64,000 bases of DNA from Clostridia bacterium. Its GTDB lineage: Bacteria > Bacillota > Clostridia > Oscillospirales > Acutalibacteraceae. Of this stretch, positions 1 to 64,000 are shown in pieces. The position numbers and the translations under genes are program-made. Under the pieces are notes generated by a model. That model did not search any database, was not told the DNA's origin, and saw only the letters and a list, made by a program, of their open reading frames with translations. The stretch lies in NCBI GenBank assembly GCA_017521425.1, contig JAFXCQ010000024.1:62001-126000 (forward strand). Direction: 5' to 3'. How positions within the stretch are numbered: the first letter of the stretch is position 1; every line of letters starts with the position of its first letter.

Positions 1-147
1 AGTACCAACAAGTGCATTGTTTGCCTCAGTTTCTGTAACACCATCAGGATATGAGGGTGCAGCAGCAAAAGCCACAACGCTGGACGATGTAGCAAAAAAT
101 GTCATTATAACTGCTAAAAGAAAACATAGAATTTTTTTGATTTTCAT
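1..147 (-). CDS. Secreted protein, N-terminal fragment (cut by window edge)
   Basis: Only the first 49 codons lie in the window; the rest runs off the left edge. The fragment begins MKIKKILCFLLAVIMTFFAT: a basic N-terminus, a hydrophobic core and then an Ala-rich stretch near residues 25-30 that fits a signal peptidase I site, so the product is probably exported. The ATG is at 145-147. It is divergent from the lipoprotein gene at 268, with an A/T-rich 120-base spacer between them. Nothing of the mature protein except about 20 residues is visible, so no function can be given. Confidence 0.6.
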   Translation of the reverse strand, partial: MKIKKILCFLLAVIMTFFATSSSVVAFAAAPSYPDGVTETEANNALVGT

Positions 148-267
148 AATAATCACACTTATTTATAAGATTTTTTACGCATATAATTTAATTAAAAATA
201 CTCTATTTTATTATACTACTGTAATCAAAACAAAATGTTAATAAATTGTTAATAATGGTGATGCAAA

Positions 268-756
268 ATGAAAAAATTTCTTGTTTCAGCTTTACTTTCA
301 ATCATTTTTTTAAGTAGTTGTGCTGTTACTCAGAATGGTGAAGATTTAAGTGGGTTTATATTAAGAATGAATACACTCAACGAACAATATAATCTCACCG
401 CACAAGGCTTTATATACACAGAAGATAGTGATGATATTTACAAATTTTTTATTGTAAACGAAAATGAAATTCTTTTAAGTTTTAAAGAAGATGACAAAGG
501 CAGATTGACTCAAATGAATTTTATTGCTGAGAGTAATTTTTATGAAGATATATCTGCTTATGAATTTTTCAAAAATTCTCTTAAAGCATTTATAAATAAT
601 GAAAATACTTACATAGAAATTGTTGACAATAGCTTCAATGAACTATTGAAAACCGACACAAAAGAAACTGTAACAATAAAAAGTGGCAACATCGAAGTTT
701 TACTTGATGTTACCACTCTCGGTACTGTTATTACTGTTTATTTTATAGCCATATAA
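268..756 (+). CDS. Hypothetical lipoprotein
   Basis: This encodes a 162-residue protein with a type II signal peptide: basic start, hydrophobic segment, and lipobox LSSC with Cys18 as the predicted lipidated residue. The mature part is acidic, has no further membrane segment and matches no family I recognise. The start is preceded by a GGTGATG-like ribosome site. The 3' end overlaps the 3' end of the convergent rdgB-type gene by 19 bases. It is probably held on the outer face of the membrane. The lipoprotein call is clear from the sequence; the function is unknown. Confidence 0.7.
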   Translation: MKKFLVSALLSIIFLSSCAVTQNGEDLSGFILRMNTLNEQYNLTAQGFIYTEDSDDIYKFFIVNENEILLSFKEDDKGRLTQMNFIAESNFYEDISAYEFFKNSLKAFINNENTYIEIVDNSFNELLKTDTKETVTIKSGNIEVLLDVTTLGTVITVYFIAI

Positions 757-1340
757 TCATTCAATTTTTCTAAAAGAAGCTTTAATGCCTTGCCTCTGTG
801 ACTTAATTTATCTTTTTCTTCACCTGACATTTCGGCAAAGCTTTTACCATCAACCATAAAGAGTGGGTCATAGCCAAAACCACCTGTACCTACTGCTTCA
901 TAGCCTATTTTACCCTCGCACTCGCCCCTTGCAGATATAATATCTCCATTAGGGAACACAAGGCACACAACAGAAACAAACCTTGCAGTTCTTTCGTCTT
1001 CCGGAACATTATTTAAAAGCTTAAGGAGTTTTTCATTGTTCTTCTCGTCGTCACCGTGTTCACCCGCAAATCTTGCAGAATACACACCTGGTGCACCTGC
1101 TAAATAATCTACCATAAGCCCAGAGTCATCCGCAACACAAGGAAGACCGCTTTCATTACAACCGCTTTGTGCTTTTATGAGTGCATTCTCGTAAAAGGTT
1201 TCGCCTGTTTCTTCTGCCTCTGTAAGTGTTATATTTAATTCTTTGTCTGTTTTAACATCAATACCTAAAGGTGAAAGTATTCTTAAAAGCTCGTTTTTCT
1301 TTTTCTCGTTATGAGTTGCTATTAAAAATGTTTTTTGCAT
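738..1340 (-). CDS. rdgB: XTP/dITP diphosphatase (RdgB/HAM1 family)
   Basis: This is a non-canonical purine NTP pyrophosphatase that hydrolyses dITP, XTP and related nucleotides so they are not incorporated into DNA or RNA. The 200-residue length is normal for the family. Visible motifs are the N-terminal THNxxKxxE substrate loop (residues 9-17), ADDSGL near residue 70, GYDPLF near 157 and the C-terminal SHRGKAL. Its ATG overlaps the ftsY stop codon as TAATG, so the two are translationally coupled. It is the last gene of the rnc-smc-ftsY operon, a common position in Clostridia. Confidence 0.93.
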   Translation of the reverse strand: MQKTFLIATHNEKKKNELLRILSPLGIDVKTDKELNITLTEAEETGETFYENALIKAQSGCNESGLPCVADDSGLMVDYLAGAPGVYSARFAGEHGDDEKNNEKLLKLLNNVPEDERTARFVSVVCLVFPNGDIISARGECEGKIGYEAVGTGGFGYDPLFMVDGKSFAEMSGEEKDKLSHRGKALKLLLEKLNDYMAIK

Positions 1341-2581
1341 TATTTAAAAAGCCTCCCAAAAAAGCCTTTTTTCTTTTCAGGTTTATTGTCCACTTCAGTA
1401 TTTTCAGTTACTTCGTCAATTTCGTCAACAGTTTCCTGCATTTCTTCAACTACTTCATCAATTTCAGAAGTGATTTCTTCTTTAATATCTTCAACCGCTT
1501 CTTTTACATCTTCTTTAAATTCTTCTATTTCTTCTTCAACATCCTCTTTGATTTCGTTGAATGCTTCAATTACTTCTTCAAACATTTCTTTTAATTCGTT
1601 ATTGTCTTCACTTTCAGTAATTTCTTCTTTGATTTGAGATAAATCAATATCATCCTCTTTGAAATCTTCTGGTAATGCTTCAAAAAGACCTTCCGCAAAT
1701 GCGTGTGGGTTAAATGGTTGTAAATCGTCTATGCCTTCACCAACACCGACAAATTTAACAGGAACCTTAAGATCATTCTTAATTGAAAGAACAACACCGC
1801 CTCTTGCAGTACCGTCAAGCTTAGTAAGAATTATACCAGTAATTTCTGCAATTTTTGCAAATTCTCTTGCCTGATTTACTGCATTTTGTCCTGTTGTTGC
1901 ATCAAGAACTAAAAGCACCTCGCGGTCAGAATACGGCAATTCTCTATCAATAACTCTGTAAATTTTTGCAAGCTCTTCCATAAGATTTTTCTTATTATGA
2001 AGACGACCCGCTGTGTCACAGATAATAATATCATTACCTCTTGCTTTTGCCGCAGAAATAGTATCAAAAATAACTGCCGCAGGATCTGCACCCTCTTTAT
2101 GGCTTATAATATCTACCCCTGCTCTTTCTGCCCAGACAGTAAGCTGGTCAATTGCAGCGGCACGGAATGTATCAGCAGCAGCAAGAATAACACTCTTACC
2201 CTCTGCTTTATACATAGAAGCCATTTTACCGATTGTTGTAGTTTTACCTACACCATTAACACCAATAACAAGAATAACAGATGGAATTGTAATAAGTCCC
2301 ATATCTTCGCCGCCCTCAAGCATTTCGGCAACGATTTCTTTTATTTCTGTTTTAACCTCTGCTGGTTTTTTAAGACCTTTTTTACGAACTCTTTCATTGA
2401 GTCTTTTTGTAATTTCAGAAGCGGTTGTAACACCAACATCACCCATTACAAGTGCTTCTTCAAGCTCATCAAAAAGTTCTTCGTCAATTGAAGTGTAGCT
2501 GTCAAGAACATTATCAATAGCACCTGACATATTATTTCTTGTTTTTCTTAAACCAAAGTTTATCTTTTTAAATACGCCCAT
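1340..2581 (-). CDS. ftsY: Signal recognition particle receptor FtsY with C-terminal acidic tail
   Basis: FtsY is the SRP receptor GTPase that delivers ribosome-nascent chains to the Sec translocon at the membrane. The NG domain fills residues 1 to about 305: helical N domain, P-loop GVNGVGKTT at 107-115, DTAGR at 189-193 and TKLDG at 253-257. Residues 306-413 are an unusual extension, very rich in Glu and Asp, helical in character, and ending in a basic-aromatic segment, [11 protein letters not shown] (403-413). In E. coli an acidic A domain and a similar KKRGFF amphipathic segment sit at the N-terminus; here the N-terminus has only the short [15 protein letters not shown] helix. The stop overlaps the next start, so the tail is not a frameshift product. 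It lies 17 bases after smc. Confidence 0.96.
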
Positions 2582-2598
2582 AATACACCTTCAAATTA

Positions 2599-5500
2599 TT
2601 ATTCTTCTAAACCGAGTTGTTTTGCCATTTCAGCGGTCTTGAGTTCAAGAAGCTTTGAAACACCCTTTTCCTGCATTGTAACACCGTAAAGCATATCCGC
2701 TTCTTCCATTGTACCACGACGGTGTGTAATGAGAATAAATTGTGTATCGTCTGTCATTCTTCTTACATAAGACGCATATTTTGCAACATTGACATCGTCA
2801 AGCGCTGCTTCAACCTCGTCAAAAATACAGAACGGACAAGGGTTAACCTTAAGAATTGCAAACAAAAGTGCAATTGCAGAAAGACCTTTTTCACCACCTG
2901 AAAGAAGTGAAATATTCTGAACATTTTTGCCTGGTGGTTGTACCTTGATTTCAATATCACTTTCTAAAACATCAAGCTCGTCACTTAATACAAGTGATGC
3001 TTTACCACCACCAAAGAGTTCAGAGAATGTTTCACCAAAATTGATATTGATTTTATTAAATTCATTTCTGAATTGCTCACCCATTTTGCCTGTGAGCTCC
3101 TGTATGAGTTTTATAAGCTCTGCCTTTGATTTTTCAACATCGCTTACCTGAACATGCATAAACTCATATCTTTCAGAAACCTCGCTATATTCTTCAATAG
3201 CACTAAGGTTAACTGTGCCAAGAGCTTTAATTTTCGCCTTGAGTTCATTAAGTCTTTTTCTTGATTCCGCAATATCTTCAATCTGAATATTCAATTCTTC
3301 TGCTTCACGACGAGTTAATTCATACTCCTCGTAAAGTCTGTTAGAGATATTTTCAAGTTCTTGTGACATTGACTCTTTTCTTTCAGCAAGACGAACAAGC
3401 TCACCACTTAATTTTTCTTTTTCTTCTTGCTTTTCTCTTTCGGCAAGACGAAGCTGGGCACTTTGCTTTTCAAAGCCCTCGCGTTGTTTTATGAGATTTT
3501 CAGTATCAGTTTTTGAAGTATCACTCTCACTTCGGAGTTTTCCTGCATCTTCTCTTAAAACATCAATAAGCTTTGTAAGTTCTTCGTTTTTCTTAACGAT
3601 TTCTTCTATTTCACTGTTAAGCTGTGTAAGTCTGTCTTTATGACTTGTGCTTCTTCCTTTAAGTCTTTCAATCTCTTCATTTTTCGCTTCAATTTCTTTT
3701 TCATTTGTAGCAATCAAGAGATTGATGTCTGCAGCTTTTGCAGTAAGTTCTTCTCTCTTTTGTTGAAGATTTTCTCTGTCACCAGTAAGCGCAGACAATT
3801 TATTTTCAACATCTGCAAGCTCTTTCTGAAGTGAAACAAGCTCAGTTTCTGCAGAAGAAGCATTTTCTTTATATTCAATAATTCTCTTTTTGAGATTTTC
3901 TTTTTCTTCATCTGCTTCAGTTTTCTGTGCAAGAATTGTTTCATACTGACCATTTTTAAGTGCAACTACACCTTCTAATCTGATTTTCTCTTCGCCTGTA
4001 AATGCAATTTCTGCTTTACAGCCCTCAAGCTCTGCAGAAAGTGAAGAATAGTTTTCTTGTTGTTCAGCAACATCTTTTACTGCAATATCTAATTTTTCCT
4101 GAATTTCGCTACATTCTTTAGTAAGCTTTTCAATCTCGTTTGCACGACTTAAAATACCTGCATTCTGAAGACGCGCACCACCAGTCATTGAACCACCAGC
4201 ATTCACTACCTGACCGTCAAGTGTAACTACCTTGAATTTATAAGAATATTTTTTAGCAATCTCAACCGCTGTATCAAGGTCTTCGCTTACAACAGTTCTG
4301 CCTAAAAGTGAAACAATAACACTTTTATATTTACTGTCACATTCAACTAACTCTGATGCAAGATTTATATATCCATAGCAATCATCAAGACCTTTTTCCT
4401 GAAGAAGATTACCCTTAACAGATGTAAGTGGCAAGAATGTTGCACGACCTGCCTTACTCTCTTTAAGGAAGTTGATTGCCTTTTTAGCATCATTTTCAGT
4501 ATCTGTAATAATATTCTGAATTGCAGCACCTAAAGCAGTTTCTATTGCTAAAGCATATTTATCTTTAACAGTAATAATCTGTGAAACAGGTGCGTGAATA
4601 CCCTTTAAAACATTATGTTTTACTTCACGCATAACCGCTTTAACGCTACCCTGATAACCCTCCATATTCTTCTCTAAATCAGAAAGCATAGCAACTCTCG
4701 AATTTTTAATATGAAGCTCGTTTCTTAATGAATTCTCTTTTTCTTTTAAAGTGTTTAACTTTTCAAGACGCTTTTGTGCTAATAATTCAATACCTGAAAG
4801 CGAATTATTAAGGTCATTATTTTTTTCAATTACCGCGTCAAGCTCTGCTTGTGCCTTATTTTTTTCGTTTTCCAATTCATCTAAAATCGGTTGTCTTGAT
4901 TTCTCATTTTCTTCAATAGCGACAATTCTGTTTTCTATTTCTTCTATAGAAGAAGCCGCAGTTGAAGTAAGCACACGCTTGTCTGCAATAACGAGTGAAA
5001 GCTCTGACATTTTACCTGAAAGCTCTACACTCTCTGCTGCACTTTCAGTATTTTTATTAGATATCAACTCAATTTCTTCAGAGAATTTATCTAACTCTTC
5101 TTTTTTAGCTTTAATTGCAGCCTCAAGAAGCTTAATTGCTATATTGGTTGACGCAATCTGCTCATTGATTTCTGCTTCAGTTTCGTTTTCGTTGTTTTTA
5201 TCGCGTTCAATTCTCTCAATAGTTTCATTGTTATGTAAAATAGTATTCTCGTGAATTGCCGCCTGACTTTCAATTAAAGCCGCTTGCTCTTCTAATTGTG
5301 AGGATGCACGATAAATCTCGTCAATCTCAATAGTAATTCTTTGTGTTTCAGAAAAAGCATAATCTATTTGCTTTGCAGTTTCGTCGAGCACGCGACAAAC
5401 CTCGTTATACTGTGAATCTGCAACAGTAATTTTCTTTTCCTGTTCACGAAGATTGTTCTTTGTTTTTTCAAGTGTATGAAGACAAAGACCAATATCAAGG

Positions 5501-6171
5501 CTCTTTTTCTCTTCTGAATATTCAAGGAATTTTTCTGCCTTTTCTTTCTGTGCCTTTAAAGGACCTACACGTGTTTCAAGTTCAGTCAGAATATCGCGAA
5601 GGCGAAGAAGATTTTCTTCAGCCTGGTCAAGACGACGCATAGCGTCTGCACGACGATATCTGTAGTGAGAAATACCTGCCGCTTCTTCAAGCATATCACG
5701 ACGCTCATCACTTTTACCAGAAATAAGAGTTTCGATTTTACCCTGGCTTACCATTGAATAACCGTCTCTACCAAGACCTGTATCCATAAATAATTCGTGG
5801 ATATCTTTAAGTCTTGAAGGTTGTCCGTTTATTTTATATTCACTTTCGCCTGAACGATAATATCTTCTTGTAACGCTTACTTCGTCATTATCGTTATTTA
5901 AGGCTCTGTCTTTATTATCTAATTTAAGAGTTACTTCTGCAAAACCAACTGCACGGCGGGCATCGGTACCACTAAAAATAACATCTTCCATTTTTGAACC
6001 ACGAAGATTTTTAGTGCTTTGCTCACCTAAAACCCAACGCATAGCATCAGAGATATTACTCTTACCACTACCGTTAGGTCCGACTACTGCAGTTATGCCT
6101 TTTCCAAACTCAAGTAATGTCTTGTCAGGAAAGGATTTAAAGCCTTGCAATTCAATCGCTTTCAAATACAT
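2599..6171 (-). CDS. smc: Chromosome segregation protein SMC
   Basis: SMC is the condensin ATPase that, with ScpA and ScpB, organises and segregates the chromosome. The 1190-residue length is typical. The N-terminal head has Walker A GPNGSGKS at residues 31-38. Two long coiled coils flank a Gly-rich hinge around residues 510-670. The C-terminal head has the ABC signature LLSGGEKGLSA and Walker B CIFDEVEAALDD. It lies between the Elp3-like radical SAM gene (16 bases upstream) and ftsY (17 bases downstream). All ATPase motifs are intact, so I expect an active enzyme. Confidence 0.98.
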   Translation of the reverse strand: MYLKAIELQGFKSFPDKTLLEFGKGITAVVGPNGSGKSNISDAMRWVLGEQSTKNLRGSKMEDVIFSGTDARRAVGFAEVTLKLDNKDRALNNDNDEVSVTRRYYRSGESEYKINGQPSRLKDIHELFMDTGLGRDGYSMVSQGKIETLISGKSDERRDMLEEAAGISHYRYRRADAMRRLDQAEENLLRLRDILTELETRVGPLKAQKEKAEKFLEYSEEKKSLDIGLCLHTLEKTKNNLREQEKKITVADSQYNEVCRVLDETAKQIDYAFSETQRITIEIDEIYRASSQLEEQAALIESQAAIHENTILHNNETIERIERDKNNENETEAEINEQIASTNIAIKLLEAAIKAKKEELDKFSEEIELISNKNTESAAESVELSGKMSELSLVIADKRVLTSTAASSIEEIENRIVAIEENEKSRQPILDELENEKNKAQAELDAVIEKNNDLNNSLSGIELLAQKRLEKLNTLKEKENSLRNELHIKNSRVAMLSDLEKNMEGYQGSVKAVMREVKHNVLKGIHAPVSQIITVKDKYALAIETALGAAIQNIITDTENDAKKAINFLKESKAGRATFLPLTSVKGNLLQEKGLDDCYGYINLASELVECDSKYKSVIVSLLGRTVVSEDLDTAVEIAKKYSYKFKVVTLDGQVVNAGGSMTGGARLQNAGILSRANEIEKLTKECSEIQEKLDIAVKDVAEQQENYSSLSAELEGCKAEIAFTGEEKIRLEGVVALKNGQYETILAQKTEADEEKENLKKRIIEYKENASSAETELVSLQKELADVENKLSALTGDRENLQQKREELTAKAADINLLIATNEKEIEAKNEEIERLKGRSTSHKDRLTQLNSEIEEIVKKNEELTKLIDVLREDAGKLRSESDTSKTDTENLIKQREGFEKQSAQLRLAEREKQEEKEKLSGELVRLAERKESMSQELENISNRLYEEYELTRREAEELNIQIEDIAESRKRLNELKAKIKALGTVNLSAIEEYSEVSERYEFMHVQVSDVEKSKAELIKLIQELTGKMGEQFRNEFNKININFGETFSELFGGGKASLVLSDELDVLESDIEIKVQPPGKNVQNISLLSGGEKGLSAIALLFAILKVNPCPFCIFDEVEAALDDVNVAKYASYVRRMTDDTQFILITHRRGTMEEADMLYGVTMQEKGVSKLLELKTAEMAKQLGLEE

Positions 6172-6187
6172 TTTTGTATTCTCCGTT

Positions 6188-7204
6188 TCAATTTTCTTCT
6201 ATCAGTATTTCGTATATATCTAAATCAGGTTTGCCTTTTATAGCAACTGAAAAACCATCAGTTAAAAGACTCTCTTTGTTTTTACCTTTTTGACCTGTTG
6301 CCTTTGAAATTTCTTTTTCGTTCACATATATTGTAACATTTTTCAAGTCCGAATTGGTTTCATTTTTGTAAATTTCAAAAAGTTTTTTTCTTATATTTTT
6401 TAAATATATTTCACTTTCGCAAAGTTCTCTGAATGCAGGGTGATATGGTCCGCTTAAAAATCCCTCTTCTACATTACCACCCGAATGAAGCCCGAGACGG
6501 ATAACTTTAATTTTGTTTTCGTAAAACATTTCTAAAAGCTCTGCACAAAGTGAAATTGTATTCTCCAAAGTTGGAGACTTGTATTCACCAGAATTCAGTA
6601 ACTCTGCCAAATGAGTATTTTCTAAAACTATTGTAGGGTAAATACGGACTGTGTCAGGTTTTAATTTTATTAAATCCCTTGCAGTTTCAATATCTCTGTT
6701 TCTGGTACTTTTATAAAGACCTGTCATCATCTGAAGTCCTAATGAAAACCCGTATTTCTTAATAAGCAAAGAAGCATTTATTATGTCAGCCTTTGTATGT
6801 CCACGTCTGTTATATAACAATACCTCATCATTTGTGCTTTGTGCGCCTAATTCAATAGCGGTAACCTTATATGATTTTAAAATACCAAGAACTTCTTCAT
6901 CTATCGAGTCTGGGCGGGTTGAAATTCTTATACCCGAAAACAAACCATTATCAATAAAAGGTTTCGCTTCTTCCAAAAGAGAAATCATATAATCTCTATT
7001 GATAGCAGTAAAGCTACCACCGAAAAATGCAATTTCTGTATTTTCTGCGGAGAGCTTACTGTTACTTGCAAATTCTAAGGTTCTTTTTACTTCTTCTTTT
7101 GTAAGCTCCTTTACCCTACCCGAAATAGTCTTCTGATTACAGAACGAGCATTGATTAGGGCAACCTGCGTGCGGAACAAAAAGTGATATATTAGAGTGCT
7201 TCAT
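6188..7204 (-). CDS. Elp3-like radical SAM protein
   Basis: This is a radical SAM enzyme of the group related to the Elp3 N-terminal domain. The 4Fe-4S motif CPNQCSFC (CxxxCxxC) is followed by FFGGSFTA, a glycine-rich SAM-binding strand, and ELGAQS. The GNAT acetyltransferase domain of true Elp3 is absent. The substrate is unknown. I place the start at the Met that gives MKHSNISLF, the usual N-terminus of the family; an in-frame ATG 21 bases upstream (7225) is possible. Either start overlaps the 3' end of rnc, which suggests coupled translation. This gene is commonly found between rnc and smc in Clostridia, and may act on RNA, but that is inference. Confidence 0.85.
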   Translation of the reverse strand: MKHSNISLFVPHAGCPNQCSFCNQKTISGRVKELTKEEVKRTLEFASNSKLSAENTEIAFFGGSFTAINRDYMISLLEEAKPFIDNGLFSGIRISTRPDSIDEEVLGILKSYKVTAIELGAQSTNDEVLLYNRRGHTKADIINASLLIKKYGFSLGLQMMTGLYKSTRNRDIETARDLIKLKPDTVRIYPTIVLENTHLAELLNSGEYKSPTLENTISLCAELLEMFYENKIKVIRLGLHSGGNVEEGFLSGPYHPAFRELCESEIYLKNIRKKLFEIYKNETNSDLKNVTIYVNEKEISKATGQKGKNKESLLTDGFSVAIKGKPDLDIYEILIEEN

Positions 7205-7871
7205 CGTGCAATTTATTAAGGGCATTACCTGCCGCGTTCTGCTCGGCTTCTTTTTTACTTTTACCCTTACCCTCGCCTATTATCTCACCATTAAGCTTTA
7301 CACGGAATACAAAGGTTTTGTCGTGGTCAGGACCTTCTTCGCCTACTTCTTCATAAGCTAAAGAATTACCCTTAACCTTTTGAATTTCTTCCTGTAAAAG
7401 TGATTTATTATCTTTGAAGCTTGTTTCTCTTTTAACCGCATCTTTTATAAAGCGCAAAATGTATGGTTTGACAGCTTCCATTCCACCGTCAATATAAATC
7501 GCTGCTATAATCGCCTCAAAAGCATCAGACACAACAGATGGACGGTTTCTGCCACCTGTACTGTCTTCACCACGACCTAAAAGAATGTACTTACCTAAAT
7601 TTATCTGCTCTGCGAATTTAAAAAGTGATTTTTCACAAACTACCGCCGCACGAAGCTTTGTCATTTCGCCTTCAGGACGATTTTTAAATTCAGTAAAAAG
7701 ATATTCCGCAGTAACAAATCCCAATACTGAGTCGCCTAAAAATTCAAAGCGTTCATTATTCTTTTTTAACTTGTTTTCATTAGCAAAGGATGAATGTGTA
7801 AGTGCTAATTCCAAAAGACTTTTATCCTTGAATGAATAGCCCAATTTTTCTTCAAACTCAGTAAAATTCAT
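7191..7871 (-). CDS. rnc: Ribonuclease III
   Basis: RNase III cuts double-stranded RNA during rRNA maturation and in regulatory duplexes. The 226-residue protein has the signature ERFEFLGDSVLGF near residues 40-52 and the second acidic cluster DAFEAIIAAIYIDGG near 115-129, which supplies the Mg-binding residues. A C-terminal double-stranded RNA-binding domain follows (about 155-224, ending with GKGKSKKEAEQNAA). It starts 4 bases after the trmFO stop and overlaps the radical SAM gene, inside the long minus-strand operon. Confidence 0.97.
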   Translation of the reverse strand: MNFTEFEEKLGYSFKDKSLLELALTHSSFANENKLKKNNERFEFLGDSVLGFVTAEYLFTEFKNRPEGEMTKLRAAVVCEKSLFKFAEQINLGKYILLGRGEDSTGGRNRPSVVSDAFEAIIAAIYIDGGMEAVKPYILRFIKDAVKRETSFKDNKSLLQEEIQKVKGNSLAYEEVGEEGPDHDKTFVFRVKLNGEIIGEGKGKSKKEAEQNAAGNALNKLHDEAL

Positions 7872-7875
7872 TTTT

Positions 7876-9186
7876 TCACCTCAAGTCGAGTGTATCAAAA
7901 TACTCTAAACTACGCTTTGCAAGTGCTTCGTAGCGTTCTTTTTTATCTCTTATTTTTTCCTCTAATGGTGGAACAATTCCAAATGCCGCACCCATTGGTT
8001 GAAAGTTTTTGACAGTTTCATCTGAAATATATTTTGTCAATGCACCTAACATTGTTATATCGGGAAGAACTAATTTTTCTTTACCTAAAATTTTCTGAGC
8101 AACATTGTAACCTGCTAAAATACCAGATGCCGCAGACTCCATATAACCCTCAACACCTGAAATCTGCCCGGCAAAATAAATACGGGAGTCTTTTTTCAGA
8201 CTGAAATCATTATTTAAAAGTTCAGGCGAATTTATAAAAGTATTTCTATGCATTACACCGTAGCGTACAAATTCCGCATTTTTTAGTGCAGGAAACATTG
8301 AAAAAACTCTTTTTTGTTCAGGAAATTTAAGGTTTGTCTGAAAGCCTACTAAATTATACATAGTGCCTTCTGCATTTTCTTTTCTTAACTGAAGATTTGC
8401 CCACGGACGATGACCTGTTTTAGGATTCTGAAGACCTACCGGCTTCAATGGTCCGTAACGCATTGTATCCTTGCCACGTGAAGCTAAAACTTCAATAGGC
8501 ATACAACCCTCATAAACATCTTTTTTCTTATCAAAGGAATGAAGTTCGGCACTTTCTGCATTTATTATTGCTTCATAAAAGGCTTCATACTCCTCTTTAT
8601 TCAAAGGACAGTTTATATAATCCTGCTCACCGCCACGGTCATAGCGCGACTGTGTAAAAGCATTGTCCATATCAATACTATCAGCGGTAACAATAGGTGC
8701 CGCAGCATCGTAAAATGAAAGGAATTTTTCACCTAAAAGCTTGCCGATTTCTTCTGCTAACTTGTCGCTCACCAAAGGACCAGCCGCAATAACAACTATT
8801 CCGTCAGGAATTTCTGTTATTTCTTCTCTTACGACAGTAATATTTTCGTTATTTAAAATATTTTCTGTTATAAGGGAAGAAAAAATATCTCTGTCTACTG
8901 CTAATGCACCGCCTGCAGGAACCTTCGCCTTGTCTGCCGCTTCAAGACATACAGAGCCAAAACGACGCATTTCTTCTTTTAAAAGACCTGCCGCAGAGCC
9001 TACTCTTTCTGCCTTTAATGAATTTGAGCAAACAAGCTCTGCTAAATTCTCACTTTTGTGTGCAGGTGAAAATTTTACTGGCTTCATTTCGTAAAGTGTT
9101 ACCTTTATTCCACGCTTTGCGAGTTGATTTGCCGCCTCAACACCCGCAAGACCGCCACCTATGACAGTTACTTTTTTATCACTCAT
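7876..9186 (-). CDS. trmFO: tRNA (uracil-54-C5)-methyltransferase, folate-dependent (TrmFO)
   Basis: TrmFO makes ribothymidine at position 54 of tRNA using methylenetetrahydrofolate and FADH2. The N-terminus has the FAD-binding GGGLAGVEAA fingerprint. Later motifs include ELVCSNSLKAE, the Cys-containing segment around CPLNKEEYEAF, and FAGQISGVEGYMESAASG near the C-terminus. I choose the third of three successive ATGs (MSDKKVTVIGG) at 9186; an AGGAAA site precedes them. A longer frame reaching 9258 would add 24 residues that overlap topA and do not look like the family. The start lies inside the last codons of topA, so translation is coupled. Confidence 0.95.
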   Translation of the reverse strand: MSDKKVTVIGGGLAGVEAANQLAKRGIKVTLYEMKPVKFSPAHKSENLAELVCSNSLKAERVGSAAGLLKEEMRRFGSVCLEAADKAKVPAGGALAVDRDIFSSLITENILNNENITVVREEITEIPDGIVVIAAGPLVSDKLAEEIGKLLGEKFLSFYDAAAPIVTADSIDMDNAFTQSRYDRGGEQDYINCPLNKEEYEAFYEAIINAESAELHSFDKKKDVYEGCMPIEVLASRGKDTMRYGPLKPVGLQNPKTGHRPWANLQLRKENAEGTMYNLVGFQTNLKFPEQKRVFSMFPALKNAEFVRYGVMHRNTFINSPELLNNDFSLKKDSRIYFAGQISGVEGYMESAASGILAGYNVAQKILGKEKLVLPDITMLGALTKYISDETVKNFQPMGAAFGIVPPLEEKIRDKKERYEALAKRSLEYFDTLDLR

Positions 9187-11302
9187 CATCATTTTCCTGT
9201 GATTTCTTTGAATTTTTTCTTGGTGCTTTATAAGAATAGCCACAATCAGTATTTGCACAGGTAATTATGCCACCCTTACCTTTAAAGAGTGATTTACCAC
9301 ATTTAGGGCAATTTTCACCTGTTGGCTTATCCCAAGTCATAAAGTTGCATTCAGGGTAATTGTTGCAACCATAGAACTGGTAACCTCTTTTTGATTTTTT
9401 ACCAATAACAGTACCGCCACAAATTGGGCAAGTAGCAGTTGTTTCTTCTACAAGTGGTTTTGTAGTTTTACATTCAGGGTAACCAGGGCAAGCAAGGAAT
9501 TTACCAAAACGACCACTCTTAACAACCATATTCCTGCCACATTTTTCACATTTGATATCTGTTATATCTTCTTGCAACTGAATTTTCTGACCTTGCATTT
9601 CATCCTTTGCTTTTGCAAGTGTTTCTTCAAGGTCATCGTAGAATTCTCTTAACATTTCTACATAATTGCATTCACCATTATCAATTTCGTCAAGCTTTGC
9701 TTCCATTGATGCTGTGAATTTTGTATTAACAAATTTAGGGAAACGTTCTTTTAATAAATCGGTAGTAACCTTACCTAACTCTGTATTTTTAAGCATTTTA
9801 CCTTCACGTTTTATATACTCGCGTTTGATAATTGTGCTTACGATTGAAGCATAGGTACTTGGTCTGCCGACACCTGTTTCTTCAAGCATTTTAATTAAAG
9901 ATGCTTCTGTAAAGTGTGCTGGTGGTTGAGTAAAGTGCTGATTACCTTTAATCTCTTTAAGCTTAGGTGAATCACCCACCTTAATTTCAGGAAGAACACT
10001 TTCTTTTTCTTCATCATCAGTTGATTCTTCATAAAGAACTGTAAAACCATCAAATTTCACAGAATAACCACTTGCAGATAACATACAGTACTCATCCGGT
10101 GTTTCTTTTTTGCTACCTTTGATTTCGATTTTTACAGTTGCTTGTTCACAAGCAGCCATAAGACTTGCTACATATCTGCACCAGATTAAGTTATATAATT
10201 TATACTGGTCATTTGAAAGACTGCTTTTTACTTTTGCAGGTGTTAAATTAACATTAACTGGACGGATTGCTTCGTGACCGTCTTGTGCTCCTGCACGTGT
10301 TTTGAAATATCTTGGCTTTTCAGGAAGATATTTCTCGCCATAAGCTTCTTTAACAAACTCTGTGTGTGCCGCTCTTGCTTCTTCAGAAATACGAAGAGAG
10401 TCAGTTCTCATATAGGTAATAAGACCTGTTGTACCAAGACCTTCAATGTCAATACCTTCGTAAAGCTCCTGAGCAATTTTCATTGTCTTCTGAGCCTGGA
10501 AGTTTAATTTTCTTGATGCTTCCTGTTGCATTGAAGATGTGCTGAATGGTGGTGCAGGTTGTTTCTTTCTTGTACCTTTTTTTACTGAATCTGTAACGAA
10601 ATCAGCACCATCTAAACGAGCTAAATATTTGTCTGTTTCTTCTTTATTTTTAATTTCTACTTTACCATTTTCATCTGCAGTAAGGGACGCAGAAAATGTT
10701 TTTCTTTCCCAAACAAATTTAGCATCTATTGACCAATATTCTTCCGGATTGAATTTTGCAATTTCTTCTTCTCTGTCAACAATAAGACGTACCGCAACAC
10801 TCTGCACACGACCGGCAGAAAGACCGCGTCTGATTTTCTGACTAATAAACGGACTGAGTCTGTAGCCTACTAATCTGTCTAAAATTCTTCTCGCCTGTTG
10901 AGCATCAACAAGACCCATATCAACAGTTTCAGGGTTAGCTATACCCTTTTTAACACTTGTTTCGTTAATCTCATTGAATTTAACTCTGTTCTTCTCGTTT
11001 AAATCAAGGCCCAAAATTGTAGCAAGATGCCATGAAATTGCTTCTCCTTCGCGGTCAGGGTCAGTTGCGAGATAAACTTTTTCGCTTTTTTCAACCTGAG
11101 CCTTTAACTCTTTAACAAGCTTTTCTTTATTTTTTATAATTGCATATTTAGGTGTAAAATCGTTTTTTACATCTACACTCAATTTAGCCGCAGGTAAATC
11201 TCTTACGTGACCCATTGAAGCGGCAACCTCAAAATCTTTACCTAAATATTTTTTTATTGTTTTAGCCTTTGCAGGCGACTCCACTATAACAAGCTTGGAC
11301 AT
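9179..11302 (-). CDS. topA: DNA topoisomerase I
   Basis: Type IA topoisomerase that relaxes negative supercoils. The 707-residue protein starts with the Toprim domain (SPAKAKTIKKYLG, then ATDPDREGEAISWHL, which holds the metal-binding acidic residues). The active-site tyrosine is in TYMRTDSLRIS near residue 300. The C-terminus has three C4 zinc-finger motifs of the CxxC...CPGYPEC type. It is 14 bases downstream of dprA, a conserved Firmicutes pairing, and overlaps the trmFO start. Confidence 0.98.
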   Translation of the reverse strand: MSKLVIVESPAKAKTIKKYLGKDFEVAASMGHVRDLPAAKLSVDVKNDFTPKYAIIKNKEKLVKELKAQVEKSEKVYLATDPDREGEAISWHLATILGLDLNEKNRVKFNEINETSVKKGIANPETVDMGLVDAQQARRILDRLVGYRLSPFISQKIRRGLSAGRVQSVAVRLIVDREEEIAKFNPEEYWSIDAKFVWERKTFSASLTADENGKVEIKNKEETDKYLARLDGADFVTDSVKKGTRKKQPAPPFSTSSMQQEASRKLNFQAQKTMKIAQELYEGIDIEGLGTTGLITYMRTDSLRISEEARAAHTEFVKEAYGEKYLPEKPRYFKTRAGAQDGHEAIRPVNVNLTPAKVKSSLSNDQYKLYNLIWCRYVASLMAACEQATVKIEIKGSKKETPDEYCMLSASGYSVKFDGFTVLYEESTDDEEKESVLPEIKVGDSPKLKEIKGNQHFTQPPAHFTEASLIKMLEETGVGRPSTYASIVSTIIKREYIKREGKMLKNTELGKVTTDLLKERFPKFVNTKFTASMEAKLDEIDNGECNYVEMLREFYDDLEETLAKAKDEMQGQKIQLQEDITDIKCEKCGRNMVVKSGRFGKFLACPGYPECKTTKPLVEETTATCPICGGTVIGKKSKRGYQFYGCNNYPECNFMTWDKPTGENCPKCGKSLFKGKGGIITCANTDCGYSYKAPRKNSKKSQENDDE

Positions 11303-11316
11303 TTGTTTCTATCCTT

Positions 11317-12546
11317 TCAAATACTGTATTTTTTGCCCTCTGTCTGCTTTACATCGCCCATAAGCTCGAGTTCTGTAAGTGCAGAAAGCACATCACTCAT
11401 TTTTAAAGATGTTTGCCTTAATATATCATCAATATGAGTAGGATTTTCATTTAAAACAGAATACACTTTTTTAGCTTCTTCCGAATAACTTTCGTCTAAA
11501 GATTTTTTCACATTAACCTGATTTGGCTGCCTCTGTATTTTTGTTTCTGTGATTTTTTCATCTCTTTTATTTTCTACTACAGTTTTATTGCTTTCTTTTT
11601 TCTTTCTGTATTCAACATACGGAATTTGTGAAAGTGAAATATTTGCCTTACTAAAGTCTATTAAATCTCCGTAAAGATATTCATATTCACTTAAAATATC
11701 CATAGCAGAAAAGACAGGCTTTGCACCATTTTTAATTAAATGATTTGCACCATCAAATGATGAACGGACAATATCACCCGGCACTGCAAAAACATCCTTG
11801 CCTTGCTCTAAAGCATAATTTGCAGTAATAAGCGAACCGCTTTTTACACCCGCTTCAATAACAAGTGTGCCTAAGGTAAGGCCTGAAATAAGTCTGTTTC
11901 TTATAGGGAATGTGGTTCTCGAAGCAGGAGTAAATGGTGCATACTCCGAAATAACTGCGCCATATTTTGTAATTGCTCTTCTTAAAGAAGCATTTTCTTT
12001 AAGATAATCGTAAGAAAGACCACAACCTAAAAATGCGGCGGTTCTGCCCTTTGCAAGCATTGCACCTGCATGAGCCTCACTGTCAATTCCTAAAGCACCA
12101 CCACTTACGATTGTAACACCGCAAGATGCGAGTGAAAATGAAAGCTTCTGCGCAGTTTCAATTCCATAGTTACTTGCATCTCTTGTACCTACAACACCAA
12201 TCGAAACTGTATCCTTCAAAACAGAAGCATCACCCATAGCATAAAGCACTAAAGGCATATCTGAAAGTTGTTTGAATCTTTCAGGATAATTTACACTATC
12301 AGGTGTAATTATCGAGTACCCCTTCAATTTACACTCACGGAATATACCACCTGTTTCACTTGGTGAAATACTCTTTAATGCATTTATTTTTTTATCAGTC
12401 ATAAGACCGGATAAACGCCATTCATTAGACCCTGCGTTATACATTTTTTCGGGGTCACCGAAATACGCCAACAGTTCATCGGTTTTAGCACCTGCACCTA
12501 AAGCACATTGAAGCCAAAGCCAATATTCAGTAGGACAAACACTCAT
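11317..12546 (-). CDS. dprA: DNA-processing protein DprA
   Basis: DprA loads RecA on incoming single-stranded DNA during transformation. The 409-residue protein has an N-terminal helical domain, the Rossmann-like core with VGTRDASNYG and the SGGALGIDSEAHAGA loop (near 165-180), FPIRNRLISGL and the EAGVKSGSLITA motif. After a charged linker (about 310-350) the C-terminal 60 residues look like the DprA winged helix. Its ATG is directly next to the stop of the upstream methylase gene. DprA is widespread, so it alone does not prove competence. Confidence 0.93.
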   Translation of the reverse strand: MSVCPTEYWLWLQCALGAGAKTDELLAYFGDPEKMYNAGSNEWRLSGLMTDKKINALKSISPSETGGIFRECKLKGYSIITPDSVNYPERFKQLSDMPLVLYAMGDASVLKDTVSIGVVGTRDASNYGIETAQKLSFSLASCGVTIVSGGALGIDSEAHAGAMLAKGRTAAFLGCGLSYDYLKENASLRRAITKYGAVISEYAPFTPASRTTFPIRNRLISGLTLGTLVIEAGVKSGSLITANYALEQGKDVFAVPGDIVRSSFDGANHLIKNGAKPVFSAMDILSEYEYLYGDLIDFSKANISLSQIPYVEYRKKKESNKTVVENKRDEKITETKIQRQPNQVNVKKSLDESYSEEAKKVYSVLNENPTHIDDILRQTSLKMSDVLSALTELELMGDVKQTEGKKYSI

Positions 12547-13329
12547 TTATCTCATCATTTCCCACATAATTATTGTTGCAGCAGCCGCTGCGTTAAGTGA
12601 CTCGGCATAACCATTCATAGGGATAGTAACAAGCGTAGAATTTTCTTTTACTTCATCACTTATTCCGTTACCCTCGTTACCGATTATAACGACCATACCA
12701 CAAGTTTTATCGATATCTGTAATTTTTAATGCAGAGCTGTCAGGAACTGAACCATAAATTTTCATATTGTTACTTTTAAGCTCAGTAAAAAGCTCTGGCA
12801 AATCATCTACTGTTATAACATCAAGACGGAACAATGCTCCCATAGATGCTCTTTGCACCTTGGGATTGTAAACATCGCAGCCACCTTTAATTATAACACC
12901 ATCAAGACCTACCGCTTCTGCAGTACGACAAATAGCACCAAAATTGGAAGGATTAGAAATCTCTTCCAAAGCAACATATTTGCCATAGTATTTTATTTTA
13001 CTTATATTTGCAAATTTGTCAAGCACTCTGAGAACTGCAAAAATGCCCTGAGTGGTTTTTGTATCCGCTAATTTTTCTGCTATTTCTGTCGAAATAATAA
13101 ATGCTTTTTTTGTTGATTTTAAAATAATATCTATATATTCACGATACTTTTCATTAGCATCATCTGTAACAAACAGCATTTCAATTTCTGCACCACTAAG
13201 CGCTGCATCTTGTATAAGTCTTGCACTTTCAAGAAAGAATTTTTCTTCTTTTTTTCTGAAAGCTGCAGACTCTCTGAGCTTTACTGCATATTTAATTTTA
13301 TCATTACTTTTTGATGAAATAACTTCCAT
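12547..13329 (-). CDS. TrmH/SpoU-family RNA 2'-O-methyltransferase
   Basis: This is a SPOUT-class methylase that would methylate a ribose 2'-hydroxyl in rRNA or tRNA with SAM. The three SpoU motifs are present: EEISNPSNFGAICRTAEAVG (motif 1), VVIIGNEGNGIS (motif 2) and IPMNGYAESLNAA (motif 3), which form the knotted SAM site. The N-terminal 100 residues resemble the substrate-binding domain of the RlmB/TsnR type. I start at 13329, where AAGGA lies 7 bases upstream; an in-frame ATG at 13353 lacks such a site. It is the first gene of the run into dprA. The exact target nucleotide cannot be read from sequence. Confidence 0.9.
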   Translation of the reverse strand: MEVISSKSNDKIKYAVKLRESAAFRKKEEKFFLESARLIQDAALSGAEIEMLFVTDDANEKYREYIDIILKSTKKAFIISTEIAEKLADTKTTQGIFAVLRVLDKFANISKIKYYGKYVALEEISNPSNFGAICRTAEAVGLDGVIIKGGCDVYNPKVQRASMGALFRLDVITVDDLPELFTELKSNNMKIYGSVPDSSALKITDIDKTCGMVVIIGNEGNGISDEVKENSTLVTIPMNGYAESLNAAAAATIIMWEMMR

Positions 13330-13454
13330 AACTTTTTCCTTAATTGAATGCAAAATTTATTTTATATAGAATAGCTTATGAAATAAATTTCGCACTCAAA
13401 ACACCAAATTTCTTCAAAATACGACCAAATTTTAGTGCCCTTAATAAATGCCTA

Positions 13455-13482
13455 ACGCTCGGTCAGAACCCTGACCGAGCGT
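13455..13482 (-). terminator. GC-rich hairpin downstream of rplT
   Basis: A perfect 12-bp inverted repeat (ACGCTCGGTCAG / CTGACCGAGCGT) with a 4-base AACC loop sits 14 bases past the rplT stop. It is the right place to end the infC-rpmI-rplT transcript. The U-tract on the minus strand is weak (TAGGCATTTATT), so it may act as a processing or stability stem rather than a full intrinsic terminator. Confidence 0.6.
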
Positions 13483-13496
13483 ATTTAAATCAACTA

Positions 13497-13850
13497 TTAA
13501 AGAGCAGCCTTTGCCTTTTCAACAAGAGCTGTGAAGCCCTGTGGGTCAGCAATAGCAATTTCAGAAAGCATTTTTCTGTTAAGGTCAATATTTGCTTTCT
13601 TAAGACCATTGATGAATGTTGAGTAGTTGATACCATTCATCTTGCAAGCAGCTGAAATTCTTGCAATCCAAAGACGGCGGAAATCTCTTTTCTTTTGTTT
13701 TCTGCCGATGTATGCATAGTTACCGCTTTTCATAACAGCTTGTTTCGCTGTTTTAAATAATTTACTCTTTGAGCCATAGTAGCCTTTAGCTAATCTAAGA
13801 ACTTTATTTCTTCTTTTGCGAGTCATTGTCGCACCTTTAATACGAGCCAT
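13497..13850 (-). CDS. rplT: 50S ribosomal protein L20
   Basis: L20 binds 23S rRNA early in 50S assembly and in Firmicutes represses its own operon through the mRNA leader. The 117-residue basic protein has the family N-terminus MARIKGA and the conserved segment ending [20 protein letters not shown]. It follows rpmI by 23 bases. The attenuator-like leader before infC (14901-15040) is a probable L20 target. Confidence 0.98.
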
Positions 13851-13873
13851 TTAAATTTACCTCCGTTCTAATC

Positions 13874-14071
13874 TTATTTATAAGGAATAAGACGCTTGAT
13901 TTGCTTTGTGTTTGTAGCGTCTGCAACTGCTGTCTGACGAAGACCTCTTTTACGTTTTGTAGTCTTCTTTGTAAGAATGTGAGACTTATTTGCATGACCA
14001 CGTACAGGTTTACCGTTTTTTGAAAGTTTGAAACGCTTTTTAGCGCCTGAATGTGTTTTAAGCTTTGGCAT
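13874..14071 (-). CDS. rpmI: 50S ribosomal protein L35
   Basis: L35 is a 65-residue basic ribosomal protein starting [15 protein letters not shown]. The start at 14071 is fixed by a strong AAAGGAGG site 7 bases upstream; an in-frame longer frame to 14107 would add residues encoded by the ribosome site itself and by an inverted repeat. It lies between infC and rplT, but 294 bases separate it from infC, a much larger gap than is usual for this operon. Confidence 0.97.
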
Positions 14072-14086
14072 AAAATTTCCTCCTTT

Positions 14087-14360
14087 GAGTGAGTGTATTC
14101 GAACCAAATATGCCTTAAATGTCCGATTTCACGCACTTTTTATATTTTTTTGTCTTGTAATACGAAAGTATGACTTCGCCAAAGAAAATCTAAAATGCAC
14201 GAGACCTCGGACATTTCAGGTTCTGCGAAGTTTAATACTTGGCAATTTTTTCTGTAACAAGGCAAAACTCACAGGAATACTATCGTATTTCAAGAGTTTT
14301 AACGATGTTACAGGGAAAAGTGGTTGTATTAAACCATATTTGGTTCAAATACACTCACTC
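14087..14360. repeat. Inverted-repeat element filling the infC-rpmI spacer
   Basis: The spacer is bracketed by a 26-bp inverted repeat: 14087-14112 and 14335-14360 match at 25 of 26 positions when one is reversed. The 222 bases between have further nested dyads: 14117-14126 with 14207-14216 (AAATGTCCGA), and 14159-14171 with 14277-14289 (AATACGAAAGTAT type). It contains no convincing open frame. It looks like a small non-autonomous repeat (MITE-like) or a large folded RNA between two genes of an essential operon. No clear target-site duplication is visible. Confidence 0.7.
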
Positions 14361-14365
14361 TAAAA

Positions 14366-14884
14366 TCACTTGGTTGATTTGGGTACAAGGAACATAAGCA
14401 TTGAACGTCCCTCAAGCTTTGCAGGTTTTTCAACTGTGCCTACTTCAGCACAAGCCTCTGCAAATCTATCCATAATTACGTTACCATTTTCGGCATGAGC
14501 CATTTCTCTACCTCTGAAGCGGATTGAAACTTTAACCTTGTTTCCATCACTTAAGAAGCGTCTTGCATGGTTTGCTTTTGTGTTAAAATCGCCTACATCA
14601 ATATTGAGAGATAAACGAACTTCTTTAATATCCATAACCTTTTGGTTTTTCTTCGCTTCTTTTTCGCGTTTTGCCTGTTCAAAGCGATATTTACCATAGT
14701 CCATAATTTTGCAAACTGGTGGATTTGCACCAGGTGCAATTTTTACGAGGTCAAGATTTGCTTTTTCTGCTAATTTGAGAGCATCCTTTGCTGACATAAT
14801 GCCAACCTGCTCACCTTCTGCAGAAATTACTCTGACTTCTTTATCTCTGATTTCTTCATTGATTTGGGTTGCTTCCTTGCTAAT
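14366..14884 (-). CDS. infC: Translation initiation factor IF-3, AUU start
   Basis: IF-3 binds the 30S subunit, prevents premature 50S joining and proofreads initiation codons. An ATG-based frame begins only at 14797 and lacks the conserved N-domain. Reading upstream in frame restores INEEIRDKEVRVISAEGEQ, the usual IF-3 N-terminus. The only suitable start is ATT at 14882-14884, with a perfect AGGAGG 9 bases before it, giving 172 residues, the normal length. AUU is the classical infC start codon and allows IF-3 to repress its own translation. An intrinsic-terminator-like hairpin lies just upstream. Confidence 0.95.
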   Translation of the reverse strand: MSKEATQINEEIRDKEVRVISAEGEQVGIMSAKDALKLAEKANLDLVKIAPGANPPVCKIMDYGKYRFEQAKREKEAKKNQKVMDIKEVRLSLNIDVGDFNTKANHARRFLSDGNKVKVSIRFRGREMAHAENGNVIMDRFAEACAEVGTVEKPAKLEGRSMLMFLVPKSTK

Positions 14885-14900
14885 ACCAAAACACCTCCTG

Positions 14901-14940
14901 AAAAATTTTAGCGTGAACGAAATTTCCGTTCACGCTAAAA
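14901..14940 (-). terminator. Leader terminator/attenuator before infC
   Basis: On the minus strand a perfect 14-bp stem (arms 14906-14919 and 14927-14940, TTTTAGCGTGAACG type, 7-base loop) is followed by five U residues and then, after one base, by the infC AGGAGG. The sequence ATTTCCGTTC earlier in the leader (15004-15013) is complementary to GAACGGAAAT in the left arm and loop (14922-14931), so an alternative anti-terminator fold is possible. L20 and IF3 operons of Bacillus are controlled by a terminator in the same place. Confidence 0.75.
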
Positions 14941-15034
14941 GACACAACAATACTGTTGTAAAATCTAAAAGGTATTGTACCAAACAATATTCTCGTTTGG
15001 TGAGAACGGAAATGTTCTGCTTTGTTGCTCAAAT

Positions 15035-15063
15035 ATAATACCAACAAGTTTTACGTTTGTCAA
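15035..15063 (-). promoter_or_regulatory. Promoter of infC operon
   Basis: TTGACA (15058-15063) and TATTAT (15035-15040) on the minus strand are separated by 17 bases, a near-consensus housekeeping promoter. The predicted leader to the infC start is about 145 bases and contains the attenuator hairpin. Confidence 0.8.
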
Positions 15064-15078
15064 TAGTTTTTTAAAAAT

Positions 15079-16896
15079 TTATTCAATAATTACATCTTCC
15101 GACCCGACATCACCGTCAGCCGCAAGAGTTTCCTCTTCTGTAACAGGCTCAGTAGTTGGCTCTTCGGTGGTTGGTTCTTCAGTTGTTGGTGGTGTGTATT
15201 CACCATAACAATATATAACAATTCTTTGGGTAGCACTTATTCTTCTGTCATCTGGTAAGTCTTCCCAATTTTCAGTTTCTGCAGGATAATAAACTATACC
15301 GAAAACCTTGTTTGACTGCTCCACACTGCTTGCAGTACCACTTACCTCAGTTTCAACATATTTGAAGCCTTTATCTGTAAGTGTTTTAAGAGCTTTTGTA
15401 GCATCCTCACCTATTAAATCAGGAACTAACAAGCCATCACTCACCTTAAGAGTTATTGAACGCTTGTTTATTGAAGAAACAACAGTACCCTCTGGTAAAT
15501 CCTGCGCTATAACAGTACCCTTTTCTTTGTCACTGTCTTCATAAACTGTGCTTATTATAAGTACCTTTTTATAGGTTTCATTTGCTTTTATTTCTTCAAT
15601 ATCCATCCCCCTGAAATCAGGTAAGGTAACATTTATGAAATCATCCTGGGGAGCTTCTGTAGCTTCACCTGATTGTGCTTCTTTTGTTGTTGAAGGTTCT
15701 TCAACCTTTTCGTTATTACCTTTAATAACAAAAACAACTGCAAGAAGAATTGCAAGGCAAACCACTACACTCACAATAAATGTAATTAAAGTGCTTTTTT
15801 TAATACCCTTGCTCTGTTGTGGATATTCTTCATCTTCTTCGTAGTCATCAATCTGTTCATCAGGAATTTCTTCCTCTTTTTCAGTACGACGTTCTGCTGC
15901 TAAAGAAGAATATGCTTCAGCCGCACTCACCGCCGCATTAGGAGAAGCAGAAAGGTCATCACGAAGAAATTCAACATTTTCAGTTCTGTCCTCAGGGAGA
16001 ATCTGCAACGCATTTACTAACGCATTTATTACATACGCAGGAATGATTTCTGCAAATTTACCAGGAATCATCAATTTGTCGTTAGTAGCCCTTGAAACTG
16101 CATTCATAGGTGTACTGCCGACAAGTACTCTGTAAAGCACGGTTGCAAATCCATAAACATCAGTCCAAGGTCCTAAACCGCCATCTTCTGCATATTGCTC
16201 AATTGAAGCATATCCGTCAGCTAACTCTAAAGGAAGCTTACCACCCTTTGTTCTTACATCATCTATACTGTAGTCGGTAATTTTAACCTTACCGTCTTTA
16301 TCTACAATAAGTGAATTTGGTGAAATAGCACCGTGAATTATTCCGTTTTCGTGAAGAACACCGAGAGCAGAAAGCACAGGCATTAAAAGAACGCGCGCTT
16401 CCTCCCATAAAATATAACCCTGCTCATTTTTAAGTAAATAATCACGGAGGGTTTCACCCTCACCTAAATATTCACTTATAGCATACGCTGTACCTAAATC
16501 CTCAAAAACATCGAGAACAGGCACAACAGCAGAGCACCCTGTTATATTTTTGAGGGTGTTCCATAATTTTGTAAATTTAGCCTTTGCATCAATGAAAGCA
16601 GCCGCCCTGCCAACATTAACAAGACAGTAGTTATCGTCACCGCGGGTAACCTCACCTTCAGGGAAGCACTCACGAATCATAACCGCTTGTTTTTTCTCTA
16701 AATCAAAACCATAGTAAGTAGAGCCATCGCCATTTGTTGAAACTCTTTTACCGACAAGATATTTCCCCCCGACAACAGTTTTAAGTGGCAGATATGGTGC
16801 TTGTTGCACCTCAGAATTTTCATTTTTGCAATAAGGACAAGCATTGTTGTCGCCGATTTTTCTCATACAGCGTAAACAAAGTCGCTCTTTTTCCAT
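15079..16896 (-). CDS. PASTA-domain protein with degenerate kinase domain (pseudokinase)
   Basis: The 605-residue protein has an N-terminal zinc-ribbon (Cys7, 10, 20, 23), a Ser/Thr-kinase-like domain (about 45-315), an acidic linker, one membrane segment (about 369-391) and two extracellular PASTA-like repeats (about 422-487 and 488-566), then a Thr/Pro/Glu-rich tail. PASTA repeats usually bind peptidoglycan fragments. Catalytic residues are lost: the beta-3 lysine is Arg75, HRD reads HGA (188-190) so the catalytic Asp is Ala, and DFG reads DYS (208-210). GYASIEQY and GPWTDVYG are retained, so the fold is probably intact. It probably signals by binding rather than phosphorylation. It is 20 bases after the coiled-coil gene. 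Confidence 0.85.
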   Translation of the reverse strand: MEKERLCLRCMRKIGDNNACPYCKNENSEVQQAPYLPLKTVVGGKYLVGKRVSTNGDGSTYYGFDLEKKQAVMIRECFPEGEVTRGDDNYCLVNVGRAAAFIDAKAKFTKLWNTLKNITGCSAVVPVLDVFEDLGTAYAISEYLGEGETLRDYLLKNEQGYILWEEARVLLMPVLSALGVLHENGIIHGAISPNSLIVDKDGKVKITDYSIDDVRTKGGKLPLELADGYASIEQYAEDGGLGPWTDVYGFATVLYRVLVGSTPMNAVSRATNDKLMIPGKFAEIIPAYVINALVNALQILPEDRTENVEFLRDDLSASPNAAVSAAEAYSSLAAERRTEKEEEIPDEQIDDYEEDEEYPQQSKGIKKSTLITFIVSVVVCLAILLAVVFVIKGNNEKVEEPSTTKEAQSGEATEAPQDDFINVTLPDFRGMDIEEIKANETYKKVLIISTVYEDSDKEKGTVIAQDLPEGTVVSSINKRSITLKVSDGLLVPDLIGEDATKALKTLTDKGFKYVETEVSGTASSVEQSNKVFGIVYYPAETENWEDLPDDRRISATQRIVIYCYGEYTPPTTEEPTTEEPTTEPVTEEETLAADGDVGSEDVIIE

Positions 16897-16916
16897 CGTA
16901 AAAACTCCACCCTTTA

Positions 16917-17465
16917 TCAGTCAAAATTAGGTCTTGGTTCTGTAGGTGTATTAAGTGCATCGTGGATGCTCTGTCTCAAAGTTCTGACATCGTTAACACT
17001 TCTTGTGAGTGTTTCGTCAGTATCTTTTATTACATTTTCAACATAATTACTTGCATTTTTACGCATATCATTAGACCAGCGCTCTGCTTTACCCATTATT
17101 TCATTAGCTCTCATTTTTGATGATTCAATAAGTGAATTTGATTCATCTTTAGCCTGTTGCATAATTGCTAAAGCAGCTTCTTTTGCTTCTTTAGTAATCT
17201 GATGTTCTTCAACCATAAGGTCTGCTCTCTGACGAGCTTTAACAATAATTTCTTCTGCTGCTGCGTCTGCTGCAGTAAGAATATCGCGTCTTTCAGCTGC
17301 AATTTTCTTTGCCTGTGTAATTTCAACAGGCATATTGAGTCTGATATCCTCAATAATTCTATGAAGCTCATCGACATCAACTAAAAGCTTGTTTGGGAAA
17401 AGAGGAAAACTTTTACCTTCCTCAATTACGGTATCCATATCATTAAGTAATGTATCAATACTCAT
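16917..17465 (-). CDS. Coiled-coil protein, DivIVA-like
   Basis: The 182-residue protein is mostly helical with heptad-like spacing and many Ala, Glu, Lys and Arg (about residues 45-165), with no signal or membrane segment. Proteins of this type are found next to coaD in Clostridia and are often labelled ATPase or DivIVA-like, although no P-loop is visible here. It lies between coaD (upstream in transcription) and the PASTA pseudokinase, which would fit a cell-wall or septum role, but this is inference. Confidence 0.7.
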   Translation of the reverse strand: MSIDTLLNDMDTVIEEGKSFPLFPNKLLVDVDELHRIIEDIRLNMPVEITQAKKIAAERRDILTAADAAAEEIIVKARQRADLMVEEHQITKEAKEAALAIMQQAKDESNSLIESSKMRANEIMGKAERWSNDMRKNASNYVENVIKDTDETLTRSVNDVRTLRQSIHDALNTPTEPRPNFD

Positions 17466-17525
17466 ATTTTTACCAACCTTTCAATAATAAATGTATATAA
17501 ATTTTATTATTAGCTTATTTATATC

Positions 17526-18020
17526 TTACTTAGACAATCTCGCAATTATATCATCGCGAATTTGCTCAGGCACGAATGTTGAAACATCGCCACCTAATTT
17601 GCATACTTCTTTTACAACACTTGAGCTTAAAAACATATAATCTGCACTTGTAGTCAGAAAAATCGTTTCAAGCTCGCTGTTTAACTTCTGGTTAGTGAGT
17701 GCCTGACGGAATTCATCGTCAAAGTCAGAAATAGCACGAAGACCTTTAACTACTGCAGAAGCACCTTTTTCTCTTGCATAATCTGCAAGAAGTCCTAAGT
17801 GACTGTCAACTGTTACATTTGGTAAATCTTCTGTACAACGCTTTATAAATTCCATTCTCTCATCAACTGTAAAGCTACCGCTGTTTTTGTTGAAGTTTTT
17901 CATTACAACAACAATTACTTTGTCAAATAATTTAGATGACCTTTTAATAATATCAAGATGACCTATTGTAAGTGGGTCAAAGCTACCTGGACAAATAACA
18001 GTTTTACCCAATTTACTCAC
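17526..18020 (-). CDS. coaD: Phosphopantetheine adenylyltransferase
   Basis: CoaD converts 4'-phosphopantetheine and ATP to dephospho-CoA, the penultimate step of CoA synthesis. The 164-residue length is typical. The nucleotidyltransferase motif GSFDPLTIGH is near the N-terminus (HxGH type), and the C-terminal SSSVVKEV motif is present. The start overlaps the end of rsmD by 8 bases, a conserved pairing. Confidence 0.97.
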   Translation of the reverse strand: MSKLGKTVICPGSFDPLTIGHLDIIKRSSKLFDKVIVVVMKNFNKNSGSFTVDERMEFIKRCTEDLPNVTVDSHLGLLADYAREKGASAVVKGLRAISDFDDEFRQALTNQKLNSELETIFLTTSADYMFLSSSVVKEVCKLGGDVSTFVPEQIRDDIIARLSK

Positions 18021-18549
18021 CCTTTCTGTAAACAGTCAAAGCAATCTTTCCATATTTGTATCTTTTAGAAGTAAACCCATCTATATTTTCAGGTAAAACT
18101 TCATCACTACCTGTTTCGCAGACAATTACACCATTTTCATTTATATGTGGTGCAACGCGTTCTATTGCATCTTCCATAAGACCAGCTTTATATGGTGGGT
18201 CTAAAATTGCAATATCGTAAGTTTCAATAACTCTGTCTAAATAACCTAATGAATCTGAACGCACTGTTTTTGCTTTGTCACGGAATGAAGTAATTTTAAG
18301 ATTTTCTTCGACAACCGCAATAGATTTTGAAGAAGAATCGACAAACACACAACTTTCTGCGCCACGACTCAATGCTTCAATACCTAATTGACCTGAGCCT
18401 GCAAAAAGGTCTAACACTTTTGCATCAGGTACATCGAACTGAATAATATTAAAAATAGATTCTTTTACTTTGTCAGTTGTTGGCCTTACACTATCGCCCT
18501 CAAGCGATACAAGCTTACGACCACGTTGTGAACCTGTAATTACTCGCAC
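18013..18549 (-). CDS. rsmD: 16S rRNA (guanine-966-N2)-methyltransferase RsmD
   Basis: RsmD methylates G966 of 16S rRNA. The 178-residue protein has the N-terminal RVITGSQRGRKL, RPTTDKVKESIFN, the SAM-binding DLFAGSGQLGIEALSRGA and the catalytic ILDPPY motif. It overlaps coaD by 8 bases. Upstream bases to about 18770 hold no gene. Confidence 0.95.
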   Translation of the reverse strand: MRVITGSQRGRKLVSLEGDSVRPTTDKVKESIFNIIQFDVPDAKVLDLFAGSGQLGIEALSRGAESCVFVDSSSKSIAVVEENLKITSFRDKAKTVRSDSLGYLDRVIETYDIAILDPPYKAGLMEDAIERVAPHINENGVIVCETGSDEVLPENIDGFTSKRYKYGKIALTVYRKGE

Positions 18550-18672
18550 AAAAACACCTCATAATGCAAAAACTACACATTTTCGCATTTTAAAAATATA
18601 TAATCACTATATTATTGCATTTTTTGTGGTGGTTTGTCAAGTTTTTTAGTTACAAGTGTGCAAGTAGTTGTC

Positions 18673-18726
18673 AGTTTTCAGGAAACAGAAAACAGGAAGC
18701 AGAGTAAATACACTCCGTTTCCTGTT
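18673..18726 (-). terminator. Hairpin downstream of 18771 gene
   Basis: The two arms around AAACAGGAA and TTCCTGTTT, with AGAGT/ACTC pairing inside, form a stem downstream of the hypothetical gene at 18771-19775 (minus strand). A T-rich stretch follows on the minus strand. The surrounding bases are simple, repetitive A/T-rich sequence like that seen in other intergenic regions here. Confidence 0.45.
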
Positions 18727-18770
18727 TCAGTTTATTCTTTATTATTTATTCTATATTCTTTTTGATTCAA

Positions 18771-19775
18771 TTATGGTGCTGCAGTAGTACCAATGTAGGG
18801 GTCTTTTTGAGCGAAATTTATACATTCCTCGTGAGACTCTACAATAACCTTATTATTTTTCTTATTCAAACTTATTTTGTTCTTTGTAACTCCTGCCGGG
18901 TATTTATAACAGAGAAAAAGTTCGCCATTTTCTTCTAAAAAATAACTTTCATCATATATCCATGTATCGTAATATCGCGTTACGCACTGATTTTCAACCT
19001 TCAATGCACCAAAACCTTTTAGAAACACTGAAAAAACCAAAGTTGAAGACCCAGTGTTCTCATCATACCCACCATCAAATATTATAAGTTCTTCTTTTTT
19101 TCCGTCTGACTCAAAATCAAAAATATAATTGTACATTACACGCTTTTCGCTACCATATAAACCTGTATCTTCAAACTTTATTTCATCTTCAGCTACAATT
19201 TCAGTTTCAAACAGTACATAACAATGCATAGATTCTTTTAAATTTCCACTTGAGCCAGCGGCAACACCTATATAAAACAACCCATCATTTTGTTCAAAAA
19301 GAATGTATCTTTTTGAAAAACCTGCCGTAGAAATCTCACTTTGTTTGTAAAAAGCAACTCCCCAAGCTTTTTTGTTGTTTTTTAAAAACACTTTTTCTGA
19401 AAACTCTAACGAACTATTTCCAGAATTATCATAAAGTTTAAAAAAATCCTTGTATCTGCTTATATCTATTTCTTCCAACACACCATAAGATTGCCTTATT
19501 ATGTTTTTTGTTATAACACTTCTTTCAAATGTTTCCATTTTCATATCCGAAGAAACTTTAAAAACTTTCTCTATATCATCTGAATAATCCCAAGGAGCCT
19601 GTTCAAACAAAACCCCTGTTGGCATAAACATTATGGCATCGCCATTCATAGTTTCCAGAAATGTTGGTTCGCTTTTTTTGTTTTCATTTTTTATATAGTT
19701 TTGTAAAACCACTAACCCTAAAATAATACTAACAACCAAAGTTAATATTACCAAAACAATAAACTTCTTTTTCAT
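18771..19775 (-). CDS. Membrane-anchored hypothetical protein
   Basis: The 334-residue product begins with a basic end and a single hydrophobic segment (about residues 4-26), so it is either anchored or secreted. The rest is a predicted extracellular domain with many aromatic and acidic residues and no cysteine pattern, ending GTTAAP. I do not recognise the family. The segment VMYNYIFDFESDGKKEELIIFDGG resembles the acidic, strand-forming repeats of FG-GAP or EF-hand-like surface proteins, but this is weak. It lies downstream of a small Xre-type regulator on the same strand, 25 bases apart. Confidence 0.6.
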   Translation of the reverse strand: MKKKFIVLVILTLVVSIILGLVVLQNYIKNENKKSEPTFLETMNGDAIMFMPTGVLFEQAPWDYSDDIEKVFKVSSDMKMETFERSVITKNIIRQSYGVLEEIDISRYKDFFKLYDNSGNSSLEFSEKVFLKNNKKAWGVAFYKQSEISTAGFSKRYILFEQNDGLFYIGVAAGSSGNLKESMHCYVLFETEIVAEDEIKFEDTGLYGSEKRVMYNYIFDFESDGKKEELIIFDGGYDENTGSSTLVFSVFLKGFGALKVENQCVTRYYDTWIYDESYFLEENGELFLCYKYPAGVTKNKISLNKKNNKVIVESHEECINFAQKDPYIGTTAAP

Positions 19776-19800
19776 TATTCACTCCCCCTAAAAACTGCTA

Positions 19801-20310
19801 TCAGCGCTTAAAAATCTGATTTACTAAAACTTTCAATTTATAAATCAGTCTATTGTGATTCATTGTTTTTCCCAATAAATAAATTCCCAGAATCATTTCA
19901 ACAACAGAAATACCCAACAAAAAACCTGAAACAAATTCTTTAAAATCAGAACCATCAATGCAAAACGAAAGTGCAAGTAAAGAAATACCCATTATAATAA
20001 GAAAGAAACTTGTATTTGAATTTTTTGATTCTTTTAGTTCCTGTATATCTTTAATCATTCCGAGGATTTCTTTTTCATCATAAATGCGGATGCTTTTCTC
20101 GTTTTCTTCGCCATCTAAAAGTTCAGAAACTGTAATGCCGAGTTCATTGCAAAGAATTTCTATTACAGAATAATCGGGCATACATTTGCCATTCTCCCAC
20201 TTTGAAACAGTTTTATTGCTTACACCTATTTTTTCTGCAAGTTGTTCTTGAGTAAGATTTTTCTCTTTTCTTTTAAGACTTATAAATTTTCCGATTACTT
20301 GTTGATTCAT
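19801..20310 (-). CDS. Xre-family regulator with membrane C-terminus
   Basis: This encodes a 169-residue protein. Residues 7-62 are a helix-turn-helix of the Cro/CI type (LTQEQLAEKIGVSNKTVSKW), and the C-terminus has two hydrophobic segments (about 100-120 and 125-145). I start at ATG 20308-20310 (MNQQVIGKF), which matches the family; a frame to 20355 would add 15 residues unlike it. Such membrane-tethered regulators are frequent in Clostridia, often next to the small membrane protein genes they control, as here. Confidence 0.8.
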   Translation of the reverse strand: MNQQVIGKFISLKRKEKNLTQEQLAEKIGVSNKTVSKWENGKCMPDYSVIEILCNELGITVSELLDGEENEKSIRIYDEKEILGMIKDIQELKESKNSNTSFFLIIMGISLLALSFCIDGSDFKEFVSGFLLGISVVEMILGIYLLGKTMNHNRLIYKLKVLVNQIFKR

Positions 20311-20402
20311 CAGGTGACCCCCCAAAAACTTTAATTTGATTATAAATATTTCCACCGAAAATTCACATCCCCCGAAAAGCGAATTTGAGTGGAATGGTAA
20401 AT

Positions 20403-20861
20403 TTATATAATATTTTTCTGTATAACTTCTAAAATCTCATTTTCGGATTCTTTTCCATAATGGTAAAGCGTAACCATTATTTCTGTTCCGTCTTTTAATT
20501 TTAATTTATGAAAGAAACAGTCTTTAGAAATAACTTTATCGCCTTTATGAAAATCACTTCTGAGCGAACTGATTTCTTCAAATTTTATAACCGTCTTTCT
20601 AAAAGAAATTTTTCCGTTTTTTTGTGCACCTTTAGGAAAAGTAATTTTGTCTGCAGTTATTACTAATGCACGACTTCTTTCAGCAAGATAACAAGGAAGA
20701 AAAATAAGACTCAACATTCCACCAACAAGTGTCAAAAAAAGTTGCAACGAAAGGTTTTGGAAATCAATAACAATTAAAATAATACCTGTTATAAGCATAG
20801 CAATCGTAATCAAGGTTATGATTCCTAATATTTTTGTTGAACGGGATATGTATTTTTTCAT
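20403..20861 (-). CDS. Small membrane protein, PH-like domain
   Basis: The 152-residue product has two hydrophobic segments near the N-terminus (about 12-32 and 38-60) followed by a cytoplasmic strand-rich domain (65-150). The layout looks like the bacterial PH-domain membrane proteins, but the family match is only by pattern. It is upstream of the Xre-type regulator on the same strand, with 92 bases between, and may be part of its regulon. Function unknown. Confidence 0.6.
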   Translation of the reverse strand: MKKYISRSTKILGIITLITIAMLITGIILIVIDFQNLSLQLFLTLVGGMLSLIFLPCYLAERSRALVITADKITFPKGAQKNGKISFRKTVIKFEEISSLRSDFHKGDKVISKDCFFHKLKLKDGTEIMVTLYHYGKESENEILEVIQKNII

Positions 20862-20935
20862 TTTATATCACCCTAATAAATCTTGTTAATTGTGATAATT
20901 GTATCATAAAAAGCAATAATTTACAATCTGGTGTG

Positions 20936-21053
20936 GGCGGTCGTGTTCCTTGCCCGCGCCTTCGTCGCTCGAGTTCGAGTCTGCTACTCAAAAAAATAAA
21001 CTCACACACCTAAAAGTGTATGAGTTTATTTGGCGGAGAAGGAGAGACTCGAA
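20936..21053 (-). repeat. Copy 1 of 118-bp direct repeat (tRNA 3' end plus terminator)
   Basis: This block is repeated almost exactly at 21156-21274, with one substitution and one inserted A, at a 220-base period. Read on the minus strand it holds the last 23 bases of a serine tRNA with CCA, then a terminator stem (AATAAACTCATACAC type with a U-tract), then a GC-rich segment. It is downstream of the tRNA-like remnant at 21032-21150. Confidence 0.85.
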
Positions 21054-21150
21054 TTTGCACAGCAACCCTCTTGTGGTACCCAAAATTCTTTGTTCGCTTC
21101 TCTCTCAGAATTTTGACCACTACGCCAACTCACACTCCCTTCTTCCGCCA
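21032..21150 (-). pseudogene. tRNA-Ser-like remnant
   Basis: The minus strand here ends in TTCGAGTCTCTCC + TTCTCCGCCA, identical to the 3' end of the adjacent tRNA-Ser(GCU). The 5' half differs: a GGAAGAAG segment stands where the acceptor strand should be, and instead of an anticodon stem there is a long stem (CAAAATTCT / AGAATTTTG, extended by GTGGT / ACCAC) with a 17-base loop. The T-stem is broken on its 5' side. It is probably the product of unequal duplication, not a working tRNA, though a structured RNA is possible. Confidence 0.6.
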
Positions 21151-21155
21151 CTGGC

Positions 21156-21274
21156 GGCGGTCGTGTTCCTTGCCCGCGCCTTCGTCGCTCGAGTTCGAGT
21201 CAGCTACTCAAAAAAAATAAACTCACACACCTAAAAGTGTATGAGTTTATTTGGCGGAGAAGGAGAGACTCGAA
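21156..21274 (-). repeat. Copy 2 of 118-bp direct repeat
   Basis: Second copy of the block at 20936-21053. On the minus strand it begins with the 3' end and CCA of the intact tRNA-Ser(GCU) and continues into the terminator stem (about 21215-21250) and GC-rich tail. This is the likely original copy. Confidence 0.85.
21213..21251 (-). terminator. Intrinsic terminator of the tRNA-Ser operon
   Basis: On the minus strand, directly after the tRNA CCA, AATAAACTCATACAC and GTGTGTGAGTTTATT form a strong stem with a TTTTAG loop, followed by a run of U. A duplicate lies at about 20994-21031. Confidence 0.85.
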
Positions 21275-21342
21275 CTCTCGCGCCGGTTTCCCGACCTACG
21301 CCCTTAGCAGGGGCGCCTCGTCACCAACTTGAGTACTTCTCC
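21252..21342 (-). tRNA. tRNA-Ser (anticodon GCU)
   Basis: The acceptor GGAGAAG pairs with CTTCTCC, the discriminator is G and CCA is encoded. The anticodon loop reads CTGCTAA, giving GCU for AGC/AGU codons. The long variable arm (about 16 bases, TAGGTCGGGAAACCGGCG region) is typical of class II serine tRNA. GAGAG-TTCGAGT-CTCTC forms the T arm. Confidence 0.95.
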
Positions 21343-21394
21343 ATTGGTAACCATCTCGGTTATTATTAAATTAGCCTTTCACTAAGAAAGGCTG

Positions 21395-21483
21395 TGGCGC
21401 AGAGGGTGGGATTCGAACCCACGGTACGTTGCCGTACGACGGTTTTCAAGACCGTTCCGTTATAACCACTTCGGTACCTCTGC
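21395..21483 (-). tRNA. tRNA-Ser (anticodon UGA)
   Basis: The acceptor GCAGAGG pairs with CCTCTGC, the discriminator is G and CCA is encoded. The anticodon loop CTTGAAA gives UGA for UCN codons. It has a class II variable arm (CGTACGGCAACGTACCG) and a normal T arm (GTGGG-TTCGAAT-CCCAC). It is 52 bases upstream of the second tRNA-Ser in the same operon. Confidence 0.96.
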
Positions 21484-21500
21484 AATTATTCACGAGTGAC

Positions 21501-21529
21501 ATAATAACACATTAGATTTTAAATGTCAA
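21501..21529 (-). promoter_or_regulatory. Promoter of tRNA-Ser operon
   Basis: TTGACA (21524-21529) and TATTAT (21501-21506) on the minus strand have a 17-base spacer, and the first tRNA starts 18 bases after the -10 element. Confidence 0.8.
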
Positions 21530-21621
21530 TGATTTTTTGAAATTTTTAAATTATTTTTTTACAATTGAACCTGTTATCTTTTTATGTTACAATAACCACA
21601 ATAAAGAATGGATGGTGTATT

Positions 21622-24291
21622 ATGGGCGTTGTAAGAATGATATTAAGTTTAATACTGACAGTTTTTCAATTTATAGGTTCTTTTATTGTGCCGGGTAACA
21701 GTTTTGATTATATAAAAAATTCTTTTACCAACACAAATAAACTGTGTTATTCTGAAAGATATTACAAGCTTTCAGAAACAAAAGAAAATAATACTGACGC
21801 TTGGCGTAATGGTATGATTTCCGGTAATGGTCTGCAAGGTATAATTACAAGTGGTGCACCTTACAGCGATTCGCTTATTTACCAGAACATACACTTTATA
21901 ATGCCTAATGAAAAGGTGCGTTATTGTCCTGACACATCTGATGAATTAGAAACAGTAAAACAAAGCATTGCCGAAAGCAAAGATATTGTTGACAACGCGA
22001 GCTATGATGATGTTTATTCATTCCATCCGGGCGGTGCTTTAAGAATAACACAAAAATGGCAACCAACAGTAAAATATTACAGATACACAAATTATGAAAC
22101 TGCCGAGGTTGGTGTAAAATACACAAACCTTGCGGGCACCTGGGAAAGAGTTTCTTTCACCTCACAAACCGACAACGCAACCATCACAAAAATTTCAAAA
22201 TCATCAAAAGGTAAAAAAATCAACTTAACACTTTCATTTGACAACATTTCTACCTTTGCAAACTTTGAGAATGGTAGCGAGGTTGACTTAAAATATAAAA
22301 AACTTGTTTCAGAAAATGCAGACACTATTTCATTTATTGCCCACTACCCTGAATATAAAGAAAGTGAGCTTAAAACCGGTGCGTATACTACTGTTGTTTA
22401 TGTTATAGTCGAGGGCGGCACCAAAGAAAAAGTTTCTTCAGAGGATGTAACAGACACTCAATATTGCGGTAAGGATAACCCCAACATAAAAATTACAGAT
22501 GCCGACAACGTGTATCTTATTGCAATATCAGACAGAGATTACGAAGTGGGCTCAACAAAGGATTTTGAAAGCGAAGAACAATTTAAACTCATCGAAAAAT
22601 CAAGAAAAAAAGCAAAAAACATTCAAGAGAAATATACAGAAGATGATGTGTTTAGCTACGAAGAAGCAATAAAGGAGCATTCAGAAATTTTCTCGAGCGA
22701 ATACAACAAAGTTACCTTCTCGCTTGGCGAAACTGACTCTGATGCTTCAAACGAAAAACTCATTTTCAAGCAAATGGGCAAAAAAGAAATAAATTGCGAT
22801 TTAGCAGAAAGAGCATATTATTCAGGCCGTTACGCTTATCTTTGTTGCTCAGGATATTCAACCTCAAGACTCGGCGGTTTATGGACCGGCGAATGGGCAC
22901 CCGGTTGGGGCAGCAAATACACAATGGATGCAAATGTTAATTTGCAGACCTCCTCACTCAACACAAGCAATATGCCATCAAGCTACATAGGTTACGCCTC
23001 TTTCCTTTTAAGACAAATGCCTGACTGGGAAGAAAATGCAAAAGCAACTCACGGATTTACTGATGCAATTCAGGCACCTGTAAATACTGATGGTGACAAG
23101 GCAGTTATAACAGAAACCTGTTACCCTTACCCTTTCCGTTATTGGAATGCAGGTGCTTCATGGATGTTAAATCCACTTTATGAAACTCTGCTTTGCTATG
23201 GCGATGTAACCATTCCGATTACAGATGAATTTGACTTAAACAACTTAAAATCTGTACTTTCAGTAACAGAAGAAGATTTAACAGATGAAGCTATTAAAGA
23301 AATGAAAAAAAGAGGTTGCCTCGATTTAAGAAGAGAGATTCTTTTACCCTTGCTTATTAAATCTGCAAATTATTGGGACCAGATAATGACACCTGAATAC
23401 TACACCGACAAAAATGGTGAGGTGCATTTCAAAAAGGGTAAAACAGAATTACTCGAGGGCGAGACTTACGCCATTCTTCCAAGCTATTCACCTGAAAACA
23501 ACCCCGAAAACTACCCGAGCCCGTCTGTTGCAAATGCCGCAATAGATATTTCTGCTTGTAAAAGCAATCTTTTAATGCTTATTGAAATCCAGAAAAGCAT
23601 TGATGAAAATACAGACACAAGCTACTGGGAAAAACTTTTAAACAATTTGCCACCTTACCTTTACGACGAAACGGGCGCACTAAAAGAATGGTCGGCAAAA
23701 GAATTTACTGAAAACAATTTGCACAGACATTTAAGCCACCTTTACTGTGCATGGCCTATGTTTGAAACACAAGACGACGAGGCACTCAGAAAAGCGTGTG
23801 ACCAGGCAATTTTAAACAGAGCAAGTGAAAACCAGGCAAGTCACGCGTTAGTACACAGAGCGTTGATTGGTGCAAGACTTAAAGATTCAAAAGCAGTTGA
23901 AGAGTCACTTTTAAATCTTATGAATCACGGAATTTATTATGATTCTATGATGACAAACCACGACTACGACAGAAACAGTTGTTACTGTACCGACTTTGCA
24001 ATAGGCTACTTAGGAATTATAAACGAAAGTCTTATTTATTCTAATGTAGATAAAATTGAATTTTTGCCTTCAACACCAAAAAGCTTTGAAAATGGTGAAA
24101 TCTGTGGAATAAGAACACGAAACCGATGTGTTATAGACTCGTTAAGATGGGATTTAAAAAACTCTGTTTTAATTGCTACAATTACATCTGAAATCAACCA
24201 GACATTAACCATTTCCTGCGGACTTTCAGAAGATGAAGAAAAAATCACATTTGAAGCAAACAACCCAAGAACATTAGAATTCACATTTTAA
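21622..24291 (+). CDS. GH95-type alpha-L-fucosidase
   Basis: This is an exported glycoside hydrolase that would release fucose (or a related L-sugar) from glycans. From the chosen ATG (MGVVRMILSL, preceded by a GGATGG site) it has 889 residues. It begins with a hydrophobic export segment, then a strand-rich N-domain, then the helical-barrel catalytic domain. Family signs are the GNGLQG motif near the start and LHRHLSHLYCAWP plus SHALVHRALIGARLKD in the C-terminal third, which resemble the HRHLSHLYG and alpha-helical barrel motifs of GH95. The longer frame to 21565 adds 19 residues without support. Sequence is divergent, so substrate is uncertain. Confidence 0.8.
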   Translation: MGVVRMILSLILTVFQFIGSFIVPGNSFDYIKNSFTNTNKLCYSERYYKLSETKENNTDAWRNGMISGNGLQGIITSGAPYSDSLIYQNIHFIMPNEKVRYCPDTSDELETVKQSIAESKDIVDNASYDDVYSFHPGGALRITQKWQPTVKYYRYTNYETAEVGVKYTNLAGTWERVSFTSQTDNATITKISKSSKGKKINLTLSFDNISTFANFENGSEVDLKYKKLVSENADTISFIAHYPEYKESELKTGAYTTVVYVIVEGGTKEKVSSEDVTDTQYCGKDNPNIKITDADNVYLIAISDRDYEVGSTKDFESEEQFKLIEKSRKKAKNIQEKYTEDDVFSYEEAIKEHSEIFSSEYNKVTFSLGETDSDASNEKLIFKQMGKKEINCDLAERAYYSGRYAYLCCSGYSTSRLGGLWTGEWAPGWGSKYTMDANVNLQTSSLNTSNMPSSYIGYASFLLRQMPDWEENAKATHGFTDAIQAPVNTDGDKAVITETCYPYPFRYWNAGASWMLNPLYETLLCYGDVTIPITDEFDLNNLKSVLSVTEEDLTDEAIKEMKKRGCLDLRREILLPLLIKSANYWDQIMTPEYYTDKNGEVHFKKGKTELLEGETYAILPSYSPENNPENYPSPSVANAAIDISACKSNLLMLIEIQKSIDENTDTSYWEKLLNNLPPYLYDETGALKEWSAKEFTENNLHRHLSHLYCAWPMFETQDDEALRKACDQAILNRASENQASHALVHRALIGARLKDSKAVEESLLNLMNHGIYYDSMMTNHDYDRNSCYCTDFAIGYLGIINESLIYSNVDKIEFLPSTPKSFENGEICGIRTRNRCVIDSLRWDLKNSVLIATITSEINQTLTISCGLSEDEEKITFEANNPRTLEFTF

Positions 24292-24311
24292 TAAGAAAGT
24301 TTGTGTAATAT

Positions 24312-24500
24312 ATGAAAGAAATAAAAATAACTGGTTGCATAGAAATCCAACCAGAACTGACACTCGATGAATTTGAAAAACAATTCATTGAATTTATTGA
24401 ATCTAAAGGCTGGCTTTTCGGTGGCAGTTTTAAAGAAATCGTAGATGGTTATTACATCAATGCTGATGGAACAAAAGGAAAAAGCGTATTTGAAGAATAA
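24312..24500 (+). CDS. Small hypothetical protein
   Basis: A 62-residue acidic protein (MKEIKITGCIEIQ...) with a strand-helix pattern and no membrane segment. It lies 20 bases after the GH95 gene on the same strand, and the ribosome site is weak. The composition is typical of a coding gene, but I recognise no family. Confidence 0.55.
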   Translation: MKEIKITGCIEIQPELTLDEFEKQFIEFIESKGWLFGGSFKEIVDGYYINADGTKGKSVFEE

Positions 24501-24656
24501 ATTCATTTTGTATTATTATCCATTCTTTATTCTCTGAAAACACAACTTCACTTTAATCCACCCCCATATATAATTACACTCTTGCAGTATCTAATAAATT
24601 GTGCTATCATTTTTTCTACAATAAATTCAGATACTAAACACCAAGGTGATTAAATA

Positions 24657-26093
24657 ATGAAAAAAACATACGTAACTTCAATGCCAAACCATATAGGTGC
24701 TTTTTTAAAAGCAAGTAAATGTTTTTCTGCTTTAGGAATAAACATTACCCGTGTAAGTTACAATAAAGCAGTCGACTCTCACACTTTATTCATTGATGCA
24801 GAAGGAACAGAAGAACAACTGAACAAAGCTGATATTGAACTCAAAAAAATTGGATATTTACAAAGCAATACTGACAAAACCAGTATTGTACTAATCGAAT
24901 TTCATTTAAAAGATGTCCCTGGTAGTGTTGCAAACATTTTAACACTTATAAACAACTTTAATTTTAATATTTCTTACATAAGTTCTCAAGAAAACGGTAC
25001 AGACTACCAGCAATTTAAAATGGGACTATATGTTGACGACTCTGATAAAATCTCAGAATTTCTCAAGGAAGCAGAAAAACTTTGCAAAGTCCGCGTTATA
25101 GATTACAACAGTTCTGAAAAAGTTTACGACAACAGCATTTTTTATAACACCTACGTTATGGGACTCTCTCAAACTATGGGGCTTTCTGAAGACGTAAAAA
25201 ATGAATTGTTGGTTCACGTTAACCTTGCTATGCAGACTCTTGATGAACAAGGTCTATCACCTTACAGAACCTTTGACAGCATAAGCAAATTTGCAGAGCT
25301 TTTAGGTGTTTCAAAAGGCAAAGCATTCATGCCCAGAATAAGTACACACCAAATAACGGATAACACTGAAATCACTTTAATAGAGCCACCTTGTGGCAGT
25401 AACACAATAATCATTAAGAGCAATAATAAAATATTGTTTATAGACAGCGGTTATGCTTGTTACAGTGAGGAAATGCAGGAACTTTTAAAAAGAAACATTC
25501 CTGATTTTGAAACTATGAAAAAAACAATTCTCGTTACTCACGCAGATGTTGACCATTGCGGTTTATTGCCTATGTTTGACGAAATTATTGCAAGTCACAG
25601 AACAGCACAATGTTTAAAAAATGAATACTTTGGAAACGATGGATACCGTGAAAAAAATCCGTTACATAAACCATATATAAATATTTGCAAAACACTTACA
25701 TCTTACAAAGCGGTGAACCCTGAAAAAATTATTACATTATGGAATAATATTGAAACTCTGAATGAACCTTTAACACAAATCGGATTTTTCGATTTTGAAG
25801 AATTACATTTTGAGGTATATGAGGGCAAAGGTGGGCATTTACCTGGTGAAATCGTATTGATTGATTACACTCATCACCTCGCATTTACTGGTGATATTTT
25901 TATAAACACACACGGATTGACACACGAACAAGCCGAATATAATCAATATGCACCGATTTTAATGACTTCAGTTGATACAAACCCAAAACTTTGTGCAGAA
26001 GAAAGAAAAGCAATTATGCAACGACTTGGCATTGGACAATGGCAGATTTTCGGTGCGCATGGTTTCAAAAAAGATTACTCTGTGAATTCATAA
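24657..26093 (+). CDS. ACT-domain / metallo-beta-lactamase fusion protein
   Basis: The 478-residue protein has two N-terminal ACT-like domains (about 1-70 and 75-150), a linker, and a metallo-beta-lactamase fold (about 235-470). ACT domains usually bind amino acids. The first metal motif is H295-x-D297-x-D299-H300, a variant of HxHxDH with Asp for the second His. Later GKGGHLPGEIV and FTGDIFINTHG fit the remaining metal ligands. The likely role is a ligand-regulated hydrolase; the substrate is unknown. It is on the opposite strand to metA, sharing a terminator with it. Confidence 0.8.
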   Translation: MKKTYVTSMPNHIGAFLKASKCFSALGINITRVSYNKAVDSHTLFIDAEGTEEQLNKADIELKKIGYLQSNTDKTSIVLIEFHLKDVPGSVANILTLINNFNFNISYISSQENGTDYQQFKMGLYVDDSDKISEFLKEAEKLCKVRVIDYNSSEKVYDNSIFYNTYVMGLSQTMGLSEDVKNELLVHVNLAMQTLDEQGLSPYRTFDSISKFAELLGVSKGKAFMPRISTHQITDNTEITLIEPPCGSNTIIIKSNNKILFIDSGYACYSEEMQELLKRNIPDFETMKKTILVTHADVDHCGLLPMFDEIIASHRTAQCLKNEYFGNDGYREKNPLHKPYINICKTLTSYKAVNPEKIITLWNNIETLNEPLTQIGFFDFEELHFEVYEGKGGHLPGEIVLIDYTHHLAFTGDIFINTHGLTHEQAEYNQYAPILMTSVDTNPKLCAEERKAIMQRLGIGQWQIFGAHGFKKDYSVNS

Positions 26094-26164
26094 ATAAAAC
26101 TATATGCATTTTTAAATGCTCGTATCAAAAAATTATTGTTTCCTATTTCCTATTTCCTATAAAT

Positions 26165-26194
26165 AAAAAACCGATGCGTTTGCATCGGTTTTTT
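26165..26194. terminator. Bidirectional terminator between the ACT-MBL gene and metA
   Basis: Arms 26165-26177 and 26182-26194 (AAAAAACCGATGC / GCATCGGTTTTTT) form a strong stem with a GTTT loop. A and U runs on both sides allow termination on both strands. Confidence 0.9.
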
Positions 26195-26196
26195 AT

Positions 26197-27114
26197 TTAT
26201 TCAATATCCTCAATATCATAAGGTGTTGTCTGGTAAACAAAATAGTTAAGCCAGTTAGCATAAAGAAGAGTTGCGTGTGAACGCCAATTTGCCACAGGTT
26301 CATTATCAGGGTTATCCTGTGGGAAATAATTCTCGGGAATACTCGGGTTAATACCCGCATTTATATCTCTTAAATATTCATTTTTAAGAGTATCTGCATC
26401 ATATTCAGAGTGACCTGTTACAAAAATCTGTTTACCATTATCAGTTGTCACTATGTAAACACCTGCGTCGCTGGAAGATGCTAAAATTTTGAGTTCAGAT
26501 ACTTTTTCAATATCTTCTCTTTTAACAGTAGTATTTCTTGAGTGTGGTACCCAGAATTCATCGTCAAAGCCTCTTAAAAGAATCGACTTTTTATAATCGG
26601 CAGTATGTTTATAAACACCTGAAAGTTTCTTTTCTAACGGGTATTTATTTATACCATAGTGATAATAAAGACCTGCCTGAGCACCCCAACAGATGTGGAA
26701 TGTGCTTGTAACATGATTTTTACTCCACTCCATTATTTCGCAGAGTTCTTCCCAATATTCTACTTCTTCAAAAGGCATTTTTTCAACCGGTGCACCTGTA
26801 ATTATAAGACCATCAAATTTTTGATGCTTAACATCGTCAAAAGTCTTATAAAAAGCAAGTAAATGCTCTTGTGAAGTGTTTTTTGAAATATGTGATTTTG
26901 TGTGAATCAACTCAAATTCAACCTGTAAAGGTGAATTGCCTAAAAGTCTGGAAAGTTGTGTTTCTGTTTCAATTTTTTTAGGCATTAAATTTAAAAGTAA
27001 AATTTTAAGCGGACGAATATCTTGCGTAATCGCTCTTGTATCCGTCATAACAAATATATTTTCATCTGCTAAAATATCAACAGCAGGAAGTCCATTTGGA
27101 ATTTTAATAGGCAA
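26197..27114 (-). CDS. metA: Homoserine O-acetyltransferase (MetA family)
   Basis: This activates homoserine for methionine synthesis. The 305-residue protein has the catalytic Cys in [12 protein letters not shown] and His in [10 protein letters not shown]. In the acyl-CoA specificity loop it reads APVEKMPF: the Glu corresponds to the residue that in the literature separates acetyl-CoA (Glu) from succinyl-CoA (Gly) users, so I infer acetyl-CoA. The start is TTG at 27112-27114 ([11 protein letters not shown]), with GGAG 8 bases upstream and matching the family N-terminus. A GTG at 27123 is in frame but too close to the ribosome site. metY nearby uses the product. Confidence 0.92.
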
Positions 27115-27328
27115 GATACTCACTCCGTTCGTAATTAAAGATTAAAAATGAAGAATTAAGAATTATGGGACCTGCGGTCGGCATTATAATATTGTGAACT
27201 AAACTTTATCATTTCATATATAACAAGTTAAATTTTTTACATTTCTTGTTTAGAACTATAAATAACCAACATTATCAATAATTCAATTACGGCGTAGCCC
27301 CTTAATTCTGCACTCTGCATTCTTCATT

Positions 27329-28609
27329 TTATTCTCCAAGCGCTTGTTTAAGGTCGTTAATCAAATCAATAGAATTTTCAAGTCCACAAGAAAGACGAAC
27401 TAAATCTGGTGAAACACCTGCTGCACGGAGTTCATCGTCATTCATCTGACGGTGTGTTGCACTTGCTGGGTGTAAGCAGCAGCTTCTTGCATCGGCAACG
27501 TGAGTTTCAATAGCAATCATTTTAAGTTTTTTCATAAATTCTTCAGCAGCTTTTCTTCCGCCCTTAACACCAAAGCTAACAACACCGCAAGTGCCATCAG
27601 GAAGATATTTTTGTGCTAAATCGTAATATTTATCACCTTCAAGACCTGCATAAGTAACCCATTCGATTTTGTCGCTGTCTTTTAAGAATTTTGCTACTGC
27701 AAGAGCATTTTCGCAATGTCTCTTAATACGAACATGAAGACTTTCAAGTCCTAAATTGATATAAAATGCACTTTGTGGAGACTGAACTGAACCTAAATCT
27801 CTCATAAGCTGTGCAGTTGCTTTTGTAATGAATGCACCCTCTTTGCCGAATCTTTCAGCATAGGTCACACCGTGGTAGCTATCGTCTGGTGTGCAAAGAC
27901 CTGGGAATTTGTCTGCGTGTGCCATCCAGTCGAATTTACCTGAATCAACAATACAACCACCAACAGATGCACCGTGACCATCAATATATTTTGTAGTTGA
28001 ATGAGTAACAATATCTGCACCCCATTCAATTGGTCGACAGTTTACAGGTGTTGCAAATGTATTATCTATAATAAGTGGAACACCATGTGCGTGTGCTGCT
28101 TTTGCGAATTTTTCAATATCAAGAACTGCTAAAGCAGGGTTTGCGATTGTTTCACCGAAAACTGCTTTTGTGTTTGGCTTGAATGCAGCATTCAATTCTT
28201 CTTCTGTGCAATCTGGTGAAACGAATGTAAAATCAATACCCATTCTTTTCATTGTAACTGCAAAAAGATTATATGTACCGCCATAAATAGCAGATGAACT
28301 AACAACGTGGTCACCATTTGATGCTAAGTTAAATACTGAATAGAAGGATGCTGCCTGACCTGAACCAGTAAGCATAGCAGCACTACCGCCTTCAAGCTCT
28401 GCAATTTTTGCTGCAACTAAATCGCAGGTAGGATTCTGAAGTCTTGAGTAAAAGTAGCCTGTTGCTTCAAGGTCAAAAAGCTTACCCATATCTTCACTTG
28501 TATCATATTTAAAAGTTGTGCTCTGTATAATAGGAATTTGTCTTGGTTCACCATTACCTGGTGTATAACCACCCTGCACACATTTTGTTTCTATTTTATA
28601 ATCGCTCAT
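27329..28609 (-). CDS. metY: O-acetylhomoserine sulfhydrylase (MetY)
   Basis: MetY is a PLP enzyme that makes homocysteine from O-acetylhomoserine and sulfide. The 426-residue length fits MetY. The PLP lysine is in HSTTKYIDGHG (residues near 205), and GSGQAASFYS and VRLSCGLE are conserved. Together with metA it forms the direct sulfhydrylation route. A 214-base spacer separates it from metA on the same strand. Confidence 0.95.
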   Translation of the reverse strand: MSDYKIETKCVQGGYTPGNGEPRQIPIIQSTTFKYDTSEDMGKLFDLEATGYFYSRLQNPTCDLVAAKIAELEGGSAAMLTGSGQAASFYSVFNLASNGDHVVSSSAIYGGTYNLFAVTMKRMGIDFTFVSPDCTEEELNAAFKPNTKAVFGETIANPALAVLDIEKFAKAAHAHGVPLIIDNTFATPVNCRPIEWGADIVTHSTTKYIDGHGASVGGCIVDSGKFDWMAHADKFPGLCTPDDSYHGVTYAERFGKEGAFITKATAQLMRDLGSVQSPQSAFYINLGLESLHVRIKRHCENALAVAKFLKDSDKIEWVTYAGLEGDKYYDLAQKYLPDGTCGVVSFGVKGGRKAAEEFMKKLKMIAIETHVADARSCCLHPASATHRQMNDDELRAAGVSPDLVRLSCGLENSIDLINDLKQALGE

Positions 28610-28644
28610 TTTAATATCTCCTTTCGAGCAAAGAACTATTTAAA

Positions 28645-29349
28645 TCAATCTGTAAAAATTATACACCAATAAACTGTTCTGCCATCTCTTGAGAAAGCAC
28701 CTACACCTATTTCGGTGAAATTCTCGCTTAAAAATGCTTTTCTGCTTTGTAATTCACTCATCATTTTATCGTAGCATTGAGCATAGCTTGTTGTTGAAAC
28801 ACACATAACTTTATCCGCAAAGGTGTAAGAAATACCCTTTTCGTCAAGTAATGTATTGTAATATGCATCGTTACCGCGTCTTAATGCAGTACCAGTCTGC
28901 AAAGCAAATTCCATAGCCGCCTGGTCTGCCGCTGCAGAAAGCTCTGTTGAGAGCATCAATTCAGGTAATTCGCCCTCACTTTGCTTGTCCCTGTAAGCAT
29001 TTATTAAACCTAAAACTTCTTCTTCGTGCTTATTAAATTCATAAGTCGGCATATATTCTCTTGCTTCTAATTGTGCCGCAATTCTTAGAGCAAGTCTTGC
29101 GTCCTTAGTAGTAAGATTACCATCACCGTCTATATCTGCTGCCGCAAAATCGTGTTCACCTAAAGTACTGTCATAAATACCAATAGCTTCACACAAAATA
29201 TTTCTTGCATCTGTTACGGTGACTTTACCATCATTGTCAAGGTCACCATAATAACGCTTAACCTCAAAAGCAACCATAGGCAAACAAGACATAGCAATTA
29301 ACACAACTACAATAAATGCTATTGCAATTTTCTTAACTGTACGCTTCAT
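28645..29349 (-). CDS. Secreted dockerin and CAP/SCP-domain protein
   Basis: The 234-residue protein has a signal or membrane segment (about 5-26), then a type I dockerin-like pair of Ca-binding repeats (GDLDNDGKVTVTDARNIL and AADIDGDGNLTTKDARLAL), then a C-terminal CAP/SCP domain (HEEEVLGLINAYRDK to WCIIFTD). Dockerins dock on cohesins, and CAP domains are often secreted. The start is fixed by GGAG 9 bases before the ATG at 29347-29349. A dockerin suggests that the organism has cohesin proteins. The CAP domain is clear; its activity is not. Confidence 0.82.
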   Translation of the reverse strand: MKRTVKKIAIAFIVVVLIAMSCLPMVAFEVKRYYGDLDNDGKVTVTDARNILCEAIGIYDSTLGEHDFAAADIDGDGNLTTKDARLALRIAAQLEAREYMPTYEFNKHEEEVLGLINAYRDKQSEGELPELMLSTELSAAADQAAMEFALQTGTALRRGNDAYYNTLLDEKGISYTFADKVMCVSTTSYAQCYDKMMSELQSRKAFLSENFTEIGVGAFSRDGRTVYWCIIFTD

Positions 29350-29476
29350 TTTACACAACTCCTTACCTATAATTACTGATTTTAGTATATAATCTAAAGT
29401 ATTATACTATAAATAATTGTAAATTTCAATTAGCAAAAGCAAAAAACTACAACAAAATATGTTGTAGTTTTATATC

Positions 29477-30892
29477 TTAATAAAGTGTTACTTCCTGCAA
29501 CTCCAACTCGCCTCTGTAAGATGTGATTTTTATTTTCACTCTTTGTACTTCGGTTGGGGTTATTTTGTGTATTCTTTTGTAGCCAACTATTCCACCTTTG
29601 TCAAGCCTCTTGAATTTACCGTCACCAGTATCAAGATAAATTTCATATTCTTCAACATGCTGACCATTCTTTATATTCTCCATCATAAGCACTCTGTCAA
29701 ACATATCTTTTTCTTTGAATGTGAAAATAATCTCTGGTTCTAAATCATCCTTTGCAGGCTTCCAGGTTTTATTTTCATCCGCATCAACAAGATTTTTTAT
29801 ATCATATTCTGGTGAAAGTGAGCTACTTGCAGAAATTTCTGCAACACCTGAAACTTTATAATTATAAGTCTGCTTCTGTGTTTTACCAAACGCCATTAAA
29901 ATCTGATAATCCATCTCTGCAAAGCTACCATCCTTCATTGGTGGAACACCAAGCATTAAAGCGCAGTTAGCACCAACAGATTCCAAATAAAGCTTTTGTA
30001 ATTTGTCTTTAGTTTTCGCAGAATATTCATCTTCTTTGTGGTAGTACCATCTGTCACGCATTGAAACAGAAACTTCGCAAGGATACCATATAAATTCAGA
30101 TTCTTTTTTTATTGCTTTTCTTGAACCTAAATCCATATCGTGTTTTCTTTCGCGTTTAAGATTTTTTCTTGATGGTGGCTCTTTGCTTCGTTTAATAGCT
30201 TCTTCAATACTATAATATTTCGGCACGACACTCCACTCATTTTTACGGATTACACCCCATTCGTTACCATACCAACGAACATCGGGGCCAACAAGAGCAA
30301 TTACTGCATTTGGCTGACATTCTCTTACAACCTCGTAGTAACCCTCCCAGTCGTATTCCTGAGTATAGCCATTTTTATTCTCTTCTGCCGCACCGTCAAA
30401 ACGAACATAGAAAATATCTCCATATTTTGTAAGAACTTCTCTCAAAAGCTTCTTGAAATACTCATTATATTCCTCGCCCTTACCATAACAACTTGCGTGT
30501 CTGTCGAGTGGTGAAATTGCAATACCGAATTTAAGACCTTGTCTTTCACATTCTTCTGAAAGCATTGCTACCATATCTCTGTTTTCTGTTTCCCAGTTAA
30601 AAGAATTTTCAACTGTATAATCTGTTAAAGATGAATACCAGAGACAAAAACCATCGTGATGCTTTACATTAAGCACCATTCCTTTAAATCCTGCATTTTT
30701 AAAGAATGTTACCCATTCTTCTGCATTGAATTTATCAGGAACAAAATTTTCCGCTTTAACATTTCCGTCAGTCCATTCTCTGTTTACAACAGTAGGAAGA
30801 CCAATGTTTATAAAACCGTAAAACTCGGTTTTCTGCCACTCTAACTGACGCTCTGACGGTTTAACTTCCGCCGCTATTTCATAAGGTTTCAT
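29477..30892 (-). CDS. GH29 alpha-L-fucosidase with F5/8 C-like domain
   Basis: The 471-residue protein is a retaining alpha-L-fucosidase. Motifs are EFYGFINIGLPT at the start, VKHHDGFCLW near residue 80 and FYVRFDGA near 170, where Asp is the expected nucleophile (family WFDG). The C-terminus (about 345-471) looks like a discoidin-type binding domain (SSSLSPEYDIKNLVDADENKTW). No signal peptide is seen, so it may be cytoplasmic. It is on the same strand as the dockerin-CAP protein; a structural fucose link with the GH95 gene 5 kb away is plausible. Confidence 0.88.
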   Translation of the reverse strand: MKPYEIAAEVKPSERQLEWQKTEFYGFINIGLPTVVNREWTDGNVKAENFVPDKFNAEEWVTFFKNAGFKGMVLNVKHHDGFCLWYSSLTDYTVENSFNWETENRDMVAMLSEECERQGLKFGIAISPLDRHASCYGKGEEYNEYFKKLLREVLTKYGDIFYVRFDGAAEENKNGYTQEYDWEGYYEVVRECQPNAVIALVGPDVRWYGNEWGVIRKNEWSVVPKYYSIEEAIKRSKEPPSRKNLKRERKHDMDLGSRKAIKKESEFIWYPCEVSVSMRDRWYYHKEDEYSAKTKDKLQKLYLESVGANCALMLGVPPMKDGSFAEMDYQILMAFGKTQKQTYNYKVSGVAEISASSSLSPEYDIKNLVDADENKTWKPAKDDLEPEIIFTFKEKDMFDRVLMMENIKNGQHVEEYEIYLDTGDGKFKRLDKGGIVGYKRIHKITPTEVQRVKIKITSYRGELELQEVTLY

Positions 30893-30955
30893 ATATGTAA
30901 ATTCCTTTTTTATAATTGTTGCAAGGCAACAAAATGTTGCCTTGCACTAATTAAA

Positions 30956-31318
30956 TTATTTTCCACTATCATTGTTAGTAACAACAATATCTGCACCTGA
31001 ACCTAAAATATCTTTAATAACAACATCACCAATTTTAACCGGTGCTTCTATAGATGCTTCGTTTATAAGCTTCATACACTGGAACATCTTGTCTTTAGGA
31101 ACAGGCTTTGAAGATTTAACAGGTACAACAGGTAAAGCACCACCAATAAGCTTTACTGTTGTTGTTAGACTTCTTACAGGGTTTGTAAGCTCATCTCTTG
31201 CATATTTGTCACCGCGTTTGCAAGTATTACCTGTAACAGAAAGAATTTCTCCGTTTTCAATTTCCACTTCAATAGGGCAACCTAACGGACAGGATACACA
31301 AATTAAATTCTTTTTCAT
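30956..31318 (-). CDS. DUF1667 protein of the glycerol-3-phosphate oxidoreductase operon
   Basis: A 120-residue protein with CVSCPLGC near residue 8 and CKRGDKYA near 33, four cysteines that could hold metal or an Fe-S cluster, as in the DUF1667 family. The family is found with GlpA-like and NAD(P)/FAD oxidoreductases, as here. It is the last gene of the operon, 13 bases after the previous one. Its function is likely electron transfer or assembly, but this is inference. Confidence 0.85.
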   Translation of the reverse strand: MKKNLICVSCPLGCPIEVEIENGEILSVTGNTCKRGDKYARDELTNPVRSLTTTVKLIGGALPVVPVKSSKPVPKDKMFQCMKLINEASIEAPVKIGDVVIKDILGSGADIVVTNNDSGK

Positions 31319-31331
31319 TTTTCGTACCCCC

Positions 31332-32585
31332 TTATTCTTCTATTCTTACAGTGATTTCACTGTTTTCGTTCATATTTTTGAGCATTTCAGGTGTAATTTT
31401 AACATTTTCCATTTCACCTGGTGCTAACATTACTTTTTTCTTTGATGAAAGAATATTGCCATCACATTCAACAACAACTTTTGCACCTTTGTAAACTTGT
31501 CCTACTCTGAAGTAAAGCTTTACATCTTCTTCATTTTCAATATTAACTCTTTGAGGAACAATGTAACGTACACCGTTAATACCTTTTGTGTTAATGAATG
31601 TACCACCTTGTTTTTTGCCGAAGATATAATTTGCAGCACCTTTACCTGCAATTTTACTTTCTTCTGTAACATAGTCAACAAGGTCATGAACCTGAAGAAC
31701 ATTACCACAAGCAAAAATACCTTTGTGAAGTGTTTCTCTGTATTCGTCAACGACAGGGCCACCTGTAACTCTGTCAAGTTCAATACCCACACCATTTGAA
31801 AGCTCGTTTTCAGGAATAAGACCAACTGATAAAAGAAGTGTGTCACATTCAATATATTGTTCTGTACCAGGAATTGGTTTTAATTTCTCGTCAACATTGG
31901 CAATAGTAACACCTTCAAGTCTTTCTTTACCGTGAGTTGCAATAACTGTACAACTGAGTCTTAACGGAATACCGAAGTCGTCAAGGCATTGAACAATATT
32001 TCTTTTAAGACCACCTGAATAAGGCATAAGCTCGCAAACAACTTTAACCTCTGCACCTTCAAGAGTCATTCTTCTTGCCATAATAAGACCAATATCACCA
32101 GAACCTAAAATAACAACCTTTTTACCTGGCATATATCCGTCAATATTAACATATTTCTGTGCAGTACCAGCAGTCATAACACCAGCAGGACGAGAGCCCG
32201 CAATAGAGAGTGCTCCTCTTGGTCTTTCACGGCAACCCATAGCGAGAACTACTGCGATTGCTTTAATCTGAATTAAACCATCTTTATTGTTAACTGCTGT
32301 AACAACATTCTCTTTTGAAACATCAAGAACCATTGTGTCAGTATAAACATCAATATCTGTTTTTTCTACTTCTGCAATAAATCTGCCAGCATATTCAGGA
32401 CCGGAAAGTTCTTCACCAAAATAGTGAAGACCGAAGCCTGTGTGAATACATTGTTCAAGAATACCGCCGAGTGTTTCTGCTCTTTCTAAAATGACGATTT
32501 TTTCTACGCCCTCTTCTTTAGCCTGAAGAGCTGCAGCCATACCAGCAGGACCGCCGCCAACTACAACTAAATCATAATTTAACAT
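31332..32585 (-). CDS. NAD(P)/FAD-dependent oxidoreductase
   Basis: A 417-residue flavoprotein with FAD-binding GGGPAGMAAALQAKE at the N-terminus and NAD-binding GSGDIGLIMARRM near residue 157, and the typical C-terminal ACGNVLQVHD. It follows the GlpA-like gene by 12 bases and precedes the DUF1667 gene. In Firmicutes these three form a glycerol-3-phosphate dehydrogenase complex in place of GlpABC; I infer that role. Confidence 0.88.
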   Translation of the reverse strand: MLNYDLVVVGGGPAGMAAALQAKEEGVEKIVILERAETLGGILEQCIHTGFGLHYFGEELSGPEYAGRFIAEVEKTDIDVYTDTMVLDVSKENVVTAVNNKDGLIQIKAIAVVLAMGCRERPRGALSIAGSRPAGVMTAGTAQKYVNIDGYMPGKKVVILGSGDIGLIMARRMTLEGAEVKVVCELMPYSGGLKRNIVQCLDDFGIPLRLSCTVIATHGKERLEGVTIANVDEKLKPIPGTEQYIECDTLLLSVGLIPENELSNGVGIELDRVTGGPVVDEYRETLHKGIFACGNVLQVHDLVDYVTEESKIAGKGAANYIFGKKQGGTFINTKGINGVRYIVPQRVNIENEEDVKLYFRVGQVYKGAKVVVECDGNILSSKKKVMLAPGEMENVKITPEMLKNMNENSEITVRIEE

Positions 32586-32597
32586 CTTCCTGCCACC

Positions 32598-34031
32598 TCA
32601 CTTTGTTTTATCGTACATAATATCAGATTTTCCGCCGAATTTTGTTATTGTATTAACAGGAACATTTAATTCTCTTGCTAAAATTTCAACAACCTTACTA
32701 CCGCAGAAACCACCCTGACATCTGCCCATACCTGCTCTTGTTCTTCTCTTGACCCCATCAACATCTCTTGCACCTGCAGGAGCATGAATTGCATCAATGA
32801 TTTCACCTTCTGTAATTGTTTCGCAACGACAGATAATTCTACCATAAGCCTTGTTCTTTTCAACAAGCTTAGCTCTTTGTGTAGATGTCATTTCTCTGAA
32901 ACGAACTGGTGCAGGTCTTAATGGGTTAAACGCTGATTTCTTCTCTACATCACCAAGGAGCTCTGTTACGATACCTGTAACCATTTCTGCAATAGCAGGC
33001 GCAGAAGAAAGTCCTGGTGACTCAATACCTGCAACATTTATGAAGTTTTTATTTTTTTCTGATGAACCGATAATAAAATCATCCGCTGTGCAGTGTGCAC
33101 GGTTACCACTGAATGAAGTAATTGCATTTCTTAAAGAAACTGCAGGAATGCTCTTAATAGCAGAAGTATAAACTGTCTCAAGCCCTTCTGCAGTTGTTTC
33201 TACATTATCACCATCATCATGTTCAATAGCAGATGGACCAACAATTAAGTTACCATCAACAGTAGGTGAAACAAGAACACCCTTACCCATTTTTGTAGGA
33301 CATTGGAAAATTGTACTGAAAGCCAACGCACCTTGTGATTTATCAAGAAGATAATAGTCACCGCGTCTTGGTTTTATTTCAATTGAGGTGTCACCAATCA
33401 TTTCTGCAACCTTACCAGAATGAACACCTGCCGCATTTATAACAATACCTGCTTCAATTTCACCCAGGGTTGTCTCGAGTGTAAAGCTGTCATTATTTTG
33501 TTTAATCGCTTTTACTTCGCAGTTTCTTAAAAACTCTGCACCATTTGTAACAGCATTCTCAAGACCTGCAATAGTTAATTCGTAAGGACAAACTATTGAA
33601 GATGTTGGTGCCCATAGTGCTGCAACTGCAGTGTCACCAATATTTGGTTCTCTTTTTACAAGCTCATCTCTGTAAACTATTTCGAGACCGGGAACACCAT
33701 TCTCTTTACCTCTTTCAAGAAGCTCCTGTAAATGTGGAATTTCTTCTTCAGAAAAGGCAACAACAAAAGCACCAATATTTTTAAGTGGAACATTAAGTTC
33801 TTCGCAAGCCACTTTCATAAGCTCAACACCACGAACATTAAGCTTTGCTTTTAATGAACCCGGCTTTGCATCAAAGCCTGCGTGAACAATTGCACTGTTT
33901 GCTTTTGTTGCACCCATAGCGCAATCGTTTGCTCTTTCTAACAATGCAACCTTTATGTTGTATTTAGAAAGTTCTCTTGTGATAAGTGAACCTACAACGC
34001 CTGCGCCTATAACGGCTACATCGTACTTCAT
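32598..34031 (-). CDS. GlpA-like FAD-dependent dehydrogenase with BFD domain
   Basis: The 477-residue protein has an N-terminal FAD fold (VIGAGVVGSLITRELSKY), a DAO-type core (TKANSAIVHAGFD, GAFVVAFSEEEI) and a C-terminal BFD-like [2Fe-2S] domain, with CRCETITEGEI and GRCQGGFCGSKV giving four Cys. It would oxidise glycerol-3-phosphate to DHAP. It is the first gene of the operon, 17-base-spaced promoter upstream, and divergent from a TetR-family gene that may regulate it. Confidence 0.9.
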   Translation of the reverse strand: MKYDVAVIGAGVVGSLITRELSKYNIKVALLERANDCAMGATKANSAIVHAGFDAKPGSLKAKLNVRGVELMKVACEELNVPLKNIGAFVVAFSEEEIPHLQELLERGKENGVPGLEIVYRDELVKREPNIGDTAVAALWAPTSSIVCPYELTIAGLENAVTNGAEFLRNCEVKAIKQNNDSFTLETTLGEIEAGIVINAAGVHSGKVAEMIGDTSIEIKPRRGDYYLLDKSQGALAFSTIFQCPTKMGKGVLVSPTVDGNLIVGPSAIEHDDGDNVETTAEGLETVYTSAIKSIPAVSLRNAITSFSGNRAHCTADDFIIGSSEKNKNFINVAGIESPGLSSAPAIAEMVTGIVTELLGDVEKKSAFNPLRPAPVRFREMTSTQRAKLVEKNKAYGRIICRCETITEGEIIDAIHAPAGARDVDGVKRRTRAGMGRCQGGFCGSKVVEILARELNVPVNTITKFGGKSDIMYDKTK

Positions 34032-34076
34032 TTAAACAACTCCTTCAAGAATTTTATACCAAATTTCAACTAATTT

Positions 34077-34105
34077 ATTATATCAATAACACACCCAAAA
34101 ATCAA
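34077..34105 (-). promoter_or_regulatory. Promoter of the Glp-like operon
   Basis: TTGATT (34100-34105) and TATAAT (34077-34082) on the minus strand have a 17-base spacer, about 45 bases before the GlpA-like start. Confidence 0.75.
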
Positions 34106-34208
34106 GTATTTTAAAAATGTAATATATGTCTTATTTTCATATTTATTACTTTTTTCTAATTTAAGAATTAAGGAATTTTAAGAAATTAAACATTTTATGG
34201 TTTTTTAC

Positions 34209-34237
34209 TTGAATATCCAACAAAAATGTGTTAAAAT
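34209..34237 (+). promoter_or_regulatory. Promoter of the TetR-family gene
   Basis: TTGAAT (34209-34214) and TAAAAT (34232-34237) have a 17-base spacer. The promoter is divergent to the Glp-like promoter, 104 bases away, so one operator could control both. Confidence 0.7.
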
Positions 34238-34278
34238 GACTAAGAACTCAAAAAATCGTGGTATTTACGGAGGGCATT

Positions 34279-34908
34279 ATGTCAAACAATGATGAACGTT
34301 TATCTAAAGTAAACGCCAATGACAGACGCGTAAAAAGAACAAAAAAGCTTTTAAGAGATTCTCTCTTCTCTCTTTTACAAAAAAAATCAATAAATGAAAT
34401 CACTGTTACAGAATTAACAGAGGTTGCTGATATTAACCGTGCGACCTTCTATTTCTACTACACAGATATATTCGATATGTTAGACCAGATTCAGAATGAA
34501 GCATACGAATTATTTGAAGATGTGTTGCAAGGCGCAGATGAATGTGCCGCTACACCAGAAGCATTTGTAAAATATGTTGAAAACATTCTTGTATTCTGCA
34601 AACAAAATACTGCGATTGCTCGTTTTGTTATAACACGCGAATATACCAACAACAAGGTTCTGACTAAAATCAAAAAATTACTTGCAAAAAATGTGCCGGT
34701 TGCAAAAGAACAATATGCACAGGAAGACCCAAGAAGATTTATTTTGAACTTTGCACTCAACTCACTCACAGGTACAGTTGTTGACTGGATGGATGATGGA
34801 ATGGTAATTCCACCGGATGTTATGGCAGAATTCATTGCAGAAATGTACATAAACGGTTCACTTTTTGCTAAAAATAAATTTTCTTCATACGCAAAAGATG
34901 ATGAATAA
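34279..34908 (+). CDS. TetR-family transcriptional regulator
   Basis: The 209-residue protein has the N-terminal TetR helix-turn-helix (KLLRDSLFSLLQKKSINEIT then VTELTEVADINRATFYFYY). The C-terminal helical domain would bind a ligand or dimerise. The start is ATG 34279-34281, after a GGAGGG site; a GTG at 34258 is in frame but within the ribosome site region. It is divergent from the Glp-like operon and ends in two hairpins. Confidence 0.88.
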   Translation: MSNNDERLSKVNANDRRVKRTKKLLRDSLFSLLQKKSINEITVTELTEVADINRATFYFYYTDIFDMLDQIQNEAYELFEDVLQGADECAATPEAFVKYVENILVFCKQNTAIARFVITREYTNNKVLTKIKKLLAKNVPVAKEQYAQEDPRRFILNFALNSLTGTVVDWMDDGMVIPPDVMAEFIAEMYINGSLFAKNKFSSYAKDDE

Positions 34909-34911
34909 AAA

Positions 34912-34950
34912 AACTCTCCGTTGGATTTTTTAAAAATCTAACGGAGAGTT
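34912..34950 (+). terminator. Long hairpin after the TetR-family gene
   Basis: Arms 34912-34930 and 34932-34950 (AACTCTCCGTTGGATTTTT and its near complement) pair with one G-U, almost without loop. The U-tract is weak. Confidence 0.65.
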
Positions 34951-34959
34951 AAATTTTAC

Positions 34960-35000
34960 AAAGGCACCAAAGAGTTCTACCTCTTTAGTGCCTTTGTTTT
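34960..35000. terminator. Terminator between TetR-family gene and ABC permease gene
   Basis: Arms 34960-34974 and 34981-34995 (AAAGGCACCAAAGAG and CTCTTTAGTGCCTTT, one mismatch) form a stem followed on the plus strand by GTTTTT. It probably also ends the minus-strand permease transcript that stops at 35005. Confidence 0.75.
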
Positions 35001-35004
35001 TATT

Positions 35005-38000
35005 TTATTCTACTGATTTGAGTGATTCAACCATACTGATTTTCTTGAGTTTTCTGTGCATCATAACATTAACTATTACTGCAAAGAACACTGTACAGAA
35101 ACCAGCGATCACAAAGCTCCACCATTTAAGATTTGTACTGAACGTAACAGTATCAATATCTACTACACCCACAACCGCTAAATTAAGGAATATACCTGCA
35201 ACAAGGCCGATTACAATACCGAAGAATGTAAGTATTACATTTTCACGATAAATATAAGCAGAAACCTCATCGTCATAGAAGCCCAACACCTTAAGGGTTG
35301 CAAGTTCTTTAATACGCTCATTTATATTTATGTTGTTAAGGTTATAAAGAACAACAAATGCAAGTACAATTGCTGCAAATATAAGAATGAGAGTAACAAT
35401 AGTGAGAACATCTATTATGTTATTGAAGTTGTCAATAACAACAGTTGTGTAAACTGTACCGTTAACACCTTTAATATCACCAATCTGTGATTCGAGTGTT
35501 GCTTTTTGCTCTACTGTCATACCATCAGTAATTGAACAGAACAGGTAGTTGTAATCAGGCACAGTATTTGTCATTCTGTAATATGTGCCAGGTGTTACAT
35601 ATACATAATGGAATGTGTAGTTGTCAGAAATACCTGTAACAAGCACTTCATATTCAACCTTTTTAGAGCCCTCAGTCCACGAAAGCTTAACTGTATCACC
35701 GATTTTCGTTTTTGTTTTATCAGCAAACTTTCTTGTTATAACTGCACCTTCATCTGTAAACGCAACATCTTTGTTGCCGTCTTTCATATTTATAAACTCT
35801 TTGAGCATACCGGGTGCCTGAGGTACTAAAACATCAACCTCCATAACTTTGTCACTTCTGTCAGAATAGCCTTCACAAACCTTTAAGAAACCAAGCATAG
35901 AGTTTTCTATTCCCTGAAGATCTGTAATACTCCTTACAGTTTCGCTGTTAGGTGTGTAATCTTCTTTAGTATCCTTTAAAACTACCTGTAAGTCGTACTG
36001 TGCAACACCATCTTCACCGTATTGATTAGTAATAACTGTACCAATAGCATTCTGAAGACCGAAAGCTGCTAACATAAGTGCAGTACAACCTGCAATACCA
36101 ATAACAGTAACCGCAAAGCGCTTTTTATTTCTGAAAAGGTTTCTTACTGTAACCTTTGAGGTGAAATTAAGTCTTGACCATATACCTGTGAAATTTTCGA
36201 GGTAAACACGTTTACCATCCTTTGGTGGTTTTGGTCGCATAAGAATTGAAGCAGGTGTTTTAAGCTCCTTGTAGCAAGAAAGATATGCCGCAAAGGTTGT
36301 AAGACCTACCGAAATTATAAGACCTAAAAGCACGTAACCTAAAAGTAATTTAATTTTCAATTCTGGTATTTCATACATAATACCCCACGCGGTAAAAATC
36401 GCATAAGGAAGACCTGAAAAGCCTGCCGCAATACCAATTACACTACCTACTGTACTTGCAGAAGCCGCATAAATAAGATATTTACTTATAATGGTTTTAT
36501 CTTCATAACCCAATGCCTTCATAGTACCGAGCTGTGTTCTTTGTTCTTCAACCAATCTTGACATTGTTGTAAGACAAACAAGAGTTGAAACTATAAAGAA
36601 GAAGGTCGGGAAAATATAAGCAAGTCTTTGCATATTTTCTGCCGCTTCACCGTAGCCTGTATAACCCGGCGAATCATCGCGGTCATAAACTGACCAGCTT
36701 GCGCCATTATTTATTGTTTCAAGCAATGCAATACCTTTTGTATATTCAGTTTTTACAATACCCAATTTAGCATTTGCTTCTGCTTCTGCTTCTTCTAATT
36801 TCTTTTCAGCATTTTCTAAAATCTGCTGAATATTCTGAAGCTGCATTGTCTGATAAGTGATTTGTGTCTGCGCATTAGTATATTCAGTCTGTGCTTTTAA
36901 AGAACCAAACTGAAGGTCAAAACCACTTGATTGTATTTGGTCTTTGAATTGTGCTAATTGTGATTCAGCCTGCTCTAACTGAGCATTGGCATTATCAAGT
37001 TGTGTTTTTGCATTCTTTAATTGCTGGTCAGCATCATACCATTCAGCATACTTTTCGTCATACTCTGCCTTGCCTTTAGCATACTGTTCTTCAGCCACAA
37101 CAAGCTCAGAATTATATTGCTCAAGTAGCGCTTCCGTTTCAACAACAATGTCAGCCGCCATACCCTGACCTGTTAAGTTAGATGCAGAGAATAAAATCTT
37201 TGCAAGTTCAGGGTTTGTTTGCTCAAGTCGTTCTGCCATTTTATCAAGGTCGAGATCTTCCTGAGAAACATTCTGATTATTTTTTATAGTATCAAGTGTT
37301 GACTGTGTACTGCCAATTAACGCTTCAGTAGTTTCAATTTTAAGTTTTGCACTTAAAAGCTCATTATTGGCAGTATTAAGTTTTTCTTTAGCACTATCAG
37401 CATTCGCTTTATTAAGATTATACTCATTTGTTTTTGCAGTATGTTCTGCTCTTTTTTCAGCAACAATGGTAATTTTCGAGTTATATTCATTAACCGCCGC
37501 TAAATACTGGTCACTCCCCGACTCGAGTTGTGACTGTGCTACGTTATATTTTTCCTGAAGCTCTGCTTGTGCAGCGGCAAGCTTTTCTTCACCTGTTTTT
37601 TCAAGTTCTCTGTATTTTGCTATTTCATCTCTTGCACCTTGTAATTGCGAGTTAATACCTGCTTCTGCCTGTGCAATCTGATTTTTAGCACTTATAAGCT
37701 TTTGTGGAAGACCAACACCTAATGATGCCGCTCTCTCTTTCACGATTGACTCTGATGCTAAAAGAATTGTGTTCTGCATTTCTTCAACATACTCGTTGTA
37801 ATCGTCTGTATAAGCAACAAAATTATCACTGTCTTTAAGTGTGATGTAAGCTTCACTGTAATAATCAATTCTTGGTTGGAATGCTTCATTTGAAACATAC
37901 ACAAAGTCACCTAACTTACCACTACCAGCAGTAGTAGCACCACGCTCGTAAGAAACCCAATAAGGTGAAAGAACAATTCCAACAATTTCAAATTCATTAA

Positions 38001-38577
38001 CTCTCAAGTAGTAAGATATTTCTTCATCGTCGCCAATAACTTTAATTTTATTACCAATTTTAAACTGGTCAGGAGTTGTAAGCTCGCTACAAGTAACAAC
38101 ACATTCATTAGCCTTTTCAGGATATTTACCTTCAACTAATTGAAGTCTGTTTATGTAATTTTCATCATCTGTGCCATTCTGATGGAATGAATACACCTGA
38201 TTCATATCCATACCAAAAACACGAACTGTAAGCTCTGAACCGTCGATATCAACTATACCTTCAAATTCTTCACTTTCTTCTGCCGGCACCTGAACAAAGC
38301 CATCAACAAATTTCATACCTTGAACAGCTTTAACACCATCAATTATACGGACTCTTTCTAAATCCTCTTCATAAAGACCTATAAATGACTGCAATCGCAA
38401 ATCCATAAGATTATTGTTTTTGTAATAAACATCCGCCGACTCAGTCATATCAGTAGATACGGAATTAAGTCCCACAAAAAGACCCGAACCTAAAGCAACA
38501 ATTACCACAATAGAAATAAATCTGCTTATAGTCTTTTTTATTGAACGGACCGTATCAATAGCATACGCTCTTGTCAT
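35005..38577 (-). CDS. ABC transporter permease, FtsX/MacB-like with coiled-coil insert
   Basis: The 1190-residue protein has a membrane segment at about 20-40, an extracellular region, then a long Ala/Gln/Glu/Lys-rich coiled coil (about 280-650), followed by two FtsX-type domains with membrane segments (about 675-810 and 1060-1170). It is a type VII ABC permease, fed by the ATPase encoded directly upstream. The coiled-coil arm is unusually large for the FtsX class. The substrate cannot be read from sequence; efflux or mechanotransmission are both possible. It follows the ATPase by 40 bases. Confidence 0.85.
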   Translation of the reverse strand: MTRAYAIDTVRSIKKTISRFISIVVIVALGSGLFVGLNSVSTDMTESADVYYKNNNLMDLRLQSFIGLYEEDLERVRIIDGVKAVQGMKFVDGFVQVPAEESEEFEGIVDIDGSELTVRVFGMDMNQVYSFHQNGTDDENYINRLQLVEGKYPEKANECVVTCSELTTPDQFKIGNKIKVIGDDEEISYYLRVNEFEIVGIVLSPYWVSYERGATTAGSGKLGDFVYVSNEAFQPRIDYYSEAYITLKDSDNFVAYTDDYNEYVEEMQNTILLASESIVKERAASLGVGLPQKLISAKNQIAQAEAGINSQLQGARDEIAKYRELEKTGEEKLAAAQAELQEKYNVAQSQLESGSDQYLAAVNEYNSKITIVAEKRAEHTAKTNEYNLNKANADSAKEKLNTANNELLSAKLKIETTEALIGSTQSTLDTIKNNQNVSQEDLDLDKMAERLEQTNPELAKILFSASNLTGQGMAADIVVETEALLEQYNSELVVAEEQYAKGKAEYDEKYAEWYDADQQLKNAKTQLDNANAQLEQAESQLAQFKDQIQSSGFDLQFGSLKAQTEYTNAQTQITYQTMQLQNIQQILENAEKKLEEAEAEANAKLGIVKTEYTKGIALLETINNGASWSVYDRDDSPGYTGYGEAAENMQRLAYIFPTFFFIVSTLVCLTTMSRLVEEQRTQLGTMKALGYEDKTIISKYLIYAASASTVGSVIGIAAGFSGLPYAIFTAWGIMYEIPELKIKLLLGYVLLGLIISVGLTTFAAYLSCYKELKTPASILMRPKPPKDGKRVYLENFTGIWSRLNFTSKVTVRNLFRNKKRFAVTVIGIAGCTALMLAAFGLQNAIGTVITNQYGEDGVAQYDLQVVLKDTKEDYTPNSETVRSITDLQGIENSMLGFLKVCEGYSDRSDKVMEVDVLVPQAPGMLKEFINMKDGNKDVAFTDEGAVITRKFADKTKTKIGDTVKLSWTEGSKKVEYEVLVTGISDNYTFHYVYVTPGTYYRMTNTVPDYNYLFCSITDGMTVEQKATLESQIGDIKGVNGTVYTTVVIDNFNNIIDVLTIVTLILIFAAIVLAFVVLYNLNNININERIKELATLKVLGFYDDEVSAYIYRENVILTFFGIVIGLVAGIFLNLAVVGVVDIDTVTFSTNLKWWSFVIAGFCTVFFAVIVNVMMHRKLKKISMVESLKSVE

Positions 38578-38617
38578 CTTTCAAAAATCCTTTCTCAATC
38601 AAGTCGAATAAATACTT

Positions 38618-39319
38618 TTACCAATCTATATCTTGAACAGAAACCGGATTTTCGTTGACTTCATTTTTCACAACGCGTCCACTTTTTACTGTTATAATTC
38701 TGTCTGCCATAGGAGCAAGTGCAGAGTTATGGGTAATAACAACAATTGTCATACCTGACTCACGGCTTGTATCCTGTAACAGTTTCAATATTTGTTTACC
38801 TGTATTGTAGTCGAGCGCACCAGTCGGCTCGTCACAAAGAAGTATTTTAGGGTTTTTAGCAAGGGCTCTGGCTATAGAAACACGTTGCTGCTCACCACCT
38901 GAAAGCTGTGCAGGGAAGTTATCAAGTCTTTCACCAAGACCAACTCTTTCAAGCACTTTAACAGGGTTAAGAGCTTTGTCACCTATTTGTGTTGCAAGCT
39001 CAACATTTTCAAGTGCAGTAAGGTTAGGCACAAGATTATAAAACTGGAACACAAAACCAACGTCAAAGCGTCTGTATTCTATAAGACTTTTATTGTCATA
39101 TTCATTAATCAATTCACCGCCGACACGAACCTTACCATCATCGCAGTCATCCATACCGCCGAGAATATTAAGAATAGTTGTTTTACCTGCACCAGAAGCA
39201 CCTAAAATAATACAGAACTCACCTTGCTCAATATTAAATGTAACTCCGTCTGCAGCATTTATTGTAACTTCACCCATTTTATAGGTTTTGTAAACAGACT
39301 CAAATTCTATAAAACTCAT
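38618..39319 (-). CDS. ABC transporter ATP-binding protein
   Basis: The 233-residue ATPase has Walker [10 protein letters not shown] near residue 38, signature [15 protein letters not shown] near 140 and Walker [13 protein letters not shown] near 160. It is most like LolD/MacB-type ATPases. It lies 40 bases upstream of the FtsX-like permease on the same strand and would energise it. Confidence 0.92.
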
Positions 39320-39477
39320 TTAATTCAGCCTTTCAATACTAAATAATTCTATATATTTCGCTCAATTGAAAATCAATTGAACAGACTTGCTCTATATTCT
39401 ACAATAAATAACAATTTTAGTCAATGAAAATAAAGCATAAAAAATAATTTTACAATTAGTAAACAATTTTTATCTTT

Positions 39478-40866
39478 TTAAGAAATTACTTTACTTGCTT
39501 CCTTAATAACTTTAGAAGCAACAGGAATTGCAGTTGTTGACCCCCATCCGCCATTTTCTACTACCACGACAATTGCCAACGGACATTTTTCATCCTCTGA
39601 AAATCCTAAAAACCAGGAGTGCGGTTTTTCAGTATCTGAAACCTCTGCGGTGCCTGTTTTACCGCACATTGTAACACCGGAAAAATTCCAGTCACCATAA
39701 TTATTTTCTACCGCACTACGCATCAATTCTTTAAGTCTTTTTGCATTTTCAGGTGTTGTGTAAACAACCTCTTCAGGTGTCATTTCTTTTACTACTCTTC
39801 CTGAGGGCGAAGCAAAATTCTTAACAACAAAAGGTAATTTCGCAGTACCGTTATTCGCAATAGCACCCGCAATTGTAAGCGCGTGATACGGATTCATAAG
39901 TGTAGTATATTGACCAACTGATGCCCACGCAACATCCGAAGCACTTGCATCACTTAAATTTATAATACTTTCTTCTGTAAAGCTGTTACCGAAAGTAAAA
40001 TTATCGTAAAATCCGAAAGCATTTGCAGTATTTGTAAGCTGTGCGGCACTTATTTTTTTAGAAATTTCTGCGAAAGCACAGTTACAGGACTGAGCGAATG
40101 CTTTTTCAATGTCAAGCTTCCCGTGCTTTCTCGGACAGCTTACCCTTACACCGTTAATAAACATTTCGCCTTCGCACTCATATTCCCAGCTTTCAATATC
40201 AGGAATATTCTCATAAGCGCAGGAGGCAGTAATTATTTTAAACACAGAGCCTGGTGTATAAAGACCGTCTAAAAGTCTGTTAAGATAAAGGCCCTCATAT
40301 TTTCCATTTTGATTTTTTTCAATTTCTTCAGTTAATGGCTTGTTTCTTATATCAAAATTAGGACTCGAAACAGAGCAGAGAATTTCGCCTGTTTTATAAT
40401 TATAAACCGCAACAATCCCTTTTCTTGAGCCTAACGCATCAAGAGCGATTGCGGAAACTGAAGAATCAATAGTAAGAGTAACATCATTACCACGCTCATA
40501 TTTTTTAAGAGAATAAATACCTGTTACAAGGTTATAGCCTATAAGCTCTCTTTTGTAAGCGGTCTGCACACCTGATGCTATATACCCTTCACTGTCACCA
40601 ACAATGTGAAGTGTTGAGCGTCTTATTCTTTCAGAGTTATTGTAAACTCTTTCACCGTCAACCGTCTGTGCGAGAATTTCGCCATTACGGTCAAGCACAT
40701 TACCCGCACCTATAAAGCTACCATCATTCACAAGATGATTATTAACTCTTAAAGTCGCCCATTTCTCTGCATTAGTGCCCAAATTGAAAGCGAGGTAAAC
40801 AAGTCCGACAGTAAATACTGCTACTAACAAAAGAACAATAAAACCGCGTTTAGTTGTCGACTTCAT
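39478..40866 (-). CDS. Penicillin-binding protein (class B transpeptidase, PbpA-like)
   Basis: The 462-residue protein cross-links peptidoglycan. It has an N-terminal membrane segment (about 8-27), a short dimerisation region, and the transpeptidase domain with S207xxK210 (TPGSVFK), S260CN262 and K403TGT. The short form without long N-terminal domains resembles PbpA of Actinobacteria, which pairs with RodA. Its start overlaps the upstream FHA-RodA/FtsW gene by 17 bases, so the two products are a likely SEDS-PBP pair. Confidence 0.92.
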   Translation of the reverse strand: MKSTTKRGFIVLLLVAVFTVGLVYLAFNLGTNAEKWATLRVNNHLVNDGSFIGAGNVLDRNGEILAQTVDGERVYNNSERIRRSTLHIVGDSEGYIASGVQTAYKRELIGYNLVTGIYSLKKYERGNDVTLTIDSSVSAIALDALGSRKGIVAVYNYKTGEILCSVSSPNFDIRNKPLTEEIEKNQNGKYEGLYLNRLLDGLYTPGSVFKIITASCAYENIPDIESWEYECEGEMFINGVRVSCPRKHGKLDIEKAFAQSCNCAFAEISKKISAAQLTNTANAFGFYDNFTFGNSFTEESIINLSDASASDVAWASVGQYTTLMNPYHALTIAGAIANNGTAKLPFVVKNFASPSGRVVKEMTPEEVVYTTPENAKRLKELMRSAVENNYGDWNFSGVTMCGKTGTAEVSDTEKPHSWFLGFSEDEKCPLAIVVVVENGGWGSTTAIPVASKVIKEASKVIS

Positions 40867-42553
40867 TTTTCACCCTCCTTTTCTTTTTAGGAGCAGGCCT
40901 TGCTAAATCTGGTTTGAAATTAGAAAATGTTCTTGTATCAACCGATTTCATAAAAGCAAGAAGACAGAAGCAGCAAATAATGCTTGAACCACCTTTACTT
41001 ACAAATGGCAGAGTAACGCCTGTAAGTGGTAACAAATCAGTTACACCGAAAATATTAAGCATACTCTGGAATAAAAGCATTGATGTTGCAGCAACACCAC
41101 TTATAGCATAAAAGGTTGATTTTGACCTTTGAGCATTTATGATTATTGCAACTGTAACCAAAGCAAATGTAATGGGAATTAAAAATCCCATAATTATACC
41201 GTATTCTTCACAGACAACACCGAAAACTAAGTCTTCTGCAGCAGCAAAAACATTGCGGAGCTTTCCGTTTCCAAGTCCTAACCCAAAAAGCCCTCCACTT
41301 GCAGAATAAATTAAAGTTCTTGTCTGCTGATAGCCTGTTGTATCCATATTTTCCCAGATATGAAGATACCCCGAAAATCTCGCCGCAACATAAGGTTTGA
41401 AAAGAATTATAAGCACTGCACCTAAAGCGGCAGCAATACAGATAAGCATAATAGTTCTTATATCGCCTGAACGCATAAATGCAATAACAATAAATGTAAA
41501 GAAGAATATAAGTGCCGCACCAAAATCGTACATCAAAAACAGTTCTAAAACACATATAGCAGCAAAAATAATATAAAGTGTAAGTTGTTTTATTGACTGA
41601 AGTTTTTCAAGTGTTACTGCACCAACAAAAACAAATGCTACTTTAACAAGCTCTGATGGTTGCAATGAAATACCGCCGATATTCACCCAACTTAAAGCAC
41701 CGTTTGTCGGTTCTGCAATCAAGAGAGTGAATGCAAGAAGACCTATTGCACCAACTGAGAGCATATATCTGAAAACTTTTATAGTATCAACAAAACGCAA
41801 AAGCGAAAGTAATACACAAAATCCAAGTACACCTATAACAATTGCAAAAAACTGCTTTAAAGTTCCGCCCGGATAAATACTCGCAACAATCCCAAGCCCT
41901 ATTGATGTAAACAAAAATGCTATACTCTCAACTTCAAAACTCGTTATTCGCATCACATTTGAAGAGAAGAAAAAGTAACCCCACATAAGAATTATCATTC
42001 CTAAAAATGCAGATGCTACAAGAATTTCGAACTTACCTTCAGGGAAAGATGTAAGAAGCATTGTAAAAATATTAAAAATAGAAATAAGAATGAGAATTAT
42101 AAAATAATTTGGCCTTCCGAGTGCTCCGCTTTTATCTTTTATATACTTGAATTTGTTGACTGAAAGTGTGTACTCGAGACCACCAAAACCCACTCTATCA
42201 CCATCGTAAATATTGGCTTTGCTTTTTATTCTTTCGCCATTCACAGTTACACCGGATTTTGAGTTTGTATCAAATATAACAAACCCTTTATTTCTGAATG
42301 CCATAACAGCGTGTAAGCGCGAAATAGTATCAAATCCCAACACAACATCACAGTTCTTATTTCTGCCTATTGATGTTTCATTATCTCTTAAGGTTATAAC
42401 TTCACCTGTTATATCATTCACAAGTCTGCCACGAACAGGGTTAGTCGCCTTTTTGAAAAACATAGCAAGGACTACCCTTACCACTACATAAAGGGCAATC
42501 AGTAAAAGTACATATCTTGACACAGTTGTAAGACCAAGAATAAATCCTTCCAT
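40850..42553 (-). CDS. FHA-domain SEDS glycosyltransferase (RodA/FtsW fusion)
   Basis: The 567-residue protein has an N-terminal membrane segment, a forkhead-associated domain (about 54-131: SIGR, SRLHA and VNGERI, which fit the phosphothreonine pocket), then about ten membrane segments of the SEDS family (GGISLQPSELVKVAF, TGVTLPFVSKGGSS). SEDS proteins polymerise glycan strands. The start is ATG 42551-42553 after an AAGGAAG site; a TTG frame at 42571 lies on that site. FHA domains are common next to PASTA kinases in other lineages; here it is fused to the SEDS protein. It overlaps the PBP gene. Confidence 0.92.
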   Translation of the reverse strand: MEGFILGLTTVSRYVLLLIALYVVVRVVLAMFFKKATNPVRGRLVNDITGEVITLRDNETSIGRNKNCDVVLGFDTISRLHAVMAFRNKGFVIFDTNSKSGVTVNGERIKSKANIYDGDRVGFGGLEYTLSVNKFKYIKDKSGALGRPNYFIILILISIFNIFTMLLTSFPEGKFEILVASAFLGMIILMWGYFFFSSNVMRITSFEVESIAFLFTSIGLGIVASIYPGGTLKQFFAIVIGVLGFCVLLSLLRFVDTIKVFRYMLSVGAIGLLAFTLLIAEPTNGALSWVNIGGISLQPSELVKVAFVFVGAVTLEKLQSIKQLTLYIIFAAICVLELFLMYDFGAALIFFFTFIVIAFMRSGDIRTIMLICIAAALGAVLIILFKPYVAARFSGYLHIWENMDTTGYQQTRTLIYSASGGLFGLGLGNGKLRNVFAAAEDLVFGVVCEEYGIIMGFLIPITFALVTVAIIINAQRSKSTFYAISGVAATSMLLFQSMLNIFGVTDLLPLTGVTLPFVSKGGSSIICCFCLLAFMKSVDTRTFSNFKPDLARPAPKKKRRVKNEVDN

Positions 42554-42631
42554 ATTTTTCACTTCCTTCAAAACGGATATTTGTTATATAAATCTTATTA
42601 TACAATATTGTTCCAAAATAATCAATCTTTC

Positions 42632-42661
42632 TTGACAATGTATCATTATCTATTGTAAAAT
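42632..42661 (+). promoter_or_regulatory. Promoter of galM
   Basis: TTGACA (42632-42637) and TAAAAT (42656-42661) have an 18-base spacer, about 50 bases before the galM start. Confidence 0.65.
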
Positions 42662-42710
42662 TGGGGTGTATAATTATATAATCAAGATTTATAAATTTCT
42701 GGAGGTACTT

Positions 42711-43757
42711 ATGGCAATTACAAAATCTTTATACGGTGAATTAAACGGTGTAAAAGTTCACACCTTTACACTCGAGAATAAAAATGGAATGAAAGCAGAA
42801 ATCATCGAAAAAGGTGCTACCTTAGAAAAACTCTTTGTAAAAGATAAAAACGGCAAATTTATTGATGTTTTATCTGGTCATGATACACTTGAAGGACACA
42901 CCGAAAGAAGTGACTATCAGGGTGTTGTAGTTGGTCAGTATGCGAACAGAATAAAGGGTGGTAAATTCTCAATAGATGGTACAGAATATACACTTACAAA
43001 GAATGATAATGGCATCACCTGTCTTCACGGTGGTGGAGAATATTCTTCTGCAGTCTGGGAAGGTACAAAAACATCTGACAAGGCATTAACCTTTACACAT
43101 TTCAGTAAAGATGGCGCAGACGGATTCCCAGGCAACGTGAAAGCAAGTGTTACTTACGAGCTTACAGACAATGACGAGTTAATTCTCACTTACAATGCAG
43201 TTTCAGACAAAAAGACTGTTATAAACCTTACAAACCATGCTTATTTTAACCTTAATGGCTTTGATTGTGGTGATATTCTTAATCACGATTTACAAATCAA
43301 TGCGGATTATTTCACCCCAATTGACGAAACAAGTATTCCGTTAAAAATGGCTGAATCTGTTGAAAATACTCCATTCGATTTCAGAAACACTAAAAAAATC
43401 GGTAAAGATATCAATAATACCGACTGCATTCAGATAAAAAATGGTAATGGTTACGATCACAACTTTATTATAAACAACTTTGATGGTACATTAAAAACCT
43501 GTGCAGTTGCAAAGGGTGATAAATCTGGAATCAAAATGGAGGTTAAAACAACTCTTCCCGGTGTTCAGTTCTACACCGGTAACTTCCTTGATGGTACAAT
43601 TCTCGGCAAAGAAGAAAAACCACTCACAAAAAGATGCTCCTTCTGTCTTGAAACACAGGTTTTCCCAGATTCACCTAATCACCAGGACTGGTGCAAATGT
43701 GTTTATGACAAAGATGAAGTTTATAAATCTCAAACTGTTTTCGCATTTTCTTTATAA
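42711..43757 (+). CDS. galM: Aldose 1-epimerase
   Basis: GalM converts alpha- and beta-aldoses, mainly galactose and glucose. The 348-residue protein has GQYANRIKGGKFSIDG near the N-terminus, TNHAYFNLNG (metabolic His) and a C-terminal CLETQVFPDSPN with the catalytic Glu. The start is ATG 42711-42713, with GGAGG nearby. No other galactose gene is seen, so it is probably a single-gene unit. Confidence 0.95.
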   Translation: MAITKSLYGELNGVKVHTFTLENKNGMKAEIIEKGATLEKLFVKDKNGKFIDVLSGHDTLEGHTERSDYQGVVVGQYANRIKGGKFSIDGTEYTLTKNDNGITCLHGGGEYSSAVWEGTKTSDKALTFTHFSKDGADGFPGNVKASVTYELTDNDELILTYNAVSDKKTVINLTNHAYFNLNGFDCGDILNHDLQINADYFTPIDETSIPLKMAESVENTPFDFRNTKKIGKDINNTDCIQIKNGNGYDHNFIINNFDGTLKTCAVAKGDKSGIKMEVKTTLPGVQFYTGNFLDGTILGKEEKPLTKRCSFCLETQVFPDSPNHQDWCKCVYDKDEVYKSQTVFAFSL

Positions 43758-43772
43758 TTAACATTTCATTCA

Positions 43773-43801
43773 TTGACTATGTAATACTTTTTTGCTATAA
43801 T
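43773..43801 (+). promoter_or_regulatory. Promoter of the surface protein gene
   Basis: TTGACT (43773-43778) and TATAAT (43796-43801) have a 17-base spacer and lie about 38 bases before the start codon. Confidence 0.75.
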
Positions 43802-43838
43802 ATACTTTCATTTACAACATTCAGAAATGAGGATAATG

Positions 43839-45638
43839 ATGAAATTAAAACACCGCGTTATAGCGGCTATTCTTGCTGTAATCACTTGTTCTTCAGTTTT
43901 CAGTTTAAGTGCTTCAGCTAAAAAATTTGCAAAACAAATCAACACCAACTTAGGTATTTCAACTCAATATGCATACGACGAAAACAACCCGTCATGGTTA
44001 AGAAAGTTATTAGTAAAGGAAAATATGCTCTCTGTTGATGGTATCATCACCGAAAAAGCTTTGCACCCGGTTACTGACTACCCTTACATAACAGACGCAC
44101 CTTGCTTTAAAGAAGAGGTAGAAGAATACGCAAAATATTACACTCTTGACGAAGAATCACAAAAAGCTGCTTATATTTATGTATTCCAGCAATTAGGTGC
44201 GCTCTCTATAATCGGTGACCCAGACGCTACTGACCAGTCAAAAGCAGAATGGTTAAGAGAGCAAGGTGTTCTTATAACACCAGAGCAAGAAGAAGACCCC
44301 GACTCTATATTTATGATAAGTGCACTCTATGCTTTGTGGAAAAATGATTTCTATTATGTTTTTACTGGCGAAAGAATTACAGTGCCAGCAGGTACAACTC
44401 TTGAAGCGGCACTTATGATGTATATGGTTGCTCTTGACGGTGATGACCGTTCACTTATAGCCTTCGTATCAAAATATTTTGATATTACTTCAATCGTAAG
44501 TCTTGAAGACTATATTTATTACACATGTCTTTTTGCACTTTATACAAACGGTTATGTTACTTCACGCGAGCTCGTTTCAATTGACAGAAGCGAAGCTTTC
44601 AGAAGACTTGCTATTATGTCAATTTCAGACGCAGGTATTTCTGTTGATGCAAGCACCGCAACCGATGAAGAAATCCAAATAAAATATATGGCTGCTATGC
44701 TCGGCACCCAATATAATGTTACTTTGGACCCAGATTCAGTATTCAAAGCAAACAGAGCGAGAACACTTGCTTATTATATTATTCAGAGAATGGCTTATGA
44801 AGACAAAGGCATAGCGCTTTCTTCTGCAAAATACACTTACGAGCAAGCATTTGATATTGTCATTCATAAAACAAATCGTTTTGATTTAGAGAAAGAATTT
44901 TATTCTGATATTTACGAATACAACTTGTATCTCGATTATTTCAGGGAACTCATTTACATTAACCCTACGCCAATTGACAACGGCTATATGACAGTAAAAA
45001 TAAACGGTAAAACAGTCAGCCTTTCATCATACGCAAAGGTTGCGTTATCAAAAGAGCCTGTTCAGACTGTTACTATAAATGTTAAATATAATGGCGCTTC
45101 GGCAGAAACAACTACCTATAAGCTTAATGTTTACCAAGGAATGGATAATGCTCCAACTGACGAAAATGCAACCGGCATTGTTTCTGGCTTTGGTGGTAAT
45201 GTTTCTGCGAACCTAAACAATACCATAACACCAAGCTATGATTATTTAAACCCATCACTTAATGCAAATGTTGGTACACCGAACGCAAATCCACAGGTTT
45301 TACATATAAACGAATTCGGTCAGCTTGTTGACAGTCAGGGTAATGTTATAAGTGATACTGTTAAAGAAAGTTTACCTGAAGGCTATGGTTATATTTTAAA
45401 TGCAAACGGTGTTGTAACAATCGGTAAGCTTGACAGCATTACAACCACCACCGCTGATTCTTCGCAAGGTGCTTTAAACAAAGACGAAATTAAAATGATT
45501 GTTGTTTACTTCTCAATATTCCTTGTAGTTGGTGCTATGATTGCTGGCTTCACATATTACAGATTAACAGTTAAGAGAAGAAAAACAAAATCTGTAAGAA
45601 AAACAAAACAAAAAACAAAAAATAAAAAGAAAAAATAA
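43839..45638 (+). CDS. Exported surface protein with C-terminal membrane anchor
   Basis: The 599-residue product has a signal peptide (MKLKHRVIAAILAVITCSSV, cleavage after the Ala-Ser-Ala area), a helical acidic region (about 30-390), a strand domain (about 390-440, TVKINGKTVSLSSYAKVAL) like cadherin-type repeats, and then an anchor segment (about 555-580) and a Lys/Arg tail. This fits a surface protein with a cytoplasmic basic tail. A GAGG site precedes two ATGs (43836 and 43839). It lies 122 bases before a two-component system. I do not know its function. Confidence 0.7.
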   Translation: MKLKHRVIAAILAVITCSSVFSLSASAKKFAKQINTNLGISTQYAYDENNPSWLRKLLVKENMLSVDGIITEKALHPVTDYPYITDAPCFKEEVEEYAKYYTLDEESQKAAYIYVFQQLGALSIIGDPDATDQSKAEWLREQGVLITPEQEEDPDSIFMISALYALWKNDFYYVFTGERITVPAGTTLEAALMMYMVALDGDDRSLIAFVSKYFDITSIVSLEDYIYYTCLFALYTNGYVTSRELVSIDRSEAFRRLAIMSISDAGISVDASTATDEEIQIKYMAAMLGTQYNVTLDPDSVFKANRARTLAYYIIQRMAYEDKGIALSSAKYTYEQAFDIVIHKTNRFDLEKEFYSDIYEYNLYLDYFRELIYINPTPIDNGYMTVKINGKTVSLSSYAKVALSKEPVQTVTINVKYNGASAETTTYKLNVYQGMDNAPTDENATGIVSGFGGNVSANLNNTITPSYDYLNPSLNANVGTPNANPQVLHINEFGQLVDSQGNVISDTVKESLPEGYGYILNANGVVTIGKLDSITTTTADSSQGALNKDEIKMIVVYFSIFLVVGAMIAGFTYYRLTVKRRKTKSVRKTKQKTKNKKKK

Positions 45639-45760
45639 TTTACTTTAAACTACCAATAATAAACTATAATACATTTTTTAAACTTTGTTCATATTTTGTT
45701 GTAAAATTTGCTATAAAATGTAATTGGTAGAAGAAGAAAATATTGAAAAGGGGTGTTTTT

Positions 45761-46459
45761 ATGGCTACCGAAAAAATTCTTATTGTTGATGATGATGTTA
45801 ACATCTGTGAGCTTTTAAGGTTATATCTTGAAAAAGAAGGCTATTCCACAGAGGTTGTCAACAATGGTCTTGACGCAGTAAACACTTTCGCTGAAGCTAA
45901 TCCTGACCTTGTTCTTTTAGATATAATGTTACCCGGTCTTGACGGTTGGCAGATATGCAGAGAAATAAGAAAAAACTCTCAGACACCTATTATTATGCTC
46001 ACCGCAAAAGGCGAGGTTTTTGACAAGGTTTTAGGGCTGGAACTCGGTGCAGATGATTATATTGTAAAACCATTTGAACCAAAAGAAGTAATCGCAAGAA
46101 TCAAAGCAGTTTTAAGGCGTACCGCCCCTGCACAGACTTCTGCACAGGAATCGAATAAAATCGTTACTTACGATAAACTTTCAATAAACCTTACAAACTA
46201 TGAATTAAAAATCAACGGCGAGTATGTTGATGCTCCGCCAAAAGAACTTGAACTTATTTATCACCTTGCAAGTAACCCTAACCGTGTTTACACACGAGAC
46301 CAACTTCTTGATGAAGTATGGGGATTTGAATATTACGGAAATTCAAGAACAGTCGATGTTCATGTTAAGCGTTTAAGAGAAAAACTTGAAGGTGTTTCTG
46401 ACCAGTGGGAATTAAGAACCATCTGGGGTGTCGGTTACAAGTTTGATACAAAAGCATAA
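45761..46459 (+). CDS. OmpR/PhoB-type response regulator
   Basis: The 232-residue protein has a receiver domain (VDDDVN near 10, phospho-acceptor Asp in LLDIMLPG near 54, TAKG near 84, VKPFEP near 107) and a winged-helix DNA-binding domain (about 135-230). The start is ATG 45761-45763 with AAGGGG upstream. It precedes its kinase by 3 bases. Confidence 0.95.
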   Translation: MATEKILIVDDDVNICELLRLYLEKEGYSTEVVNNGLDAVNTFAEANPDLVLLDIMLPGLDGWQICREIRKNSQTPIIMLTAKGEVFDKVLGLELGADDYIVKPFEPKEVIARIKAVLRRTAPAQTSAQESNKIVTYDKLSINLTNYELKINGEYVDAPPKELELIYHLASNPNRVYTRDQLLDEVWGFEYYGNSRTVDVHVKRLREKLEGVSDQWELRTIWGVGYKFDTKA

Positions 46460-46462
46460 TTT

Positions 46463-47959
46463 ATGGAAAAATTAAAATTAAAATTTTCGAACAATAAACG
46501 CGGTGCATTTTTTCTTAAATACTTTCTTATTTTAGCGGTAATAATTGTAATAGGCTTTATTATTACAGGTATTACACTTATGGCTTTTGTTTATAATTTT
46601 TCTAAACAAGAGACTTTAGCAGGGTTAAGTAAAAACTCAATCGCAATTTCTGATTTCACATCTGAAATTCTATGTTCGGATTTAGCACTTCACAATCAGG
46701 AAGCAACTGCCTTGCTTTTTTATAACAACTTAAAACTCACGGCAGATGCAAGCGGAAGTATGGTTTTTATGTGTAATGCCGATGGTATGATTATTGCCTG
46801 TGATGACACTTTAAAAAAACCTTTTGAAACTGTTAAGCACGCTGTGTGCGAAGAACACAAGAACATTCATATCCCAAAAGCATTTATTGTAAAGGCAGAA
46901 GCAATCGGTTATGCAGATTACACTACTCTCGGTGGTGTTTTCACCGAAACTCACGCAGTTGCAATTTCACCTATAAAAATCGAAAATGAAATTGTAGGCT
47001 TTACTATTTGCACAAGCCCGATTTCAGGTCAGATTGCAGGTTACTTCATAAAACTTTTAACATCATTTTTATCTGCAGCAGTTTTTGCTTTAGTTATACT
47101 TACTCTTGCACTTTTCTTCCTTGCAGACAAAATGTCAAAACCAATACGAGATTTAGCAAAAGCGGCAAGATGTTACTCTGTCGGTGATTTCTCATATAAA
47201 GTTCCTGAACCCACTGAAGAAAACGAGATGACCGAACTTATTATTGAATTCAATTCGATGGCAGAATCGCTTGAAGCATTGGAGAATTCAAGAAGAAACT
47301 TCGTCTCAAGCGTTTCACACGAATTTAAAACACCAATGACTACAATAGGTGGATTTATAAACGGAATTTTAGATGGTACTATACCACCGGAGAAGCAAAA
47401 TCATTATTTAGAAATTGTTTCTTCAGAAGTAAAAAGGCTCTCTAAAATGGTTAACGCAATGCTCAACATTTCAAGAATTGAAACAGGCAACTTAAACCTT
47501 AAATTAGAGCGTTTTGATATTTCAAAAAATCTTTTAAATACATTTTTAACATTTGAACAACTTATCACAGATAAAAAAATTACAATCGAAGGTCTTGAGG
47601 GATTAGAAGAACTCACCGTTTTAGGTGACCAGTCTATGCTTGACCAGGTTATTTATAATCTCATAGATAATGCCGTTAAATTTACCGACGAAAGCGGTAA
47701 AATTTCACTCACAACAAAGACTGATCCGAAACATTCTTATTTCACAATTACAAACACCGGCAAGGGTATTCCCCCTTCACATATAAAAAATGTCTTTGAT
47801 AGATTTTACAAGGTTGACGAATCAAGAAGTGCCGACACAAAAAGCACAGGACTTGGTCTTCACCTTGTTAAAAGCATAGTAGAGTTACACGGTGGTAAAG
47901 TTACTGTTAAAAGTAAAACTGATAAATTTACCGAATTCACAGTAAAGCTACCGAAATAA
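46463..47959 (+). CDS. Sensor histidine kinase
   Basis: The 498-residue protein has a membrane segment (about 19-46), an extracellular sensor (47-195), a second membrane segment (198-220), a HAMP domain (222-275), the phosphoacceptor His286 (VSHEFKTP), and the HATPase domain (N-box about 395-405, G1 and G2 motifs). It pairs with the response regulator. The HtrA-type gene next in line suggests envelope-stress sensing similar to CssRS, but this is inference. Confidence 0.95.
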   Translation: MEKLKLKFSNNKRGAFFLKYFLILAVIIVIGFIITGITLMAFVYNFSKQETLAGLSKNSIAISDFTSEILCSDLALHNQEATALLFYNNLKLTADASGSMVFMCNADGMIIACDDTLKKPFETVKHAVCEEHKNIHIPKAFIVKAEAIGYADYTTLGGVFTETHAVAISPIKIENEIVGFTICTSPISGQIAGYFIKLLTSFLSAAVFALVILTLALFFLADKMSKPIRDLAKAARCYSVGDFSYKVPEPTEENEMTELIIEFNSMAESLEALENSRRNFVSSVSHEFKTPMTTIGGFINGILDGTIPPEKQNHYLEIVSSEVKRLSKMVNAMLNISRIETGNLNLKLERFDISKNLLNTFLTFEQLITDKKITIEGLEGLEELTVLGDQSMLDQVIYNLIDNAVKFTDESGKISLTTKTDPKHSYFTITNTGKGIPPSHIKNVFDRFYKVDESRSADTKSTGLGLHLVKSIVELHGGKVTVKSKTDKFTEFTVKLPK

Positions 47960-48024
47960 TTCAATTTGTTTTCAATATTATCTTGTTATTATAAAAGTAT
48001 AATAACAAATCTGGAGGATTTTTA

Positions 48025-49578
48025 ATGGACGAATTTTTAGGTCAAAACACACAAGAGAATGAAAAAACACCTGAAGCACAACAAACCGAAAATCAGGGGT
48101 TCAATAATTCTCAATACGCAACCTCACCAAACACAAGCTTTCAACCTAATGGGTTTGCTCAGAATGGTTATGGACAAAACAACACGTACCCTACTTCACC
48201 TAATGGATATAATGCGAATGCTCCATATTTTGCTAATCAGCCTTATGGGCAACAACCACAACAACCATATACTGCACCAGCCACTTACCCTACACAAACT
48301 TACGAAAACCCTGTAAAGAAAAAACAATCTAAAACAGGCAAAACAATTTTTATAATCCTTATTGTTCTTTGTATCGCAGTTGCCGCTATCCTTATAGGTA
48401 CATCACTTTCAGGTGACAATTCCTTTACAGATGGTGGTAGTTCAAACCCTAACACAGAGAAAATCGATGGTGCTGTTCCGAGTGTTGAAAAATCACCTTA
48501 TGAGACACAGGAATATTCTGGTAAGGGTGCTATGACTCCAACACAGATTTACGATGAGGTTAAAGAGTCTAATGTAGCAATTCTCGTTTATTACCAGAAT
48601 CAGAAAGCTGGTGAAGGTTCAGGTGTTGTAGTTGGTGAAAAATCTGGTTACACATATATAATCACCTGTGCTCACGTTATCGCGGGAACTGGTATGAATG
48701 TCCAGGTGCAATTCTATGATTCAAAAGAATATGATGCACAGATTGTCGGTATAGACAGTAAAACCGATATAGGTGTTGTACGCGTTAAGAAAACGGGCTT
48801 TAAGGCAGCAACTTTTGGTGATTCAGATTCACTTAAAGTAGGTTCTCCTGTTTATGCAATTGGTAACCCTGCCGGCACCGAATTTTTCGGTTCTTTCACA
48901 AATGGTATAGTTTCTGCACTCGACAGACCTATCGCAACAACCGAAAATGGTTTTTACGATTTACCATGTATTCAGCATTCAGCGGCAATCAACCCAGGTA
49001 ACTCCGGTGGTGCCTTAGTTAATGAATTCGGTCAGATTGTTGGTATAAACTCTTCCAAAATTGCTGCAACTGACTACGAGGGTATGGGCTTCGCAGTACC
49101 ATCAGAAAAGGTTCTTGAAATTTACAACGAGCTTATTGAACACGGTTATGTTACAAACAGACCAATGCTTGGTATTCAGTATTATGCAGTTTCAAACGAC
49201 TCCACTTATTCAGCACTTGCTTGGAAAAATAATCTTCCTTATGGCTCTATTGTAATAGCAAGTATTGCAACAAACAGTAGTCTCAATGAAACAAACATTA
49301 AAGTTGGCGATATTGTTACTGCAGTTAATGGTAAAAAGCTTGATGATACTGACATTATTTTAGAAGCAATTGAAAATGCCAAGGTTGGTGACAAATTAAC
49401 TCTTACTGTTGTACGTCTTGATAACAGCGGTGCAGTTGCTACTACTTTTGATGAAGAAATTACTTTAGTTGAAGATAAAGGTAACACAGTTTATCAAGAA
49501 ACAGTAACTGAACAACAGCAACAACAAACTCCGGAAGATTTCTATGAGCAATTCCCTTTTAATCCGTTTGGTTACTAA
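48025..49578 (+). CDS. HtrA/DegP-type serine protease with PDZ domain
   Basis: The 517-residue protein starts with a Gln/Asn/Pro-rich cytoplasmic part (1-100), has one membrane segment (about 106-126), then the trypsin-like domain with His217 (TCAHV), Asp248 (TDIG) and Ser327 (GNSGGAL), then a PDZ domain (about 385-485). It degrades or refolds damaged exported proteins. It lies 65 bases after the histidine kinase with an SD GGAGG, and is likely under its control. Confidence 0.93.
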   Translation: MDEFLGQNTQENEKTPEAQQTENQGFNNSQYATSPNTSFQPNGFAQNGYGQNNTYPTSPNGYNANAPYFANQPYGQQPQQPYTAPATYPTQTYENPVKKKQSKTGKTIFIILIVLCIAVAAILIGTSLSGDNSFTDGGSSNPNTEKIDGAVPSVEKSPYETQEYSGKGAMTPTQIYDEVKESNVAILVYYQNQKAGEGSGVVVGEKSGYTYIITCAHVIAGTGMNVQVQFYDSKEYDAQIVGIDSKTDIGVVRVKKTGFKAATFGDSDSLKVGSPVYAIGNPAGTEFFGSFTNGIVSALDRPIATTENGFYDLPCIQHSAAINPGNSGGALVNEFGQIVGINSSKIAATDYEGMGFAVPSEKVLEIYNELIEHGYVTNRPMLGIQYYAVSNDSTYSALAWKNNLPYGSIVIASIATNSSLNETNIKVGDIVTAVNGKKLDDTDIILEAIENAKVGDKLTLTVVRLDNSGAVATTFDEEITLVEDKGNTVYQETVTEQQQQQTPEDFYEQFPFNPFGY

Positions 49579-49629
49579 AAACATTACACCCGAAGAACTT
49601 ATAGTTCCTCGGGTGCATTTTTTAGTTTA

Positions 49630-49941
49630 TTACAATCCCAAACTCTCCATTATCCTTTTTAATTCATTCCACTCATCTATAAGCTCCTGCAATTCATTTT
49701 CGCCTGTTTCAGTAATTGAAAAGTATTTTCTTGGTGGACCTTCTGTACTTTTTTCTACTGTTGACTTTAAAGAATCCCTTTGCTCAAGTCTTCTTAAAAT
49801 AGCATAAAAGGTACTTTCATTTACTTCTTTAAAATACTCCCCTACTTTTTTTATAAGGTCATACCCATAAATAGATTCACTTTCCTTAACTATCCAGAAA
49901 ATACACATTTCGAGTATGCCTTTTTTTATTTGTGCATTCAT
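49630..49941 (-). CDS. PadR-family transcriptional regulator
   Basis: The 103-residue protein has a winged helix of the PadR type (GILEMCIFWIV, ESTFYAILRRLEQR, GPPRKYFSITETG). PadR proteins usually repress transport or stress genes. Its start overlaps the stop of the upstream membrane protein gene (TAATG), so the two are in one unit. A perfect dyad at 50723-50745 near the unit's promoter is a possible binding site. Confidence 0.9.
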   Translation of the reverse strand: MNAQIKKGILEMCIFWIVKESESIYGYDLIKKVGEYFKEVNESTFYAILRRLEQRDSLKSTVEKSTEGPPRKYFSITETGENELQELIDEWNELKRIMESLGL

Positions 49942-50699
49942 TATTCCGTCACCTTTTTCAATCTTTTATTAAGCATGATTATGATTATTATCTCTGCAAT
50001 GAATATAGCGAGAACGGCATATAAATACGGAAATATGTACCATTCCATTGAACTGATTGACGACAAAAACAGTTTTATTGCTGTAAAAGCAGTTACCGAG
50101 ACCAATGAGCTACAAAAAGAAAAGAAATAATCTGAACCTTTTACTATGAACAAAAATAGATTTACTATAGGAAAAATTGTAAACAAAGTATATAACGAAT
50201 CAATAAACATACCAACATTTCCTGGCTTTTCGTACTCATAAGGATATATAAATGTAGATATTATCCAACCAATAAACACTACCATTCCTACTATTACAAT
50301 CAAACCGTAAGTAAAATTCATCACCTTGGAACAACTTCTATTGCCGGAAAATTTTGAAATGAGTACAAATTTCTTTGCCAACGCTGAATATATTACATAT
50401 AAGCCGACAGCACCCAAAACTATCGTAACAAACCCGAGAATATAAAACGGTACATCATAAGCTCTGCTCGACCAAATATTAAAATAAACAAAAAACAACC
50501 AGAATGCAACAAACAAAACCCCTGCTATAAATCCGTTTTTCTTTGGGATTTCAAGCGATTTCATAACTTCTTTTGGTTTTTCGTGTATCTGACTATCTGC
50601 CATAAACCCAGAATAATCGTCTAAAATCTCTTTCATTTCACTGAAACTTACTAACGGCAATAACCTGTAAGCAAGTTCAAGCATAAATTTGTTTTTCAT
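49941..50699 (-). CDS. DUF1700-like membrane protein
   Basis: The 252-residue protein has an N-terminal helical part (MKNKFMLELAYRLLPLV, SEMKEILDDYSGFMAD) of the HAAS type, then about six hydrophobic segments. Such proteins are commonly linked to PadR genes, as here. The start is ATG 50697-50699 with AGGGG upstream; the frame extending to 50777 runs through a promoter and is unlikely. Confidence 0.8.
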   Translation of the reverse strand: MKNKFMLELAYRLLPLVSFSEMKEILDDYSGFMADSQIHEKPKEVMKSLEIPKKNGFIAGVLFVAFWLFFVYFNIWSSRAYDVPFYILGFVTIVLGAVGLYVIYSALAKKFVLISKFSGNRSCSKVMNFTYGLIVIVGMVVFIGWIISTFIYPYEYEKPGNVGMFIDSLYTLFTIFPIVNLFLFIVKGSDYFFSFCSSLVSVTAFTAIKLFLSSISSMEWYIFPYLYAVLAIFIAEIIIIIMLNKRLKKVTE

Positions 50700-50722
50700 A
50701 AAATCAACCCCTTCATTTCTTC

Positions 50723-50745
50723 GGTACTGTGTAATAATCAGTACC
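50723..50745. promoter_or_regulatory. Candidate PadR operator
   Basis: GGTACTG at 50723-50729 and CAGTACC at 50739-50745 form a perfect dyad with a 9-base gap. It lies just downstream of the -10 element, near the expected start point, so a bound repressor could block transcription. Assignment to this PadR protein is inference. Confidence 0.5.
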
Positions 50746-50755
50746 CTGTATCTAC

Positions 50756-50784
50756 ATAATAGCACACTACTGTTCATTAGTCAA
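50756..50784 (-). promoter_or_regulatory. Promoter of the DUF1700-padR unit
   Basis: TTGACT (50779-50784) and TATTAT (50756-50761) on the minus strand have a 17-base spacer. Confidence 0.75.
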
Positions 50785-50796
50785 TAGTAAATTTAG

Positions 50797-50992
50797 TTGT
50801 AAGTATGCAAGTGGCAAGTTTCAAGTGTTAATGAAAGGAAGTCCTGCAATAATAATTGCGTCGCAGACCCTTCAATTCCGCATTCTAAAACTACGAATTC
50901 CGAATTATAAATTGCCAACGCAGTTCCGAAATTTTCAATTTTCCATTTTCAATTTTCAATTACATTTGCGTTGCACACTTGCATACTTGCAA
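50797..50992. repeat. 196-bp repeat-like element with inverted ends
   Basis: The ends TTGTAAGTATGCAAGTGGCAA (50797-50817, with one gap) and the reverse of 50971-50992 match nearly fully. The inner part is short A/T-rich copies of TTTTCAATTT / ATTCCGAATT type. It contains no gene and makes up most of the 350-base space between the DUF1700 and ttcA genes. Confidence 0.55.
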
Positions 50993-51001
50993 CCAAAACT
51001 C

Positions 51002-51030
51002 TTGACAAACCCCTTTCCAATCCCTAAAAT
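51002..51030 (+). promoter_or_regulatory. Promoter of ttcA-like gene
   Basis: TTGACA (51002-51007) and TAAAAT (51025-51030) have a 17-base spacer and lie 35 bases before the GTG start. Confidence 0.75.
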
Positions 51031-51064
51031 ATAACAGTAACAAAAACAAAGTGTGGTGACGAAG

Positions 51065-51775
51065 GTGCAAAGAATTCTCGGTTGTGTCAGAAATGCGGTT
51101 GACACTTACAATATGATTGAAGATGGTGACAAAATCGCAGTTGGTGTTTCTGGCGGTAAAGATTCTGTTTTACTCCTTAAAGCACTTTGTGGTTTAAAAA
51201 CATTTTACCCTAAAGACTTTGAGATTATCGCTATAACTCTTGATATGCGTTTTAATAATGTTGACGGTGATTTTTCTGAAATCAAGAAAATTTGTGACGA
51301 ATATAATGTTCATTACGAAATAAGACGCACAGAACTTTTCGATATAATTTTCAATGTACGAAAAGAAAGCAACCCTTGTAGTCTGTGTGCCAGAATGCGT
51401 CGTGGTATTCTTCACGATACCGCAAAAGAATTAGGGTGCAACAAAATTGCTTTAGGTCACCACCTTGACGATGCCGCTGAAACATTCTTAATGAATCTTT
51501 TAAGTGAAGCACGAATTGGTTGCTTTCAGCCTGTCACTTATCTTTCGAGAAAAGATATTACAATGATAAGACCGCTTATTCATCTGACCGAAAACGATGT
51601 TGAATCTGCTATTAAAAGGCTCAGTTTACCTGTTGTAAAAAGCAAATGCCCTGCTGACGAAAACACAAGACGCGAAGATGTAAAAAATCTTATTAAAGAA
51701 CTGAACAAGCAATATGAAGATGTGCCACAGAAAATTATTGGTGCAATAAAACGAAGTCATATTGATAATTGGTGA
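51065..51775 (+). CDS. TtcA-like tRNA thiolation protein
   Basis: This PP-loop enzyme would 2-thiolate cytidine 32 of tRNA. The 236-residue protein has VSGGKDSVLLL near residue 30, CSLCARMRRG near 110 (Fe-S Cys pair) and GHHLDDAAETF. The start is uncertain: GTG at 51065 (MQRILGCVRNAV) fits the family and has GGTGA upstream, while another GTG at 51053 lacks one. It is followed by GS III at 66 bases. Confidence 0.85.
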   Translation: MQRILGCVRNAVDTYNMIEDGDKIAVGVSGGKDSVLLLKALCGLKTFYPKDFEIIAITLDMRFNNVDGDFSEIKKICDEYNVHYEIRRTELFDIIFNVRKESNPCSLCARMRRGILHDTAKELGCNKIALGHHLDDAAETFLMNLLSEARIGCFQPVTYLSRKDITMIRPLIHLTENDVESAIKRLSLPVVKSKCPADENTRREDVKNLIKELNKQYEDVPQKIIGAIKRSHIDNW

Positions 51776-51841
51776 TTGACATTTTGTACAAAAAATGATA
51801 TATTTAATTGTATATTTATTTTAAAAAACGGAGTGTGTGGA

Positions 51842-53935
51842 ATGACAAATATTCAGGAAATATTCGGCTGTCAGGTTTTTAATGAAACCGTTATGCAAAG
51901 CCGTTTACCAAAAGATACTTACCGTTCACTTATTAAGACTATTAAAGACGGTAAAACTCTTGATATTGATACTGCCAATGTCATAGCAAATGCTATGAAG
52001 GACTGGGCAATTGAAAAAGGAGCAACTCATTTTACACACTGGTTCCAACCTATGACAGATGTTACCGCTGAAAAGCACGACAGCTTTATTACCCCTGTTT
52101 CAGGTGGTAAGGTTATGCTTGAATTTTCAGGTAAAACTCTTGTTCGTGGTGAACCTGATGCTTCTTCTCTTCCTAATGGTGGACTTCGTTCTACCTTTGA
52201 AGCACGAGGTTACACTGCATGGGACCCTACCTCATTTGCATTTATTAAAGATGATACATTATGTATTCCTACTGCTTTCTGCTCTTATGGTGGTGAATCT
52301 CTCGACAAGAAAACACCCCTTCTTCGTTCAATGGAAGCAGTTGACAAGCAGGCATTAAGAGTATTAAGACTTTTTGGCGAAACTCAGGTTACTCGCGTTA
52401 CAACTACTGTTGGCGCTGAACAGGAATATTTCCTTATAGATAAAGAAGTTTATAACAAACGTCCTGACTTGAAACTCTGTAATCGTACTCTTTTCGGTTG
52501 CCGTGCCGCTAAAGGTCAGGAGCTTGACGACCACTATTTTGGTAAAATCAAACCACGCGTTTCTGCATATATGAAAGAACTTGACGAAGAACTCTGGAAG
52601 TTAGGCATTCTTTCAAAAACAAAACACAATGAAACTGCTCCGGCACAGCACGAATTAGCACCAATTTTCACTTCTGCTAACGTTGCAACAGACCACAACC
52701 AGCTTATTATGGAAATGATGAAAACTGTTGCTGACAGACATGATATGGTTTGTATTCTTCACGAAAAACCATTTGAAGGAATTAACGGTAGCGGTAAGCA
52801 TAATAACTGGGCTATTTGTGAGGATAATAAAATAAATCTTTTAAATCCTGGTGATTCACCATCACAGAATACAAGATTTTTACTTTTCATTACCGCAGTT
52901 ATTAAAGCAGTTGATGATTACCAAGAATTATTACGTGCATCTGTTGCTACTGCAGGTAACGACAGACGACTTGGCGCAGGCGAAGCACCACCGGCAGTTA
53001 TTTCTATCTTTTTAGGCGACGAATTAACCGCTATTTTCGAAGCTCTTGAAAAAGGTGAGCTTTACAAAGAAAGAAAGCCATCTGACCTTGAAATAGGTGC
53101 AAGAGTTTTACCAAAATTACCACAGGATACAACAGATAGAAACCGTACTTCTCCTTTTGCATTCACAGGTAATAAATTCGAATTCCGTATGCTCGGTTCT
53201 TCTGCTTCTATTGCAGATACTAACACAATTCTTAATACTGCTATTGCAGAATCATTAAGAGTTTTTGCAGATGAACTCGAAAATTCAGAAGACTTTGACA
53301 CAGATGTTCTTGAACTCATCAAGAGAACTATTAAAAAGCACGAAAGAATTATCTTTAATGGTAACAACTATGCAGCAGAATGGCACAAAGAAGCCAAAAA
53401 ACGCGGTTTACCTGCTCTTAATACAACTGCTGACGCACTTTCTTATGTTGCTGATGAAAAAACAGTTAAGCTTTTCACTCAGCATAAAGTGTTCACCGAA
53501 AGTGAGCTTATTTCAAGACGAGATGTTAAACTCAATACATACTCAAAAACACTTAAAATTGAAGCACTCACAATGCTTGAAATGACTAAACGCGACATTC
53601 TCCCTGCTGTTATAAAATTCAAGGGCAAAGTTGCAAACGAAATAAATGCACTTACCGCTATCGGTGCAGAAATGGATTGTTCAGTTGAAAAATCGCTTTT
53701 ACTCAAAATTTCTAAATTATCTATGAAATTAGGCAGAGCACTTAAAACTCTCGAACAGTTAACAGAAAAGAGTGACGATTTCTCAACAAGTCAGGCAGAG
53801 GCAGATTATTACAGAGACAAAATGATTCCCGCTATGGATACATTAAGAAGTATCGTTGACGAATTAGAAACAATAGTTGCACGTGAAGACTGGCCATATC
53901 CAAGCTACACCGAAATGCTTTATAGCGTAAGATAA
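51842..53935 (+). CDS. glnN: Glutamine synthetase type III
   Basis: GS III makes glutamine from glutamate, ammonia and ATP. The 697-residue length and motifs THFTHWFQPMTD, EQEYFLID, NGSGKHNNWAI and KHNETAPAQHELAP match the family. The start is ATG 51842 with GGAG upstream. It ends in a 14-bp hairpin. Confidence 0.97.
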   Translation: MTNIQEIFGCQVFNETVMQSRLPKDTYRSLIKTIKDGKTLDIDTANVIANAMKDWAIEKGATHFTHWFQPMTDVTAEKHDSFITPVSGGKVMLEFSGKTLVRGEPDASSLPNGGLRSTFEARGYTAWDPTSFAFIKDDTLCIPTAFCSYGGESLDKKTPLLRSMEAVDKQALRVLRLFGETQVTRVTTTVGAEQEYFLIDKEVYNKRPDLKLCNRTLFGCRAAKGQELDDHYFGKIKPRVSAYMKELDEELWKLGILSKTKHNETAPAQHELAPIFTSANVATDHNQLIMEMMKTVADRHDMVCILHEKPFEGINGSGKHNNWAICEDNKINLLNPGDSPSQNTRFLLFITAVIKAVDDYQELLRASVATAGNDRRLGAGEAPPAVISIFLGDELTAIFEALEKGELYKERKPSDLEIGARVLPKLPQDTTDRNRTSPFAFTGNKFEFRMLGSSASIADTNTILNTAIAESLRVFADELENSEDFDTDVLELIKRTIKKHERIIFNGNNYAAEWHKEAKKRGLPALNTTADALSYVADEKTVKLFTQHKVFTESELISRRDVKLNTYSKTLKIEALTMLEMTKRDILPAVIKFKGKVANEINALTAIGAEMDCSVEKSLLLKISKLSMKLGRALKTLEQLTEKSDDFSTSQAEADYYRDKMIPAMDTLRSIVDELETIVAREDWPYPSYTEMLYSVR

Positions 53936-53948
53936 ATAAAAGAAATGA

Positions 53949-53982
53949 TTGAAAACAGAAATTTAAATATTTCTGTTTTCAA
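53949..53982 (+). terminator. Hairpin after glnN
   Basis: TTGAAAACAGAAAT and its complement ATTTCTGTTTTCAA form a 14-bp stem with a short TTAAAT loop. It lacks a clear U-tract after the stem. Confidence 0.6.
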
Positions 53983-54033
53983 TCAAACTAAACAATTCTT
54001 CACTATTCACTCTTACTTATTACTTAATAATAC

Positions 54034-54118
54034 GCGGGTGTGGTGGAACTGGCAAACACGATGGGTTTAGGTCCCATTGGAGCGATCCTTGCAGGTTCGA
54101 GTCCTGTCACCCGTACCA
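54034..54118 (+). tRNA. tRNA-Leu (anticodon UAG)
   Basis: The acceptor GCGGGTG pairs with CACCCGT (one G-U), and ACCA is encoded. The anticodon loop TTTAGGT gives UAG for CUN codons. The class II variable arm (TGGAGCGATCCTTGC area) and T arm (CAGG-TTCGAGT-CCTG) are normal. Confidence 0.95.
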
Positions 54119-54150
54119 AAAATCCTCATTCGTAAGAATGGGGATTTTTA
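54118..54150 (+). terminator. Terminator of tRNA-Leu
   Basis: AAAAATCCTCATTC (54118-54131) and GAATGGGGATTTTT (54136-54149) form a stem with a GTAA loop and U-tract, directly behind CCA. Confidence 0.85.
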
Positions 54151-54408
54151 CTTTTTCACTCTTCACTTTTCACTCTTCATTATTCTCTGCGTTTTTTTGA
54201 TAGAGGATTTTGGGAAGTAATAAGTAATAGTGAATAGTGAAAAGTTCAGTGTCTGCTTCGCAGACGAATTTATAAACGCTTATTTATACATTCTCACATT
54301 TCCAAATCATTTTTTGTTAATTCTAACATGATTTAAAATTATTAAATAAACAAATATTATAACTCCTTTCGCATTTATTTTTGCCATATATAGAAGAACT
54401 TTGTCTCC

Positions 54409-54437
54409 TTGACTATTTTCATCATCTATGATATACT
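54409..54437 (+). promoter_or_regulatory. Promoter of the NERD gene
   Basis: TTGACT (54409-54414) and TATACT (54432-54437) have a 17-base spacer. The transcript would begin near 54444, just before a structured leader. Confidence 0.75.
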
Positions 54438-54449
54438 GTAAAATAAAAA

Positions 54450-54507
54450 AGGGCGGTCGTGAGACCCTGGTCCACCAACTAGCGGGGTTTTTCCCGCTTT
54501 TTGTTTT
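54450..54507 (+). ncRNA. Small structured leader with terminator, class unknown
   Basis: Directly after the predicted start point, three stems are seen: GGTC-GTGA-GACC (GNRA-type loop), CTGGT/ACTAG around CCACCA, and GCGGG/CCCGC with a U-tract (about 54480-54507), an intrinsic terminator. The NERD gene start is 54536, so the terminator lies in its leader. I do not recognise a known riboswitch; it could be a small riboswitch, an attenuator or a short RNA. Confidence 0.5.
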
Positions 54508-54535
54508 ATCTAATTAATCAAGAGGAGTTTGCTTT

Positions 54536-55543
54536 ATGCCTTTACAAGAAATATTCCAAGCACTTTTATCATCTGTTTTTCAAATAATTCTCTTATTAAT
54601 TAATCCCGTAGTTTTGATTCCGGTTATTATTGTAATTGTTTTTCTTGTAATAAAAAAGAAGGAATATAAAAAAGGTGCATATTATCAAATCACAAAACTC
54701 TCTTATCTTTCTGTTAGAAATGACATAGGACGATATGGTGAATATTATACCTACAAGCGTTTAAAGCATTTTGAATCTGAAGGCTCAAAATTCCTTTTCA
54801 ACATTTACATTCCTAAAGATAATGGCGAAACAACAGAAATTGATGTTTTAATGATTTCACCAAAAGGTCTTTTTGTCTTTGAAAGTAAAAACTATAGCGG
54901 TTGGATTTTCGGCAGTGAGAATCAAAAAAATTGGTATCAAACTCTTCCGGCCGGCAGAGGAAGAAGTCATAAGGAAAATTTCTATAATCCTATAATGCAA
55001 AACCGTTCACATATAAAACATTTAAAAGCGTTTCTTGGTACTGATATTCCTGTTAGGTCAATCATTGTGTTTTCTGATAGATGTACCTTGAAAAATGTAA
55101 AAATCACAAGCAATGATATTAGTGTAATCAATCGGTATAATGTCAACCCAGTAGTATCTGCTATTTGCAATCAATCTCAAGAAAATCTGTTGAGTGCAGA
55201 AGAGATTTCCAATATATATAACAAACTTTATCCCTGTACACAAATAGATGAAACTACGAAAGTTCAGCATATAACAAATATTCACAACAAGATAAATCCT
55301 ACTCCAATGCAAGAAGTCGATGTGCCTGAAAATACAACGCAAATAAACAATGATATAAGCGAAAACCCGTCTACCGTTAATCAAGAAACTGAAAATACAG
55401 CAGAAACAACCCAAGAATTAAAATGCCCAAAGTGTGGTGCTGATTTAATTATTAGAACTGCTACAAGAGGTGCTAATGCAGGTAAAAAATTCTATGGATG
55501 TTCCAACTATCCTAAATGCAGATACATAGAAAATATTAAGTGA
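54536..55543 (+). CDS. NERD-domain membrane protein with topoisomerase-type zinc finger
   Basis: The 335-residue protein has a membrane segment (about 14-44), a NERD nuclease-related domain (about 65-180, GEYYTYKRLKHF, TEIDVLMISPKGLFVFESKN), a Gln/Thr-rich linker and a C4 zinc finger (CPKCGADL ... GCSNYPKC) like those of topoisomerase I. A role in DNA or RNA processing is likely, but not proved. AGAGGAG precedes the ATG. The leader has an RNA-like element. Confidence 0.85.
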   Translation: MPLQEIFQALLSSVFQIILLLINPVVLIPVIIVIVFLVIKKKEYKKGAYYQITKLSYLSVRNDIGRYGEYYTYKRLKHFESEGSKFLFNIYIPKDNGETTEIDVLMISPKGLFVFESKNYSGWIFGSENQKNWYQTLPAGRGRSHKENFYNPIMQNRSHIKHLKAFLGTDIPVRSIIVFSDRCTLKNVKITSNDISVINRYNVNPVVSAICNQSQENLLSAEEISNIYNKLYPCTQIDETTKVQHITNIHNKINPTPMQEVDVPENTTQINNDISENPSTVNQETENTAETTQELKCPKCGADLIIRTATRGANAGKKFYGCSNYPKCRYIENIK

Positions 55544-55640
55544 TATTTTTCAGAAAATTCTAGATATGTACTGTTTTTGGCTGCGAAAAACCCAGTATTT
55601 ATGCGGGTTTGTGCTTGATTACTATAACGCTACTCCGACC

Positions 55641-55675
55641 AACAACCTTAGTAGAAATACCAAGGTTGTTTTTTA
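55641..55675 (+). terminator. Terminator after the NERD gene
   Basis: AACAACCTT (55641-55649) and AAGGTTGTT (55662-55670) form a stem followed by a U-tract. A second stem, TTATTGTTCC / GGAACAATAA, lies at 55673-55701. Confidence 0.75.
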
Positions 55676-55700
55676 TTGTTCCACACCTTTGGGAACAATA

Positions 55701-55737
55701 AAAAAACACCGCATCCATTTCGGTAGCGGTGTTTTTT
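55701..55737. terminator. Terminator of the GGDEF/EAL gene
   Basis: AAAAAACACCGC (55701-55712) and GCGGTGTTTTTT (55726-55737) form a stem with A and U runs on both sides. It ends the minus-strand gene at 55757. Confidence 0.85.
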
Positions 55738-55756
55738 TATAATTCTTATTTTACTA

Positions 55757-58660
55757 TTAGTTTTCAGACAACATTTCTTCAAAAACTTCTGTTGGTACCG
55801 GTTTTGAATAGTAATAACCTTGTAAATAGCAATTCTCAAATTGACGCAAGAACTCAACCTGTGAAAGAAGTTCAACACCTTCAACAACAACGTCTAAATC
55901 CATAGTATGTGCCATTTCAATTAACGCTTTCATAATAACATGGCTCTTGTCGCCTTCACCATCAAGGAATTTTAAATCAAGTTTAATAATATCCAATGGC
56001 ATTTCTTTTAACATATTAAGTGATGAGTAACCACTACCGAAGTCATCCATAGCAATCCTGAAACCATCTGCCTGAAGTTCACGAATTGTATCGAAAATTT
56101 TCCCTGAATCTTCACTGCAAAGTGATTCTGTAATTTCAAGCTCAATATCTTGTGGCTCCAAGTCATACTTTTCAATCAACTCTCTGAACTGACTACGTAA
56201 TTCACTGCCATAGAAGTGGATTCGTGAAACATTAATGGAAATAGGAACAGTTTTCATCCCTTTTTTCTTTAATTCTGACTGAAAACGACAAGTTTCTTCC
56301 CAAACGAAGTGGTCAAGCGGGTCGATAAATCCGTTGCGTTCAAATATATTAATAAATACACCAGGAGACACAAGCCCCTTTTGGGGATGTTGCCAACGAA
56401 CAAGCGTTTCACCACCGACAATTGATTCAGTAATCGAATCATATTTGGGCTGAACAACTATAAAGAACTGGCGTTCTGCCAAAGCTTGCTCCATTTCAGA
56501 CTCAACTTCTTGTTCTAACTGAGCTTGTTTTCGTACGTTATCATCATAGAAATGGATATATTCCGTATATGTGTAGTTTTTGTTACGGGTCGCTTCTATT
56601 GCCCTGTCACACATAACGTTAACAGGCATTTCCTTATCTTCTGCCAAAAATACACCGTAAACTACTCGAACATCAATATCATCAAGGAATGTTTTAAAAT
56701 TCTTAGGAAGTTCTATTTTTTCAAACTCAGATTTTGGAATACACATATAAAAATTATCTATCATAAAACGAGCAAAAATTATGCGTTGATTTACATCTAA
56801 TTTCTGCAACTGTGCACCAATTTCTTTTAACAACCGGTCACCTGCACTCATACCATAGTGCTCATTTACAACCTTAAAATTACAGATATTCATAGAGATA
56901 ATATAAAAAAGTTCGTTTGATTCTTTAATAAGTTTCTCTGCTTCTTCATAGAAATAAGAACGATTATAAAGACCTGTAATCTCATCTTCTCTTGCTTTTT
57001 TCTGTAATATTTCAAACTCTCTTCTTTGGATTTTTGCATCAGCTAATTTGTTTGTAAAAATTCCATAACCAATTATTGCAAATAACAAAATTAAAACTAC
57101 AACAATCATCCATTTCCAATTCTGGTAAAAAAAGTCAGAATTCTCAAGTGGATACGGTGACATAAGCAATTCACGTTTTACGATTTCGTTAATCTCGTCG
57201 TAGGTAATGTGGTGGATTGCTTTATTTATAATATCTATAAGCATCTGTTGTTCTTCTAATGCTACTAAACACACATTATTTCCGTGGTCAACCCCCGGAA
57301 CAACCGTAAGTTTATCTGAAAACTCAGGTTTCTGCATTAAATAACTTGCACGGTGTGTATTTTGAATTACCACACCAACTTTTTTATCGGTAAGCGCTTC
57401 AAAGCAGGATTTAGCATCATCAAAATACTGAATCTCATAGTCAGGATTTTCCTCAAGAAGCATTGGTTCTAAATATGCTAAATCCTTTGTTAAAGCAATA
57501 ATATGGGATACATATTTATCTTCAACAAAAGCAACTTTACGCTTAACATATGAAATGGAAACGTTTGTAATAGAATTCGAAAGAATAGTATCTTCCAAAT
57601 CACTCATATACTGTAAAGCATTTTGTGTATGTAAAAGAAGGTAACCGTCGTTCATAAAGTCCTTGTAGGTTTCCTGAGAGTAATTTTCAACATCTCCGCC
57701 TTCAAGAACAATATTGATACCGCTTTTCTGAGAGAGAAGTTTTATAACCTCTGCCCATATACCTTTGGTTTCGCCGTTTTCCATATAACAAGATGGATGT
57801 TGATCCTGAATAAGCTTAACCTTTATAGTTCCAAGGTTTTTAATGTAATTCAACTCTTCTTTTGTGTAAAGAGGCATACTGCTTATTGACTCGTGATTAA
57901 AATACTTTGCCCTCAAATTACCTTCAAAAGAAGGCTCGTCTAACATAATTTCGTGAAGAACGTCATCTATCTCATTAATTAAATTCTGATTTTTTAATTG
58001 TGTAATACAATAAAATGGGTCAGTACCGGAAACATCAACTAACTTAAGCCCTGAAGTAGCATAACGGCTACCAACCACCATCATATCAATCCCGCCGTTA
58101 CTAAGGGCAGCCTTCATCTCGTTTACTTTATTAAAATAAACAGCCTCAAATGAAATTCCCATTTCATTTGCATACTTTTCAAAGTCGGAAGCAGAATAAC
58201 TTTCTTCAAGCAACCCTACTTTAATTCCTTGCATCGTTTCGTAGTCCTGATAGAAATATTTGCTATCTGTTTTTGCATAAAGAATAGATGTCTCATAACC
58301 GATAGGCATTGACGAATATAAAAATTCTACCGCACGCTCATCGGTATAGTGAGCAGTACAAATTAAATCGATACTGCCATTGCGCAATTTTTCAAGCGAA
58401 TCGTGCCAACTATCATTTTTGACATATTTATACTTCCAACCGGTGTATTCAGCGATTTTTTCAAGATATTCAACACCATATCCGTAATAGTGTCCATCGC
58501 TTTCTTTAATAAACTGAGAGTTGCTGTCATAACCAACTCTTACCACCTTTTCTTCTGAAGCAAAGACGGTTTGCGGAACTATTAAAAAAGCAATCATCAA
58601 AGACAATAAAATACAACAAATTGATTTAACCGGTCTTAAAAATTTGCACATAATTTTCAT
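55757..58660 (-). CDS. Periplasmic-sensor GGDEF/EAL protein
   Basis: The 967-residue protein begins with a signal peptide, then two SBP type 3 (amino-acid-binding) domains (about 37-265 and 270-505), a membrane segment (about 515-537), a GGDEF domain (about 560-715) and an EAL domain (about 725-965). The GGDEF motif reads MIDNF, so cyclase activity is unlikely. The EAL keeps ETLVR, SINVS, ELEITES, MDDFGSG and VVEGVE, so c-di-GMP hydrolysis is likely. It would adjust c-di-GMP to an external solute. The start is ATG 58658-58660 after AGAGG. Two promoters lie upstream. Confidence 0.92.
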   Translation of the reverse strand: MKIMCKFLRPVKSICCILLSLMIAFLIVPQTVFASEEKVVRVGYDSNSQFIKESDGHYYGYGVEYLEKIAEYTGWKYKYVKNDSWHDSLEKLRNGSIDLICTAHYTDERAVEFLYSSMPIGYETSILYAKTDSKYFYQDYETMQGIKVGLLEESYSASDFEKYANEMGISFEAVYFNKVNEMKAALSNGGIDMMVVGSRYATSGLKLVDVSGTDPFYCITQLKNQNLINEIDDVLHEIMLDEPSFEGNLRAKYFNHESISSMPLYTKEELNYIKNLGTIKVKLIQDQHPSCYMENGETKGIWAEVIKLLSQKSGINIVLEGGDVENYSQETYKDFMNDGYLLLHTQNALQYMSDLEDTILSNSITNVSISYVKRKVAFVEDKYVSHIIALTKDLAYLEPMLLEENPDYEIQYFDDAKSCFEALTDKKVGVVIQNTHRASYLMQKPEFSDKLTVVPGVDHGNNVCLVALEEQQMLIDIINKAIHHITYDEINEIVKRELLMSPYPLENSDFFYQNWKWMIVVVLILLFAIIGYGIFTNKLADAKIQRREFEILQKKAREDEITGLYNRSYFYEEAEKLIKESNELFYIISMNICNFKVVNEHYGMSAGDRLLKEIGAQLQKLDVNQRIIFARFMIDNFYMCIPKSEFEKIELPKNFKTFLDDIDVRVVYGVFLAEDKEMPVNVMCDRAIEATRNKNYTYTEYIHFYDDNVRKQAQLEQEVESEMEQALAERQFFIVVQPKYDSITESIVGGETLVRWQHPQKGLVSPGVFINIFERNGFIDPLDHFVWEETCRFQSELKKKGMKTVPISINVSRIHFYGSELRSQFRELIEKYDLEPQDIELEITESLCSEDSGKIFDTIRELQADGFRIAMDDFGSGYSSLNMLKEMPLDIIKLDLKFLDGEGDKSHVIMKALIEMAHTMDLDVVVEGVELLSQVEFLRQFENCYLQGYYYSKPVPTEVFEEMLSEN

Positions 58661-58699
58661 ATTCGAAGCCTCTTTTTTATTTATATCAAATACAATTAC

Positions 58700-58727
58700 A
58701 TTATAACTTTTTTTATATAAAATTCAA
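58700..58727 (-). promoter_or_regulatory. Proximal promoter of the GGDEF/EAL gene
   Basis: TTGAAT (58722-58727) and TATAAT (58700-58705) on the minus strand have a 16-base spacer, about 40 bases before the start codon. Confidence 0.7.
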
Positions 58728-58785
58728 GTAATTTTGAGTTTTTACACTTAAATTCGATGTTCTATGTATCGACTTTGAATTACAA

Positions 58786-58870
58786 AGACGAGGACTGTAT
58801 GATCAACCTTCTCTGCCAACAGTCCCGTAGCATTTGTGAAGGCGGTGGCATACGCCACGAATGTTATGTC
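58786..58870 (-). ncRNA. Structured region in the SOS-promoter transcript
   Basis: GGACTGT (58792-58798) pairs with ACAGTCC (58819-58825), and GTGGC-ATAC-GCCAC (58845-58858) forms a second stem; an outer CATTTGTG / CACGAATG pairing is an alternative. The region lies 45-130 bases downstream of the LexA-type promoter. It holds no convincing gene and is not a known c-di-GMP riboswitch by eye. It may be an RNA or a leader of the GGDEF/EAL gene. Confidence 0.4.
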
Positions 58871-58920
58871 TTAACACATCTTCATATTAAGTTGTAAATG
58901 CCGAAAATTCAGCATTTTAT

Positions 58921-58950
58921 ATTATAACAGAACAAATGTTCGTTTGTCAA
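58921..58950 (-). promoter_or_regulatory. Promoter with LexA-like box
   Basis: On the minus strand TTGACA (58945-58950) and TATAAT (58921-58926) have an 18-base spacer. GAAC-ATTT-GTTC (58930-58941) sits within the spacer, a match to the Gram-positive SOS box core GAAC-N4-GTTC. A LexA dimer there would block RNA polymerase. Confidence 0.75.
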
Positions 58951-58979
58951 GAGTTTTTTTAAATATTTTTTGAGAATAC

Positions 58980-59010
58980 TTGAGGGAGTTGTTCAAGACA
59001 ACCCCCTCAA
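58980..59010 (-). terminator. Second hairpin downstream of the right-hand operon
   Basis: TTGAGGGAGTTG and CAACCCCCTCAA pair with one mismatch around a short TTCAAGA loop. It may back up the stronger terminator at 59081-59120. Confidence 0.55.
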
Positions 59011-59080
59011 TTATATAACGAATTAAGTATATACAAAATATTCCTGGAATTTAAAAATATTTTTATGGAGACAAAAAATA

Positions 59081-59120
59081 TCCCGTTAGGAATGCAGATC
59101 TTACTGCGCTCTCAACGGGA
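59081..59120 (-). terminator. Terminator of the six-gene operon
   Basis: TCCCGTT (59081-59087) and AACGGGA (59114-59120), with inner GCAG/CTGC, form a stem on the minus strand followed by ATATTTTTTG. It lies 17 bases past the last gene. Confidence 0.8.
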
Positions 59121-59136
59121 CATCATAAATACAAAA

Positions 59137-59556
59137 TTAGTTTCTAATGAAAAGGGCTTTGAAGCGTTTAATAATGTTTATACGGTTTTTGTGACAATCA
59201 CTGGAAAATCTGAAAATTTGTGTTACTTGACCTAACCCAAACGCATTCGAGTCGCAAAACACTCCGCAAAATTTAGGAATATTTTTTATTAATTCCCGGC
59301 GTTTTGAAGAATCTTTGATAACAACAAAAATATAATCATATTTTTCCGTTGCTTCATAAATACAAGTTAGCAACTCAGCCCTTGATTTGTTTGTTTCTAA
59401 AATAAAAGTGGTTGTCTTTTGATTTTTGGTAAAGCAGATACTTTCCCCAGTTGATACATCCTCGTATCCTTCTGATATACACCATAACCAAACAATATTA
59501 CGTAGTCTGGTTAATTGCTCATTTGCTGCATCATTCAAATTTGTTGTGGCATGCAT
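59137..59556 (-). CDS. Hypothetical protein, last gene of the AAA/protease operon
   Basis: The 139-residue protein has no membrane segment. Residues about 40-95 show a strand-strand-helix-strand pattern (ICFTKNQKTTTFILET, YDYIFVVIKD) that recalls restriction-endonuclease-like folds, but the usual E-x-K is E-T-N, so this is weak. The start is ATG 59554-59556 with AAGGAG upstream; a longer frame would run over the previous gene. It has no family I can name. It lies 22 bases after the 128-residue gene. Confidence 0.65.
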   Translation of the reverse strand: MHATTNLNDAANEQLTRLRNIVWLWCISEGYEDVSTGESICFTKNQKTTTFILETNKSRAELLTCIYEATEKYDYIFVVIKDSSKRRELIKNIPKFCGVFCDSNAFGLGQVTQIFRFSSDCHKNRINIIKRFKALFIRN

Positions 59557-59578
59557 ATCTCTACTCCTTAATATAGTT

Positions 59579-59965
59579 TTAAGCAGCTTTAAGTGGCGTG
59601 GGTTGAACCGGGAAAGGAATGATTTCAAACAAAGTCATCTGCACAGCACCGCCATCAAAAGTTTCCTCTTGCTCGGAGTATAATTCAGATATTTCGATAT
59701 CGTATTTATTTTTTAGATCTTCAAGTGCCAACTCAATCGCTCTTTCAACATCCGCGATGTTTTCGAAATATTCGGGAATAGCATAGCGGATATCATTGTC
59801 GGTTAAACGTTCCCAACCACGATATGGTGCATTTTTTTCAGTCAATTCTTCAAGTTTATAATTTAAATCATCCAATCTCCATAATAATTGTTCTTCAGGC
59901 GAAGGATAACTTATATCATAATCGAAGTCGATATATTTTTGTGCTAAATCAGAAAAATATCCCAT
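59579..59965 (-). CDS. Hypothetical acidic protein
   Basis: The 128-residue acidic protein (MGYFSDLAQKYIDFDYD) is mostly helical with no membrane segment or cysteine. Proteins that start MGYFSDL are often seen on Clostridial mobile elements, but this is only a pattern. It starts 14 bases after the ClpP-like gene and is part of the operon. Confidence 0.65.
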   Translation of the reverse strand: MGYFSDLAQKYIDFDYDISYPSPEEQLLWRLDDLNYKLEELTEKNAPYRGWERLTDNDIRYAIPEYFENIADVERAIELALEDLKNKYDIEISELYSEQEETFDGGAVQMTLFEIIPFPVQPTPLKAA

Positions 59966-59979
59966 TGTCTACAACCTTT

Positions 59980-60537
59980 CTACTTGTAATAACTGTTAGC
60001 AAGTTTTAATGAAATTGCTTCGCTGGCAGGTATATACCACTCGGCTTTGCGTGTAATGTAATCCTGGAGTTTTTCTTCTTCCACTGCAGATGTACCGACA
60101 ATCTCAGATATTAGCATCTGCTGAAGTCTTAACATTTCATTCAGTTCTTGCTTGATTCCTTCCGTTTTGTCAACTGCGAAAGTTGAGATATCATGAAACA
60201 TCAAAGTGGCCCTTTCACCAACCAATCGTTTTATTCCGGAAAGCCAAATCCAAAGAGCCATACTCATACAAGATCCAACACAAATCGTATGTACCGGGGT
60301 TTTACTGTTTTTGATAACATCAATCAAAGCTAAACCGTCGTATACACTTCCGCCATATGAATTGATAAATAATTTAATCGGTGTTCTTTCCCAGTCTTTG
60401 TATATTTCCTCTTTTTCTAAATCATCCTCGTTTATCTCTAATATACTATCCATTATACTTTTTACGGATCCTTGAGAGATTCGATCACTTAATAGAAGTG
60501 TTCTTTTCTTATGTTCCGGATACTTTTCCGTGCTCAT
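59980..60537 (-). CDS. ClpP-like serine protease
   Basis: The 185-residue protein has the ClpP fold pattern: KLFINSYGGSVYDGLALIDVI, then GSCMSMA with Ser92 as the nucleophile (ClpP GQAASMA) and RATLMFHD with His115. The third residue, an Asp in ClpP (ERDRF/FMSAEEA region), appears to be Glu166 (RKAEWYIPASEA). The product may be an active but altered protease. It lacks a propeptide. The housekeeping clpP is likely elsewhere. The start overlaps the upstream gene by 29 bases; a GGATGG site precedes it. Confidence 0.85.
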   Translation of the reverse strand: MSTEKYPEHKKRTLLLSDRISQGSVKSIMDSILEINEDDLEKEEIYKDWERTPIKLFINSYGGSVYDGLALIDVIKNSKTPVHTICVGSCMSMALWIWLSGIKRLVGERATLMFHDISTFAVDKTEGIKQELNEMLRLQQMLISEIVGTSAVEEEKLQDYITRKAEWYIPASEAISLKLANSYYK

Positions 60538-61396
60538 TGTTTTTGCCCATCCATTTCCTTTTTAATGATTCTTGCATAGGAAGTGTTAGTATAATCACTT
60601 GCCTTCCTAACTTTGTCGTCCGTGCAATCAGACCGTCTATATCGGTTGTTTGATCTAAAAACTCAAGAAAGTTTTTAATTATAAGCGGCTTTTTTTCATG
60701 ATGCATATCGCGGATTTTTTCAACATCTTCCCAAAACTCCGCCACATTCAAAAAACAAATATACAAAAACAGCTTCTCCTCTGTTTCACTCAATGGTATT
60801 TCACCGGACACACCAGGATACACTACTTCAAACCTTCCTTGATTGTTGATAGTTGCCTTATAATTCTTAATATTGTTAATTGGCTCAGGTTCAAATGCTT
60901 TAATATATCGCATCAAATGCGACCTAAAGGTTTTGGTACTAACCACATAGTTTGATCTACTATGTAGATCCTTTGGCGCTTCATAGTCATCACAACCCCT
61001 ATACCAGCACAGTCTTAATGGGAAAGAGTCATCTCGACCATCAAAATTATCTATGGTATCCTGTTCTGTGCAATGCGATATTAAGGTACGATAAAAATCT
61101 GTAACATCTTTTTCTTTATCATCTAATGTGGTTAGCTTCAGTAAACCTTCGTCAGTCGGCTTCAGTTCAATATAATAACTACTTTCTGCCACTAAAACCT
61201 CCGCTGTAATCAGCGTGTCATCTTGCACGCCAATAACGTGGTGCTCTTGCAAGGCCTTACTACATAGCACTAATTCAATCGCAGTTGAAATTTCCGATGT
61301 AAAAAGAGTATCAAGTATATTTAATTTTGAGGTCAAGACAGTATCATAAAACTCGACCGAGCCAAAGTTTTTTACTGTAATACGTTTAATAATCAT
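60509..61396 (-). CDS. RecF/SMC-like protein without a P-loop
   Basis: The 295-residue protein starts MIIKRITVKNFGSVEFYD, as RecF, SMC and related ABC-type ATPases do. The Walker A expected next is absent (DTLFTSEISTAIELVL). In the C-terminal half LSETEEKLFLYICFLN stands for the signature helix and PLIIKNFLEFLD for Walker B, followed by QVIILTLP. It is probably a degenerate ATPase-fold protein that binds partners or nucleic acid without hydrolysis. The start at 61396 has a weak ribosome site; frames to 61528 overlap the upstream gene and are unlikely. Confidence 0.65.
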   Translation of the reverse strand: MIIKRITVKNFGSVEFYDTVLTSKLNILDTLFTSEISTAIELVLCSKALQEHHVIGVQDDTLITAEVLVAESSYYIELKPTDEGLLKLTTLDDKEKDVTDFYRTLISHCTEQDTIDNFDGRDDSFPLRLCWYRGCDDYEAPKDLHSRSNYVVSTKTFRSHLMRYIKAFEPEPINNIKNYKATINNQGRFEVVYPGVSGEIPLSETEEKLFLYICFLNVAEFWEDVEKIRDMHHEKKPLIIKNFLEFLDQTTDIDGLIARTTKLGRQVIILTLPMQESLKRKWMGKNNEHGKVSGT

Positions 61397-61427
61397 CACA
61401 GTATACTTGTATATTGTGCGCTGTTGC

Positions 61428-62738
61428 TTACAAAGCAACAGGCACAATTTTACACTCGCTCTTGATTTTTTGAATATCAACAGCAGAAAGTAACTTCTTT
61501 TTGGCAAGAGCTGTTGCAATTTTCTCAAAGAATTCGAAGTTCAGAGAGATAATCTCTTTGGCTTTTCTGTAGAATTTTTCGACTTCGGCAGCAACCGCTT
61601 TCTCTTGCTCGGACTTCAAAGATTCGGTATCTTCATAACCATTACAATGCAAATGGAACCCACTAATGCAAGTGTTTACAATCAAGTTCTTAGTTCTGTC
61701 AAAAGCTTGTTCAAGGTCGCGCTCGCCGCCCACATCAAAGATACCATATTTTTGTTCAATAGCAGCAATGCCACCTAACGCACCGACAATACGACTCTTA
61801 TTCCAATAAAGCGGAGATTGAGATTTGTCATTGTAATAATCGGTAAATCCACCACTTCTACCGCCTCGATTATGCGCCGACACGAGCGTTACGCTTTCAG
61901 GACAAAGAACTTCCGAAACGACTGCATGGCCGGCTTCGTGATATACGATTTGTGAAGCGAACTTTTTGGAATCATCTAAAGAAGAATAAAAATCTTCATC
62001 CTCTAATTCGTCAGATGCAGCAGGGACGTCAAATACGGTACGCATTAACGCTTCCATAAAATGGTCCATAGTGATAAACTCTGCACGCTCGTAACCGGCA
62101 TAAAGGCCTGCTTCGTTAATAACAGTTTCCAATTCAGCACAAGAACGACCGTCCATAATACGAGCAATCGTTTTTGCATCCACGTTATCAACGACTTTTT
62201 TGCTTTTCAGATAATGAGCAATAATTGCCAACGCATCTTTGCCGCGAGGAGTATCAATTTCAATAACCCTGTCAAAACGTCCCGCACGATGGAGGGAACG
62301 AGGCAAACAACGCATATTATTGACCGTCGCCAAGACAAATACTTCTTTACCTTTAGCCTCATCAATACAAGACTGAACGGTAACATATTCTTCAGCATCG
62401 GGATGACGTTCATCGCCGTTAGCAAACTTGTCCATATCATCCAAAAGTACAATGGACGGAGCGTTTTCGATTGCTTTTTCAAAGGTGGCTTTAATCACCT
62501 TTACAAAATCACCATTAGGTTGGTCCTTTCGACAAACAAATGCTTTACGACCACTTTCTTCAATAACGGCACTTGCCATCAAAGATTTACCAACACCGGG
62601 CTCACCGTACAAGAGAAGGCCTCTGGGCGAAGAAACGCCAAGCTTTGCGTAAACCTCACGATTTTTGAGCGTGTCTGCAATTTGTTTAAGTTCCTTCTTA
62701 ACTGCAGAGTAACCAATAATCTTATCAAATTTGCTCAT
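61428..62738 (-). CDS. Soluble FtsH-like AAA+ M41 metalloprotease
   Basis: The 436-residue protein has an AAA+ domain with Walker A GEPGVGKS (45-52), Walker B IVLLDDMD (96-103) and an arginine finger region (RAGRFDR 151-157), then an M41 protease domain with HEAGH at 267-271 and an acidic third ligand (GGERDLEQA, Asp341). FtsH has two N-terminal membrane segments; none is present here. It should unfold and cut soluble proteins. It is the second gene of the operon visible in the window, 64 bases after the CbxX-like gene. Confidence 0.92.
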   Translation of the reverse strand: MSKFDKIIGYSAVKKELKQIADTLKNREVYAKLGVSSPRGLLLYGEPGVGKSLMASAVIEESGRKAFVCRKDQPNGDFVKVIKATFEKAIENAPSIVLLDDMDKFANGDERHPDAEEYVTVQSCIDEAKGKEVFVLATVNNMRCLPRSLHRAGRFDRVIEIDTPRGKDALAIIAHYLKSKKVVDNVDAKTIARIMDGRSCAELETVINEAGLYAGYERAEFITMDHFMEALMRTVFDVPAASDELEDEDFYSSLDDSKKFASQIVYHEAGHAVVSEVLCPESVTLVSAHNRGGRSGGFTDYYNDKSQSPLYWNKSRIVGALGGIAAIEQKYGIFDVGGERDLEQAFDRTKNLIVNTCISGFHLHCNGYEDTESLKSEQEKAVAAEVEKFYRKAKEIISLNFEFFEKIATALAKKKLLSAVDIQKIKSECKIVPVAL

Positions 62739-62802
62739 ATGTATTACCTCTTTCTTTTAGTGTATCTTTATTATACGATTTCTTATGTACCATTTTTGGT
62801 GT

Positions 62803-64000
62803 TTAACAGGCAAAACCAATTTTTCGCTTTTCTTCGATTTTTTCTTCCGGAATTACAATATCAACAGCTTTGATTGTTGTGATTTCTTCGGTAGTAATAT
62901 CTTCAAAATCGTATTTAAGTAATCGCGAAGCCTGATTCATTTTAGCTTGTTCAAGAACGTTGCGCACATAGCGACCGTTGCCAAAATCACTTTGCTTTCT
63001 TGCTGTCTCAAATATCGTTCCAAGTTTTTGGAGAGCAGCATCTTCAAGAGATATTCCCTTATTTTTACCGATTAACGCAGCAATTTTACAAAGTTCATCG
63101 GCATCATAATCTTCAAAAGGAACATGGAAAGCAATTCGAGAACGCAAACCAGGATTTTTTTGCAAGAACTTTTCCATTTCATCAGGATAGCCGGCGAAGA
63201 TAACAACAACATCCTCGCGATGATTTTCCATTTCTTGAACAATGGTGTTAATTGCCTCATCACCGAATGACCCACTACGGTCATCTACAAGAGAATATGC
63301 CTCATCAATGAACAACACACCACCCATAGCCGCTTTAAATTTTGATTGAACAGTTTGCGCTGTCCAACCAACATATTTACCTACCAAATCGCCTCTGCCT
63401 ACTTCAACAAGTTGGCCTTTGGAAAGCAGGCCGTTATCTTTCATAATGCGAGCAAAAAGTCTTGCCGCAGTTGTTTTTGCGGTTCCGGGATTCCCTTTAA
63501 ACACCATATGCATTGCAGGGGTATCACGTTTGAGCCCTTTTTCCTCATAAAGTTTTTGCATCTTATAGTAATTTAAGGCCTTTTGAATTACTGACTTAGC
63601 TTCTTTAAGACCAATCATATCTTGAAGTTCATCATAGGCAGATCCCTTCGGCGTTGCTTTTACAACTTCTTGTTTGGCTATTTTCAAATCTTTATATTGA
63701 GGGTAGATTGCGGTTTTAAGTTTGTTGTTATACCATTCATCAAATATAGTGCGCAAGTCCGGAGCAAGATACCCCTTATCTGCTTCCAGTTTTGCAAATA
63801 ACGCTTTATCTGTCCTAACCTTATTTTCTTTTGCTAACATTTTAAGGAAAGAACAGGCTTGCTCACCATCCACAAAATCCTCTTGGATTTCTACGAAGGT
63901 CATAGTGCCAAGGTTTTCATAAAACAACGATTTAGCCTTTTTGCATTCACGAGGCAAACAAATGACGGTCAGTACCTGATTGCGGTAACGCTTTGCAACT
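62803..64000 (-). CDS. CbxX/SpoVK-type AAA+ ATPase (5' part beyond the window)
   Basis: The visible frame is open to the right edge, so the gene begins outside the window. Residues in the window give an AAA+ domain with Walker A GNPGTAKTTAARLFA, Walker B GGVLFIDEAYSLVDD, ENHREDVVVIFAGYPDEM and NPGLRSRIAFHVPFEDY, the CbxX/CfxQ/SpoVK pattern. The region before it (VLTVICLPRECK, FVEIQEDFVDGE) looks like the end of a preceding AAA+ domain, so a tandem AAA+ protein is likely. It would act as a motor, perhaps for the proteases encoded behind it. Confidence 0.88.
   Translation of the reverse strand, partial: VAKRYRNQVLTVICLPRECKKAKSLFYENLGTMTFVEIQEDFVDGEQACSFLKMLAKENKVRTDKALFAKLEADKGYLAPDLRTIFDEWYNNKLKTAIYPQYKDLKIAKQEVVKATPKGSAYDELQDMIGLKEAKSVIQKALNYYKMQKLYEEKGLKRDTPAMHMVFKGNPGTAKTTAARLFARIMKDNGLLSKGQLVEVGRGDLVGKYVGWTAQTVQSKFKAAMGGVLFIDEAYSLVDDRSGSFGDEAINTIVQEMENHREDVVVIFAGYPDEMEKFLQKNPGLRSRIAFHVPFEDYDADELCKIAALIGKNKGISLEDAALQKLGTIFETARKQSDFGNGRYVRNVLEQAKMNQASRLLKYDFEDITTEEITTIKAVDIVIPEEKIEEKRKIGFAC

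Follow-up and report, generated by a model that had tools for sequence, protein, structure and literature searches.

WYL regulators are abundant, yet to our knowledge operators and regulons have been described for few of them. Among the described systems closest to the locus considered here, PafBC is a WYL activator located next to the Pup-proteasome locus and a DNA-damage regulator (PMC8223512, in the part of the source available). BrxR, the repressor of a defence island, recognizes inverted repeats close to the promoter of its own gene; roughly half of the BrxR homologs are located with phage defence genes (PMC9122601, likewise a partial source). In the FtsH–MoxR–vWA ternary conflict systems, the third component carries two FtsH AAA copies, the first of which is dead (Kaur et al. 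2020; PMC7159879, in the portion available).

The window, i.e., the whole stretch of 64,000 nucleotides analyzed, ends in six minus-strand genes which the preliminary description presented as a compact operon. These genes are the downstream tail of a larger island, and the better unit is this island of ~25 kb (C31:121137–146019), which contains 19 genes on one strand and reaches 20 kb past the window edge. No published system matching the island was found in the libraries and searches used. Judging from the sequence, what is new here is the predicted palindromic promoter element shared by its sub-operons.

Gene content and borders of the island

The following features were distinguished at the window end (window coordinates):

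58761..58762, no strand: left island border; a contig of a sister species lacks the intervening 25.6 kb
59077..59124, minus: intrinsic terminator of the FtsH operon (−25.4 kcal/mol, z = −5.4), followed by a T-run
59137..59556, minus: small protein, 139 aa, no family; ATG 59556 behind AAGGAG is the most likely start
59579..59965, minus: small protein, 128 aa, C-terminal Ala-Ala (invariant in 5/5 aligned sequences)
59980..60537, minus: ClpP-like protein (S14), 185 aa (CLP_protease, 6.3e-22)
60509..61396, minus: Rad50/SMC-head-like pseudo-ATPase without a P-loop, 295 aa (structure model and alignment)
61428..62738, minus: soluble FtsH-like AAA+ M41 protease, 436 aa (AAA, 2.1e-19; Peptidase_M41, 9.7e-12)
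62765..62804, minus: predicted FtsH operator-promoter (palindrome 62804–62785, −10 TATAAT 62775–62770, no −35)
62803..64000, minus: CbxX/SpoVK-type AAA+ motor, last 398 of its 681 codons (AAA_lid_6, 1.6e-18)

The six open reading frames described earlier were recovered (59137–59628, 59579–59965, 59980–60537, 60509–61528, 61428–62738 and the edge-open 62803–64000), and their spacings (a 29-nt overlap, then 14 and 22 nt) hold with the starts ATG 59556 and ATG 61396; the terminal frame of 163 aa is most likely too long, and the RecF-like frame needs the shorter start. The CbxX gene is cut by the window edge and continues to C31:126848 (681 aa in full). The CbxX, soluble FtsH-like M41 and ClpP-like assignments were backed by Pfam matches, and no Pfam family exceeded the cut-off for the RecF-like protein or for the two small proteins, previously described as unknown. 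The view of the RecF/SMC-like protein as lacking a P-loop agrees with its model, which has a Rad50/SMC/RecF head fold (Foldseek 6.5e-9), and with the absence, by eye, of Walker A in seven aligned sequences. The terminator proposed at the operon end was located at 59124–59077, where a simple terminator scan had not listed it (z score against 200 shuffles). The Ala-Ala end of the 128-aa protein is presumably ssrA-like, and this protein is a possible substrate or adaptor.

The island genes are arranged in the order dGTPase-like, Cas4-like nuclease, REase-ARP, WYL regulator, GmrSD-type pair and SNF2 helicase, followed by a MoxR–VWA pair, DNA ligase and SUFU, and finally by CbxX, soluble FtsH, the Rad50-head pseudo-ATPase, the ClpP-like protein and the two small proteins. 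Pfam and PADLOC scanning identified GmrSD, REase-ARP, DUF2779/Cas4-like, dGTPase and WYL genes. In the GmrSD pair, of the type IV restriction kind, the 595-aa protein matched GmrSD_N (1.7e-34) and GmrSD_C (2.1e-5), both above the cut-off, and the 741-aa protein matched GmrSD_N alone. The MoxR and vWA genes overlap by 14 nt, and the VWA partner is a DUF2201 VWA-like protein (1.1e-15). The regulator matched WYL (3e-8) and WCX (1.9e-6) above the cut-off and HTH_11 (0.001) below it. PADLOC gave AAA-level matches only for the six proteins and single components (GmrSD-like, dGTPase, WYL, Cas4, SNF2) for 10 upstream island proteins; a named known defence system was thus rejected, in line with the earlier statement that no system name applied.

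In the sister species (contig C17 of G002), position C31:120761 is joined to C31:146355 through 123 bp, an apparent empty site seen in a single contig from a MAG of 80% completeness; the contig ends within the join. On a second contig (C59), AhpC/AhpF-like genes, recognized by eye, precede the same EAL gene.

Conservation of the two predicted proteolytic machines

The FtsH-like protein begins at the AAA domain and therefore has no membrane N-terminus. HEAGH and Asp341 in the third-ligand place (H267, E268, H271, D341) were invariant in 15 FtsH sequences, including its own, and the Walker B motif was DDxDK rather than DE, with DD in all 15. At the thresholds used and with the own genome counted, FtsH was carried by 6 of 99 relatives and 11 of 393 genomes of the class; cultured carriers are Butyrivibrio proteoclasticus B316 and Schwartzia succinivorans DSM 10502. 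Conservation of the neighbors, suggested earlier as a check, held for five of the six genes in two loci (L046 and L047), and all six occurred together in one of 81 FtsH loci, the near-identical relative L060, the only locus with the 139-aa protein; 19 of the 81 stretches were shorter than 10 kb and could hide genes. The order CbxX–FtsH–RecF–ClpP–128 aa was kept in L046 and L047, except that an additional gene precedes the final one in L047; identity was 67–79% for the three enzymes, 27–28% for the RecF-like protein and 50–51% for the 128-aa protein. The neighbors of FtsH elsewhere, in the 81 loci, included calcineurin-like phosphatase (17), RtcB (9), NADAR (5), Macro (5), ADP-ribosylglycohydrolase (2) and KptA (1).

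An IGF C-terminal tail was present in 10/10 CbxX proteins versus 1/922 other proteins. In the class search, a hydrophobic-Gly-Phe tail was found in 13/13 long CbxX homologs (own included) and in 0/14 ordinary SpoVK-type proteins with a visible end (three more were cut off). The tail was present also where no ClpP gene was near. The N-terminal half of CbxX contains a P-loop-less AAA-like domain. In the ClpP-like protein, Ser92 and His115 align with what we take to be the catalytic pair of ClpP, and the catalytic Asp is not evident in the alignment. CbxX may dock on ClpP via its IGF tail.

The predicted palindromic promoter element and the WYL regulator

The ~20-bp element ATGTMCC-N6-GGKACAT, located 9 nt ahead of the −10 box and lacking a −35 box, precedes FtsH genes across gut Clostridia. 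It was detected upstream of 50 of 79 FtsH genes, versus 14–21 in 20 shuffles and 16–23 in 20 draws of 79 other genes subjected to the same procedure, and 29 of the 79 upstreams had no site above the threshold. The arm symmetry was 4.72 of 7 for FtsH, versus 1.25–2.72 for shuffles and 1.59–3.53 for other genes. When sequences were held out by 60%-identity groups, sites were recovered for FtsH (33/77), WYL (10/52), CbxX (4/10), other genes (40/695) and shuffled sequences (0/77); the PWM seeds came from the own island, and the 98% relative L060 was included in training. TTGACA was matched at no more than 2 of 6 positions in 39 of 48 sites (background, 48% at 3 or more), and the extended −10 had T in 39/48 and TG in 27/48 sites.

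The own FtsH site had a PWM score of 26.4, and the next best in the window scored 7.8. On the own contig (133.7 kb), the six sites of at least 15 were the heads of five island sub-operons and a nearby PcfJ-like gene, versus two such sites in all in 10 shuffles; three weaker sites (10.1–13.6) lay outside the island. The left arm of the own CbxX site is degenerate, and this site scored too low for the PWM listing; the dGTPase site has a poor −10, and the REase-ARP palindrome pairs at 3 of 7 positions only. In an independent record, Butyrivibrio plasmid pCY186, six sites (23.8–29.7) each preceded an annotated gene, including WYL and FtsH. Because FtsH has its own predicted promoter, located between CbxX and FtsH, the five genes downstream of CbxX may be transcribed separately from it. 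With this promoter inside, the island extending beyond and the six genes together only in L060, the compact six-gene operon was not upheld as a unit.

A WYL gene was present in 51 of 81 FtsH loci, within 400 bp in 25 of them, and none lay within the fetched stretch in 30 (19 of the 81 stretches were shorter than 10 kb); in the own island, 16 kb separate WYL and FtsH. WYL lay within 10 kb of FtsH in 6 of 16 FtsH genomes (~0.3 expected). FtsH and WYL distances correlated across 31 loci (r = 0.40, reached by 0/2000 permutations). The correlation between element and WYL distances was weak (r = 0.17, p = 0.05) and vanished once FtsH relatedness was removed (partial 0.09, p = 0.18–0.19). The WYL regulator may act directly on the element.

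Possible function and comparison with known systems

The reading we favor, with modest confidence, is that of a conflict island, most likely anti-phage in role, which would be activated in the WYL manner and have a proteolytic arm made up of the soluble FtsH and a ClpP-docking CbxX motor. The HTH-WYL regulator would sense nucleic-acid damage or invasion products and, by analogy with PafBC, would cooperate with the housekeeping sigma factor to activate the element promoters; the output would be nucleases, a helicase, a ligase, a dGTPase and two proteolytic machines driven by ATP. One would be the self-contained soluble FtsH-like protease; in the other, the IGF tail of CbxX might play the part of the ClpX IGF loop and dock on the ClpP-like protein, or else on host ClpP. 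The Rad50-head pseudo-ATPase could serve as a scaffold that binds nucleic acids or substrates, and the small protein ending in AA could be a substrate or an adaptor. For FtsH, two tasks are conceivable: clearing invader or toxic complexes, or ending the response by degrading its own regulators, as the Pup-proteasome does in the PafBC response.

The same island and regulator could instead involve a BrxR/CapW-type repressor on a palindrome over the −35 region, released by a ligand without sigma adaptation. This is rather unlikely in our estimation: BrxR represses a defence island through inverted repeats (PMC9122601, partial source) and WYL genes carry the element too, but a simple repressor needs neither the fixed −10 spacing, which is set in the model, nor the missing −35. 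A general nucleic-acid-damage response (DNA/RNA repair, ADP-ribose clean-up, protein quality control), with phage as one of several triggers, is also regarded as doubtful. The RtcB, Macro, NADAR, ADP-ribosylglycohydrolase and KptA genes near FtsH elsewhere, the island's DNA ligase, a one-mismatch site 77 bp upstream of AddB, a gene of this genome that lies outside the island, and the role of PafBC in DNA damage (PMC8223512, in part) speak for it, whereas the patchy spread, the restriction-type genes and the apparent empty site fit a mobile defence better than core repair.

The conserved five-gene order in L046 and L047 favors a free-standing six-gene protease system with unrelated neighbors, but CbxX and FtsH have separate sites, 11 further CbxX stretches, from the class search, lack FtsH (7 with WYL, 10 with a site of at least 13) and 71 of 81 FtsH stretches, some of them short, lack CbxX, and such a system appears highly improbable. 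Least credible of all is that an integrative or phage element carries these genes as cargo (head-maturation protease, replication-type AAA proteins). It would account for the match of PHROGs head-maturation families to the ClpP-like protein (best 4.4e-26) and for a Butyrivibrio plasmid FtsH accompanied by PolC and DnaX. However, viral contigs gave 11 FtsH loci, two at 39–46% identity and the rest at 23–37% or with short matches. A known plasmid or phage module was rejected: the FtsH matches in 254 plasmid and 27 phage records, the two annotated collections, were all below 60% identity (6 of the best 12 plasmid matches are annotated ftsH), and the ClpP-like protein was 31.5–39.4% identical to phage proteins in the best 12 of 63 records, among which two bear the name head maturation protease. 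Integrase or phage genes, looked for upstream of 64000 as previously suggested, did not emerge: contig C31 had no PF00589 integrase (five in the genome, on C14, C18 and C23; serine recombinases lay outside the search), and no head, tail, terminase or portal Pfam was matched in the scan of 12 other island proteins, all but that of 68 aa. An integrative element was rejected on the integrase result and on the lack of an Rfam RNA match at the left border.

Of the shared role proposed earlier, the conflict or quality-control kind is supported, with GmrSD-type, REase-ARP, dGTPase-like, Cas4-like and WYL genes adjoining; the view that the role cannot be known from sequence was too pessimistic, as the shared promoter yields a testable regulatory model. 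Extending WYL-type activation, we tentatively suggest a so far undescribed WYL regulon of gut and rumen Clostridia, with −35-less palindromic promoters, sigma adaptation, and sensing of invaders or nucleic-acid damage coupled to soluble FtsH and a new CbxX-based ClpXP analogue, of which this island would be a large form. A promoter element findable in sequence would gather scattered unnamed gut genes (soluble FtsH, IGF-tailed CbxX, DUF2779, PcfJ-like, SNF2–MoxR–VWA) into one testable regulon. It would also suggest that WYL signaling is regularly partnered by an ATP-dependent protease in bacteria other than actinobacteria, and that a motor of a new kind docks on ClpP.

The protease shares with housekeeping FtsH, an ATP-dependent zinc metalloprotease, the fusion of an AAA+ domain to an M41 domain that contains HExxH and a third Asp, but has no N-terminal membrane anchor and scores below the family cut-off (TIGR01241, 173.7 versus 600 bits). 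As in ClpXP/ClpAP, an AAA+ motor with a hydrophobic-Gly-Phe tripeptide has a ClpP-like peptidase nearby; in ClpX the IGF tripeptide sits in a loop, whereas here it is the C-terminal tail of a CbxX/SpoVK-clade motor, and the Asp of the triad is not evident in the ClpP-like protein. The FtsH-like protein resembles IetA (PADLOC 1.8e-21) over residues 7–259, the AAA part only; membership in IetAS was rejected (NF042959, 62.5 of 510 bits; no subtilase match in 12 other island proteins scanned). The ARG-centric WYL-regulated systems share the WYL regulator, phosphatases, NADAR/Macro/ADP-ribosylglycohydrolase, vWA and REases, but their description, in the part available, names no AAA+ protease (PMC9503650), and the scanned proteins of the own island include no ADP-ribose enzyme. 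With the FtsH–MoxR–vWA ternary systems, the island has in common MoxR AAA+, vWA and FtsH-type AAA+ in one neighborhood and a conflict setting; compared with the partial account of those systems (PMC7159879), FtsH here has 436 aa and a single AAA whose motifs are intact, joined to a likewise intact M41, the MoxR P-loop is GPPGVGKS rather than GxxxTAKS, no Ubl parts were found, and CbxX, ClpP-like and Rad50-like proteins and the shared promoter element are additional. BrxR/CapW, as far as the available part of the source goes, likewise combines an HTH-WYL protein, inverted repeats and defence genes including type IV restriction (PMC9122601), whereas the present element replaces the −35 at a fixed −10 distance and recurs at several sub-operons. 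The actinobacterial PafBC/Pup-proteasome locus, in the available parts of two sources (PMC8223512, PMC11804915), shares an HTH-WYL regulator beside an ATP-dependent protease, an element just upstream of the −10 that replaces the −35, and DNA/repair genes in the regulon; here, however, the element is a palindrome, one WYL protein stands in place of the PafB/PafC pair, and FtsH and CbxX/ClpP in place of the proteasome, in patchy Clostridia islands.

The six-gene block and the larger island

All six open reading frames of the preliminary description were recovered on the minus strand as described, with starts trimmed to 59556 and 61396, and their terminator was found to be strong. In this genome (2.35 Mb, 33 contigs), the AAA+ M41 (FtsH), ClpP-like and CbxX/SpoVK assignments were supported by Pfam, PHROGs, PADLOC and NCBIfam, searches that gave no family match for the RecF-like protein. 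The AlphaFold model of the latter (pLDDT 77.9) has a degenerate Rad50-like fold matching the Rad50, SMC and RecF heads, and seven aligned sequences inspected by eye lacked a P-loop, as the preliminary description has it. In 15 aligned soluble FtsH sequences, the active-site motifs were intact (HEAGH and Asp341), and Walker B had the unusual form DDxDK. In the 128-aa protein (window 59579–59965) and its homologs, the C-terminal Ala-Ala was invariant, which we take to resemble an ssrA-type degron.

The window corresponds to positions 62001–126000 of contig C31, and beyond its edge genes continue on the same strand to position 146019: SUFU, DNA ligase, a DUF2201 zincin-VWA protein, MoxR, SNF2 helicase and LRR, followed by a GmrSD-like pair, a WYL regulator, REase-ARP, DUF2779/Cas4-like, a 68-aa ORF and an HD-domain dGTPase-like gene, giving 19 genes with the six. 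The existence and unusual character of the six genes noted earlier are borne out, but they form only part of the unit, a larger island of WYL type in which a promoter element is shared. The VWA protein (L002:9473–10996, i.e., C31:129473–130996) also carries a putative metallopeptidase domain, DUF2201_N, that includes the motif HEILH, and is by sequence a possible third peptidase of the island.

In one contig (C17, L241) of the sister species MAG G002 (80% complete), position 146355 of our contig is joined to 120761 via 123 bp; consequently, the 25.6 kb between them is absent there, with the caution that this contig ends inside the join. No FtsH match was found in G002 at E ≤ 1e-40. A further caution is that two different sequences precede one and the same EAL gene in this MAG: AhpC/AhpF-like genes (by eye) in a second contig (C59, L236), and in C17 the GNAT side, with the island missing. 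The right-hand landmark gene is present in five other genomes of the genus, including G002, and blastn detected island DNA beside it in none of the five fetched stretches.

Distribution and neighbors of soluble FtsH

Soluble FtsH was patchy, occurring in 6 of 99 relatives (E ≤ 1e-40) and in 11 of 393 genomes of the class (E ≤ 1e-60), our genome counted in both. The genome-collection scan confirmed 251 relatives, of which 80, mostly Clostridia MAGs by title, were kept; with one viral locus, they formed the neighbor set (81 loci, 1.22 Mb). A WYL gene was found in 51 of these loci, within 400 bp of FtsH in 25 and within 1.5 kb in 32. The control, 35 WYL matches in 16 FtsH genomes (~37 Mb), implies about one in 1.22 Mb; WYL lay within 10 kb of FtsH in 6 of the 16 genomes versus ~0.3 expected by our arithmetic.

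Other neighbors (E ≤ 1e-10) were MPE phosphatase (17 loci), CbxX and DUF2779 (10 each), RtcB (9), VWA, MoxR, RecF-like and SNF2 (7 each), NADAR and Macro (5 each) and ClpP (4, one of which, in L076, has 28% identity, lies on the other strand and looks ordinary). Pfam analysis of 61 selected neighbors, among the 25 of 39 families listed, gave Macro, RtcB, KptA, NADAR, ADP-ribosylglycohydrolase and PD-(D/E)XK nucleases. All six genes occurred together only in L060 (Oscillospiraceae SIG577), where the fetched part, SNF2 to the last small gene, is a near-identical copy; the CbxX-FtsH-RecF-ClpP-128-aa set was found in L046 and L047. In L046, the FtsH-RecF-ClpP-128-aa-c9 genes are flanked by two different long CbxX genes. 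L095 holds a putative operon of AddB-like, AddA-like (both by eye), CbxX, WYL and FtsH genes, and PolC/PHP-type polymerase genes or fragments recur close to FtsH (L061, L067, L123 and L227).

A predicted operator-promoter element

A motif is repeated in the intergenic gaps of the island. The PWM from 79 FtsH upstream regions reads ATGT(A/C)CC-N6-GG(T/G)ACAT, 9 nt and TATAAT; literature searches found no description of it in print. Among 48 sites scoring at least 14, the −10 end lay 29–36 nt ahead of the start codon in 30, and a −35 box was absent (best TTGACA match at most 2 of 6) in 39. By an identical procedure, 50 of 79 FtsH upstream regions passed versus 14–21 in 20 shuffles and 16–23 in 20 draws of other genes. 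With 60%-identity groups held out (the two largest with 23 and 13 members; 2 FtsH, 1 WYL and 30 other upstream regions omitted, from loci without a usable FtsH ORF), sites preceded 33/77 FtsH, 10/52 WYL, 4/10 CbxX and 40/695 other genes, and 0/77 shuffled sequences. The model trained on all data placed sites at 12/78 recurrent conflict-family genes versus 41/647 remaining genes.

In 133.7 kb of our contig, there were three weaker sites (10.1–13.6) outside the island and six scoring at least 15:

FtsH
ligase
LRR-SNF2-MoxR-VWA
REase-ARP-WYL-GmrSD
dGTPase operon
PcfJ-like gene, C31:156418–158067 (L004:418–2067), minus strand, PF14284 at 20.0 bits (below the cut-off of 25); site at C31:158174–158135

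The PcfJ-like gene lies 12 kb outside the island, and its homolog (28% identity, E = 4e-68) stands between CbxX and FtsH in L062. The site at our CbxX is a variant that scores too low for the PWM listing; similar sites precede CbxX in L046, L047 and L060 and a CbxX fragment in L048. Plasmid pCY186 of the cultured Butyrivibrio proteoclasticus B316 (NC_014390.1, L227), outside the training set, has six sites above 20, all ahead of annotated genes, including WYL and FtsH; within 17 kb, it carries these sites, the WYL gene, PolC and DnaX, and its FtsH is annotated merely as an AAA family ATPase. Elsewhere in our genome, a site with one mismatch (C18:169126–169150, L138) lies 77 bp upstream of an AddB gene (ADDB_N, 7.3e-50), a hint that the regulon may extend to recombination repair.

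The WYL gene is tied to the predicted operator by association. In a Mantel test, the correlation of element and WYL distances was weak, and the signal was gone once FtsH relatedness was removed; WYL and FtsH distances themselves correlate (r = 0.40, 31 loci).

Possible mode of action and nearest known systems

By analogy with PafBC, as presented in the available parts of two papers (PMC11804915, PMC8223512), the WYL protein would activate transcription on a nucleic-acid ligand. Nucleases and proteases would be induced together, and CbxX may dock on ClpP; the CbxX sequence ends in an IGF tail. The outcome would presumably be anti-phage. The nearest named kind is the published FtsH ternary systems (PMC7159879), from which, as far as the available part of that paper defines them, the island differs in a defining feature.
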